The notes under the pieces are model-generated. The model worked only from the letters and a program-made list of their open reading frames with translations, was not told the DNA's origin and did not search any database. Of a stretch of 35,349 bases of DNA, positions 1 through 35,349 are shown one piece after another. The translations under genes and the position numbers were made by a program. Every line of letters begins with the position of its first letter. Position 1 is the first letter of the stretch. Origin of the DNA: a virus; the IMG/VR virus record IMGVR_UViG_3300025466_001071, positions 1-35,349 of that record; one strand, given 5' to 3'.

Positions 1-411
1 TTTAATCCAATCTGGCACTTCACCAATCCGCTCATCTTTTAGAATTTGATTAGCGGCATAGTCCGCGGCAATGTTACTGAGCATAGGATCTCGATCTTGC
101 CTACGACCCATATGGTCAAAGATGTTATGCAATACTTCGTGTGCAAATCCAAACTCGGCTTGTTTAGGAGTCAATTTGTTGACAAAGTCGTTATTGTAGT
201 AAAAGTTACGACCATCTGTGGCAAGTGTATTGCACCAATCTGTGGCATCGATTAATTTCATGCGTGTAGCAAGATTGCCAAAGAAAGGATGACGCAACAG
301 CAAACCAATACGAGCTGTAGTCAACTTTTCAATAATTTTATTTTTTTCAACCTGAGAAAATTCTCGTTTCTCAATTTTAGCAGTCTTTTCTGCTTTCATT
401 ATTTTAGACAT
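1..411 (-). CDS. DUF2201-type putative metallopeptidase, N-terminal part (runs off the window)
   Basis: The first 137 residues are present and the gene continues past base 1. Residues 91-95 read HEVLH, a zinc-metallopeptidase HExxH motif. It is followed by D117 in a DYAANQIL stretch, matching the layout of the DUF2201 N-terminal domain (H-E-x-x-H, then D-Y-x-x-N). In cellular genomes such proteins carry a C-terminal VWA-like domain and are encoded beside a MoxR AAA ATPase, as here. The start at 411 is chosen because an AGGAG ribosome site lies about 9 nt upstream; an in-frame ATG at 399 is the alternative. A consensus-like promoter (446-474) sits just upstream, after the moxR terminator, so the gene has its own transcript. 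Its target is unknown. Whether the VWA-like part is present cannot be seen. Confidence 0.7.
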   Translation of the reverse strand, partial: MSKIMKAEKTAKIEKREFSQVEKNKIIEKLTTARIGLLLRHPFFGNLATRMKLIDATDWCNTLATDGRNFYYNNDFVNKLTPKQAEFGFAHEVLHNIFDHMGRRQDRDPMLSNIAADYAANQILKDERIGEVPDWIK

Positions 412-445
412 TCAGTGCGCTCCTGTTTGTTACTGTATATAGTAT

Positions 446-474
446 ATTATACATGAATTCTAGATAAAATGCAA
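446..474 (-). promoter_or_regulatory. sigma70-type promoter for the DUF2201-like gene
   Basis: On the minus strand TTGCAT (474-469) and a perfect TATAAT (451-446) are separated by exactly 17 bp, about 35 nt upstream of the ATG at 411. It lies directly downstream of the moxR terminator, which fits re-initiation of transcription here. Confidence 0.6.
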
Positions 475-475
475 G

Positions 476-498
476 TAAAAAAGGCCCCTAAGGGCCTT
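476..498 (-). terminator. Rho-independent terminator after moxR
   Basis: A perfect 7-bp GC-rich stem (AAGGCCC/GGGCCTT, arms 481-487 and 492-498) has a 4-nt loop and is followed on the minus strand by a run of six T. It begins 5 nt after the moxR stop codon. Confidence 0.85.
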
Positions 499-502
499 AA
501 AG

Positions 503-1582
503 TTATTCCATAGCCTGTATGATAAATTTGCCATATTTCTCGTGGAAGCGATCAAAGTTCTTTAACTTGCTGGCATCGAACGGTAACTGATAATTTGTGA
601 GGGCTGTCTTCGCTCCCATCACTACTAGTTCAGTTGGGAAATTATCCATCATATAACCAAAGAAGTTATCTGCCATTGCATCCCAATTGCTGATTTTCTT
701 TTGGTGTGCAGTTTGGAGTTCATAGCACAGGCTAACTGTCAATGAGTACATAGCGGAAATCTCTTTGATTTCAGATTTTTTAATCTTGCCAGATAGGATG
801 TCTTCGGGCTTGGGCATTTGTTTGGCAACTTTACGGTGTGCCATAAACTTAACAGCCAGTCCTTCTCCAATTGCACCTGCAATTAAATCTGTCAATGTAA
901 CTTCTGGCAAGTCATCGTCCATTAACAACTCACTGACGAATGACCAGCTACGTGGAGTGGCAAATGCACGTGAACTAGATTTTGGGTCAAAGTCGTACAA
1001 ATCATTTTTAGCAAAGCCCACATAACCTACAACCTGCTCATGCACTTTATTTGCCAAAGCCCATTCTTGCCAATCTTCAAAGTCTGATTTCAATTCCAAG
1101 TGAACGAAACGATTTGCCAACGGTGCAGGCATTCTGTAAGTAACGCCTTTATCAGTTTCTCTATTACCTGCGGCAACAATACTAACACCTTTTGGCAATA
1201 CATAAGTACCTACACGACGATTCAACACCAATTGGAAAGCTGCCGCCTGTGTAGCAGGTGCCGCAGAGTTCAACTCGTCTAAGAACAGAATAGCAGTTGA
1301 TTCTGGATCAGTGGGCAATTCTGCAGGAGGAGCCCAACTCATTGTGTTGGCATTGCTATTGTAATAAGGAATACCTTTAATATCTGTAGGCTCCCACAAT
1401 GACAAACGAACATCGATAACTTCACGACCTTGCTCGTCTCCGATTTGTTTTACAATATCGGATTTGCCAATACCTGGAGGACCCCACATGAATACAGGGC
1501 GTTGGATTTTAATACACTTACGCAAACTACGTTTTGCATCATTTGGAGTAACTGTACGATTTGACGAAATATGCTCTGCCAT
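503..1582 (-). CDS. MoxR-family AAA+ ATPase
   Basis: This 359-aa protein has the complete AAA+ core of the MoxR/RavA group. The Walker A motif is GPPGIGKS (residues 34-41), Walker B is ILFLDE ending at D102-E103, sensor 1 is AAGN with N140, and an arginine-finger-like R158 lies in MPAPLANRF. MoxR proteins are chaperone-like ATPases that mature or remodel partner complexes, usually with a VWA or metallopeptidase-like protein from the next gene. That partner appears to be the gene starting at 411. The C-terminal 120 residues are helical and family-specific. The gene is transcribed from a perfect consensus promoter (1644-1672) and ends at a strong terminator. Role in the phage cycle is unknown. 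Early expression is inferred from the promoter. Confidence 0.88.
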   Translation of the reverse strand: MAEHISSNRTVTPNDAKRSLRKCIKIQRPVFMWGPPGIGKSDIVKQIGDEQGREVIDVRLSLWEPTDIKGIPYYNSNANTMSWAPPAELPTDPESTAILFLDELNSAAPATQAAAFQLVLNRRVGTYVLPKGVSIVAAGNRETDKGVTYRMPAPLANRFVHLELKSDFEDWQEWALANKVHEQVVGYVGFAKNDLYDFDPKSSSRAFATPRSWSFVSELLMDDDLPEVTLTDLIAGAIGEGLAVKFMAHRKVAKQMPKPEDILSGKIKKSEIKEISAMYSLTVSLCYELQTAHQKKISNWDAMADNFFGYMMDNFPTELVVMGAKTALTNYQLPFDASKLKNFDRFHEKYGKFIIQAME

Positions 1583-1643
1583 ATAACACTCTTTCTTAAA
1601 AATTAATTGGAATATTAAAGTAGTTTTGCTTTAATATGTATTA

Positions 1644-1672
1644 ATTATACAGGATTTATGCAGTCTTGTCAA
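1644..1672 (-). promoter_or_regulatory. Perfect consensus sigma70 promoter upstream of moxR
   Basis: TTGACA (1672-1667) and TATAAT (1649-1644) are both perfect consensus hexamers with a 17-bp spacer on the minus strand. The promoter overlaps the 3' end of the preceding gene (stop at 1656). The predicted leader to the moxR ATG at 1582 is about 55 nt. Confidence 0.85.
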
Positions 1673-2036
1673 GTGACATTGCCTTAGCAGAAAAAAATCT
1701 TCTAACATTGCCGGAAAACAACACTAGTTCTACAGCCGTTTTATCATTGAATACGTATATATGTTTATTGGTTATATACCAAGGACATGTTATCCAATTA
1801 TCAAATCGTAGGATCATTTGATTGGTGTACTCAATCGGTTCTTCTAATGTTATTTTATGACAATTAAATTGAGTAGTAAGTCTAGCAAATCCCTCATCGG
1901 TCAATTTAAGTCCGCCTTTGGGTTTTTGTCTAGGATTGCACCACCATTGTGCAGTCCATTTTTTCAGTGATTTTGCGTCAGTAGGTAATCCAGATTGTTC
2001 TGCAACATATTTTGTGATGTCAATCTTTTGATCCAT
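1656..2036 (-). CDS. Conserved phage-type hypothetical protein (126 aa)
   Basis: I recognise no domain. The protein is soluble and tryptophan-rich (WTAQWWCNPR near residue 28, WITCPWYITN near 79) with an LTDEGFARL segment suggestive of a small winged-helix or recognition fold, which is only an impression. It lies immediately downstream of the small gene at 2047-2334. A late-promoter-like CATAAATA box ends about 8 nt before its ATG. Its 3' end carries the consensus moxR promoter. Confidence 0.6.
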   Translation of the reverse strand: MDQKIDITKYVAEQSGLPTDAKSLKKWTAQWWCNPRQKPKGGLKLTDEGFARLTTQFNCHKITLEEPIEYTNQMILRFDNWITCPWYITNKHIYVFNDKTAVELVLFSGNVRRFFSAKAMSLDKTA

Positions 2037-2043
2037 AGTAAAC

Positions 2044-2051
2044 TATTTATG
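2044..2051 (-). promoter_or_regulatory. Candidate late promoter box (CATAAATA)
   Basis: On the minus strand this matches the T4 late consensus TATAAATA at 7 of 8 positions. It is so close to the ATG at 2036 that a transcript from it would have almost no leader. AT-rich DNA gives such matches by chance, so this rests on position. Confidence 0.3.
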
Positions 2052-2334
2052 GATACACCTTTTCCCCTGTGGTTAATTTGTAAACACTAAAGTCTTGTGT
2101 GTTGAATTGTTTGTTGAGTTTTTCTGCAAGATTGTAAGCATGTCCAGAATTACTAAAAGATATCTTTTTATATTTTGGACCTAACTGTTGAGCAACAATA
2201 CTGCTGGTCTTGAGGTTGATAGGCTTGTCTTGATAAAATACTGCCCAAATAGCTTCAGCCTCTAAAACCTGATCAGTCTTGTAAGTTTTTTTGTTGGTTA
2301 TTTCTAACAGGATATTTGGCTTTGGCCTAGACAT
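2047..2334 (-). CDS. Conserved phage-type hypothetical protein (95 aa)
   Basis: A compact mixed alpha/beta protein with no recognised enzyme motif. The ATG at 2334 (MSRPKPN) is preferred over the in-frame TTG at 2346 because a GGAG ribosome site lies 8 nt upstream of the ATG. The sequence has an IWAVFYQDKPINL segment followed by KYKKISFSNSGHAYNLA, which looks like a small strand-rich domain plus an amphipathic helix. A late-type box (2358-2365) lies just upstream. Function unknown. Confidence 0.6.
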   Translation of the reverse strand: MSRPKPNILLEITNKKTYKTDQVLEAEAIWAVFYQDKPINLKTSSIVAQQLGPKYKKISFSNSGHAYNLAEKLNKQFNTQDFSVYKLTTGEKVYP

Positions 2335-2357
2335 TATACGCTCCAAAAGTGCGTATA

Positions 2358-2365
2358 TATTTATC
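2358..2365 (-). promoter_or_regulatory. Candidate late promoter box (GATAAATA)
   Basis: This is a 7-of-8 match to TATAAATA on the minus strand, 24 nt upstream of the ATG at 2334, with a GGAG ribosome site between. It lies in the 41-nt gap between two small genes. Confidence 0.4.
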
Positions 2366-2375
2366 TTAGATTAAA

Positions 2376-2597
2376 TCAAAAACCGCCGCCATCCATTTTA
2401 ATTACTATTGTTTCTTCTTGAGAATTTGCGGCAATTTGATCTAATTCACCTGCTAGGCGTGTCATTACTGTACTTAGACTATTTTGAAGATCTGTGACAT
2501 CTTTTATACTAAGAGTAAGATTCTTTTGATTAGATTTAATGGCAATTCGAGCCTTTTCTAAGAAATCTTCAATAGGTAATGTATTAAGTTGTTTCAT
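2376..2597 (-). CDS. Small helical hypothetical protein (73 aa)
   Basis: A 73-residue, mostly helical protein with heptad-like leucines (FLEKARIAIKS, LSIKDVTDLQNSLS) and a Gly-rich end (MDGGGF). Its start overlaps the stop of the upstream gene as ATGA, which implies translational coupling. No family recognised. Confidence 0.55.
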   Translation of the reverse strand: MKQLNTLPIEDFLEKARIAIKSNQKNLTLSIKDVTDLQNSLSTVMTRLAGELDQIAANSQEETIVIKMDGGGF

Positions 2598-3070
2598 GAT
2601 TTAATAGTATTTAACAAAGTCTTAATTTCCATTTCAGTCTTAAATGGTCCATGATATGGATATCGTTGAAGTGTAATCAACTTAGGACAGTAGCTCTTTA
2701 CCCAACCTTTACGGAATTTAATAATATAATGACCAGCACAGTAACGACTTTTACTTTTTAAACTTTTAGCATATAGTGGTAATTTTTCTTTTACACTATA
2801 TACAGGTTCGTAAGGTTTTGAACTACAAGGATAATCGTAGATATTATAATTTTTATCCACAGATTCATTTTTGACTTTTTTGATACCTTCTTCAAAAAGG
2901 GCAATACCTAACTGTGTTTTCATTTCGTTAAGATTTTTAAATCCTATGGGCTTACCTTTGTGATAAAAAACATAACCTTTTTTACTCTTTGATATAGCAC
3001 CAATTTTTTTATTATTGTCTGTAACTAACCATTCTTGGTTAGGAACTAATACCTTAGCTGTTGAATTCAT
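2594..3070 (-). CDS. Conserved phage-type hypothetical protein (158 aa)
   Basis: A basic protein with many Lys and Tyr. It has a C-terminal segment with two cysteines and a histidine (YCAGHYIIKF, then VKSYCPKL) that could bind a metal or nucleic acid. It overlaps the 3' end of the 5' nuclease gene by 4 nt and the following small gene by 4 nt, so it belongs to the same transcript. The replication-gene context and basic charge suggest a nucleic-acid role, but no known domain is visible. Confidence 0.6.
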   Translation of the reverse strand: MNSTAKVLVPNQEWLVTDNNKKIGAISKSKKGYVFYHKGKPIGFKNLNEMKTQLGIALFEEGIKKVKNESVDKNYNIYDYPCSSKPYEPVYSVKEKLPLYAKSLKSKSRYCAGHYIIKFRKGWVKSYCPKLITLQRYPYHGPFKTEMEIKTLLNTIKS

Positions 3071-4059
3071 AATGTATACCTCGCATTTAATGGTTCAGCA
3101 TAACTTTCAATTTGCTCGTTAATTTTATTTAAGTCGTAAGCGGCGCAGAATTTCATTAATCTTATACCTACTTGTGGAATATTTTTTTCTGCTGTAGTAG
3201 CAGTTGTGATAGTTTCTTTAATCAAAGTTTTAATTTCTTCTGGTTGTGCAGTAAGGTCACATAAAATAACATTACGATTATAATCATCTATAACACGATG
3301 TTCAACGCCTTCGTGGTCGGACCAACGCTGAAGCATCATATTGTTCCAAGAATATCCGCGACTGTCTCGGTCGGCAAAGGCCTCACGGAGACCAACTTTA
3401 TTCTTTGTCCCTTTCTCACGAACTCCTGGATAAGCACTAAAGATGTTGTCGGATGTGTCTCCACGCATACACTTCTCAAATAATAACCAGCTCGGATCCG
3501 GCGCGGCTTTGACTTGTTTAGTTTTCTTATCAATGACAGGTTTACCTTTGGCATCGAAGTATCCCTCATGTGTGGTTGTAATTTCCATTACACCATTATA
3601 CTGTTTTACATTTGGCGCAATGAGTTGTGCAAAGTCTCCATCTGTTGAGATAATCACGTGGTTATCATTTGGGTGTGCCTGAACGAAACCTGCAATCAAA
3701 TCATCTGCTTCTAATTGTGGATTTTGTAGGACGGTGCAATTGGTCTTGTTTATGACAAAATCTTTGAACTCATCAAAAGTTTCCCAAAATACACGGTCTT
3801 CTTCTTGCTCACGAGGTGACTGTGCGGCACGGGCATCACTACGCTGACGTTTGTAAGGAGCATAATGATCTTTACGCCAAGACCGCCCTTCTAAACAGAA
3901 GATGATATGATTGCCTTTGAAATCACGCCATGCTTTGCGTACACTACTTAATACTGTGTGGATACTCATCCCAACTTTATCTTCGGTACTGCCTCTCATT
4001 ACATGTCTAGCCCGGAAAAAAACATTAGCGGTGTCAATTAAAAGATAAGTTTTATTCAT
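3067..4059 (-). CDS. rnh: 5'-3' exonuclease / T4 RNase H-type flap nuclease
   Basis: This 330-aa protein has the FEN/PIN nuclease signature. D9 lies in LLIDTAN, the metal-binding cluster EADD at 117-120, a second acidic cluster STDGDF with D140 and D142, and GDTSDN (D201, D204) opens the helix-hairpin region that continues as YPGVREKGTKNKVG. T4 RNase H has this layout and removes RNA primers and flaps during lagging-strand synthesis. Length is close to T4 RNase H (about 305 aa). The gene heads the block 4059-1656 and is driven by a near-consensus promoter (4066-4094). A homing endonuclease gene lies divergently just upstream. Assignment to the FEN family is firm; rnh orthology is inferred from length and phage context. 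Confidence 0.85.
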   Translation of the reverse strand: MNKTYLLIDTANVFFRARHVMRGSTEDKVGMSIHTVLSSVRKAWRDFKGNHIIFCLEGRSWRKDHYAPYKRQRSDARAAQSPREQEEDRVFWETFDEFKDFVINKTNCTVLQNPQLEADDLIAGFVQAHPNDNHVIISTDGDFAQLIAPNVKQYNGVMEITTTHEGYFDAKGKPVIDKKTKQVKAAPDPSWLLFEKCMRGDTSDNIFSAYPGVREKGTKNKVGLREAFADRDSRGYSWNNMMLQRWSDHEGVEHRVIDDYNRNVILCDLTAQPEEIKTLIKETITTATTAEKNIPQVGIRLMKFCAAYDLNKINEQIESYAEPLNARYTL

Positions 4060-4065
4060 ATCTTT

Positions 4066-4094
4066 ATTATATATTAAAAATTAACAAAAGTCAA
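4066..4094 (-). promoter_or_regulatory. sigma70-type promoter for the 5' nuclease operon
   Basis: TTGACT (4094-4089) and perfect TATAAT (4071-4066) have a 17-bp spacer on the minus strand. The -10 ends 7 nt before the ATG at 4059, so initiation would fall almost at the start codon and the transcript may be nearly leaderless. Confidence 0.7.
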
Positions 4095-4101
4095 GAAACT
4101 G

Positions 4102-4109
4102 AATAAATA
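4102..4109 (+). promoter_or_regulatory. Candidate late promoter box for the homing endonuclease
   Basis: AATAAATA on the plus strand matches the T4 late box at 7 of 8 positions and lies 63 nt upstream of the ATG at 4172. The gap between the divergent genes (4060-4171) also holds the nuclease promoter on the other strand. I see nothing else in it. Confidence 0.3.
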
Positions 4110-4171
4110 AAAGTGCCAATCGCGATCTTGCAGGATCCACTGGCTCTAACAGTTTATAAGGAACTATCAGC

Positions 4172-4771
4172 ATGATTATTTACACGCTTTATGTAAAGAC
4201 CCATAATTTAACTGGGCTAAAATATTTTGGATTTACAACATCGACTGATCCTCACAAGTATAAAGGATCCGGAGTATATTGGAAACTTCATCTTGAAAAA
4301 CATGGATATGATTATACTACAGAAATTATAAGAGAATGTCAATCTAAAGAAGAATTAAAAGAATGGGGATTATATTATACTAATCTTTGGAATATTGTCA
4401 AAAGCAATAAATGGGCTAATCTCAAAGAAGAAATTGGAGATGGTGGTAGACAAAGTGAAGAAGTTAGGAAAAAAATTGGTGAGGCCGGTAAAGGTCGAAT
4501 ACCTTGGAATAAAGGTAAAAAGATGTGGACTGAGGAAGATAAAAAAAGAATAGGTGAGTTAAATAGATCTAGGGGTCCACAATCAAAAGAGACTATTGCT
4601 AAACGTGTGGCAAAGACAACCGGTAAAATTAGAACCGATGAACAAAAGAAAAGATCGTCTGATGCACAAAAAGGAAGAACATTAACTGAAGATCACAAAG
4701 CTAAATTGAAAAAGGCGGCACAGAATAGAACTGCACCGCCTTGGAATAAAGGACTTAAAAAGTCTAACTAA
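4172..4771 (+). CDS. GIY-YIG homing endonuclease with NUMOD3-type repeats
   Basis: This 199-aa protein begins with a GIY-YIG-like module (IIYTLYVKT, then LKYFGF). It continues with the K/Y-rich YKGSGVYWKLHLEKHG segment typical of phage Seg/I-Tev-like enzymes. The C-terminal half has tandem basic DNA-binding motifs of NUMOD3 type: SEEVRKKIGEAGKGR, SKETIAKRVAKTTGK and two PWNKG-K elements. An AAGGA ribosome site precedes the ATG. It is one of only two plus-strand genes and sits between two minus-strand genes, converging on and overlapping the gene at 4764 by 8 nt. That is the usual pattern of a free-standing mobile endonuclease. It probably cuts a related phage genome lacking it, at or near this junction. 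Confidence 0.88.
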   Translation: MIIYTLYVKTHNLTGLKYFGFTTSTDPHKYKGSGVYWKLHLEKHGYDYTTEIIRECQSKEELKEWGLYYTNLWNIVKSNKWANLKEEIGDGGRQSEEVRKKIGEAGKGRIPWNKGKKMWTEEDKKRIGELNRSRGPQSKETIAKRVAKTTGKIRTDEQKKRSSDAQKGRTLTEDHKAKLKKAAQNRTAPPWNKGLKKSN

Positions 4772-5168
4772 CTTCCGTTCTTCCGTTACCTAAGTTATTG
4801 ACATTAATGTATCCTGCGCCTCTACGGCTCATATCAACATTCTCTTCAGCGCCGATATTTCTACAAAGTTCTCCAAACCATTGATCAACGATCTCTTCGT
4901 CGGTAGCACCTTGATATCCTGCTGTTCTTAATTGTAACACAAAATACTCATTCCAGTCAAGCTCAAAAAATCCATTTCGAATATTATCTGGATTAACATG
5001 GGTATCAAGTACAGCTATCCAAGGTTCTTTAGCGGCTGTTGCTAATTCTTTTGGAGTTAATTTTGTGTCAGCTTCCGTTTTAGTTTTTTCTGCAAGTTCT
5101 GATTCTCTCTTTGCAAGTTCGGCTTCTAGCTTATCAACACCTAACATTTTTTTAATAAAATTTTTCAT
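4764..5168 (-). CDS. Conserved phage-type hypothetical protein with coiled-coil N-terminus (134 aa)
   Basis: Residues 1-35 form a charged coiled coil (LEAELAKRESELAEK). A conserved-looking globular part follows (AKEPWIAVLDTHVNPDN, ELDWNEYFVLQL, IVDQWFGELCRNIG, NVNNLG). The ATG at 5168 is preferred because it overlaps the queE stop as TAATG; the in-frame TTG at 5180 is less likely. It is the last gene of the long 13437-4764 operon. No function recognised. Confidence 0.6.
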   Translation of the reverse strand: MKNFIKKMLGVDKLEAELAKRESELAEKTKTEADTKLTPKELATAAKEPWIAVLDTHVNPDNIRNGFFELDWNEYFVLQLRTAGYQGATDEEIVDQWFGELCRNIGAEENVDMSRRGAGYINVNNLGNGRTEVS

Positions 5169-6019
5169 TACGTACCCCAAGCGTTGCGAAACAAAGGAAT
5201 TTGGAGTCGATCACTATATCTCCAACCTCTCTTCATTGCGGCCAATGCTACATTTTTGGCATTTAAATTGTAAACACTTTCAACACCGCCTACTGGCATT
5301 AAGTATACATGACCTTTGAATCCAGCGGCACGAAATGCACCTACTGCACATTCTGCATCTGCTATGTCTTGTTCTGTTGCAACTACAAACTTAAGATAAG
5401 CAGTTCCTACTTCTTCATACGCACATACAATTTCTGGCTTAATAGCATCTTCCCAACTTTCTCCACTGGCTGGAAGTTTAGCACTTACGCTAAATGTAAT
5501 TTCACGCTTTTGATGATCATACCGATTCCAATTTAACAAATATTCTCTAAACTCTGGTGTTAGTTTCTGAGTACCATTTGTTTCGAATGTAATTTCTTTT
5601 AGGTCTTGCATGTTGTCGTGATTTAGCAAGTCTGGGTAAGCCCTTTGCCAACCTAATAATGGTTCGCCGCCTGTAATAACTAGATGCTCATCTTTCCAAC
5701 TATTACTAGGTAGAATTTTCATAATACGATCTGCAATAGCATCACTTGTAAGCATTGGGCTTAGATCTTTAAAATCTGGATGCCAGCTTGCATAACTATC
5801 ACACCCTGTACTTACTAATGGCAAATCATTATAGTTAGTAAAGTGATGCACTATTGTGGCAATATCATCTGCTTCTGTGCTGAGTTCACCTCGAGACATA
5901 CCAAATCCTGCACACTTAAAATTACAACCAAATGTTCTTAAGAATACACTAGGTACTCCCATATATCGACCTTCTCCTTGAATTGAATAAAATAGTTCTG
6001 CTATTTTAATTTTTGACAT
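5168..6019 (-). CDS. queE: QueE-like 7-carboxy-7-deazaguanine synthase (radical SAM)
   Basis: The 283-aa protein has the QueE start YSIQGEGRYMGVPSVFLR, then GCNFKC, and a GGEP motif (VITGGEPLLGW) that binds SAM. QueE converts 6-carboxytetrahydropterin to 7-carboxy-7-deazaguanine in the preQ0 pathway. The iron-sulfur cluster motif is unusual. C32 and C36 are present, but the expected third Cys is F39 (CAGF). A candidate replacement, C73, lies in a long insert (STGCDSYASWH). The insert also makes the protein longer than the usual 210-250 aa. An AAGGT ribosome site precedes the ATG. With a DpdA-like and a QueD-like gene in the same operon, it probably supplies precursor for 7-deazaguanine in phage DNA. 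A related radical SAM activity cannot be excluded. Confidence 0.8.
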   Translation of the reverse strand: MSKIKIAELFYSIQGEGRYMGVPSVFLRTFGCNFKCAGFGMSRGELSTEADDIATIVHHFTNYNDLPLVSTGCDSYASWHPDFKDLSPMLTSDAIADRIMKILPSNSWKDEHLVITGGEPLLGWQRAYPDLLNHDNMQDLKEITFETNGTQKLTPEFREYLLNWNRYDHQKREITFSVSAKLPASGESWEDAIKPEIVCAYEEVGTAYLKFVVATEQDIADAECAVGAFRAAGFKGHVYLMPVGGVESVYNLNAKNVALAAMKRGWRYSDRLQIPLFRNAWGT

Positions 6020-6030
6020 CTTATACCTTT

Positions 6031-8025
6031 TTAAAATTTATAATTAACAGATAATCCAGCGGCTGTTTCGGTAAGGCCTTGTACCCCTTGGTAATTTTGA
6101 CGACTTTCAACAAATGCTAACATATGACTATTATTTTTGTTGGCAAATTTCCAATATCCACCTGCTCTCATTTCTTTAACACCTGCGGCTAAGTTAACAT
6201 TATTAGCATACATGATATTTCCACTGTTGTCAAATCCAGTTGGAATATTTGTTGAGGCCATTGCATGGTATACTGATACAGGTTGATACAACATAAATCC
6301 CAAAGAGTTTTCTTTGTTTATATGTCGTTCTGCACCCAATGACCAACTATAACTTAATACAGTACCTACATTGGTAATGTAATCTCCATGTGCGTTAGCA
6401 CTGGTAACACCATTGTGGAAGTTTGCATAAAGTTCTGTTTTGTCGTATACTTTGGAAAAGTTTACACCAACATAACTTGTAAGACTTTGACTACTTACAT
6501 TAATACTATTGGTATAATTTCCTAACCAAGTATTTTGTTCACTAAATGTACCAGCGGTAAATTTAAGATTGTCTTTGGTATACCCAACTTCGACCATTAA
6601 CGATTGATCTTGACTAGAATCTCTATTTGTATCACGATATGATGTAAATTCTAAATTGCCAATTTTTGATGTAGTGTAATCGGTATAGGTATTGAATTGT
6701 GTATATGGATTGTGAGTTTGATAAGGTAGTGCAACTTGCCTAGCATTAAACTCTTTTACAGGCATTCTAGTCTGCAATGATGTACCTTTGGTATAAAAAT
6801 CTCTTTGATATCCATCGAGCACCATTACACTAGATATTTTTCCTAAGCTGGCACTACCGCTGGTTACCAACACTGGACTTAGAGCTGGTCCTGTAGTTCT
6901 ACCTGTTGTGGGGATATTCAATGCACCTACTGGACTTGTTGCCGCGGCTAAATCAAGTAATCCCTGTCCATCGATAGCAACCTTATAATTAGGAATATTC
7001 TTATTTGCAGTTTGCAATAATAATTGAACAATGTTTGCTCCAGTCATCTTTGGCCATTCTTGATTTATAATTGCCACGGCACCCGAAATAACCGGCGCTG
7101 CCATACTAGTACCACTCATTGTTGTTGTACCGCCACCTACAGCAGTAGACACAACATTGGTACCTGGGGCCATTAAAAAGAACTGACTAATTTTATATTG
7201 ATCTTGACAGGTGTTATTAACAAAGTTCATACAAATAGTTCCAGCGGCATTACTACTAGGACTCAACATATTAAACTGAGTATTGTAATTTCCTGCAACA
7301 ATAACTCTACCACCAAACATTAATGAACCATTTGGATTAGTAGCTACTGCTAATTCACCATAACCAGATACATAGTTTAACCCACTGTTACCGGCCGCAA
7401 CTACAAGTACCATATTAGGATTTGTATTCATGGCAGGTAACCAATTGTTAGGATTCTCTGCTAATATCTTTGTCCAATAGTTGGGAGTATTTGTCATATT
7501 ACTAACAGTATATATCCCTGCAGATGCTAATTTAGCACTATAGTTGGTTACTAACTCTGATGACAAATTTACCACTGTGGCATTATTATTTCCTGCCCAA
7601 GCTATACCATTAATAACAGTAGCATCAAATGATACACCGTTGGCACCTGCAATTTTTCCAATTAAAAGATTTGCATTATAAGCAATCCCTTGAACACCAA
7701 TACCGTTAGCACTGGCAGCCGCTTCTCCTGTCACAAATGTTCCATGGCCATTTGCATCTTGTACACTTCCACTATTAGTAAAATCCTGCGTACCAATAAT
7801 CCTATTTCCAAATTCTGTTGATTTTAAATCAATGCCGGTATCAAGAATAGCAATAGTACTACCTGCACCCGTAAATCCTCGAGCATAAGCACTGCTGGCA
7901 TTTATAGAATTTAGTATTTTGCTGGTATTATATTCTACAGTTTGGTAGTTAACAGGATTTGTTGATTGTGCGTTTGCGACCAATGCTGAACATGCCAGTG
8001 CAAGTATGCTGAGTTTGAATTTCAT
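6031..8025 (-). CDS. Secreted subtilisin-like serine protease with C-terminal beta-barrel-like domain
   Basis: This 664-aa protein starts with a signal peptide (basic start, hydrophobic core, AxA site at residues 17-19, ANA|Q). The peptidase S8 domain follows with a full catalytic set: D62 in ILDTGID, H94 in NGHGTFVTG, the oxyanion N213 in AAGNSG and S307 in SGTSMAAP. Residues about 400-664 are strand-rich, with alternating polar/hydrophobic runs and a terminal Phe (LSVNYKF), as in outer-membrane barrels and autotransporters. Subtilase autotransporters are known bacterial surface proteins. One inside a phage operon, between MazG-like and QueE genes with gaps of only 10-11 nt, is unexpected. 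It may have come from the host. Plausible roles are changing the host surface, superinfection exclusion, or scavenging. These are inference. Confidence 0.85.
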   Translation of the reverse strand: MKFKLSILALACSALVANAQSTNPVNYQTVEYNTSKILNSINASSAYARGFTGAGSTIAILDTGIDLKSTEFGNRIIGTQDFTNSGSVQDANGHGTFVTGEAAASANGIGVQGIAYNANLLIGKIAGANGVSFDATVINGIAWAGNNNATVVNLSSELVTNYSAKLASAGIYTVSNMTNTPNYWTKILAENPNNWLPAMNTNPNMVLVVAAGNSGLNYVSGYGELAVATNPNGSLMFGGRVIVAGNYNTQFNMLSPSSNAAGTICMNFVNNTCQDQYKISQFFLMAPGTNVVSTAVGGGTTTMSGTSMAAPVISGAVAIINQEWPKMTGANIVQLLLQTANKNIPNYKVAIDGQGLLDLAAATSPVGALNIPTTGRTTGPALSPVLVTSGSASLGKISSVMVLDGYQRDFYTKGTSLQTRMPVKEFNARQVALPYQTHNPYTQFNTYTDYTTSKIGNLEFTSYRDTNRDSSQDQSLMVEVGYTKDNLKFTAGTFSEQNTWLGNYTNSINVSSQSLTSYVGVNFSKVYDKTELYANFHNGVTSANAHGDYITNVGTVLSYSWSLGAERHINKENSLGFMLYQPVSVYHAMASTNIPTGFDNSGNIMYANNVNLAAGVKEMRAGGYWKFANKNNSHMLAFVESRQNYQGVQGLTETAAGLSVNYKF

Positions 8026-8035
8026 ATATTTTTCC

Positions 8036-8302
8036 TTAATTAAATATTGAAGACCACTGTTTAAGTTTTACTATTTTAGCATTTTTAGCAGTCTCTAGTC
8101 TAGTAGAATCTATTACACCGTGGCTTTCTAACAAATCTATCATGGCCAATAAATCGCCAATTTCTTTTTCTAAATTATTTAAACGTTTCTCATCAAGTCC
8201 AAATCGAATTGTTTTTGATGTTTCTTGAATAACCTCTGCGGCTTCTTCTCCGAGAATGACCAAAATTTCATGTACATTTGGATCTAGTTCGTTAAATTTC
8301 AT
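8036..8302 (-). CDS. MazG-like NTP pyrophosphohydrolase (88 aa)
   Basis: A single all-alpha NTP-PPase module. It has the motif EEAAE (E19, E20, E23) followed by EIGD (E47, D50), the E-x-x-E...E-x-x-D magnesium site of MazG/dUTPase-like enzymes. At 88 aa it is a minimal one-domain version. Phage MazG-like enzymes hydrolyse dNTPs or ppGpp-like nucleotides and may clear unwanted nucleotides before incorporation. Its ATG overlaps the stop of the glycosyltransferase gene (ATGA). Substrate cannot be told from sequence. Next to DNA-modification genes, a pool-cleaning role is attractive. Confidence 0.75.
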   Translation of the reverse strand: MKFNELDPNVHEILVILGEEAAEVIQETSKTIRFGLDEKRLNNLEKEIGDLLAMIDLLESHGVIDSTRLETAKNAKIVKLKQWSSIFN

Positions 8303-9375
8303 TTTATATTCTCAAGTAATTTTGTAGCACTAAAAAAGTGCTCTGTTAAATTGTCGGACTGTTGTTGTAGTTTGGGCAATCTTGTTTCGTAATTATCCAT
8401 GTGTTCAATAATTCTACGGCAAAGATCTGGTCTAAATGCAGTATAAGCGTCATAGCTTTCAGTCCATTTACTAGGATATTTGAATGTATCAAAATACATT
8501 TCTGAATAGCTTAGTCGATCTGGAACCATAGGAATAGCATCTACTACTGCACCTTCATAGCATCCAATCCCTAGCGTTTCTTGAAGACTGCAACTAAACA
8601 CTATTTTTGCTTCACCTAATAAATTGTGATAGTCATTTTTACTAAGTTGTTGATCTTGACACACAACAAATTCATATTGTGGCAAGTGTTCTTTCAAGTC
8701 TCTAAAAATTTCAACTTGTTTCTCCGGAGCAATACGATGTGGAAACAAGATAAGATCGCGCTTTGGCATTCCTTTATACTGTAATAAAGTATTGGGCATA
8801 TAATCCATGGGCCAACCTGTACGTACAATCTTACCAGACTTTTTGAAACCTTCAATTGTTTGTGGCATTACAATATGTAACAAGTTCTTACAAAACATGT
8901 CAATATGAAAGTCTGTAGCAAAGTAATTGTGATCAAATGCTTCAAAGAAACTTTTCTCAGCAAATCTAACCCAAGGCTTATCTCCGACTAAGCGTCCAAG
9001 AAAGTCTTGAGGATCATAACTGCCAGCATGCCATAATCCATGTGTGACTACTGGAATACCCAATAGTTCACTCATGTACTTTAGATTTATAATCCCAGGA
9101 TGCCAAGCATCATAAAATACAAAATGATCACCAGGCTTAACAGTTCCTGAGCAGAATAAACGACCCATCTGTTCCACCTGAGCTGACTTATATATATTGG
9201 TACCACCAAAATTAAGGAAAGCACCAGGAGTAGTGGCTGTAGGAATATCCGTAGGGCCAGCGATAATTTGAACATTGTGACCTGACTTTCGTAATAAAGC
9301 AGGTACATAGGACTTCCATTCTCCGGTGTACCTGGTTGGAACGCTTTCTAAGTCAATTAGAAAGACATTTGTCAT
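8299..9375 (-). CDS. GT-B fold glycosyltransferase (GT4/GT1-like)
   Basis: The 358-aa protein has the C-terminal donor-binding region of GT-B enzymes. A basic HRIAPEK motif (R214, K219) is followed by an ETLGIGCYE segment in which E266 and E274 form the classic E-x7-E nucleotide-sugar motif. The N-terminal half has an acceptor-like Rossmann fold (LLGIPVVTHGLWHAG). An AGGAG ribosome site precedes the ATG. It lies in the operon with DpdA-, QueD- and QueE-like genes, so modified DNA bases are one possible acceptor, as for T4 glucosyltransferases. Host surface glycans or phage proteins are alternatives. The glycosyltransferase call is firm; the acceptor is unknown. Confidence 0.75.
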   Translation of the reverse strand: MTNVFLIDLESVPTRYTGEWKSYVPALLRKSGHNVQIIAGPTDIPTATTPGAFLNFGGTNIYKSAQVEQMGRLFCSGTVKPGDHFVFYDAWHPGIINLKYMSELLGIPVVTHGLWHAGSYDPQDFLGRLVGDKPWVRFAEKSFFEAFDHNYFATDFHIDMFCKNLLHIVMPQTIEGFKKSGKIVRTGWPMDYMPNTLLQYKGMPKRDLILFPHRIAPEKQVEIFRDLKEHLPQYEFVVCQDQQLSKNDYHNLLGEAKIVFSCSLQETLGIGCYEGAVVDAIPMVPDRLSYSEMYFDTFKYPSKWTESYDAYTAFRPDLCRRIIEHMDNYETRLPKLQQQSDNLTEHFFSATKLLENIK

Positions 9376-9376
9376 T

Positions 9377-9601
9377 TTATTGCTCCTGACGAGCTTTGGC
9401 TTCTCTACGAGCTTTACGCTCTAGATACTCTTGCTCTTGTTGAAACCTGCGATAATCGTAACTACGATACATATCGCTGGGGTTAAATGGAAGCAGATTG
9501 AATCTGCAGTAATCTAGCCATTTCTCTAGATCGTCAAATACTTTAGTTACTTCGGGTTTCATGCGAAGTGTCTTTTGTACATAAGCGGGCATATTAGCCA
9601 T
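9377..9601 (-). CDS. Small basic conserved hypothetical protein (74 aa)
   Basis: It has an N-terminal AYVQKTLRMKPEVTKVFDDL segment, an aromatic middle (WLDYCRFNLLPFNPSDMYRS) and a highly basic/acidic helical tail (QEQEYLERKARREAKARQEQ). An AAGGA ribosome site precedes the ATG and the gene ends 1 nt before the glycosyltransferase start. No function recognised. Confidence 0.6.
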   Translation of the reverse strand: MANMPAYVQKTLRMKPEVTKVFDDLEKWLDYCRFNLLPFNPSDMYRSYDYRRFQQEQEYLERKARREAKARQEQ

Positions 9602-9613
9602 TTTGTCTAATCC

Positions 9614-9988
9614 TTAATTGGAAATTGTTGATGGAAGGGGAATATATGCTACAATACCATCTGATTCACCATCTTCGGAAACAACAATCTGATATTGACG
9701 ATTATCTCCGTAGTTAGGAATTAAATGATTTTGTAGAATATCTGTTGCTATCATTTCACAGGATCTATGATTTTGATCTCCTGCCTTGATAAAATCTTGT
9801 AGTGCCCACTTGACTAGGAAGAATTCTAATTCTCTGTCAAGATGAGTAACACTAATCATTACTTCAACTTTGAAGATATGACGATGTTCGTCCTCTAAGA
9901 ATTTAATGCGTGGATCAATCGATCCTGCATTAGGGTATTTGTGAAATCCTTCGAACTCAGTTCGAATTTTAATATATGTTTGAATCAT
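9614..9988 (-). CDS. Divergent QueD/PTPS-like T-fold protein (6-carboxytetrahydropterin synthase-like)
   Basis: The 124-aa protein resembles the T-fold of 6-pyruvoyl-tetrahydropterin synthase and QueD. H16 (GFHKYP) plus an HRH pair (H35, H37, in EHRHIFKVEV) match the three zinc-binding histidines of QueD (H...HGH). SCEMIATDI (E78) sits where QueD has its PT-x-E substrate site. Length matches QueD (about 120 aa). QueD makes 6-carboxytetrahydropterin, the substrate of QueE, which is encoded in the same operon. The similarity is distant, and a T-fold protein with another job is possible. It overlaps the upstream gene by 4 nt (ATGA). Confidence 0.5.
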   Translation of the reverse strand: MIQTYIKIRTEFEGFHKYPNAGSIDPRIKFLEDEHRHIFKVEVMISVTHLDRELEFFLVKWALQDFIKAGDQNHRSCEMIATDILQNHLIPNYGDNRQYQIVVSEDGESDGIVAYIPLPSTISN

Positions 9989-10509
9989 TTGATAATTACA
10001 TCATTTGAATAAGCACTCCACGGAGTAAACTTATTACGGTCTTTTAATTCATGTAGACTATGTGTCCACACACCTGGATTACTAGCATTAAAATCTTTGT
10101 CATCGATCTTAAGCATAGTGTTATAATTCCATAATTTGATATATGGAATTGGAACTCGAATTTGCGGAATAAAATTATTATACTCATTTAAACCGCTATC
10201 GTTAAATTCTTCTACAGCACTTAACGGAATATCTAAACTACATAAGTAGTCTTTATCTAAAAAGAATGCAATCATGTCATCCCATGATTTCCAGTCATCC
10301 GGAGTTGTTGGGTTAAAACTATGATTAGCACCGAAGAAAATATGATTAACTTCTGATGAAGCATTTGCTAATATAGATTCTATAGCAGTTTCTGGTTGTA
10401 CACCTGTAACAAACAAAGTATCCATTCCAAATGCTGGAGTATGTTCTACCTCTTTACCAAAGAAGTAAATTGCATTGTCGTTTGTACCAGTTGTATAATT
10501 TCGTTTCAT
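9985..10509 (-). CDS. Conserved phage-type hypothetical protein (174 aa)
   Basis: It has an alpha/beta-looking N-terminus (AIYFFGKEVEHTPAFGM, TLFVTGVQPE) and a HIFFGANHSF strand-loop. No known motif. The start is uncertain. The ATG at 10509 has no visible ribosome site and lies 7 nt after a TATACT -10 box, so the transcript could be leaderless. A TTG at 10560 gives 17 more residues that look like promoter DNA read through. It is coupled (ATGA) to the QueD-like gene, so a role in the same pathway is possible but not shown. Confidence 0.55.
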   Translation of the reverse strand: MKRNYTTGTNDNAIYFFGKEVEHTPAFGMDTLFVTGVQPETAIESILANASSEVNHIFFGANHSFNPTTPDDWKSWDDMIAFFLDKDYLCSLDIPLSAVEEFNDSGLNEYNNFIPQIRVPIPYIKLWNYNTMLKIDDKDFNASNPGVWTHSLHELKDRNKFTPWSAYSNDVIIK

Positions 10510-10515
10510 ATCATT

Positions 10516-10544
10516 AGTATAGCAAAAGTTTGTAAACAATGCAA
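10516..10544 (-). promoter_or_regulatory. sigma70-type promoter inside the DpdA-QueE operon
   Basis: TTGCAT (10544-10539) and TATACT (10521-10516) have a 17-bp spacer on the minus strand. They fill the gap between the stop at 10553 and the ATG at 10509. It would drive the QueD-like, GT, MazG, subtilase and QueE genes. Confidence 0.55.
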
Positions 10545-10552
10545 CCAGAAAA

Positions 10553-10771
10553 TTATTCAAATAATGTTTTTAGATAAGAATCCAAAATACTATTGGCTTC
10601 ATCTGCGTTTTCGGCTAGAATTTTAGCAGTTAATATATTACCTTTGATAGTGAGGTCAAAAGGAACTGTGCCGTTGAATTTGGGTTTACCAGCCAACTTA
10701 GTTGTAATGGTAAACTCCTGCAGATTCTTAGCACGATTGATCAGCGCATTAGCTAGTTCAATCGAATTCAT
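10553..10771 (-). CDS. Small hypothetical protein (72 aa)
   Basis: N-terminal helix (SIELANALINRAKNL), two short strands (FTITTKL, VPFDLTIKG) and a C-terminal helix (NADEANSILDSYLKTLF): a compact alpha/beta fold of unknown family. It lies 5 nt after the basic 63-aa gene and ends in front of the internal promoter at 10516-10544. Confidence 0.5.
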   Translation of the reverse strand: MNSIELANALINRAKNLQEFTITTKLAGKPKFNGTVPFDLTIKGNILTAKILAENADEANSILDSYLKTLFE

Positions 10772-10776
10772 AATTT

Positions 10777-10968
10777 TTATGCCTTGGCTTCTTTACGAGC
10801 GTTTTTCTCAGCAGTAATTTCGTTACGGCGAGCTTTGATTAACTTACCAATTTCTGCCAATGCTTTACGAGCTCTTGTACCTGCGGCACTATTACCACCT
10901 GTAAACTTAGCATCTTCTGTGTTCCATGTTGCTACTGCGGCGTTAATTTGTTCTACGGTTGTTGTCAT
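10777..10968 (-). CDS. Small basic protein, possibly histone H1/Hc1-like (63 aa)
   Basis: A 63-residue protein whose second half is helical and strongly basic (AAGTRARKALAEIGKLIKARRNEI, given here only as key residues R32-R52, ends with KNARKEAKA). The pattern of small Ala/Gly residues then Arg/Lys helices recalls the Hc1-type histone-like proteins found in bacteria and phages. A DNA-binding or DNA-compacting role is inferred from charge and similarity of pattern only. It ends 5 nt before the next gene. Confidence 0.45.
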   Translation of the reverse strand: MTTTVEQINAAVATWNTEDAKFTGGNSAAGTRARKALAEIGKLIKARRNEITAEKNARKEAKA

Positions 10969-10969
10969 T

Positions 10970-11875
10970 TTAATTTTCCTTTATGTTAATATCTTCATCG
11001 GGATTTATAGTAATCCCCTGCCATTCTTTAATTTTAACTTCGTCGTCACTATATTCAGTTTTCCAATAACTACCATTCCACATACATTTATAAGTAAAGC
11101 TGTTTTTTCCAGCAGTTTTAACCATGTACATACCTTCTCTTACAGGTTTAATTTTGCTAGGAAACCATTCGGTCACTGGATATTCAATATCATCCATATT
11201 ACGATAACATTCATATCGGCCACCTTCTTTTCTAGAACCAGCAATATAAAATCCAAAGTCTGAGCTCTTTCCATCTGTACTGCCGCCAAAATTATCAAGC
11301 TCTTCACCATCGTATATAACGGTATCGATAATCTCTTCGCCGTCAACATCTTCCGAAATTAATTTTAATTTGGTAATATCAAACGGTGCAGTAAGATTAA
11401 TTTCACTTTCGAAGAATGTACCTTTTTCATTACTACTACCAATAAACACTACTGTACCTGGTTCTTTTTTATCAATCCAATGCTCATCAAAACAGTCAAA
11501 CTCTACAGTATCCCCATCTAGTCCGTTAAATGAATCCAAACTTTTTTCAATAATCGTGTCTCCATTCTCATCTTCAATTTGAAGTGTACCAGCATTGGCA
11601 GATACTCCGTTAATATGCACCATACTATCACAATCATACCAACTACCTGGTTCAAATGGTTGCATTTCTTCTGGAATATTGTTCTCTTCTGCGTATTCAC
11701 TGTTCCAGCAGTAGTCACTTAGATCAAGTCTACGCTCTTTAAAATAATCATAAATCTCACGACTTACTGTTCCCATAACTTTTTCACCACCGTATCCCCA
11801 CAGTGAAATTCTATAGGTGCGCGGAGTAAATTTAAGGACCTCCATTAACTGTTCTTTTTCTGCAAGTGTTGCCAT
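10970..11875 (-). CDS. Acidic conserved hypothetical protein (301 aa)
   Basis: A very acidic protein (many Asp/Glu throughout). It has repeated short beta motifs (GTLQIEDENGDTIIE, GDTVEFDCFDEHWID) and three Trp-containing segments (EPGSWYDCDSM, TEWFPSKIK, KCMWNGSYWKTEY). No enzyme motif seen. The start has one of the best ribosome sites in the window (AAGGAGG, 6 nt upstream), which suggests high expression. It sits between the DpdA-like gene and the small basic protein. Negative charge next to a basic partner could mean DNA mimicry or a complex, which is speculation. Confidence 0.6.
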   Translation of the reverse strand: MATLAEKEQLMEVLKFTPRTYRISLWGYGGEKVMGTVSREIYDYFKERRLDLSDYCWNSEYAEENNIPEEMQPFEPGSWYDCDSMVHINGVSANAGTLQIEDENGDTIIEKSLDSFNGLDGDTVEFDCFDEHWIDKKEPGTVVFIGSSNEKGTFFESEINLTAPFDITKLKLISEDVDGEEIIDTVIYDGEELDNFGGSTDGKSSDFGFYIAGSRKEGGRYECYRNMDDIEYPVTEWFPSKIKPVREGMYMVKTAGKNSFTYKCMWNGSYWKTEYSDDEVKIKEWQGITINPDEDINIKEN

Positions 11876-11886
11876 GATATTCCTCC

Positions 11887-13437
11887 TTAGGCTATTACTT
11901 CTTCTTCAAGTTTTCTTAATTCATCATCGTCTGGATTGGCCAGATCAATTTCCTCTGAATTTGTTACTTGTTCAATTTCAAACAAATTATTAAATGTATT
12001 TTGTTTAGGACCGCCCTGTAGTCGCGCACCTTCTAAACTGCGTAGGAAAGGACCAGCTTGATCTATCATAGCAAATGCAGATGCTTTATCGGGTGTGTTA
12101 AACAAGTCTTCAACTAATCTATCAAAATATAAAATATTGCGTGGTACCCAATCTGAGTACTCATCACTCATATCACCTGACTTAACTTTCTTCCATGCAC
12201 GCCAGTTAATCTTATTACGTGTCTTTTCAATTTCAATATCCATTAATTGCTGTGCACGTTGTACAGCAACAATATGGCAATAAACATTATGACCCATCAT
12301 AAGAGCATAGGCAAAACTATCCCAAGAAGTTTTACCTTCTTTGCCTATCTTGTTTAGCATACCTGGTGCATAATGACAAATGTCTGCCATTGTTAGTCTG
12401 CGGCCAATTTCTGACTCGAACGGGAATGGTATGTCGCTTCCAGCAAGGGCTTTATTGTCTGGGGCTTTGTCCATAATAACACTCCACCTTTTTGGCGTGT
12501 GGACTGCATTGGTATAGACAAGTCCGTGCGCTGTTGCGATGAAGGGACTTGCGCAGTCAAAAGATATGGTAAGTTCTTCATTAATGTGTTTCCTGATTTG
12601 TCGTTGAATTAATGTTAGATAGCATGACCAATCTAACTGTGCTGTACCCAAGAAGTGGATCCAGTTTTTGCCTTCCAGCAAACCTTCATCTCTAAGTGTC
12701 ATAAGACGCTTAAGAGTAATGTCCATTTTACACATATTAGCACCACCAAAGGCCCAACCTTCTGCTTCTCTACCAGCATAAGGACCTTTCGGATCACTAA
12801 ATTCTTTTACACCGTTGTACCATTTCTCAGCAGTTTCCCAGTCACTGCCTTGTAGTACATTAAGCCATTTAGTTTGACCTAGTCTATTATCTAAGAAATA
12901 CTTATTATTAAATCTAGTCTTATCTAGGCAGTCATCAAATGTTTTTAGTCCTGTTTTCGGACTGTGAATATGATCACAGGCCCATGTAGGAACATCAAGC
13001 ATCATTGACCAGTCGGCAGTTACTTCTAACCACTCTAAAATTTGTTGACGAGTCTTGTTTGCACTTGCACCTTCAAAATCCAACCAATCAAATTTAAGAA
13101 CACCTTTACCAATCTGATATCCACCGGAGTCACCTAAGATCATTGTGTTAGCACGATCGCGTTGTTGAATCATAGATTCTTGCGTTAGACTTTTATTCAA
13201 ATCTAATTGTGCATGACCTGCTGAATACAAACCATACTTGTAAGTAAAGTATCCTTGTTCTGGATTAAGAAAGTTCATTCCTTCAATGCCACGATCAAAC
13301 CCTGCCGGAATACGATCTTTAGGAATAAACTCTTCTAATCTTTGTTTAGCAACATAGGTACTATAAAACGAGCTAATGGCTGGAAGGTACACAGCATGAT
13401 TTTTTTGTAATGGTGTTAGGTTAACTGGTGGATTCAT
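11887..13437 (-). CDS. dpdA: DpdA-like TGT paralog (DNA 7-deazaguanine transglycosylase)
   Basis: The 516-aa protein carries the landmarks of the tRNA-guanine transglycosylase barrel. DSGGYQ at 103-108 matches TGT DSGGFQ (substrate-binding Asp). A second Asp is at D148 (MLDVPT), VLQG is at 194-197, GWAFGG at 227-232 matches TGT GyxxGG, HFLG is at 261-264, and SFDCASP with D294 is the candidate nucleophile region. It is longer than TGT (about 375 aa) and otherwise divergent, as expected for DpdA, the phage and Dpd-system paralog that swaps guanine in DNA for a 7-deazaguanine. QueE and a QueD-like protein in the same operon support DNA as substrate. Its start overlaps the upstream gene by 17 nt. 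A tRNA-directed TGT is less likely. Confidence 0.75.
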   Translation of the reverse strand: MNPPVNLTPLQKNHAVYLPAISSFYSTYVAKQRLEEFIPKDRIPAGFDRGIEGMNFLNPEQGYFTYKYGLYSAGHAQLDLNKSLTQESMIQQRDRANTMILGDSGGYQIGKGVLKFDWLDFEGASANKTRQQILEWLEVTADWSMMLDVPTWACDHIHSPKTGLKTFDDCLDKTRFNNKYFLDNRLGQTKWLNVLQGSDWETAEKWYNGVKEFSDPKGPYAGREAEGWAFGGANMCKMDITLKRLMTLRDEGLLEGKNWIHFLGTAQLDWSCYLTLIQRQIRKHINEELTISFDCASPFIATAHGLVYTNAVHTPKRWSVIMDKAPDNKALAGSDIPFPFESEIGRRLTMADICHYAPGMLNKIGKEGKTSWDSFAYALMMGHNVYCHIVAVQRAQQLMDIEIEKTRNKINWRAWKKVKSGDMSDEYSDWVPRNILYFDRLVEDLFNTPDKASAFAMIDQAGPFLRSLEGARLQGGPKQNTFNNLFEIEQVTNSEEIDLANPDDDELRKLEEEVIA

Positions 13438-13792
13438 TGTGTTCTTTACTTAATAATATTGTAGCATTTAATTGTTGTCTTGCCTTTTCTAAATTGTCCA
13501 AAGCAATTTGTACAGCAGGATGATCTTTAGCTAATTCCTGAGCTTCTCGTTCTTCGGCCATTTTTTTAATGGTCCATTGAAATGCGTCTTGTGCTTGATG
13601 ACTCATATCTATCTGTGCATAGTTTCCTACTAGCTGTTTCCAACTATTGCCGTCATTGACTTCAAAATCATTACCATTGTATCTAACTTGTCCAGCAAGA
13701 CCTTGTTGGAGTTTATAATTATCAACATAGATTGAATTACTATAAACTCCGCTAACATTGATAAAGCCACTTCCGTTGATACCTTTGATCAT
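13421..13792 (-). CDS. Small hypothetical protein, strand-rich N-terminus and helical C-terminus (123 aa)
   Basis: The N-terminal half is Gly/Asn/Tyr-rich and beta-like (GINGSGFINVSGVYSNS, VRYNGNDFEVNDGNSW), as in small tail- or fibre-associated phage proteins. The C-terminal half is a long charged helix (WTIKKMAEEREAQELAK). The ATG at 13792 is preferred because it follows the clamp stop by one base (TAAGATG); the longer frame lies inside the clamp gene. Function unknown; a minor virion component is possible. Confidence 0.55.
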   Translation of the reverse strand: MIKGINGSGFINVSGVYSNSIYVDNYKLQQGLAGQVRYNGNDFEVNDGNSWKQLVGNYAQIDMSHQAQDAFQWTIKKMAEEREAQELAKDHPAVQIALDNLEKARQQLNATILLSKEHNESTS

Positions 13793-13793
13793 C

Positions 13794-14528
13794 TTAAGCC
13801 TGTGCTGGAATGATATACTTGTAGGTTGCAATACCGCTATCTAATGTGATCTGCATAGCACCTTCATTACTGAAACTGACTGTTGTATTGTTAGTATCGG
13901 CGGCTTTGAGAATACTTAAAACAGCACCAACTGGATATGTCCATGCTTTGGTAATTTTACCTGTAACACCTGTAGCAAATACAAATTCACCACCATGACT
14001 GGCTTGATCACCGAATGTAAAGATCAATTTATCAGTATCTGTCTTGGCCAAGAATGTTGTGTGCTCTGTGTTAGCACCTGCTTGGAATTGAAAACGCTGT
14101 ACCGAACTAAGTGTTGGGTTGACTTCAACATGCCATGTAACACCGCGGAATTTTACAGTCTTAAGTTTCTCATCAATGATAGCCTGATTCATAAAGCGAT
14201 AATCATTTTTAAAATCACCATCTGCATTTTCGAAGTGAATTCCTGTAGGAATAGTTTCGCCGTTAATAGGAGCAGTTGTTACTTCGATTGAAGCACCTTC
14301 TTGATATTCTTTACCATCAACTAGATAGCGTAATTTTTCTAATTGTGGCATACCGAATGTACCAATCATATCTGGACATGGGTCAGTAGTTTCTGCGTAC
14401 ATAATAACACTGCGGTCATCAGCCATGGAGTCGATAAGAGTTTTATCTTCTGTACCAGTTACTTTAACTGTGTTTAAAAATCCTAGTTTATTTGTATGTG
14501 CTACAATGTCTTTTAATAAATCAATCAT
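13794..14528 (-). CDS. Probable DNA polymerase sliding clamp (T4 gp45-like)
   Basis: The 244-aa protein is strand-rich with a two-fold internal feel and ends in an alternating segment (MQITLDSGIATYKYIIPA) like the last strands of PCNA/gp45. Other clamp-like pieces are SVIMYAETTDPC, GTFGMPQLEKLRYLV and KLIFTFGDQ near 165-175. Length is close to T4 gp45 (228 aa) and the gene lies two genes downstream of the polymerase. A sliding clamp tethers polymerase to DNA and in T4 also activates late transcription. No catalytic motif is expected, so the call rests on fold pattern, length and context. A good sigma70-type promoter lies 19 nt upstream. Confidence 0.7.
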   Translation of the reverse strand: MIDLLKDIVAHTNKLGFLNTVKVTGTEDKTLIDSMADDRSVIMYAETTDPCPDMIGTFGMPQLEKLRYLVDGKEYQEGASIEVTTAPINGETIPTGIHFENADGDFKNDYRFMNQAIIDEKLKTVKFRGVTWHVEVNPTLSSVQRFQFQAGANTEHTTFLAKTDTDKLIFTFGDQASHGGEFVFATGVTGKITKAWTYPVGAVLSILKAADTNNTTVSFSNEGAMQITLDSGIATYKYIIPAQA

Positions 14529-14546
14529 GATAAGTTCCTTTTGTTT

Positions 14547-14575
14547 AGTTTATTTAGATTTTTGAGAAATGTCAA
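14547..14575 (-). promoter_or_regulatory. sigma70-type promoter for the clamp and DpdA operon
   Basis: TTGACA (14575-14570) and TAAACT (14552-14547, 4 of 6) with a 17-bp spacer on the minus strand lie in the 60-nt gap between the FkbM gene and the clamp start. An AAGGA ribosome site follows. Confidence 0.55.
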
Positions 14576-14588
14576 CGAATATTTTTAT

Positions 14589-15287
14589 TCAATCAACCAA
14601 AGAAGCATGGATATCTTTCCAACCTAGATTCTGCGTTTCTAGATAATCCCATAGTTGATCTTTATCTATCCAGGGACCATCTATATCATTACCAAAAGGT
14701 CCTGCAGAATGATAAGGAAAAGAATAGTTCACTATAGAATTATTTTGTAGTATGTATAATCTATCTTTATACACTTTTGAAACCCAATGGCCCTCGACTA
14801 CTTTAAATTTTTTATATTTTTCATATTTCATAAATGTATTAAAAATTCCCAAAATATGAGACTCTGCTGAAATATAAGGAGGAAATATATTATTAGAAAA
14901 AATTGTTTCTAACACTAGTTGGTCTGATCCTTCTATATCTATTTTTATATAATAAGGATCACCATGTTCTTGTATTAGAGAAATAATATTTTTTGAAGGT
15001 ACAAGAATTTCTAACGATTCTTTTAGATAGTCATGCTGAATTGCTGAACTTATTATATCCTCAGTTGGGTGGACATAAAACGGTACAAGTGATAAATCAT
15101 TTATACCTATTACAACATTTTCTACAATTAATCTTCCATTAGAAATGTATTCTGCAAATCTATTTTTTATTAAATTGCATAATTCTGGATTAGCCTCTAC
15201 AGCTATTACTAGATCTGATCTCATGAGATAATATGGTATATCATCACCATTATTTGATCCTAGATCGTAAATGATTTTTTTATTCAT
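14589..15287 (-). CDS. FkbM-family SAM methyltransferase
   Basis: The 232-aa protein has the FkbM layout. The SAM-binding motif I is IYDLGSNNGDD near the N-terminus, AVEANPELC is motif II, ENVVIGINDL is motif III, and a YIKIDIEGSD motif carries the family-typical IDxEG. FkbM enzymes O-methylate sugars or small molecules. The ATG at 15287 (MNKK) is preferred over an upstream in-frame ATG inside the polymerase gene, because it lies 7 nt after the polymerase stop. The gene is visibly more AT-rich than its neighbours and separates two core replication genes, so it may be a later insertion. Surface or capsid glycan methylation is the likely use, by inference. Confidence 0.8.
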   Translation of the reverse strand: MNKKIIYDLGSNNGDDIPYYLMRSDLVIAVEANPELCNLIKNRFAEYISNGRLIVENVVIGINDLSLVPFYVHPTEDIISSAIQHDYLKESLEILVPSKNIISLIQEHGDPYYIKIDIEGSDQLVLETIFSNNIFPPYISAESHILGIFNTFMKYEKYKKFKVVEGHWVSKVYKDRLYILQNNSIVNYSFPYHSAGPFGNDIDGPWIDKDQLWDYLETQNLGWKDIHASLVD

Positions 15288-15294
15288 ATTTTCT

Positions 15295-17961
15295 TTATTC
15301 AAATGAAAATAAATTGCCAAATGTGTTGGTCTCAGTAGTACTATTGAGATCCCATTCCAACACGCCTATTAAGTTTTCAATTTTGTTATTAATAATAGTA
15401 GCTTCCATCTCTGCATGATCAAATGGTAGATCCTGAAACCATTTAGGCAGTCGAAGTTCATCAACTGGATAAGCTACTGATGTGTAGCCTAATGGATTGG
15501 CCTTGACCTTACAAACAATAACTTTCATGCCATCAACAATCTGCTGGCTATATTTGTCACCGTTCATACGCTTTAGAGTATTCCAATTGATACTGGCTCT
15601 GACATGCCCGGGCATATTTGCTTTGCCTGCTTTCTTTTCTTTTTCTTGATATTCAGCAATGTTATTGGCACGCTTGGGTGAACCTTTCTCCCAACCTGGG
15701 CGAGCTTTGAACTCAGTGCGGAATTCTGTGATCATATCAAGCACTTCTTGTTCTTGACTACCATTAAGCACCTTGGTCAATACTTCTTCTAAGAACTTTT
15801 GCATAAATTCTGGAGTATCACTGCGTTTGAGATCTAATCCCATGGCCTTGATCTTACCTGGTTTACCGTCTACATCTTGCCTCTTACCTTCTTTATCATA
15901 GGACAATACAGCATAACGTTTTTTAGTAATAAACAATCCTTTGACCGCAACAATCTCACGGCCGGCTTTAATAACATCACCTCTTGATTTAGGGCAGTGA
16001 TGTGCATCTAGCATATATTGTGGAAATGTTGAATTCACCTCGGTAGCAATAGTATCATATAGTTGAATAACTGTATCTCTATCCCAAGGTATTTCACCTT
16101 TGGCAATATCGTTCTTCAATGAACTATATGCTGAGAAGTATGCAGAATCTGTGTCACCATAGATAATAGCTTTACCTGTGTGATTATATTCACCTGTTAC
16201 AACTTCATTTATTTTGGCAGCCATATGTTTAGCAATGCCTCTTCCAGTAAGGGTTGTTGACTGACCGATTCTATTATCAAAAAAGCGGCACCCAGCGTTG
16301 AGAATAGCACCATAAAGACTATTAAGATTAATTTTTTTGACGAGTTGTCGTTTGTCCCAGTATTCTTCTTCAATTTTATTCTCCGCTTTAATTGCATCTT
16401 TTAATTTGGCCTGCATTTCCTTACGCTCGGCATACCAACGCTTGAGCAATCCTGGAATAATACCTTCACGCTCATGTGTAAAGATAGTTCCATTGGCACT
16501 GAGCATCCAAGGCTTACCACTATCGAATATCAGTTCATAGATCTGTGCCCCGCTCATTACGTCAGTTTCACCATTTTCCCAATCAATGATAATATCGTGA
16601 GCACGGTCTTGATTCATTACAAATTCATATTCGTTACTACCAAACTTGCCCTCCCATGCCGCGGCAAACGATCCTTTGGCCATTTTAGCTTCAATTTCAG
16701 CATTGGTATAGTCTTGGCGTAATTGTCCAACAATGGTTTCTGGACCCATATTCAGCGCACGAATCACTGATGGATACAGTGAATTAATATCCATTGATCC
16801 AATCCAGTCATGTAATCCTTTCTTAGGATATGCAACATACGCACCTGCGGCTTGATTATTTGCATCTTCATCACGCTTAGGACGACTTGGTACAATCATA
16901 CCTCTATGATGTGCTTCATTTACAATAGCTTGTTCAGTTACAGCCACCGCACCCATTGTTGTCTGCAATAGCACAGTATTCTCATGTGCAATGGTGTTGG
17001 CTAGGTCTAAGAATTTAAGTTTCTTATCTAACTTATCTAACAATGCACAGTCTTGACGATTGTATTCAATAAACTTACGGAAGTCATTGTTGTATAACTG
17101 ATCAAGTGTACCTTCATAAACTGTTTTAGTTTCCCCAATCTCCATCTCGCCTATGGCATCTAGCCTATATGTATGGCGTTCTTCATAGGTATATTTGCGG
17201 TAGAGCTCAAGGCTATCAAGATGGACCCGACCAATAAGATCATAAGTAACAGCCGCTTTTCCATATTTTTCGTATTCTCTTTTCTTAGGCATTTGACCCC
17301 ATAGGCAAAATCTACGAGTATCTTCTTTACTTAGTACTTTAGTTACTCTGTTGACTGTATAAGGAATATCAAAGCCTTCTGAATTCCAACCACTCAATAC
17401 ATCCGCATCTTCAATGATGTTTAAGAAGGTATCTAACATCTCATATTCTGTTTCAAACAAGATAGTGTTAGGAAACTCTTTGACCTGTTCTTGTGCTTGT
17501 TCCATTGTTAATGTTTTTGGTGGGATAGCAAGACATATCAATGTATCCATCCATTGCAGATGAATAGCAATAGCAGTGATTGGCATGAATGCATCTTCTG
17601 GTGATGCATAACCTCTCTCGGGATCAAAGTCTACCTCAATATCGAAAAATGCTACATTTAGTTTTGGAGGTTCTTTGCCTAGATAGTTTTCTTCTAGACA
17701 ACGGAATACAGGATTGATGTCACTTTCATATAATTTGTGACCACTGTGTATTTTTTGTTCTTTGGCAAACTCTTTCCAGCTTCGTGCAGTGACTTTGCTA
17801 AGATTCTCACCATGGATTGATTTGTACTTGCCCCGTTGATCTGGGTAGTAAAACATATAACGGGCTGGATACTCTTGATAGAGTCGCCCTTTCTTTGGAT
17901 CTCGTTCAACGACATACACAATGTCCTTCTCGCGATCCCACTTGGCATCTACATACGACAT
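15295..17961 (-). CDS. 43: Family B DNA polymerase (T4 gp43-like)
   Basis: The 888-aa protein (T4 gp43 is 898) has all exonuclease and polymerase motifs. Exo I is FFDIEVD (D107, E109), Exo II is VLSGWNSEGFDIPY, and Exo III is YNRQDCALLD. Motif A is MDINSLYPSVIR, motif B is KINLNSLYGA, and motif C is YGDTDS with its two catalytic Asp. A KKRYAV segment follows as in the T4 group. It is therefore a complete proofreading replicative polymerase. The ribosome site is TAGGAG, 11 nt before the ATG. Transcription probably comes from the promoter at 18612-18640 through two small genes. The clamp gene is downstream. Confidence 0.97.
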   Translation of the reverse strand: MSYVDAKWDREKDIVYVVERDPKKGRLYQEYPARYMFYYPDQRGKYKSIHGENLSKVTARSWKEFAKEQKIHSGHKLYESDINPVFRCLEENYLGKEPPKLNVAFFDIEVDFDPERGYASPEDAFMPITAIAIHLQWMDTLICLAIPPKTLTMEQAQEQVKEFPNTILFETEYEMLDTFLNIIEDADVLSGWNSEGFDIPYTVNRVTKVLSKEDTRRFCLWGQMPKKREYEKYGKAAVTYDLIGRVHLDSLELYRKYTYEERHTYRLDAIGEMEIGETKTVYEGTLDQLYNNDFRKFIEYNRQDCALLDKLDKKLKFLDLANTIAHENTVLLQTTMGAVAVTEQAIVNEAHHRGMIVPSRPKRDEDANNQAAGAYVAYPKKGLHDWIGSMDINSLYPSVIRALNMGPETIVGQLRQDYTNAEIEAKMAKGSFAAAWEGKFGSNEYEFVMNQDRAHDIIIDWENGETDVMSGAQIYELIFDSGKPWMLSANGTIFTHEREGIIPGLLKRWYAERKEMQAKLKDAIKAENKIEEEYWDKRQLVKKINLNSLYGAILNAGCRFFDNRIGQSTTLTGRGIAKHMAAKINEVVTGEYNHTGKAIIYGDTDSAYFSAYSSLKNDIAKGEIPWDRDTVIQLYDTIATEVNSTFPQYMLDAHHCPKSRGDVIKAGREIVAVKGLFITKKRYAVLSYDKEGKRQDVDGKPGKIKAMGLDLKRSDTPEFMQKFLEEVLTKVLNGSQEQEVLDMITEFRTEFKARPGWEKGSPKRANNIAEYQEKEKKAGKANMPGHVRASINWNTLKRMNGDKYSQQIVDGMKVIVCKVKANPLGYTSVAYPVDELRLPKWFQDLPFDHAEMEATIINNKIENLIGVLEWDLNSTTETNTFGNLFSFE

Positions 17962-18027
17962 ATTTTTATTCTCCTACCGCTTATGGCCGGCAACCTTATT
18001 TTATGATCACTTGTGGCTGATCTTGCC

Positions 18028-18324
18028 TTACGCATTATTTATCAGCATCCTAATTAGGCCTATAGAATCTATAGTAACAAGAAGTCCATAATTAGCCAAC
18101 ATACCAAAGGAACGCCTACTGTAAGCACACCCAGCATAAAGAAGACAACCTGTAATCCAGACTGGGTACAAGATAAGAAGAGGAGGATTAGGCACGGAGA
18201 GGGCCATAGTGATAGAACAGCCAACAGATATAGCCCAAGCAATGATCTCAAGACAAAAACGTACTGGATGACTTCTGTAATCTTCTCTGATCCAGCGGAA
18301 GATTCCGTAGAGTAGGTCATTCAT
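18028..18324 (-). CDS. Small conserved membrane protein (98 aa)
   Basis: There are two or three membrane segments: residues about 22-42 (FCLEIIAWAISVGCSITMAL), 48-68 (LLILYPVWITGCLLYAGCA) and 74-94 (GMLANYGLLVTIDSIGLIRML). The N-terminus is charged and cytoplasmic. The ATG overlaps the stop of the DsbA-like gene (ATGA). No family known to me by function. Lying between a DNA-binding protein and the polymerase, a membrane anchor for replication is one idea, without evidence. A second reading frame here is also hydrophobic but is a shadow. Confidence 0.6.
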   Translation of the reverse strand: MNDLLYGIFRWIREDYRSHPVRFCLEIIAWAISVGCSITMALSVPNPPLLILYPVWITGCLLYAGCAYSRRSFGMLANYGLLVTIDSIGLIRMLINNA

Positions 18325-18593
18325 TATTCCTCCCGGCGATTGGCATGGCCACTTATATCAACAATAGTTTCGAGATCATCAAATTCACGGAATACTTGAT
18401 CCCATTGATCTTTTTGTGCAATACGAATTGCTTTTTTGATCACTGAAGGTTTGACTTCAAGTTCTTCTGCCACTGCTTTGATTGTTTCATTCAACCCTTC
18501 TGTAAGGTCTTGAATTTCCTGCATCACAGTCATTCCTTCTGCGATGATTTGTTTAATTTTTGCTTGCTCTGGTGCACCAAATGCTTTACTCAT
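18324..18593 (-). CDS. DsbA-like small dsDNA-binding protein
   Basis: At 89 aa it has the length of T4 DsbA, a double-stranded DNA-binding protein that stimulates late transcription. It shares that group's pattern: a charged N-terminus, IIAEGMTVMQEIQDLTEGLNETIKAVAEEL-like helices (key residues E19-E44), and KPSVIKKAIRIAQK, which resembles a helix-turn-helix. It is the first gene after a good promoter (18612-18640) and heads the polymerase transcript. The match is by length and pattern, not by an exact signature, so another small transcription factor is possible. Confidence 0.55.
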   Translation of the reverse strand: MSKAFGAPEQAKIKQIIAEGMTVMQEIQDLTEGLNETIKAVAEELEVKPSVIKKAIRIAQKDQWDQVFREFDDLETIVDISGHANRREE

Positions 18594-18611
18594 AAAAATC
18601 TCCTATACTTG

Positions 18612-18640
18612 AGTATATAGATTTACATTATAAATGTCAA
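18612..18640 (-). promoter_or_regulatory. sigma70-type promoter for the DsbA-like/polymerase operon
   Basis: Perfect TTGACA (18640-18635) and TATACT (18617-18612) have a 17-bp spacer on the minus strand. A TAGGAG ribosome site follows 8 nt before the ATG at 18593. Confidence 0.75.
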
Positions 18641-18644
18641 ACAA

Positions 18645-19277
18645 TTATTGCCAGGCAACCATCTTAAATTTTTCGTGTGTAATTCCAAAGTAATCGCACT
18701 TCCAATCACTTTGTGCAAAAAAGTCTAAATCATGCCATTCATTCTTACGAGACAGTATAGATTTGGCTGCATCATTCCAATCTATATCAGCAAGAATCTG
18801 TTCTTGATATATCTTTTGTTCTTGAATTTCATCAAAATTAAATCCATCATATTCCCAATGCAGTACTTCAAAAGCATTTCCGTGTCTGTCCACATAGTCC
18901 ATGCTAAAGTCTAATCCCCATTTTGGTCTAAGGCTTAGCAACTGATGCAACAAAGGAAGATCCTTGGCCCAAGACAGCAGTTGTTCTCGTGCGGCTCCTG
19001 AATATCCTTTTCTTTCAAATATACAACTATGATTCAATACACTGCCTTCTATTGAATCTTCTTGTGTAAACCAATCTTGCTTAATTGCTGTCCTATGAGA
19101 TCTATGAGAAAAAATTTCTGTTAGATTAGTTCTAGCATAGTGTTTTTCTAAATCTGTAAGATCATAACCATTTTGATCAAACAGTTCTAGATCTTTTTTG
19201 GTTGGAGTTATATTATATATCGGGTTAGTCCAATAACCTTGATTGTTGAATTGATTGTCACTGAGTATTAAATTCAT
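18645..19277 (-). CDS. Conserved phage-type hypothetical protein (210 aa)
   Basis: A Trp- and acid-rich soluble protein with no recognised catalytic motif. Noticeable segments are CIFERKGYSGAAREQL, RPKWGLDFSMDYVDRHG, EVLHWEYDGFNFDEI and SDWKCDYFGITHEKF. The regular spacing of Trp/Tyr suggests a structured domain. A TATAAT sequence lies upstream (19306-19301) without a -35 partner. A weak AAGG precedes the ATG. It is separated by promoter DNA from the replication genes and follows the capsid-protein run. Function unknown. Confidence 0.6.
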   Translation of the reverse strand: MNLILSDNQFNNQGYWTNPIYNITPTKKDLELFDQNGYDLTDLEKHYARTNLTEIFSHRSHRTAIKQDWFTQEDSIEGSVLNHSCIFERKGYSGAAREQLLSWAKDLPLLHQLLSLRPKWGLDFSMDYVDRHGNAFEVLHWEYDGFNFDEIQEQKIYQEQILADIDWNDAAKSILSRKNEWHDLDFFAQSDWKCDYFGITHEKFKMVAWQ

Positions 19278-19317
19278 AAGCGGCCTTATGATTATTTAAT
19301 ATTATAATTTTTTACAA

Positions 19318-19683
19318 TTAAGATTTCTTGGACATCCAGTTGCTGACTGGGCTGACTTTATGTACATCTTCAGTTTCTCTACTACCCTTGGTGCTGAGTT
19401 TTTTTGGAGTATACCCAAACTTTTTTAGACTGTTGGCAATGATATCACGCTCTGCTTGACTATATCCAACCATAACCATATCATCTGCAAATTGGCCTGT
19501 TACAGGATAATCATGTGTATCATCGGGACTGCCGGCCATGTGCACACCTAATCTATATTTGTGATAATAATTAGTAGGTCCTATCGGTAATCCGGGTACG
19601 CCGACACTGCTGACATTAGGAACTGCTTCCTTTTGACTATCAGTCCATTCTTGGTCTTCGGTGATAAATTCTTTGGCTCTCAT
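19318..19683 (-). CDS. Probable capsid-targeted internal protein, paralog A (121 aa)
   Basis: It begins MRAKEFITE|D, very like the capsid-targeting peptide of T4 internal proteins (MKTYQEFIxE), which prohead protease gp21 cuts after Glu (rule I/L-x-E|). The rest is clearly related to the protein at 21317-21679: YRLGVHMAGSPD, MVMVGYSQAERDI, GSRETED and SPVSNWMSKK each have a counterpart there. That makes a paralog pair flanking one gene. Start overlaps the upstream stop by 1 nt (TAATG). Packaging and injection with the DNA are inferred. The function of the mature domain is unknown. Confidence 0.6.
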   Translation of the reverse strand: MRAKEFITEDQEWTDSQKEAVPNVSSVGVPGLPIGPTNYYHKYRLGVHMAGSPDDTHDYPVTGQFADDMVMVGYSQAERDIIANSLKKFGYTPKKLSTKGSRETEDVHKVSPVSNWMSKKS

Positions 19684-21320
19684 TATTTTTTCTTGCTGGG
19701 ATTCTTAGCACCATAACTAGCCGCAATAGCCATTTGACGAACTTTCTCAGGACTCTTGTTTTTGAACTGATGATGTCCTTTGGCATTAGGAGTTTTGGCT
19801 GCTTTGGCAAAATCATCAATATAGGCCTTTACAGGTGCATTCTTAGGAATTTTCTCAGCAAGGCGAGCGTGTAACTCGGCCATGTAAGGATCGTTAGTCT
19901 CTTGTTTAAGTGCCGCTCTTTTAACCATCTTGCGGATAAGTTCTTTGTCTTCTTTTTCATCAGGATGCCCTGCTTCTTTGTAAACATGTCCTTGTTCGTG
20001 TTGGCTTTGGATGTATTCAGCTACTGTGACCATGTTTTGTTTAGCCATGCTGATCTTTTCTTCTACCCACTCTGGCATATTTTCACCAGCAATCAATACA
20101 TCTGCTAGATCTTTACAGGCTCTGATAATAGTGTGTAGATTGTTTTCAACCATATCTACTTCGTCATCGTATTCGTTGTATTCATCACCCTCTGGCATTT
20201 CTTTGTCAACTCCTTTGCCTGGCTGGATTTGTGAAGCGACAGCAGTGGCATATCCGCCCATGCCCCAGCCTTCTTCCATCGGTGACTCACCAAACCGTGC
20301 TCTGTATGAATTTGGAGACATGGTATATCTGCTGCCGATAACTTTTTGGCCTTCACCTGCTAACATTAAATCATACATCATCTTAATCACCGCTACTGGA
20401 TTTTTAAGATCATCTATGCGATTGTAAAAAAAACTTATCTTTTCTGGTTTCATCCTACGGACAGGCTTGCCTTTGATCAATTCCTTGGCCTGTGCTTTGA
20501 GAGTTTCTAGGTCCCGTATTTTTTCCAATCTTTTGATATCGTCTATGTTAAAATTATCATCAGTTCCATCGTTAGGGCCTTCCGCTACACCTTGTTTTGA
20601 TTTTAAGTTGGCTATGATTTTTTCAAGATTTTTGATTTTGACATCATGTGCTCCATTGGCATTGAATTTTTTATATTTGGCCAATTCTCGCTCGTAGTTT
20701 TTGATGTTAGCAACAGTTCGATCATCACCTTCCGCCACACCTTTTTCTCTCTTCATTACACCGGCATGATATCCACTGTCGTAATCATTGGTCATTGGTC
20801 CATGAATATTGCTGGCACGAGGATTTCTATGACCACGCAGGCCGTCTTGAAATCCATCACGATATGCTGAACTTGTTGATGGTGCTGAAGGCTTTGATGG
20901 AGTATCTCTCTGTGCAATCATATCCTTGGTGCGTTGACGCTCTTGATCGGGTGATCCTTGAACACGATGTTTGATACCTTTGTCTTTCAACATACTTAGG
21001 AACTGTGATTTTAGGTCATCCATTTCTTCCATATAAGGTTTCTTATGTTTTGCGACACCTTGTTTCATTTCTTTCTTTTTATCTTTGTGCTGACCGGCAC
21101 CGCTCATTTTGGCATTCTTGGCAACAAAATTACGGGGCTTTGGAGCTTCTTTATCTTGTGCTTCTTGATTAATAAGATTATCACCACGCTTACGAACTAC
21201 GCCTATTGGTTTAGATATACTAGCTCCTGATCCAGAACTAATAGAACCTGCCGTTACACTCTCTAATGTATAAACAGTTACATCGTTTGATTTTGTTACT
21301 TTGAATTCGTTGTTTTTCAT
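19683..21320 (-). CDS. Probable virion polyprotein with internal prohead-protease sites (545 aa)
   Basis: A hydrophilic, low-complexity protein built of modules joined by GVAE|G sites at 194-197 and 244-247, plus an altered copy GVAK at 88-91. These fit the T4 gp21 cleavage rule (hydrophobic-x-E|A/G). Between them are a YRDGFQDGLRG/YDSGYHAG repeat-like part, a coiled coil, and a C-terminal basic module (KNKSPEKVRQMAIAASYGAKNPSKKK). No MRAKEF leader is seen; it begins MKNNEFKVTK with a Ser/Gly-rich segment. The ATG overlaps the stop of paralog B (ATGA). I do not recognise any enzymatic domain. A capsid-internal protein set released by cutting is the reading I favour. Confidence 0.55.
   Translation of the reverse strand: MKNNEFKVTKSNDVTVYTLESVTAGSISSGSGASISKPIGVVRKRGDNLINQEAQDKEAPKPRNFVAKNAKMSGAGQHKDKKKEMKQGVAKHKKPYMEEMDDLKSQFLSMLKDKGIKHRVQGSPDQERQRTKDMIAQRDTPSKPSAPSTSSAYRDGFQDGLRGHRNPRASNIHGPMTNDYDSGYHAGVMKREKGVAEGDDRTVANIKNYERELAKYKKFNANGAHDVKIKNLEKIIANLKSKQGVAEGPNDGTDDNFNIDDIKRLEKIRDLETLKAQAKELIKGKPVRRMKPEKISFFYNRIDDLKNPVAVIKMMYDLMLAGEGQKVIGSRYTMSPNSYRARFGESPMEEGWGMGGYATAVASQIQPGKGVDKEMPEGDEYNEYDDEVDMVENNLHTIIRACKDLADVLIAGENMPEWVEEKISMAKQNMVTVAEYIQSQHEQGHVYKEAGHPDEKEDKELIRKMVKRAALKQETNDPYMAELHARLAEKIPKNAPVKAYIDDFAKAAKTPNAKGHHQFKNKSPEKVRQMAIAASYGAKNPSKKK
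20578..20591 (-). repeat. GVAE seam repeat, copy 2 (GGTGTAGCGGAAGG)
   Basis: One of five copies of GGTGTRGCGGAAG in coding frame as Gly-Val-Ala-Glu. Codon third positions are also conserved (GGT, GTA/GTG, GCG, GAA). Other copies are at 20728, 22109, 22784 and 23753. Confidence 0.75.
20728..20741 (-). repeat. GVAE seam repeat, copy 1 (GGTGTGGCGGAAGG)
   Basis: Same element, 150 nt upstream of copy 2 in the same gene, with the GTG valine variant shared with the copy at 23753. Confidence 0.75.
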
Positions 21321-21679
21321 TTCTTTTTCATCCAGTTACTTACAGGACTTGTCGTATTTGTGTCCTTTAACTCTTTACTACCACCAGGTGTTAATCTAAC
21401 ACGCGGTGTTCCGATTAAATTTGCGGCAGCATCTAATATATCTTCATCTGCTTGAGTGTAACCTATAGTAACCATTTTAAGACCAGTTGGACCAGCTACA
21501 TCCATCTTTTGATCAGGCATACCGGCAACAGCAACACCAAATCTATAGGCCATGTATCCTGAACTATTATCTAAATCAGGATAGAGATGAGCGTTGACCA
21601 TACTGCTAACAGAGTCGGGATGGAATCCTTTTGGACCTGCATAGTCTTTAGCTTCACCTATAAATTCTTTAGCTCGCAT
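21317..21679 (-). CDS. Probable capsid-targeted internal protein, paralog B (120 aa)
   Basis: It begins MRAKEFIGE|A, which fits the T4 internal-protein targeting peptide and gp21 cut rule even better than paralog A, because Ala follows Glu. The mature part shares YRFGVAVAGMPD, MVTIGYTQADEDI, GSKELKD and SPVSNWMKKK with the protein at 19318-19683. It has its own AGGAA ribosome site and a late-type box (21700-21707) upstream. Expression late and packaging inside the head are inferred. No enzyme motif is visible. Confidence 0.6.
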   Translation of the reverse strand: MRAKEFIGEAKDYAGPKGFHPDSVSSMVNAHLYPDLDNSSGYMAYRFGVAVAGMPDQKMDVAGPTGLKMVTIGYTQADEDILDAAANLIGTPRVRLTPGGSKELKDTNTTSPVSNWMKKK

Positions 21680-21699
21680 TTTATATTTCCTATTTGAGT

Positions 21700-21707
21700 T
21701 ATTTATT
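21700..21707 (-). promoter_or_regulatory. Candidate late promoter box (AATAAATA)
   Basis: 7-of-8 match to TATAAATA on the minus strand, 21 nt upstream of the paralog B ATG with an AGGAA ribosome site between. It overlaps the end of the preceding gene. Confidence 0.45.
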
Positions 21708-23103
21708 CACAATGCCACTTGCGTAAACTCTTGTTTATTCGGCTGTTTGGATCTCGTTTAGTTTTAGCTCCTGTACGATGTTTCTTCATACCTTTCATCC
21801 GAGCACAGAAACTCTTACGGCGTTTAGAGGCTTTGCTGCCTTTTTTGAGTTTGCTGGGTTTAGTTGTTACAGCAGTTTGTAAGTGGCTGCCAGGATGGCT
21901 TCTTCTATAACTAGCCACACCTTTTTTATTCAATCCACCGTTTTTATTCTTGCCTGATGATTTTTGCCATGCTTCGGCTTCACTTAAAAGTTCTTCATCA
22001 TCAACTTCTTCAAGATCTTCCCATATAGCATCACTGTCAACACCATGCTGTTCAGCCCAATACTCAATCATGGATTCGATGATGTTGAACTGTTCTTCTA
22101 ATTCTAAGTCTTCCGCTACACCTTCATCTGCAATAGCTTTTTTTATGATGTTGACAACATTGGGATTAGTCTTAAGTTGTTTTAGGGCATGTTCAGCATG
22201 AGCTTTATCTTTGAATCCGCCTTGAACTACTGCCCACGAATTTGTACCAAAAAAGCCACCAGACGGATACCATATCTCTGATTTTCCAGTATCTGTGCGA
22301 TCTACTACTTTTAATTTATTTGGGTCTATCGGTGGAGGATTATCTTTCTCAGCTTGTGCCTTGGCCATCATTTGTTTGTGTGCTTGAACATTGGCTTTCT
22401 CATGTGCTCTAGGCTCTTGACCAATCATATCTCTCAACAAGTCTGCCCAGCTCCAACCTTCCATTTCAGGATCGTGGAATATTTCTTCAAACTCGCCTAC
22501 TACTTCACTTAGATCTTCTTCAACAAAATATTTTGGAATCAAACCTTTTTTCTCAGCTATGTCTATCATGTAAGATTCTAAAGCATCATCGTCTTCATTA
22601 GCAAAATGTTCTTTAGTATCTGGATCCATCTTTTTAATAATATCCATACCAAACTTAAACGCATGTTTGTAACCTGGCATGTTATTCATACTCATAACAG
22701 TTTTTGGGTCAACTTTAAGTGGTTTTTTATCTTGGCGTGTGCCTAATGCTTTATTCATAAATCCTGTAAAATTAGGATCATGTGCTTCCGCTACACCTTC
22801 GTTAGGTTTACAGTTACGCACCTGTCCGCCATTTTTACCTTTCTTGGTACCTACAGCGTGTTTGCCTGGCCAGCAACGAGTAAACCCATTAGCGTCCTTT
22901 TGACCCTTCTTGATCTCATTGAGATTACCGTGAGTTTGACACATGCCACAATCGGAGCATACACTTTCCATGGTAATACTTTCATTGTGTTTTTTCTTTC
23001 CGGCACAATGAGCCTTTTGACTGAAGCCTTTAGGATGACTACAGTTAATGCTAGATTTGTATTTTTGGCTCCACTTTTCAGTTAAGAATTCATTTGCTCT
23101 CAT
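21703..23103 (-). CDS. Capsid-targeted Cys-rich/basic polyprotein (466 aa), DUF6321-like C-terminus
   Basis: Leader MRANEFLTE|K matches the capsid-targeting peptide pattern. Internal GVAE|A (103-106) and GVAE|D (328-331) sites and LLSE|A near 375 would divide it into about four pieces. Piece 1 has seven Cys (C21, C33, C49, C52, C55, C77, C98) with CSDCGMC, so a zinc-binding domain. The middle is acidic and helical. The last 80 residues are very basic with HPGSHLQTAVTTKPSKL and KSFCARMKGMKK, a motif I associate with DUF6321 phage proteins. A packaged nucleic-acid-binding protein is likely by charge; specific function is unknown. It has a strong GAAAAT leader but no clear Shine-Dalgarno. Confidence 0.6.
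   Translation of the reverse strand: MRANEFLTEKWSQKYKSSINCSHPKGFSQKAHCAGKKKHNESITMESVCSDCGMCQTHGNLNEIKKGQKDANGFTRCWPGKHAVGTKKGKNGGQVRNCKPNEGVAEAHDPNFTGFMNKALGTRQDKKPLKVDPKTVMSMNNMPGYKHAFKFGMDIIKKMDPDTKEHFANEDDDALESYMIDIAEKKGLIPKYFVEEDLSEVVGEFEEIFHDPEMEGWSWADLLRDMIGQEPRAHEKANVQAHKQMMAKAQAEKDNPPPIDPNKLKVVDRTDTGKSEIWYPSGGFFGTNSWAVVQGGFKDKAHAEHALKQLKTNPNVVNIIKKAIADEGVAEDLELEEQFNIIESMIEYWAEQHGVDSDAIWEDLEEVDDEELLSEAEAWQKSSGKNKNGGLNKKGVASYRRSHPGSHLQTAVTTKPSKLKKGSKASKRRKSFCARMKGMKKHRTGAKTKRDPNSRINKSLRKWHCE
22109..22124 (-). repeat. GVAE seam repeat, copy 4
   Basis: GAAGGTGTAGCGGAAG on the minus strand, encoding E-G-V-A-E-D. It shares a 16-nt identical core with the copy at 22784-22799, 675 nt away. 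Confidence 0.75.
22784..22800 (-). repeat. GVAE seam repeat, copy 3
   Basis: GAAGGTGTAGCGGAAGC on the minus strand, encoding E-G-V-A-E-A at the end of the Cys-rich first module of the same protein. Confidence 0.75.
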
Positions 23104-23104
23104 A

Positions 23105-23413
23105 TTATTTTCCTACTGGTTTTTCATGTGTAAGATAAGGACGACTAAACCACAGTCGGAACCATTCTGGGGTTCCTGGCTGTATGTTGTGCTCCTTCAT
23201 CAACTTGACTTTTTCCATAGCAGTAACTGTTATGTTACTACCTTTATTTACTTCTGCTGTGTGGGCACGATATTCCTGTAGTCTAACCTCACCACCTAGC
23301 CCTGCTAGATACTGTACAACTTTTAATTCTTGTATAGGATCCGTGGGATCAAGATAGCAGTCATCATCGCTATCTTGGGGAATATGCTCTGTGGTTATCT
23401 TATACTGTTTCAT
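23105..23413 (-). CDS. Conserved phage-type hypothetical protein (102 aa)
   Basis: An acidic protein of unknown family. It has DDCYLDPTDPIQELKVVQYLAG, a two-helix-looking LQEYRAHTAE/VTAMEKVKLMKEH middle and an aromatic PGTPEWFRLWFSRPYL end. Its ATG overlaps the stop of the 1122-aa protein (ATGA), and it ends 1 nt before the next gene, so it is translated with the capsid-protein set. No targeting leader or GVAE site is seen, so it may act in the cell rather than the head. Confidence 0.6.
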   Translation of the reverse strand: MKQYKITTEHIPQDSDDDCYLDPTDPIQELKVVQYLAGLGGEVRLQEYRAHTAEVNKGSNITVTAMEKVKLMKEHNIQPGTPEWFRLWFSRPYLTHEKPVGK

Positions 23414-26400
23414 TTTAGTTGAGATTCAATAAGACGAGCAATAGCTTCTGCTTTGGCTAATTCCCAGTTTTCACCAATGTTGTAACCTTGGTCACTGCGT
23501 TGACTGGTATAACTACCTTGTCCTGCATAACCTCTTTTATTGTTGGCATAACTACCACTGTCAAATGATTCAGTTTCTTTGGGATTATGCTGTTTTTCCA
23601 GATAGTTTTTAACTTTTAACAATTCACTTTGATTGAGATCATCGAGATGAGCCTTACCTGTGAGTCTTTTTGTAAGGCGTAGGAAACTTGGTTCATCGTC
23701 CCATTTGATGCCTTTGCAGTCTGCGAGTTTATGAATAGTATTTGGGGTAATGCCTTCCGCCACACCTTGGATGTCACGCTTTTTCAATTCTTGATGTAGT
23801 GCTTGAAGTTTGTTATCACTGCGAGCAATAGCGTTTCGAATATCACCTGCAACCTTCTTAGGCAGTTTAGCTAATACACTGCTGACAATTTGATCTACTT
23901 GTACATTTTGTTTGCCCATAGTATCACTCTTGGGTGCTTTGACTTTTGGCTCATCAAAATCATCGTTATCATAACCGGCTTCTACTTCGATCTTGCTTAG
24001 ATAATTTTTATACTCATGATAACGATTTCCCCAGTTGTCTGCAAACTGTGTTAGAGCCCCGCTCTTCATTTTGTGGCCCATATTAAACAATATGGTTGGC
24101 AACTGCTTGCTGATCTCATTGAAACTTATTTTGTGTTCGCGGTCTTCACTGGCATCTTTGAGGAAGTATATCAACGCCTGTGAATACTTAGGAGCTTGCT
24201 TGGTCAGTGCATATAGTTCAGCCTGTAGTTTGTTAAAGTAGAAATCATTGAACCAACGACTGCCTACACCACCTGCTACCATAGCAAAGCCTTTTAAGTC
24301 ACCACGACCATCTACATAACGCTTGGCCATGGCTTTGAGTTGTTCAAATACTTGAGCAATATACTTACCGTGATCTGCAATAGTTTTTACGGTACCTTCT
24401 AAACTATTGGCTTCTGCTAATCCATGTTTCTTTTCCCAATCATACTCATCTGGATTATGATAGATTTTTTTGTTGGCTGTTGGACCTACTGGTTTTTGTT
24501 GCTTGCCTATTTTCATAAGTTCGGCATAGTCATCGGGAGTAAGACGCTTAGGTTTAGGTGCTTCTGGTTTTGTTTTTAGACCAAAAATCTCTGCTATGTC
24601 TGCATCATCATCTGATTTCTGTTGTTGTGGAAAAAATTTAGAATTATACACAAAATAAACGCCATCTTGTTCTTCATACTTCCAACCTGGGAAAGTCTGT
24701 AGCATTTTTCTAGTCAATGCTGTGTAGAGTTTTCTCCGACTGGGTTCTGCGGCCTGGAATATCACAAAAGTCAGTTTATGTTTTTTCACATACTGAGCAA
24801 TAGCATTATAGACAATACCGAATACTTCTGCGGCCGCACCTGTACCTTCTATACCCTGCTTACCATATCCGACCCCTGGCTTAGGTTCTTGTATAAATTC
24901 AATAAAACGACCTAGATCAGGATCGCCGTCAGCATTGTCAAAAGTATCAAAATCATATGGTTGTACCTCATCAGGAGCGGCATGAAACCCCATGATACTT
25001 AATTGGTAAGGAATACCATTGCTGGCCACAAAATTCAAATTTGCTAAAGTATCATCTCCACTCCATTTAGCCTGATTAGATTTAGCAGGTTTGGTATTCA
25101 TCAACTCTGATAAATTGTCATCATCTTGGTTTCTGCGTAGTTGAGACATACTCTCACCTCCAACAAAGTCGCCTGCACGAGCTGGACGATGTTTTGATTG
25201 ATTCCATTGACCTGCAGGGCCTAGTTTATTTTTCTTACTACCTGCAAAGTTACTTGCTGGCATCATAGTTTCTTTGGTCTTTTTTACTTTAGGAGTAGGA
25301 GTCATACCTGCCTTGACATCTGCCATTAGCTGTTGTGCTGTGGCATCATCTAATGAACCGGGAACTCCAGATTTGAATGTAGCAAAATCATCATCCATTG
25401 CGGCTTGACGCATTTTAGTTCCGCTGATCCCTGAAGCATCATCTGCATCAGGATCTCGATCTATTTTAACAACTTTAATAGAATCAAAGTTATAGTCTCT
25501 ACCGTTATAGTCATTTAATAATTTTTCAAATTCTTCGGCACGACTACCACCTGCTATCATAATAATATTACGGTACTTTTGATTTAAGTATTTGGCAGCT
25601 TCTATCGGAGTACGGACAGCGTCAGTGGCAGGTTGGAAATTTGTTCCAGGGAACATACGAGTTAGATATCCCATCTTTTGATCTATACTGAGAGGATTTT
25701 TTAATTTCTCCCCAGGTGTCTTGCCTACTGTACGACTAACATAGATAACATAAGGACAGTGATTTTGTTCTGCTGTTTGTTTTACAGCATTGACTAGCAA
25801 TTCATGACCGATAGTTGGAGGTTGCAGTCTTCCAAATGCAAATACTACTGTGCTAGGGCCAGCTGTTTCTATCAGTGCTCGCAACAGTCTCTTTGACTCT
25901 CCAAATGTTTGTTTGATTTTATCTAATGCGGCTTCTTTACCGGCACCTTTTGCGGTACCTACTTCACCACTCTTAACTGTGATCATACTACCAAATACTC
26001 CTTGCATCCTAGAATTGCTTCGAGGATTTTTAATTACTTGTTTGCTTTGAGCTAATAATTGATCAAAGTTTGCATCTAGATTGTATTGATACAATAACTT
26101 TTGAATGTCTTCGAAGTTTCTAGTACTCCATACAACATCTCTACTGAGTTGTTTGTACTGCCCTTGTGCCAATAATTCTGGATCGTAAGTTACTAGTCTT
26201 AATTGTAGTTCAACACTGCTTAGGTTAAACTCATACTCTTGATTTTGTTCTATATTAGGTTGTGCATTAATACCCAACTTCTTGAACAGCACAGCAGGTT
26301 CAGTTTCAATAGTTGCAATCTTAACTAGGCCTAGGATCAATCCCTGTTTCTCAGCAGGCCAATCTAAGAATAGTTGTTTGAATGTTGCTTCAGTTTGATC

Positions 26401-26778
26401 CAAGGCAACAATATTATCAATTTGAGCACTATAGCCCAATGAATCATCATGATAGCGAACACTGACCAACTCACCGGCATTGTAACTACGCTTGCCTGCA
26501 TGTTTTGCAGAACTGAAAGGAACAATAACTGTTTCGGGTTGGCGTTGTAGGAATGCCTGTAATTCTTTCTTAACAGTGGCTTTGTCTTTGTCGCTTTTAA
26601 TATGTACAATGATATCAATGTCACCAAAGTCATTCTTAGACATATCACTATTATAACTGCCGCTGGGATTGAAACCTACAAATCCTGGGAACTGACTGAT
26701 TAGGTCTTTATAAGATTTTAGGAATTGTTGAAAGTCTTGACGACTCTTTACACGATCTGCACCTGCTACTCCGCTCAT
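23410..26778 (-). CDS. Multidomain nucleotidyltransferase / NMNAT-like / possible acetyltransferase protein (1122 aa)
   Basis: Domain 1 (1-190) is a Pol-beta-type nucleotidyltransferase: GS at 40-41, GDIDIIV with D53 and D55, and a third Asp in QID (D121). Domain 2 (about 308-480) is a HIGH-type nucleotidylyltransferase of the NMNAT/cytidylyltransferase group: FAFGRLQPPTIGH (H325), AGGSR near 409 and ISGTKMR at 451-457. Domain 3 (about 575-740) has GIEGTGAAAEVFG and a terminal strand pattern that could be a GNAT acetyltransferase, which is tentative. The rest is helical. GLAE|A (786-789) and GVAE|G (1005-1008) fit prohead-protease cutting. It overlaps its neighbours by 4 nt each side. A packaged, injected set of nucleotide-handling enzymes is the inference; substrates are unknown. 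Confidence 0.75.
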   Translation of the reverse strand: MSGVAGADRVKSRQDFQQFLKSYKDLISQFPGFVGFNPSGSYNSDMSKNDFGDIDIIVHIKSDKDKATVKKELQAFLQRQPETVIVPFSSAKHAGKRSYNAGELVSVRYHDDSLGYSAQIDNIVALDQTEATFKQLFLDWPAEKQGLILGLVKIATIETEPAVLFKKLGINAQPNIEQNQEYEFNLSSVELQLRLVTYDPELLAQGQYKQLSRDVVWSTRNFEDIQKLLYQYNLDANFDQLLAQSKQVIKNPRSNSRMQGVFGSMITVKSGEVGTAKGAGKEAALDKIKQTFGESKRLLRALIETAGPSTVVFAFGRLQPPTIGHELLVNAVKQTAEQNHCPYVIYVSRTVGKTPGEKLKNPLSIDQKMGYLTRMFPGTNFQPATDAVRTPIEAAKYLNQKYRNIIMIAGGSRAEEFEKLLNDYNGRDYNFDSIKVVKIDRDPDADDASGISGTKMRQAAMDDDFATFKSGVPGSLDDATAQQLMADVKAGMTPTPKVKKTKETMMPASNFAGSKKNKLGPAGQWNQSKHRPARAGDFVGGESMSQLRRNQDDDNLSELMNTKPAKSNQAKWSGDDTLANLNFVASNGIPYQLSIMGFHAAPDEVQPYDFDTFDNADGDPDLGRFIEFIQEPKPGVGYGKQGIEGTGAAAEVFGIVYNAIAQYVKKHKLTFVIFQAAEPSRRKLYTALTRKMLQTFPGWKYEEQDGVYFVYNSKFFPQQQKSDDDADIAEIFGLKTKPEAPKPKRLTPDDYAELMKIGKQQKPVGPTANKKIYHNPDEYDWEKKHGLAEANSLEGTVKTIADHGKYIAQVFEQLKAMAKRYVDGRGDLKGFAMVAGGVGSRWFNDFYFNKLQAELYALTKQAPKYSQALIYFLKDASEDREHKISFNEISKQLPTILFNMGHKMKSGALTQFADNWGNRYHEYKNYLSKIEVEAGYDNDDFDEPKVKAPKSDTMGKQNVQVDQIVSSVLAKLPKKVAGDIRNAIARSDNKLQALHQELKKRDIQGVAEGITPNTIHKLADCKGIKWDDEPSFLRLTKRLTGKAHLDDLNQSELLKVKNYLEKQHNPKETESFDSGSYANNKRGYAGQGSYTSQRSDQGYNIGENWELAKAEAIARLIESQLK
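23753..23766 (-). repeat. GVAE seam repeat, copy 5 (GGTGTGGCGGAAGG)
   Basis: Identical over 14 nt to the copy at 20728-20741, 3 kb away in a different gene. It marks the border of the last, helical, 114-residue module. Confidence 0.75.
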
Positions 26779-27740
26779 TGTAGTGTCCTTAATGCTGAGT
26801 TGTCTGGTAAAAATTTACCTGTGAGTCCTAGACTGTCTTTACGCTTACGCCACTCGTCTTGCATGTCGTCTGGAATATCAACGCGAGTACTATCTAGTAT
26901 CTTAAAATAGATATTCAATAAAGTATTGTAATCTTCTGGACGCATCTTGGCTTTGAATAGTGCGTGAAGTTTATAATAGTCTTCAGCATCTGCTTGAGAT
27001 ATGTTAAATCCCAACACCTTACCTAATACTGCTAGAGCCTGATCAGGATCACGGGCAATAACTTCACCTGTTTGTTTGTCTTTAACACCACTGACATGAT
27101 TAAATGATAGCCCGGCTACTTGGAATGCCGCTAGCATCAGTTGGGTACGATGTAGTCCTTTGACATTACTGCCTTTAGGATAAGCCGCTGAATAATAACT
27201 GAATTTCAGCCAATTAAGATCTCCAATCATCCAATCAATCTGAACACCGCTACCTACATGCTGTCCAGCATCATCTATCTGTGGGAATAATCCAAAGATG
27301 TTTCCATCAGTGACTTTCTTTTCATCACAGTATAGAGTAGGTGCATTACTGTTGATGTAAAGTGTTAATTCTTTTAAGAACGCTTTCATACGAAGTTGTT
27401 CCGGTGTGCTTGTACGAGCACGCTTCTGTAATGCTGTGAATTCTGCGGCAACTGCTTTTGGATCTACACCCCAAGCGGCTATACTTTCATCACTCATTGT
27501 TTTATCTAAAATATCGTGAGCACTGACACCTAGATCGATATCACCTGATACATCTTTTTTACGAACACTGCCTAATGGATGAAAATGTTGTTCATCAAAT
27601 ATTTTGGCCTTACGGGGAAATAGGCTTTTTAATTCTGCAAAGTATGCGTTTAGTGTAGGAGTAATGTGCTCCATCTTAATAGCAGTAGTCTTACCAGCAA
27701 AAACATTACCACCTTCGGTTAATAGTTCTTTAATACGCAT
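26775..27740 (-). CDS. Capsid-targeted Pol-beta-type nucleotidyltransferase (321 aa)
   Basis: It begins MRIKELLTE|GG, a variant of the capsid-targeting leader that fits the L-x-E|G cut rule. The body has the nucleotidyltransferase signature GSVRKKDVSGDIDLGV (two Asp of the metal site) and a third Asp in VQIDWMIGD, the same order as in domain 1 of the next gene. The C-terminal half is helical (GLHRTQLMLAAFQ, AEDYYKLHALF). Such enzymes transfer a nucleotide to protein, RNA or small molecules. T4 injects modifying enzymes (Alt) from its head in a similar way. Substrate cannot be predicted. It overlaps the next gene by 4 nt (ATGA). Confidence 0.7.
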   Translation of the reverse strand: MRIKELLTEGGNVFAGKTTAIKMEHITPTLNAYFAELKSLFPRKAKIFDEQHFHPLGSVRKKDVSGDIDLGVSAHDILDKTMSDESIAAWGVDPKAVAAEFTALQKRARTSTPEQLRMKAFLKELTLYINSNAPTLYCDEKKVTDGNIFGLFPQIDDAGQHVGSGVQIDWMIGDLNWLKFSYYSAAYPKGSNVKGLHRTQLMLAAFQVAGLSFNHVSGVKDKQTGEVIARDPDQALAVLGKVLGFNISQADAEDYYKLHALFKAKMRPEDYNTLLNIYFKILDSTRVDIPDDMQDEWRKRKDSLGLTGKFLPDNSALRTLQ

Positions 27741-27741
27741 A

Positions 27742-28116
27742 TCACTGTCCTATTTTATATTGATCTTTGACAATATCTTCTTTGTAATGATCGTAAAGTC
27801 TTTCGCACATGTCTTTACGAAGTTCTTTAGAAAATAGTTTTCCAGGACGACCCTTCATCTTATGATGATGATAGAATTCCATACAACCTTTGTTGACCAT
27901 GGGTAAGAATTCCATAGTGATCTTTTCTTTGTCTAATTTGTTCTTTTTATGATCTTCTTTGACTTTTTTAGCAATAGGATGGAAGAAGTCTTTGTGTAGT
28001 TTATCGTGGTCTATGATATACCAGAATAGGTCATCGCCCATGTGATCGCCGTTGCGTTCTTTAGACATTTCTTTATACATGTCAACTGGCTTGCCAAAAA
28101 ATTCCATTAGTTTCAT
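27742..28116 (-). CDS. His- and Lys-rich hypothetical protein (124 aa)
   Basis: A highly charged helical protein rich in His, Lys and Met (KVKEDHKKNKLDKEK, EFYHHHKMKGRPGK). The start is uncertain. ATG at 28116 gives MKLMEFFGKP, whose M-K-x-x-E-F echoes the capsid-leader pattern but lacks the Glu cut site. A longer GTG start at 28152 is possible. No clear ribosome site. It ends 1 nt before the capsid-targeted nucleotidyltransferase and follows the late-box region 28166-28173. A packaged basic protein is a guess. Confidence 0.5.
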   Translation of the reverse strand: MKLMEFFGKPVDMYKEMSKERNGDHMGDDLFWYIIDHDKLHKDFFHPIAKKVKEDHKKNKLDKEKITMEFLPMVNKGCMEFYHHHKMKGRPGKLFSKELRKDMCERLYDHYKEDIVKDQYKIGQ

Positions 28117-28165
28117 AATAGTGTATTCTAAAAGTTGGTGGATGCAGAACACTCACCGTATAGAG

Positions 28166-28173
28166 TATTTATT
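28166..28173 (-). promoter_or_regulatory. Candidate late promoter box (AATAAATA)
   Basis: 7-of-8 match to TATAAATA on the minus strand, about 50 nt upstream of the ATG at 28116 in a short gap after the probable virion gene. It would serve the whole capsid-protein run. Confidence 0.4.
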
Positions 28174-28194
28174 ATAAACTAAACAAATGGAAAA

Positions 28195-28611
28195 TTAGTG
28201 ATTATAGAAGATTGAGTCTACTTGACCAGCACTTATAGCAACAGTTCCACGGACCCAAACAAAATTACCGGTGAAATTGTAGTAATCTGACTGGACAGTG
28301 ACATCTACATTGTTATATGTATTGGTACTGCTGGTAATTGTAGTAACAGTTTCGTTGATAGTAAACCAGTCTGATTCGGTAGGTGCGGTGGCTAATGTAG
28401 CCTGCATAGTAATAGTACCGAGGAAGTTACTGTCATAGTTGTACATAACAGTATGTAAGCCGTCACTGCTACCGTAATAGCCGTCACCCTGCACCATAGC
28501 ACTATTGTAATACAAGGTTGCATTTGTTGTAGTGAATAGTGGATAGGTTACCTGAACACTGGCTGTGTTAGTATAAGTGACAAATTCGAGACCTTGGCTT
28601 AGAGCTGGCAT
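28195..28611 (-). CDS. Probable virion structural protein, beta-rich (138 aa)
   Basis: A Thr/Ser/Tyr/Asn-rich, almost Lys-free, strand-predicted protein (ASVQVTYPLFTTTNATLYY, TITMQATLATAPTESDW, VDVTVQSDYYNFTGNFVWVRG). This composition is typical of phage head-decoration, neck or fibre proteins. The W-V-R-G strand near the end resembles small beta-sandwich virion proteins. It is preceded by a perfect TATAAATA late box (28634-28641) and an AGGAA ribosome site, so it is probably strongly expressed late. Exact place in the virion is unknown. Confidence 0.6.
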   Translation of the reverse strand: MPALSQGLEFVTYTNTASVQVTYPLFTTTNATLYYNSAMVQGDGYYGSSDGLHTVMYNYDSNFLGTITMQATLATAPTESDWFTINETVTTITSSTNTYNNVDVTVQSDYYNFTGNFVWVRGTVAISAGQVDSIFYNH

Positions 28612-29312
28612 GTGTTTTCCTGATTTAGACTAATATTTATATTAGATCTTGGAATAAATTCTTCAACTTTTTGTAGGTTATTGCCTAGATACAGTCCTAC
28701 CATGCTTAATGTTGCTGAATCTTTGATGTATATACTAGGTTGATCACTCCAGTACCTACCTTGACTGTTAAACCATTTAATTGTACTGTTGTTGGATAAT
28801 ACACGATCTTGGTAATTTGCAAGCCAAATGCTAAAATTAAGTCTAGCATCGGGCTTAAATGATGGCTTTATCCAAACTCTATACTGATATTTTTTATGCG
28901 GTAATTGATTACATAGGATTTTTTTAGCACCATTATCAACTATGTAATCTAGTTCGTAGATATTAATAGGTTCATGAACCTCTGTAATAAACTCATCTAA
29001 CTGAGTAACCATATCATTATACAGTGTTTGGTCTTTACAGTAGATATTAAACATACTATTCTCTGCTCTAACCTGTATTTCTTTTGACAGGAAAGGTTCA
29101 ACCGCAGTGGTAAATTTCAACAAGCGACTTATATCTGTAGGGTTACCTCTCCATTTGTTAGCATAAAAAGTATTCCTTGGATTGTAACAGTATTCAATGG
29201 TTTTATCCACACCCATTCGTTTGATCTTCCAAGATTCTTTTACTATACAAAGAATCTTGTAGGGCCATTTACCGTAGAATAACTTAGATGTCGGAAACTT
29301 CTGGTGATTCAC
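28599..29312 (-). CDS. Conserved phage-type hypothetical protein (237 aa)
   Basis: A basic, aromatic-rich protein. The N-terminus reads SKLFYGKWPYKILCIVKESWKIKRMG, and there is a YRVWIKPSF strand and a WFNSQGRYWSDQPSIYIKD segment. The start is GTG at 29312, supported by an AAAGG site 6 nt upstream, and overlaps the clpA end by 29 nt. Its own 3' end overlaps the probable virion gene by 13 nt and contains the perfect late box. I do not recognise the family. Late-gene border position is the only functional hint. Confidence 0.55.
   Translation of the reverse strand: MNHQKFPTSKLFYGKWPYKILCIVKESWKIKRMGVDKTIEYCYNPRNTFYANKWRGNPTDISRLLKFTTAVEPFLSKEIQVRAENSMFNIYCKDQTLYNDMVTQLDEFITEVHEPINIYELDYIVDNGAKKILCNQLPHKKYQYRVWIKPSFKPDARLNFSIWLANYQDRVLSNNSTIKWFNSQGRYWSDQPSIYIKDSATLSMVGLYLGNNLQKVEEFIPRSNINISLNQENTCQL
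28634..28641 (-). promoter_or_regulatory. Late promoter, perfect TATAAATA box
   Basis: On the minus strand the box is a perfect match to the T4 late consensus. It lies 23 nt upstream of the virion-protein ATG at 28611 with an AGGAAAA ribosome site between, the classic T4 late layout. It is the best late box in the window. Confidence 0.65.
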
Positions 29313-31557
29313 TTTTTACCTTTACTGGAAGTACATCAATGACATTAATTTTAAGAGCGTCATTTTCAACAGAAATCTCTACGACTCCGCCATTAACTAG
29401 CTTACCAAATAATATTTCTTTACTCAGAGGTTTCTTGATCATATTATCAATAACACGCTGTAAAGGACGAGCACCCATCTTGCTGTCAAAGCCTTTGCTG
29501 ATCAAATATTCAACTGCTTCAACTGTAGGTTTAATATGAATGTTCTTGTCTTTGATAAGTTCGTTGAGTTCATCAATAAACTTCTTGACAATCTTAGCCA
29601 TGGTCTTTGGATCCAATTTGCCAAATCGTATTGTACCATCTAAACGATTGCGGAATTCTGGGCTAAAGAATTTGTTTACAGCATCTTTAGGATCGCTGTC
29701 ACGCTCTAGACTACCAAAGCCTACAGCATTCTTTTCAGCATCAGCGGCACCTAAGTTTGAAGTCATGATGATAATAGCATTGCGACCATCTGCTTTCTTA
29801 CCATTGCTACCTGTAATAAATCCATTATCCATCAATTGTAGTAATACAGTAAGTACACTTGGATGTGCTTTTTCTACTTCATCTAAAAGTAAGACACAGT
29901 TAGGATGTTCTTGTAAGCTGGTTACAAGTTGTCCTGCATTATCTTCAAATCCCACATATCCGGGAGGGCTACCAATAAACTTAGCAACAGAGTGTTGTTC
30001 TTGATACTCACTCATATCAAATCTTACAAGTTTAATGCCCATGTTAGTGGCCAGTTGTTTAGCGGCTTCAGTTTTACCAACACCAGTAGGCCCCACAAAC
30101 AAAAAACTACCAACTGGTTTGTTCAATGATTTTAATCCTGACTGTGCAATAAACACCTTGTCTAACAAACTATCAATAGCAGATTCTTGACCAAACACTT
30201 TTTCTTTCATGTTCTTTTCAAGGTTGATAAGATTGTTACCTTCTTTGTTATTAATTTGTTCAAGCGGGATATTAGCAATCTTGCTGATTTCAAATAAGAT
30301 TTCGTCATGATCAACAATGCCACCTTCTTCATCACGCACTTTGAAGCGAGCACTTGCACAATCAATTAGGTCAATTGCTTTGTCGGGAAGTTTCTTATCA
30401 CTGATGTATTTGATAGAATACTTAACAGAGTCAATAACTGCTTGATTGGTAATTTTAACACCGTGGTGTTTTTCATAATACTTTTTAAGACCTTTAATGA
30501 TCTTAATAGCAGTTGCTTCATTAGGTTCATCAATAACCACACGCTGGAATCTGCGCATCAATGCACGATCCTTTTCAAAGTGTTTACGATATTCTTCCCA
30601 TGTGGTACTGGCAATAACTTTGATGTTGCCTTTGGTTAATGCAGACTTCAGCATATTAGCCATATCATTGGTACTGCCGCCCCCGCCTGCACCAGCACCA
30701 TTCATCATATGTGCTTCATCAATGAACAATATTGATTTGCCTTTTTTCTCTAAACCGTGTAACACTGCTTTGAGTCTTTCTTCAAAGTCACCACGATACT
30801 TACTACCTGCAAGTAGGGCACTGATATCTAAACTATAAACTGTGTAATCTTGAATAAATTTGGGCACAGTGCCCTCAAAGATTTTACGGGCTAGTCCTTC
30901 TGCAATAGCAGTTTTACCTACACCTGGATCTCCAATTAAAATAGCATTGGCTTTGGTTCTACGGGCGAGAACAAGTTCTATTTCTTCAATTTCTTTTTCT
31001 CGACCTATCACAGGATCAATCTTTTTACTCTTAGCACGAGCTGATAAATTGGTACAAAATTGTAGTATCAATCTTTCTAACTGTGTATTATTCCCCGAAG
31101 TGCTGGCTGTCTCACCATCTTCATTGATAACATCTTTCTTAACAAAATTAATAAATGTATCTTTGTCAATGTTAGCTTTACGAATAAAATAATTTGCATG
31201 ACTTTTCTTCTCAGCAAAGATACTGATAAAACAATCAACTGGTTCTATAATTTGTCGACCACTGAATAAAACATGAGTGAATGCACGATTTAGTACTCTA
31301 TCAACAGTAACAGTTTTCTTGGGTTTAACATCTTCGTTTGATGTAATAGTTTGATATTCATTGTTGATATAATTTTCAACTTCTTCTTTGAAGACTTTAA
31401 CATCTGTGCCAAATTCAGTTAATATCCCTACAAACGATTCGTTATTGAGCATACTAAGTAAAAAATGCTCTAGGGTAATATATTCATGTTTATTAACACT
31501 AGCTACCTGTACGGCATTTTCAAAGATTTCTTCCAAATCTTTATTTGGTTCTAACAT
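29284..31557 (-). CDS. clpA: ClpA-type AAA+ unfoldase
   Basis: At 757 aa it has the length of bacterial ClpA (758) and lacks the long middle coiled coil of ClpB. Residues 1-145 are the Clp N-domain. AAA1 has Walker A GDPGVGKT (209-216) and Walker B LFIDEAH (277-283). AAA2 has GPTGVGKT (489-496) and LLLDEVEKAH (557-566), followed by FSPEFRNRLD. A VGF tripeptide at 612-614 sits where ClpA has its IGL loop that docks on ClpP. The enzyme unfolds proteins and feeds them to ClpP. No clpP is in this window, so it may use the host peptidase or one encoded elsewhere. Start overlaps the peptide deformylase gene by 17 nt, with an AGGAA site. Confidence 0.92.
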   Translation of the reverse strand: MLEPNKDLEEIFENAVQVASVNKHEYITLEHFLLSMLNNESFVGILTEFGTDVKVFKEEVENYINNEYQTITSNEDVKPKKTVTVDRVLNRAFTHVLFSGRQIIEPVDCFISIFAEKKSHANYFIRKANIDKDTFINFVKKDVINEDGETASTSGNNTQLERLILQFCTNLSARAKSKKIDPVIGREKEIEEIELVLARRTKANAILIGDPGVGKTAIAEGLARKIFEGTVPKFIQDYTVYSLDISALLAGSKYRGDFEERLKAVLHGLEKKGKSILFIDEAHMMNGAGAGGGGSTNDMANMLKSALTKGNIKVIASTTWEEYRKHFEKDRALMRRFQRVVIDEPNEATAIKIIKGLKKYYEKHHGVKITNQAVIDSVKYSIKYISDKKLPDKAIDLIDCASARFKVRDEEGGIVDHDEILFEISKIANIPLEQINNKEGNNLINLEKNMKEKVFGQESAIDSLLDKVFIAQSGLKSLNKPVGSFLFVGPTGVGKTEAAKQLATNMGIKLVRFDMSEYQEQHSVAKFIGSPPGYVGFEDNAGQLVTSLQEHPNCVLLLDEVEKAHPSVLTVLLQLMDNGFITGSNGKKADGRNAIIIMTSNLGAADAEKNAVGFGSLERDSDPKDAVNKFFSPEFRNRLDGTIRFGKLDPKTMAKIVKKFIDELNELIKDKNIHIKPTVEAVEYLISKGFDSKMGARPLQRVIDNMIKKPLSKEILFGKLVNGGVVEISVENDALKINVIDVLPVKVKSESPEVSDI

Positions 31558-32056
31558 TATGTTTCTTTCCTTTTTTTGTTTTTTTAACTGCTAACGCCCA
31601 TTTAAGAGTGCTAACTCTATCTTGAAAAACTATACCTTCTAAATGATCCAATTCGTGTAGGAAACATTTACAGTTGTATCCATCAAATTCTGATTCTTGC
31701 CATTCACCTTTTGAGTTTTGCCAACGAGCCAGTATTTTTGTAGGACGCTTTATATTAACATAAACACCTGGAAAACTCAAACATCCTTCTTCCAGATCTT
31801 CTACAGTGTCTGTGGTTTTTACGACCATAGGATTAAAGAACGCTTGTGCAGTTTCTGGATGATCCTTGTGTCCCATAGCAAACACCCGCACAGTTATTCC
31901 AACTTGTGTGGCAGCAAGTCCGATGCCGTCGTGTGCAAACATAGTTTCGATTAGTTCTGCTTCTAATTTTTCCGGATCAAGAATGCAGTTTTCGAAATCA
32001 AACTCTTCGACTTTTTGTCTTAATATTTCATTGGGAAATTTAATTATTTTTAACAT
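31541..32056 (-). CDS. def: Peptide deformylase
   Basis: The 171-aa protein has the three deformylase motifs: GIGLAATQVG (44-53), EGCLSFPG with metal ligand C92, and HELDH with H134, E135 and H138. It removes the formyl group from N-terminal Met of new proteins. Size equals bacterial enzymes; many phage versions are shorter, so this one is full length with a basic tail (KKTKKGKKHN). It lies between dnaJ and clpA in one operon. The ATG has no ribosome site but follows a CAGTAAATATTTG element directly, so a separate near-leaderless late transcript is possible. Confidence 0.95.
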   Translation of the reverse strand: MLKIIKFPNEILRQKVEEFDFENCILDPEKLEAELIETMFAHDGIGLAATQVGITVRVFAMGHKDHPETAQAFFNPMVVKTTDTVEDLEEGCLSFPGVYVNIKRPTKILARWQNSKGEWQESEFDGYNCKCFLHELDHLEGIVFQDRVSTLKWALAVKKTKKGKKHNVRTK

Positions 32057-32057
32057 A

Positions 32058-32070
32058 CAAATATTTACTG
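32058..32070 (-). promoter_or_regulatory. Start-proximal late-type element (CAGTAAATATTTG)
   Basis: This 13-mer, one base before the deformylase ATG, is identical to the one before the plus-strand membrane peptide at 33920. Its AGTAAATA core ends 6 nt before the A of the ATG, the distance from a late box to the start of transcription. Confidence 0.4.
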
Positions 32071-32901
32071 AAAGTTTTGTTGAAGGATTCTTTTTTGTTC
32101 ATCGGTTAAGAAAGTAGGAATTTTGATATTTACGGGCATTAATAATCTCCCTTTGAATCTATTATCATTGAGCTTAGGCATACCATAACCTGCGGCAGAA
32201 AGTATCTGTCCAGGTTGTGTTCCAGGACGAACAGTCATTTCTAAAGTTTTACCATCTATGGTGTCTACAAAGATGTTTTTACCTAGCATGGCGTCTATGC
32301 AACTGATTTCTACATTGCGAATTAAGTCATCGCCTTGTCTTCGAAATAGTGTGTGTTCTAATACACTAACTGTTAAATGTATATCACCTCTAGGTGCATT
32401 TGGAACACTATCATCGCCCATACCTGCTAATCGTAATACCAATCCGTCATGTGTACCTGCAGGTATTTTAATTTCGACTACTTGTTCTCGTCCGCTAGGT
32501 AGTCCGAGAGTGGCAACTAAATCTTTACCATGAAATGCTTCTTCTAAAGAAATAGTAGTTTGTATATTCAATGTTCTGTTTCTAGGTTGTTGCCTTTGTC
32601 CAAACATTCCAAATTGTGCAAATATATCTTCAAATCCTGGAGGAATACCACCTCCTGTATGGAAATGGAATCCTCCCGGAAATCCACCGGGAGCATTTTG
32701 GAATTGTGGTTGAGGATTATCGTATTGTTCTTTTTTCTCTGGGTTACTTAGTGTGTCATAGGCCGCAGATATTTCTTGAAACTTAGCAGTGTCACCTCCC
32801 TTGTCGGGGTGATGCTGTGCCGCTAATTTGCGGTATGCTCGTTTGATTTCATCTTGTGAGGCGTTACGATCTACGCCCAAAGTTTGATAATGATCTGCCA
32901 T
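32065..32901 (-). CDS. DnaJ/CbpA-type J-domain co-chaperone
   Basis: The 278-aa protein has an N-terminal J-domain with the DnaK-activating HPD (31-33, in QHHPDKGG), a Gly/Phe-rich linker (GGFPGGFHFHTGGG) and a two-part C-terminal substrate-binding region (TTISLEEAFHG, PAGTHDGLVLRLAGMG, RGDIHLTV). There is no zinc-finger domain, so it is the class B (CbpA-like) type. It would steer host DnaK to phage proteins. It is the first gene of the operon with deformylase and clpA, driven by a consensus promoter lying in an inverted repeat. The stop is 8 nt before the deformylase ATG. Confidence 0.92.
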   Translation of the reverse strand: MADHYQTLGVDRNASQDEIKRAYRKLAAQHHPDKGGDTAKFQEISAAYDTLSNPEKKEQYDNPQPQFQNAPGGFPGGFHFHTGGGIPPGFEDIFAQFGMFGQRQQPRNRTLNIQTTISLEEAFHGKDLVATLGLPSGREQVVEIKIPAGTHDGLVLRLAGMGDDSVPNAPRGDIHLTVSVLEHTLFRRQGDDLIRNVEISCIDAMLGKNIFVDTIDGKTLEMTVRPGTQPGQILSAAGYGMPKLNDNRFKGRLLMPVNIKIPTFLTDEQKRILQQNFQ

Positions 32902-32907
32902 AATAGA

Positions 32908-32938
32908 AAAAGGTATAGTAAAGTATACTATACCTTTT
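32908..32938 (-). terminator. 13-bp inverted repeat: terminator and possible operator
   Basis: Perfect arms AAAAGGTATAGTA (32908-32920) and its complement (32926-32938) with a 5-nt loop. On the minus strand it follows the 68-aa gene and ends in TTTTT, so it can act as a terminator. The -10 box of the dnaJ promoter (32927-32922) lies over the loop, so the same palindrome could be a repressor site. Confidence 0.6.
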
Positions 32939-32950
32939 GTAGATTGTCAA
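32922..32950 (-). promoter_or_regulatory. sigma70-type promoter for dnaJ-def-clpA
   Basis: Perfect TTGACA (32950-32945) and TATACT (32927-32922) have a 17-bp spacer on the minus strand. The predicted start of transcription is about 12-15 nt upstream of the dnaJ ATG, which has no good ribosome site. Confidence 0.75.
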
Positions 32951-32956
32951 CAGTTA

Positions 32957-33163
32957 TTATTTCTTAACTGGAACTGCGTCATCGCCTTCTAGTTTTTTAT
33001 GTACTTTGATTTTTTTACAATCTTGTACAGTTTTACCATCTTTACCTGTAATTGGTTTACCTGCTTTGTCAAGTTTATCATGACACACAGTTTTTACTTC
33101 AGCCTCGGCAAATACAGTGCTGGCCATACAGGCTACAATTAATAATGCTAATATTTTTTTCAT
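32957..33163 (-). CDS. Small secreted (periplasmic) protein (68 aa)
   Basis: Residues 1-19 form a signal peptide (MKK, hydrophobic core, A-x-A-like VFA|E). The mature part is basic with two Cys (VCHDK, VQDCKK) that could form a disulfide and an internal KAGKPITGKDGKT repeat-like turn. I recall similar short Lys-rich exported proteins in Gram-negative bacteria, so a host origin is possible. It lies after the holin-like gene with a AAAGGG ribosome site. Function unknown. Envelope protection or superinfection exclusion would fit the place it ends up. Confidence 0.6.
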   Translation of the reverse strand: MKKILALLIVACMASTVFAEAEVKTVCHDKLDKAGKPITGKDGKTVQDCKKIKVHKKLEGDDAVPVKK

Positions 33164-33179
33164 GTTATACCCTTTTTTT

Positions 33180-33827
33180 TTAAATTACTGGATCCGGTGC
33201 AGGTACTGGGGCTGGTTTACCACCAAATCCTACAGCTACTTGACCTGTGACTGGTGCGGCTGCTGGGGCTGAGCCAAAGCCAGTCGTTGTTGCTCCAGCT
33301 CCTGTACTGCTACCAAAGCCTCCTGCGGCCGGTGCTGAACCAAAACCACTGCTGGAACTGCCGAATCCTCCTGACGCAGGTGTGCCAAATGCTGGCGCCC
33401 CGCTTGCTGGTGTCCCAAATCCGCCATTGCTTGCTCCTCCAAAACCCCCACCCATATTTGGTTGGTTACTTACATTGACATTACCTTGTCCGGGTGGTAC
33501 ATAGGTTGTTCCTGCTCCTTGCGGGAAGTTCATAGTTGGTCCAGCCGCCCCGCCTAATTTCTCTTGTGTTCGTCCATATGCACTGATACCTATAACAGCA
33601 CCCATAGCAATATGAAATAATCCTGCACCCTGTAGAGTTAATGGTTGCCATTGGCTTGACACATTACCGTGATCTAATCCTTGTAATAAACTCCACAAAA
33701 TAGGAAATCCTACAAAGTCCATGGTACAGACTAGCATGTACATCCATCCCATCATAGGACGCCACTTGCTATTCATCCAGTCTTCTTTTTTCTGCTCACT
33801 TGCGCTAATTGGTTGTTCGTCAGCCAT
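33180..33827 (-). CDS. Holin-like membrane protein with FG/GA-rich tail (215 aa)
   Basis: Residues 20-90 resemble the 3TM holin family of gene-transfer agents and phages: SKWRPMMGWMY, a membrane segment (about 28-50) and a second one after WQPLTLQGAG (66-86), ending AYGRTQEK. Residues 95-215 are a low-complexity tail of Gly, Ala, Ser, Pro and Phe with about ten FG pairs (GGFGT, PAFGT, GFGSS, GFGSAPA). A holin would time lysis by forming membrane lesions. The tail is not part of the usual family and resembles phase-separating FG repeats in composition only. A late-type box lies upstream (33853-33860) and a GGAG site serves the ATG. Confidence 0.6.
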   Translation of the reverse strand: MADEQPISASEQKKEDWMNSKWRPMMGWMYMLVCTMDFVGFPILWSLLQGLDHGNVSSQWQPLTLQGAGLFHIAMGAVIGISAYGRTQEKLGGAAGPTMNFPQGAGTTYVPPGQGNVNVSNQPNMGGGFGGASNGGFGTPASGAPAFGTPASGGFGSSSSGFGSAPAAGGFGSSTGAGATTTGFGSAPAAAPVTGQVAVGFGGKPAPVPAPDPVI

Positions 33828-33852
33828 TTGTTACTCCATGTTGGTGTACTAT

Positions 33853-33860
33853 TATTTATT
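33853..33860 (-). promoter_or_regulatory. Candidate late promoter box (AATAAATA) with shared flank
   Basis: 7-of-8 match to TATAAATA on the minus strand. The 14-mer TAAATAATAGTACA that covers its end also occurs in the hairpin upstream of the gene at 34943. Confidence 0.45.
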
Positions 33861-33905
33861 TTTATTGGCAGGAATTATCTGCTATGTAATATATGCTTAA
33901 TCTAC

Positions 33906-33918
33906 CAGTAAATATTTG
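33906..33918 (+). promoter_or_regulatory. Start-proximal late-type element (CAGTAAATATTTG)
   Basis: Identical 13-mer to the one in front of the deformylase ATG, here on the plus strand and again one base before an ATG (33920). Confidence 0.4.
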
Positions 33919-33919
33919 A

Positions 33920-34093
33920 ATGCAAGAAGAAATTGAAGATGATAATCAAAAAAATAATGATAGTTTTACAGATTGGGTACTTGATCTCCCTTTTGAAACA
34001 TTCTTTTGGTTAATGACCGCAGTAGGGTTGGGATTATGGACTGTGGCTATTACTGTTCTCCTGGTTTATCTTCATTTTTCAAATCATCATTAG
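33920..34093 (+). CDS. Small single-span membrane peptide (57 aa)
   Basis: An open frame on the plus strand, in a stretch that holds no minus-strand gene until 34050. The N-terminus is acidic (MQEEIEDDNQKNND). It is followed by an amphipathic WVLDLPFETFFW stretch and one membrane span (LMTAVGLGLWTVAITVLLVYLHF, key residues 31-53), ending NHH. Composition is clearly protein-like and the start carries the CAGTAAATATTTG element. It converges with and overlaps the 3' end of the gene at 34050-34943 by 44 nt. A lysis-related or envelope peptide next to the holin-like gene is possible. Not recognised. Confidence 0.6.
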   Translation: MQEEIEDDNQKNNDSFTDWVLDLPFETFFWLMTAVGLGLWTVAITVLLVYLHFSNHH

Positions 34094-34943
34094 CTTCTTT
34101 GACTCGTTGTGAATTAACAAAATCTTGTTGATGTTTAATATAATATTCATCTTCAGCTTTTTGTTTTGCTTGCCATTCTTCTAATTCTATTAATTTTAAT
34201 TTTTTTCTTTCTTCTCGTTTTTGTGCAAGAACATCGGGTTCTAGTTCAGGCCATCGTTGTCGTCTATCATGTGACACCCACGCCATTAAAATTACCATAG
34301 CAATCACTAATGCAAACGCTATTCCACCGTAACTTAATTCGGTCATATAAAGTTTAAATTTGGCTCGTCTTCTAGCCGCTATTCTTTCTTCGTCTCGTAG
34401 TTTTTTCTTAAGTAAGAATTTTTGTTCAGCACCCATTGATTTCATCATTTCGCTGACATCAGTCCAAAGTGCACCTAATTCAGGGGGTGCATTGTAGATC
34501 ATCATTTCGCGTAATTCAACCTGCATTTGTTCTAATTGTTTTTTCATTAGTACAAGTTGGAGTGCTCTTTTACCTAAACTACTTTCGCCTTCATAAAGCT
34601 CTTCACGATTTTTGCGTTCTTCTTCTTCTATGACTGCCATACATTTTGTCATGGCATCAAAAAAGTCCCCAAGATAATTACCAAGTTCGGTATATATACC
34701 TGCGGTTTCACCGTCACGCTTGTTTAATTCTATAACACGATTTTTTTCTTGAACAAATTGATTCTTTACCTCTACTGATACTGGAGTACCAGGGGGATGT
34801 GCTTTATGGAATTGATCGTCGAGATCTTTGAGAACGGCCTTAACATCACCTGCGGCACCTTTGATGTCTTTGTATAATTGACATCCTTTCTTAACGGCAG
34901 CAACAGCTCCGTTGGCCAAGGCAAATAGGGTTAGTGGATCCAC
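34050..34943 (-). CDS. Conserved phage-type coiled-coil membrane protein (297 aa)
   Basis: It starts at GTG (34943) with a small-residue helix (LFALANGAVAAVKKGCQLY), then long charged coiled coils (about 45-200), a membrane span near 208-226 (IAFALVIAMVILMAWV) and a charged cytoplasmic tail (QKREERKKLKLIELEEWQAKQKAEDEY). An HPPGTPVSVE turn lies near residue 49. The ribosome site GGAG (about 10 nt upstream) is inside the right arm of a terminator-like hairpin. I recall the overall type from T4-like marine phages without a known role. A virion or envelope protein that anchors in the membrane is possible. Confidence 0.6.
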   Translation of the reverse strand: MDPLTLFALANGAVAAVKKGCQLYKDIKGAAGDVKAVLKDLDDQFHKAHPPGTPVSVEVKNQFVQEKNRVIELNKRDGETAGIYTELGNYLGDFFDAMTKCMAVIEEEERKNREELYEGESSLGKRALQLVLMKKQLEQMQVELREMMIYNAPPELGALWTDVSEMMKSMGAEQKFLLKKKLRDEERIAARRRAKFKLYMTELSYGGIAFALVIAMVILMAWVSHDRRQRWPELEPDVLAQKREERKKLKLIELEEWQAKQKAEDEYYIKHQQDFVNSQRVKEANDDLKNEDKPGEQ

Positions 34944-34949
34944 TAAAAA

Positions 34950-34987
34950 ACCGCTCCATAATAGTGTACTATTATTTACGGAGCGGT
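34950..34987 (-). terminator. Bulged 15-bp hairpin: terminator with sequestered ribosome site
   Basis: The outer stem ACCGCTCC/GGAGCGGT (34950-34957 with 34980-34987) stacks on the inner stem ATAATAG/CTATTAT (34958-34964 with 34969-34975), with a 4-nt bulge. On the minus strand it follows the DUF4337-like stop and ends in six T. The GGAG of the next gene is in its 3' arm, and a late-type GTAAATAA lies in its 5' part. Confidence 0.7.
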
Positions 34988-35012
34988 AGTTTTATATTAA
35001 CTTAGTATTTTA

Positions 35013-35349
35013 TTAAAAGAACAAAAATACACCTTGTGCTGATAGCAATAATCCAAGTCCGGCAACAAAGAAACTTCCCCAAAACATACTCATACTAACA
35101 GCAAGAATACTTGCAGATAATACAACAATGCTTAGTTGATATAGGGTACTAGCATAGCCAATCCATGGACTGCGTTTCCTAGCTTCATCACGCTCTGATT
35201 CTAACTTGCGTGCCTTTTCCATTAGCTCTTTCTTACCTTCGCCTGTCTTTGGATCGCTTTCGTAACGATCAATCTTGGCCTGTAGTTTAGCCATTTTGTC
35301 TGTTTCTTTGCGATATGTGGCATCATCAAGACTTTGTTCAGCTAGAGTT
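35013..35349 (-). CDS. DUF4337-like small membrane protein, start outside the window
   Basis: The frame is open to the window edge, and the 18 residues before the first in-frame ATG (35294) look coding (TLAEQSLDDATYRKETDK), so the true start is probably upstream. A charged helix (DKMAKLQAKIDRYESD, KARKLESERDEARKR) precedes two membrane segments (YQLSIVVLSASILAVSMSMF and FFVAGLGLLLSAQGVFLFF, split by WGS). That is the C-terminal layout of DUF4337 proteins. Function of the family is unknown. It ends just before the hairpin terminator at 34950-34987. Confidence 0.6.
   Translation of the reverse strand, partial: TLAEQSLDDATYRKETDKMAKLQAKIDRYESDPKTGEGKKELMEKARKLESERDEARKRSPWIGYASTLYQLSIVVLSASILAVSMSMFWGSFFVAGLGLLLSAQGVFLFF

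Follow-up and report, generated by a model that had tools for sequence, protein, structure and literature searches.

Putative T4-type capsid-targeting leaders and recurrent GVAE joints in modular cargo genes of a T4-related phage group

Four genes of a single phage locus begin with nearly the same nine residues, raising the question of whether they encode proteins that would be loaded into the head, trimmed there and delivered into the next host with the DNA. The window analyzed here is the entire public record, a viral contig of 35,349 bases (IMGVR_UViG_3300025466_001071) that is itself a fragment and carries almost all of its coding on the minus strand. The phage group it represents is T4-related.

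A nine-residue leader on unrelated cargo

The initial annotation listed four genes opening with M-R-x-x-E-[FL]-[IL]-x-E. All four are found at those sites, on the minus strand and with ATG starts:

19657..19683, minus strand: leader MRAKEFITE (then D), gene 19318–19683
21653..21679, minus strand: leader MRAKEFIGE (then A), gene 21317–21679
23077..23103, minus strand: leader MRANEFLTE (then K), gene 21703–23103, encoding a 466-aa protein
27714..27740, minus strand: leader MRIKELLTE (then G), gene 26775–27740
19318..19683, minus strand: leader-bearing protein, 121 aa, paralogue of 21317–21679
21317..21679, minus strand: leader-bearing protein, 120 aa, paralogue of 19318–19683
26775..27740, minus strand: leader-bearing protein, 321 aa, probable nucleotidyltransferase

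The two small paralogues share 38% identity, and the other two proteins are unrelated to this pair and to one another. The 121-aa protein belongs to the leader's most abundant cargo family; the predicted structure of the 120-aa family is a poor model (pTM 0.39). The 321-aa protein is a probable polymerase-beta-type nucleotidyltransferase, judged from LGSVRKKDVSGDIDLGV, with a GS-x(n)-DxD motif read by eye, and from weak fold matches to DNA polymerase beta entries (E 0.05 or worse; model pTM 0.51). It has no Pfam match, and a PDB sequence search returned no meaningful match.

The initial annotation also proposed looking for the leader in related genomes, where it was recovered at the starts of many viral genes. 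We collected 80 related viral loci via one leader-bearing protein, and in these loci the leader is also present on unrelated proteins. Scoring M[KR]xx[EDQ][FL][IL]xE across the 1252 genes of the window and these loci found 88 genes with the motif at or close to their start and none with it deeper within the protein (0 in 257,750 residues). It falls exactly at the start of the longest open reading frame in 66 genes, versus a column-shuffle mean of 1.0 and maximum of 5. With 88 starts, no internal occurrence and this margin over the shuffles, the motif is not due to chance. Scanning viral contigs with the leader DNA pattern added at least 120 stretches, and over all loci at least 255 leader-bearing frames carry at least 51–55 unrelated cargo families. 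Aligning 54 leader proteins, most of them unrelated, leaves M1, E5 and E9 as the sole invariant positions, with R2, A3 and F6 close to invariant. As a peptide signal, the leader is transferable and occurs on dozens of unrelated cargoes.

The conserved start could instead be a DNA or RNA signal, such as a translation initiation or repressor site, or reflect plain shared ancestry, as might be supposed from leaders lying in neighboring genes and from two of the four window proteins being paralogues. We consider this very improbable. Across at least 223 leader instances the residues are fixed and third codon positions are free (GAA/GAG, TTT/TTC, ATT/ATC/ATA), pointing to selection on the peptide; the variable wobble bases rule out a nucleic acid signal, and the unrelated cargo rules out common descent of the proteins. 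Moreover, a leaderless homologue of the 321-aa protein, from Flavobacterium phage immuto, starts M-GGNVFS, exactly at the predicted cut position.

Pfam mapping of ten single cargoes gave mostly no match. Domains recognized behind the leader in related loci comprise ADPrib_exo_Tox, ART-PolyVal, Kinase-PolyVal, GNAT, Sigma70_r4, an M48 peptidase and a GH19 lysozyme/chitinase. By analogy with T4 Alt, an injected early ADP-ribosyltransferase, these activities are of the kind expected of injected early proteins.

Likeness to T4 head processing

The proposed resemblance to T4 capsid-targeting sequences is borne out in the EFIxE ending, the length (9 versus 10 residues) and the final Glu. In the T4 IPIII leader, residues 4 and 7 act in targeting and residues 8 and 10 in processing (PMC9026906), and the window leaders have positions corresponding to T4 F7 (targeting) and I8/E10 (processing). 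As in the gp21-cut T4 proteins IPI, IPII, IPIII and Alt, a 9–10-residue leader ending EFIxE is found on unrelated cargo with a hydrophobic-x-E cut rule, and an ADP-ribosyltransferase is among the cargo of T4 (Alt) and of the related loci alike. The groups differ in the leader itself (MRAxEFIxE versus MKTYQEFIxE in T4) and in the number of cargo families, dozens versus a few. T4 Alt is cleaved at ITE-6 and again at LTE-619 (PMC5694885); beyond that one additional Alt site, T4 has no counterpart of the internal GVAE joints and module exchange described below.

The 35-kb window yields no gp21 match, and this fragment may not reach that gene. Among long related records, a gp21-type S77 protease was found in 6 of 29 in one search and 16 of 23 in another; as three are common to both, 19 records carry the protease. 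All 19 also encode gp23, and S77 protease and gp23 likewise occur together in the isolates HTVC008M, Melnitz and immuto. Where gp23 of the 19 relatives lines up with the T4 cleavage site FLTE (then AE), it has an LxE followed by NASAG, SATAG, SSAG and similar residues. Small leader proteins match the mature gp23 N-terminus in register right after the leader Glu, for example FIKE then TASAGATTSGNIA in a small leader protein versus YLAE then SATAGATSAGNVA in gp23; a second small leader protein has LTE then SATAGATSSGNIAT. By sequence comparison, the predicted cleavage rule of the leader is that of the group's major capsid protein (LxE, with a matching P' side).

Membership of the T4 class is thus supported on sequence features, and the four window leaders are very probably T4-type capsid-targeting propeptides, as first suggested. 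A leader that targets the prohead core and then stays on the protein, or that serves another head-assembly interaction, is conceivable since T4 targeting can proceed without processing, a leader with Asp at position 10 being packaged yet uncut (PMC9026906). We regard this as improbable: E9, the counterpart of the T4 processing residue, is kept in 54/54 aligned leader proteins and coincides with the gp23 site.

The best outside evidence for the T4-type reading comes from a cytidylyltransferase. The following gene, a long fusion that the initial annotation passed over, lies next to the nucleotidyltransferase gene:

23410..26778, minus strand: 1122-aa protein, leaderless; cytidylyltransferase domain at aa 305–501, then modules

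Its cytidylyltransferase domain is homologous to cyanophage T4-GC190, which mass spectrometry detected in purified virions of S-SM1 (PMC3037559). The S-SM1 protein begins MKKFSAFLNE then AERSF, that is, with an FLNE leader, and Melnitz has MKKFSEIIE then ARG ahead of the homologous domain. T4-GC190 of S-SM1, HTVC008M and Melnitz shares with the window both this domain and a DNA polymerase neighborhood. A further likeness is the leaders of S-SM1 and Melnitz, which end FLNE or IIE. HTVC008M and Melnitz have neither an MRAxEFIxE leader nor GVAEG joints. Of the two neighboring window proteins, the nucleotidyltransferase carries the leader and the 1122-aa fusion lacks it; in the fusion the cytidylyltransferase domain, unlike T4-GC190, is joined to extra modules and to an N-terminal nucleotidyltransferase-like domain recognized by eye. 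A PDB sequence search with the 1122-aa protein gave no meaningful match. Immuto has an S77 protease but a leaderless nucleotidyltransferase, so packaging of that enzyme would not be universal.

Two other systems invite comparison. The ejection proteins of phiKZ and SPN3US are packaged and cut after Glu (S/A-x-E) by a prohead protease (PMC5694885), but this belongs to another protease family, the propeptides are often long, and repeated joints with module exchange are not described. Polyvalent proteins are phage proteins of several domains for which injection is proposed (PMC5512222), and ART-PolyVal and Kinase-PolyVal are shared with leader-bearing cargo of the related loci. They are large enzymatic domain fusions, whereas the window group has small modules, a repeated joint and a capsid-targeting-type leader; by Pfam, polyvalent-type enzymatic domains occur in leader proteins of related loci and in none of the window proteins.

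GVAE joints between exchangeable modules

Five internal GVAE motifs, also passed over initially, are spread over three window proteins:

19683..21320, minus strand: 545-aa modular protein with two GVAE joints, at aa 194 and 244
21261..21320, minus strand: its N-terminal region MKNNEFKVTKSNDVTVYTLE (then SVTAG), with likeness to the gp23 site
20730..20741, minus strand: GVAE joint GGTGTGGCGGAA, 545-aa protein
20580..20591, minus strand: GVAE joint GGTGTAGCGGAA, 545-aa protein
21703..23103, minus strand: 466-aa modular protein, composed of leader, WSQKYK, GVAE, AHDP, GVAE and a DUF6321 end
22786..22797, minus strand: GVAE joint GGTGTAGCGGAA, 466-aa protein
22111..22122, minus strand: GVAE joint GGTGTAGCGGAA, 466-aa protein
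24412..24420, minus strand: degenerate joint LAE before ANSLEGTV, aa 787–789 of the 1122-aa protein
23755..23766, minus strand: GVAE joint within CAAGGTGTGGCGGAAGGC, 1122-aa protein

The gp23-like start of gene 19683–21320 is a further feature that had gone unremarked. It resembles the gp23 maturation site LAE (then SATAGATSAGN) of related phages, and its VYTLE, with Thr at P3, fits the cut rule imperfectly.

Internal GVAE joints in these proteins are new here; a search of the open literature found no occurrence of the motif strings and no account of packaged polyproteins that carry internal sites. Proteins of related loci contain up to seven GVAE motifs, at a median spacing of 78 residues and a minimum of 42. 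Match boundaries between related proteins fall at the joints, and modules are swapped there. The joints of the 545-aa protein flank a 50-aa module, GDDRTVANIKNYERELAKYK, that is also present in a different protein of related locus L008. One junction occurs in several states: L022 has a single joint there, the window and L014 each have two that enclose different modules, and L015 and L023 have none. At the degenerate joint of the 1122-aa protein, relatives have GVAEGSLNE then ANSLKG.

The joint is conserved as DNA. It reads exactly GGTGTGGCGGAA at 87 of 116 sites (75%) in loci collected without using the joint, compared with about 1% expected from codon use, which rules out protein selection alone. 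The conserved block is sharp-edged, reaching about six bases ahead of the joint and fourteen past it, and wobble identity in homologous pairs is 0.97 at the joint versus 0.67 in the flanks, and 0.83 versus 0.52 (35 pairs in total). All 104 exact cores in the loci collected by then lie in the sense orientation and the GVAE frame. In a scan with a 17-base string, the GVAE frame was the longest of the six in 159 of 163 viral matches versus 45 of 119 in bacteria; the bacterial matches are consistent with chance, all 119 being single and scattered. The uniform orientation and frame of the cores, together with the chance-level bacterial matches, rule out a general DNA element. An origin from tRNA-Leu was set aside, as the likeness amounts to 9 bases in the S-SM1 tRNA-Leu and was taken as coincidence. 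That recombination together with module turnover has conserved the joint DNA is plausible, though slightly short of an even bet; another DNA-level constraint or recent spread would be the alternatives.

The joints are also likely protease sites, judging from their sequence context. Module boundaries keep hydrophobic-x-E: at boundaries with neither GVAE nor leader, [VILMF]xE occurs in 54% when counted per family (108 families) versus 1–7% at other offsets, and in a pooled count in 42% versus 2–15% elsewhere. Where the joint DNA has been lost, the G and A drift and the hydrophobic residue and Glu stay (GMAE, SVAE, DVAE, QLNE, LLSE). Descent from GVAE could be the source of part of this retention, less easily for QLNE and LLSE.

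Fifteen module families are leader-borne in one protein and sit behind GVAE in another. Pairwise, leader and GVAE coincide exactly in register for 308 of 355 pairs, a count dominated by one module; counted by family, identical register is the most frequent arrangement in only 5 of the 15. Several of the other families have a second LxE or VxE at the leader register (LDE-LS, LNE-DVG, VTE-Y, LEE-IDRR).

These observations bear on the possibility that the leaders are capsid-targeting propeptides and the GVAE joints are uncut recombination scars or flexible linkers, leaving the proteins whole in the head. The joint DNA is conserved far beyond what protein selection needs, junctions with one, two or no joint are what direct-repeat recombination would leave, and P3 is Val, where T4 prefers Ile or Leu, which also speaks against cutting at GVAE. 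We nevertheless find uncut joints unlikely, given the P1 Glu and hydrophobic P3 still kept at sites that have lost the joint DNA and whose G and A drift, the cleavable-type leader that elsewhere precedes modules found behind GVAE, and the constant sense orientation and frame (104/104).

A model for packaged modular cargo

We assign a probability of roughly 0.8 to the reading that the block encodes packaged T4-type cargo, some of it polyproteins that gp21 would cut, with the joint also serving recombination. In this model, the leaders would carry cargo into the prohead core, where a gp21-type protease would cut after the Glu of [hydrophobic]-x-E, freeing the mature protein, which would stay in the head and enter the next host with the DNA. 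Internal joints, GVAE or another hydrophobic-x-E, would probably be cut by the same protease, making the products of some cargo genes packaged polyproteins with modules of roughly 40–200 residues. Homologous recombination at the joint, together with module turnover, would exchange modules in frame and may account for the near-identical joint DNA, a weaker inference. Extending this, the ~18-bp CAAGGTGTGGCGGAAGGC may, tentatively, be an in-frame module exchange point and a head-protease site at once, making the injected cargo a reshufflable cassette. Packaging, cutting and injection in the window phage are what we infer from these sequence patterns. Points against the model are the leaderless 1122-aa protein, the imperfect VYTLE of the 545-aa protein, the lack of a gp21 match in the 35-kb fragment and the leaderless immuto nucleotidyltransferase.

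No phage protein acts in a cell earlier than the injected ones, of which, to our knowledge, few are known beyond T4, T7, N4, P1 and the phiKZ group. With a leader recognizable in sequence, many proteins of uncultured phages now listed as hypothetical become candidate injected effectors open to test; ADP-ribosyltransferases, acetyltransferases, a kinase and a sigma factor are among them. Should the joints prove to be cut, these phages would have, in packaged polyproteins whose modules can be exchanged, a means of carrying and evolving effectors that the literature found here does not describe.

Cargo modules at related loci

The leader, a putative T4-type capsid-targeting propeptide with a predicted cut after its final Glu, and the joint, an internal GVAE motif that is a candidate gp21 cutting site, occur in varied protein contexts at related viral loci:

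L010, 359-1093: sigma-70 region 4 domain protein with the leader MRATEFITE, followed by V after the predicted cut
L290, 7855-8886: joint immediately behind the leader (MRATEFII-EGVAE-GLEHADKL)

The L010 product is possibly an injected transcription factor. In some cargo proteins (L069:13265-13936, L108:2992-3609 and L266), twin-arginine-like stretches (RRDLLRGVGAAA, RRGFLGALGAGAMA) lie immediately behind the leader Glu, as if cutting there would expose an export signal. Two members of the joint-bearing set match Pfam TAT_signal.

Other genes of the window

The following window genes were recognized by eye:

4172-4771 (+): GIY-YIG homing endonuclease look-alike, a long gene candidate
5168-6019 (-): QueE-like protein
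6031-8025 (-): 664-aa protein with a signal peptide, a stretch resembling S8 subtilases and an outer-membrane-like C-terminus; such a protein is unusual for a phage
11887-13437 (-): transglycosylase-like (DpdA-type) protein

Together, the DpdA-type and QueE-like assignments, neither of which has a Pfam match at 0.001, suggest 7-deazaguanine DNA modification in this phage.

Head genes in large contigs

In the giant contig L256 (G032; 342,865 bases), a GVAEG joint is present and searches for the S77 prohead protease family and Gp23 gave no match; its head genes may be absent, or its head may have diverged. Six contigs of 300-525 kb (L150, L166, L129, L167, L281 and L220) contain the leader or joint together with gp21 and the major capsid protein gp23 of the same group, and the system thus extends to jumbo phages.

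Follow-up and report, generated by a model that had tools for sequence, protein, structure and literature searches.

The locus examined here raises the question of whether a phage protein that joins a Pol-beta-type nucleotidyltransferase to an NMNAT-like domain works as one enzyme, or is instead a packaged precursor whose parts enter the host together with the DNA. The protein, P0001, is encoded by a stop-free minus-strand ORF of 1122 aa (23410-26778) in a 35,349-base virus record, IMGVR_UViG_3300025466_001071, from a freshwater-type phage; the whole record is referred to as the window, and all features located below lie on the same strand. From the ORF and its AlphaFold model, P0001 is interpreted as a cargo polyprotein in which NTase2 (residues 1-300) is followed by an NMNAT-like domain of the HIGH type (305-500), a module weakly resembling DUF6934 (571-712), and helical modules. 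The ORF and the motifs originally pointed out in it (GS, DID, QID, GRLQPPTIGH and ISGTKMR) are present and intact, and relatives conserve them, bearing out the joining of the two enzyme types. Invariance of the motifs, profile matches and models indicate that they are not due to chance. Matches to P0001 occur in 560 phage records, the HIGH family being frequent in T4-like marine phages; one search with the whole protein gave a single relative, and more were recovered with domain alignments. Nucleotide searches found no isolate match, and a PADLOC scan found nothing.

NTase2 (25879..26778; conserved start MSGVAGADR) carries GS at residues 40-41, DID at 53-55 and QID at 119-121, and an alignment of 33 diverse relatives showed no variation at G40, D53, D55, Q119 or D121. 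The best family member matched Pfam DNA_pol_B_palm at 2.9e-6. The AlphaFold model, with pLDDT mostly >90 over this region, matched human DNA polymerase lambda in Foldseek (E 6e-6, probability 1.00) with a modest TM-score. The start codon of P0001 overlaps the stop codon of the upstream gene (ATGA), which encodes a second Pol-X-like protein, NTase1 (321 aa; 26775..27740). This partner has no PHROG or Pfam match, yet its model (pLDDT 90.6) matched DNA polymerase beta at 4e-5 (probability 1.00, TM about 0.39). Both proteins thus have the palm fold of the Pol-beta/Pol-X group by Foldseek, with TM-scores that are modest throughout (about 0.35-0.5). The GS/DID/QID residues of NTase1 (G57, S58, D67, D69 and D169) are constant across 36 relatives, with one exception in L078, where the first catalytic Asp is changed (D-to-Y). 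Profile comparison between NTase1 and NTase2 was weak but positive (1e-4), and PDB sequence searches with the NTase profiles were uninformative.

Of about 100 IMG/VR loci, nearly all have NTase1 adjoining NTase2. The pair also occurs in Flavobacterium phage immuto, is fused into one protein in L081 and has its order reversed in L074. Scans of bacterial genomes gave no match to NTase2 and one to NTase1, on a contig with phage-like neighbouring ORFs. The gene pair, absent from the original prediction, is a better conserved unit than the NTase2-HIGH fusion, and the best explanation of the locus is that NTase1 and NTase2 form a co-expressed Pol-X-like pair, NTase2 being made joined to HIGH and further modules. 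Structure searches with the two proteins gave DNA polymerases lambda, mu and beta as matches, from which it is tentatively predicted that they extend nucleic-acid ends with nucleotides.

The HIGH domain (25279..25866) matched a PHROG named 'cytidyltransferase' at 1.2e-55. It contains both motifs of the superfamily, (H/T)xGH and SxTxxR, as GRLQPPTIGH (residues 316-325, 25804..25833) and ISGTKMR (residues 451-457, 25408..25428). Two outcomes had been named as fatal to the original assignment: a predicted fold lacking the HIGH-type Rossmann core and inactive-site substitutions in close homologues. The AlphaFold model shows a Rossmann-like beta-alpha-beta order (E-H-E-H-H-E-H-E-H-E) with pLDDT >90 over most of residues 311-492, and TxGH is kept in 76/80 relatives; an inactive HIGH domain was rejected, since the motif is retained. 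Family assignment is less direct. P0001 scored 13.3 bits against Pfam CTP_transf_like, below the gathering cut-off of 21, which is passed by its close relative L008 (22.4 bits) and by L030 (43 bits). The curated NMNAT models of NCBIfam did not match P0001 (L008 reached 14.4 bits, with 112 needed), and no named NMNAT family in Pfam or NCBIfam contains a HIGH domain of the window type above cut-off. In profile comparisons, the window-type domain matched the L030 type at 5.9e-7, and the latter matched the NMN adenylyltransferase structure 2qjt at 2e-4. The full-chain Foldseek search of P0001 gave Pol-X matches only, among the matches listed, so that HIGH is left with no structural match of its own. 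Three HIGH types are joined after NTase2 (GRxQPPTxGH, GGFKPPHxAH and GRFQPFHxGH), and the pair has no fused HIGH in L013-L017, L034, L059, L064, L074 and L086; HIGH thus appears to be a looser partner than the two NTases are to each other. It may quite possibly adenylylate a small pyridine- or phospho-metabolite, with NMN to NAD as the first candidate.

Beyond HIGH, residues 571-712 (24643..25068) match DUF6934 below threshold. The GNAT fold suggested earlier for this region stands as far as element order is concerned (E-E-E-H-E-H-E-E), yet model confidence is low to moderate (pLDDT about 30-86) and the full-chain Foldseek search gave no GNAT match among the matches listed, such that the GNAT identity is weakly supported by the model. 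The helical module at residues 790-1004 (23767..24411), defined by comparison and model, is shared with L006, L011, L018 and L145, and is followed by a GVAE linker encoded by the DNA word GGTGTGGCGGAAG (23754..23766).

Indications of processing come from the NTase1 N-terminus. In proteins with an N-terminal extension, E stands directly before GGN[VI]F in 24/24 distinct sequences and L or I at P3 in 23/24, with P2 free (eight different residues); another 32 distinct NTase1 proteins begin directly at M-GGNVF. The NTase1 of the window has the leader MRIKELLTE, followed by G (27714..27740), and in its model order begins at GGNVF, the predicted mature start, the leader being disordered. This arrangement corresponds, as judged from sequence, to the T4 gp21 prohead-protease rule after a capsid-targeting (CTS)-like leader, and the leader resembles the T4 ipII/ipIII start MKTYQEFIAE|A, whose processing is governed by residues 8 and 10 (PMC9026906). 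A CTS-like leader ending in [LI]xE is thus present in NTase1, and P0001 starts without one, which counts against its packaging.

Candidate sites also lie between domains. The joint of the two fused enzymes in L081 reads TLTE|SGSIGANR (LTE|SG), and a candidate site LIE|T (residues 302-304, 25867..25875) separates NTase2 from HIGH in P0001. An LxE-like site occurs in most relatives' NTase2-HIGH linkers; shuffling gave 1.2 expected versus 4 observed on just four non-redundant linkers, too small a set to rely on. Leaders recur in neighbouring genes: a cargo-type protein with leader MRANEFLTE, two GVAE linkers and a basic C-terminal domain (21703..23103), two small proteins with leaders MRAKEFIGE (21317..21679) and MRAKEFITE (19318..19683), and between these a modular protein of 545 aa with two GVAE linkers (19683..21320). 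The strict leader pattern was found in 31/79 HIGH proteins versus 33/357 other genes of the same loci (p 9e-10, with related proteins counted as independent). A gp21-type S77 protease (PF03420) is encoded in 12/20 NTase contigs, including every searched contig >150 kb, and was not found in the other 8, which are fragments; the count covers the contigs of relatives, the window being a 35-kb fragment.

Homologues of HIGH have been detected in virions by mass spectrometry. ORF91 of cyanophage S-SCSM1, found in the virion (PMC9602691), is 35% identical to residues 310-539 of P0001 (5e-34) and begins MKSFLQFLKE|A; gp154 of S-CREM2, likewise found in the virion (PMC10665884), begins MKNFSSFLTE|A. 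Its virion neighbour gp156 looks, by eye, like another Pol-beta enzyme. The cyanophage authors allow for carry-over contamination (PMC10665884). The idea of virion-borne NMNAT-like proteins acting on host NAD is not new, having been proposed for these cyanophages (PMC9602691, PMC10665884).

The newest part of the work is the linker word GVAE. Five copies occur in three adjacent proteins of the window, with 0.17 expected from shuffling, and all five are encoded as GGTGT[GA]GCGGAAG, with 0 expected in dinucleotide shuffles. A scan for AGGTGTGGCGGAAGGC returned at least 120 stretches. Among the matches listed, 109 copies were read; 106 of them are in frame in the longest ORF, and each of the 29 spacings between copies on the same strand is divisible by three. 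A further 87 copies of the peptide encode Ala by GCG in 68 cases (background 8%) and Val by GTG in 70 (background 19%); since such use is far above codon background, the DNA word itself is conserved. Among 192 GVAE sites, 57 pairs have one flank alike (>50% identity) and the other not (<20%), and both flanks are alike in only 2 pairs; otherwise unrelated modules therefore switch at the word. Copies within the same genome share a strand, and the word does not occur in reversed form. The strict leader is commoner in GVAE proteins (10/45 versus 44/556 others, p 0.004), and an S77 protease is present in 6/12 GVAE contigs. The fit of GVAE to the [LI]xE consensus is approximate only, and no use of GVAEG in phages was found in the literature searched. 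As a tentative proposal, the near-invariant word GGTGTGGCGGAAG, in frame as GVAE, could be both a recombination joint and a prohead-protease cut site joining exchangeable enzyme modules of injected cargo, the tandem Pol-X-like NTases and their NMNAT-like partner being one set in a combinatorial arsenal that enters the host before genes are expressed.

Taken with the cleavage-site pattern, the S77 protease and the HIGH relatives detected in virions make head packaging and injection of the P0001 cargo likely, and the delivery with the DNA originally suggested is further supported by the CTS-like leaders of neighbours and relatives. P0001 probably comes from a myovirus lineage of the T4 type, with a gp21 protease, and serves there as a head-cargo polyprotein that is cut in the prohead, is injected with the DNA and acts early. 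Short CTS-like leaders or tails would target the cargo to the prohead core, where the S77 protease would cut after L/I-x-E, and perhaps after V-A-E, releasing mature NTase1 (GGNVF...), freeing NTase2 from HIGH and separating the later modules; the cargo would then be ejected with the DNA, as the virion-detected relatives suggest, and act ahead of phage gene expression. A single (channelled) bifunctional enzyme is unlikely, because the NTase2-HIGH linker looks cleavable and the head is probably where the parts come apart.

Four other explanations bear on parts of this reading. Ordinary intracellular enzymes that are never packaged, with the LxE and GVAE words as accidents or structural linkers, are distinctly unlikely. 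The missing leader of P0001, the possible carry-over in virion preparations (PMC10665884) and the DNA-replication neighbours of the immuto pair, which fit an ordinary enzyme, would agree with this. It accounts poorly for E|GGNVF junctions that stay exact while P2 varies, the LTE|SG joint of the L081 fusion, the recurrence of leaders and the repeated detection of relatives in virions. The NTase1 of immuto also lacks a leader, and therefore packaging need not be universal. It is very improbable that the GVAE words, instead of being protease or recombination joints, start translation internally or act as a regulatory site in the DNA; the word does hold AAGG and GTG, and its conservation at the DNA level exceeds codon bias, but 106/109 copies, among the matches listed, share a single frame in the longest ORF, and it is precisely at the word that protein modules switch.

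The remaining two concern what the head cargo would do once injected. An injected NMNAT domain could rebuild NAD and defeat host NAD-depleting defences, consistent with the intact TxGH and SxTKxR motifs of the HIGH fold, the virion NMNAT-like relatives and known phage NAD-salvage systems (PMC9503650, PMC12774641). This is on balance unlikely, given that HIGH falls below the cut-offs of named NMNAT families, its family is listed as cytidyltransferase in PHROGs, some NTase pairs have no fused HIGH, and neither NadV nor another NAD-pathway gene was seen among the scanned window ORFs. Pol-beta folds also include protein nucleotidylyltransferases, and in a cargo context like that of T4 Alt the two NTases could AMPylate or UMPylate host proteins as part of an injected takeover. 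Such a role is improbable, as the structure searches point to nucleic-acid ends, and to our knowledge no target is known.

Several known systems resemble the cargo in part. The cyanophage virion NMNAT/cytidylyltransferases (S-SCSM1 ORF91, S-CREM2 gp154; PHROG 395/3041) share a homologous HIGH and a T4-type CTS-like leader, are found in virions and have a NAD role already proposed; unlike P0001, they lack NTase1 and NTase2 and carry HIGH N-terminally, right after the leader. T4 IPI-III and Alt are injected cargo with MKTYQEFIAE-like leaders and gp21-type cleavage, Alt being an enzyme cut at both ends, but they are single proteins with no homology, as far as tested, to NTase1, NTase2 or HIGH. 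Phage NadM/NadR/NadV salvage systems also use a HIGH-superfamily adenylyltransferase; however, no Nudix, kinase or NadV partner was seen in the window, and NAD salvage in that form is not known as head cargo. The polyvalent proteins of Iyer, Aravind and colleagues are described in a citing paper (PMC9503650) as large, multidomain, virion-borne and predicted to be injected, with many enzyme domains combined in them. P0001 is likewise multidomain and would be virion-embedded, yet compared with that description it differs in its domain set, its candidate prohead-protease sites and the DNA-level linker word between modules. The immuto pair is syntenic (NTase1 43.5%, NTase2 39.5%) with HIGH fused at the same place, but with another HIGH type (GGFKPPHxAH/FSATxIR), no NTase1 leader and other C-terminal modules. 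Lambdoid phages have short boundary or linker sequences, conserved DNA at the joints of exchangeable segments, whereas the GVAE joint is an in-frame part of ORFs and codes for a candidate protease site. With its Pol-X pair, inter-module candidate protease sites and DNA-level linker, the P0001 cargo is therefore regarded as a variant of the T4 IP/Alt-polyvalent type.

The locus reveals a conserved pair of uncharacterised polymerase-like enzymes, in about 100 phage contigs (some >200 kb), that bears the marks of head packaging. If injected, the pair would act before any phage gene is read, at the point where host defences are first met, and the exact cleavage rule makes the predicted N-termini checkable by mass spectrometry. 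Injected phage proteins could be sought in metagenomes by means of the GVAE word, which also hints at how phages reshuffle them.

The word GGTGT[GA]GCGGAAG, encoding the peptide linker GVAE, occurs in frame at module borders in the window (20579-20591, 20729-20741, 22110-22122, 22785-22797 and 23754-23766) and likewise in the loci L223-L302. Its conservation exceeds codon use, and protein-module switch points coincide with it.

In three loci (L007 from 7897, L011 from 9587 and L301 4158) a module, GKVINTYLWHGSRQKIP...NAIYATSDPKVAIAMGL, follows a GVAE linker, in contexts that differ among them. Judged by eye, it appears to resemble an ADP-ribosyltransferase; a Pfam search of L007 and L011 returned no match for it. 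Two HExxH metallopeptidase-like modules (HEMIHH, HEIEHL) form C-terminal parts of polyproteins in L076 (9399-10721), L081 and L082, the last also carrying a HAD-like module within the same polyproteins. The basic C-terminal domain (residues 373-465) of the protein at window 21703-23103 is common to 287 phage records, the majority from cyanophages, and is akin to DUF6321, also present in the L008 version of the 1122-aa protein P0001.

Among the paired nucleotidyltransferases, NTase1 of L078 has its first catalytic Asp altered (SGDIDL to SGYIDL) and NTase2 of L110 is broken into two ORFs, reflecting either sequencing errors or decay. In cyanophage S-CREM2, gp156 (L222 8013-8726; motif GGNANYNYTPYSDIDLHLV), a virion protein detected by MS and encoded beside the NMNAT-like HIGH protein, reads like another Pol-beta enzyme.

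A similar amphipathic tail (ARLIESQLK, IRLLENK, IKLLESK, ISLLENR) closes otherwise different C-terminal modules, at window 23416-23478 and in L006, L008, L012 and L085, and is perhaps a second targeting signal. Words resembling the T4 capsid-targeting sequence (MKSFSDFLTE, FRSLIE, FFRDNILTE) occur at the NTase2 C-termini of L013-L017, L034, L064 and L220, as if these proteins bore a putative packaging tag C-terminally.
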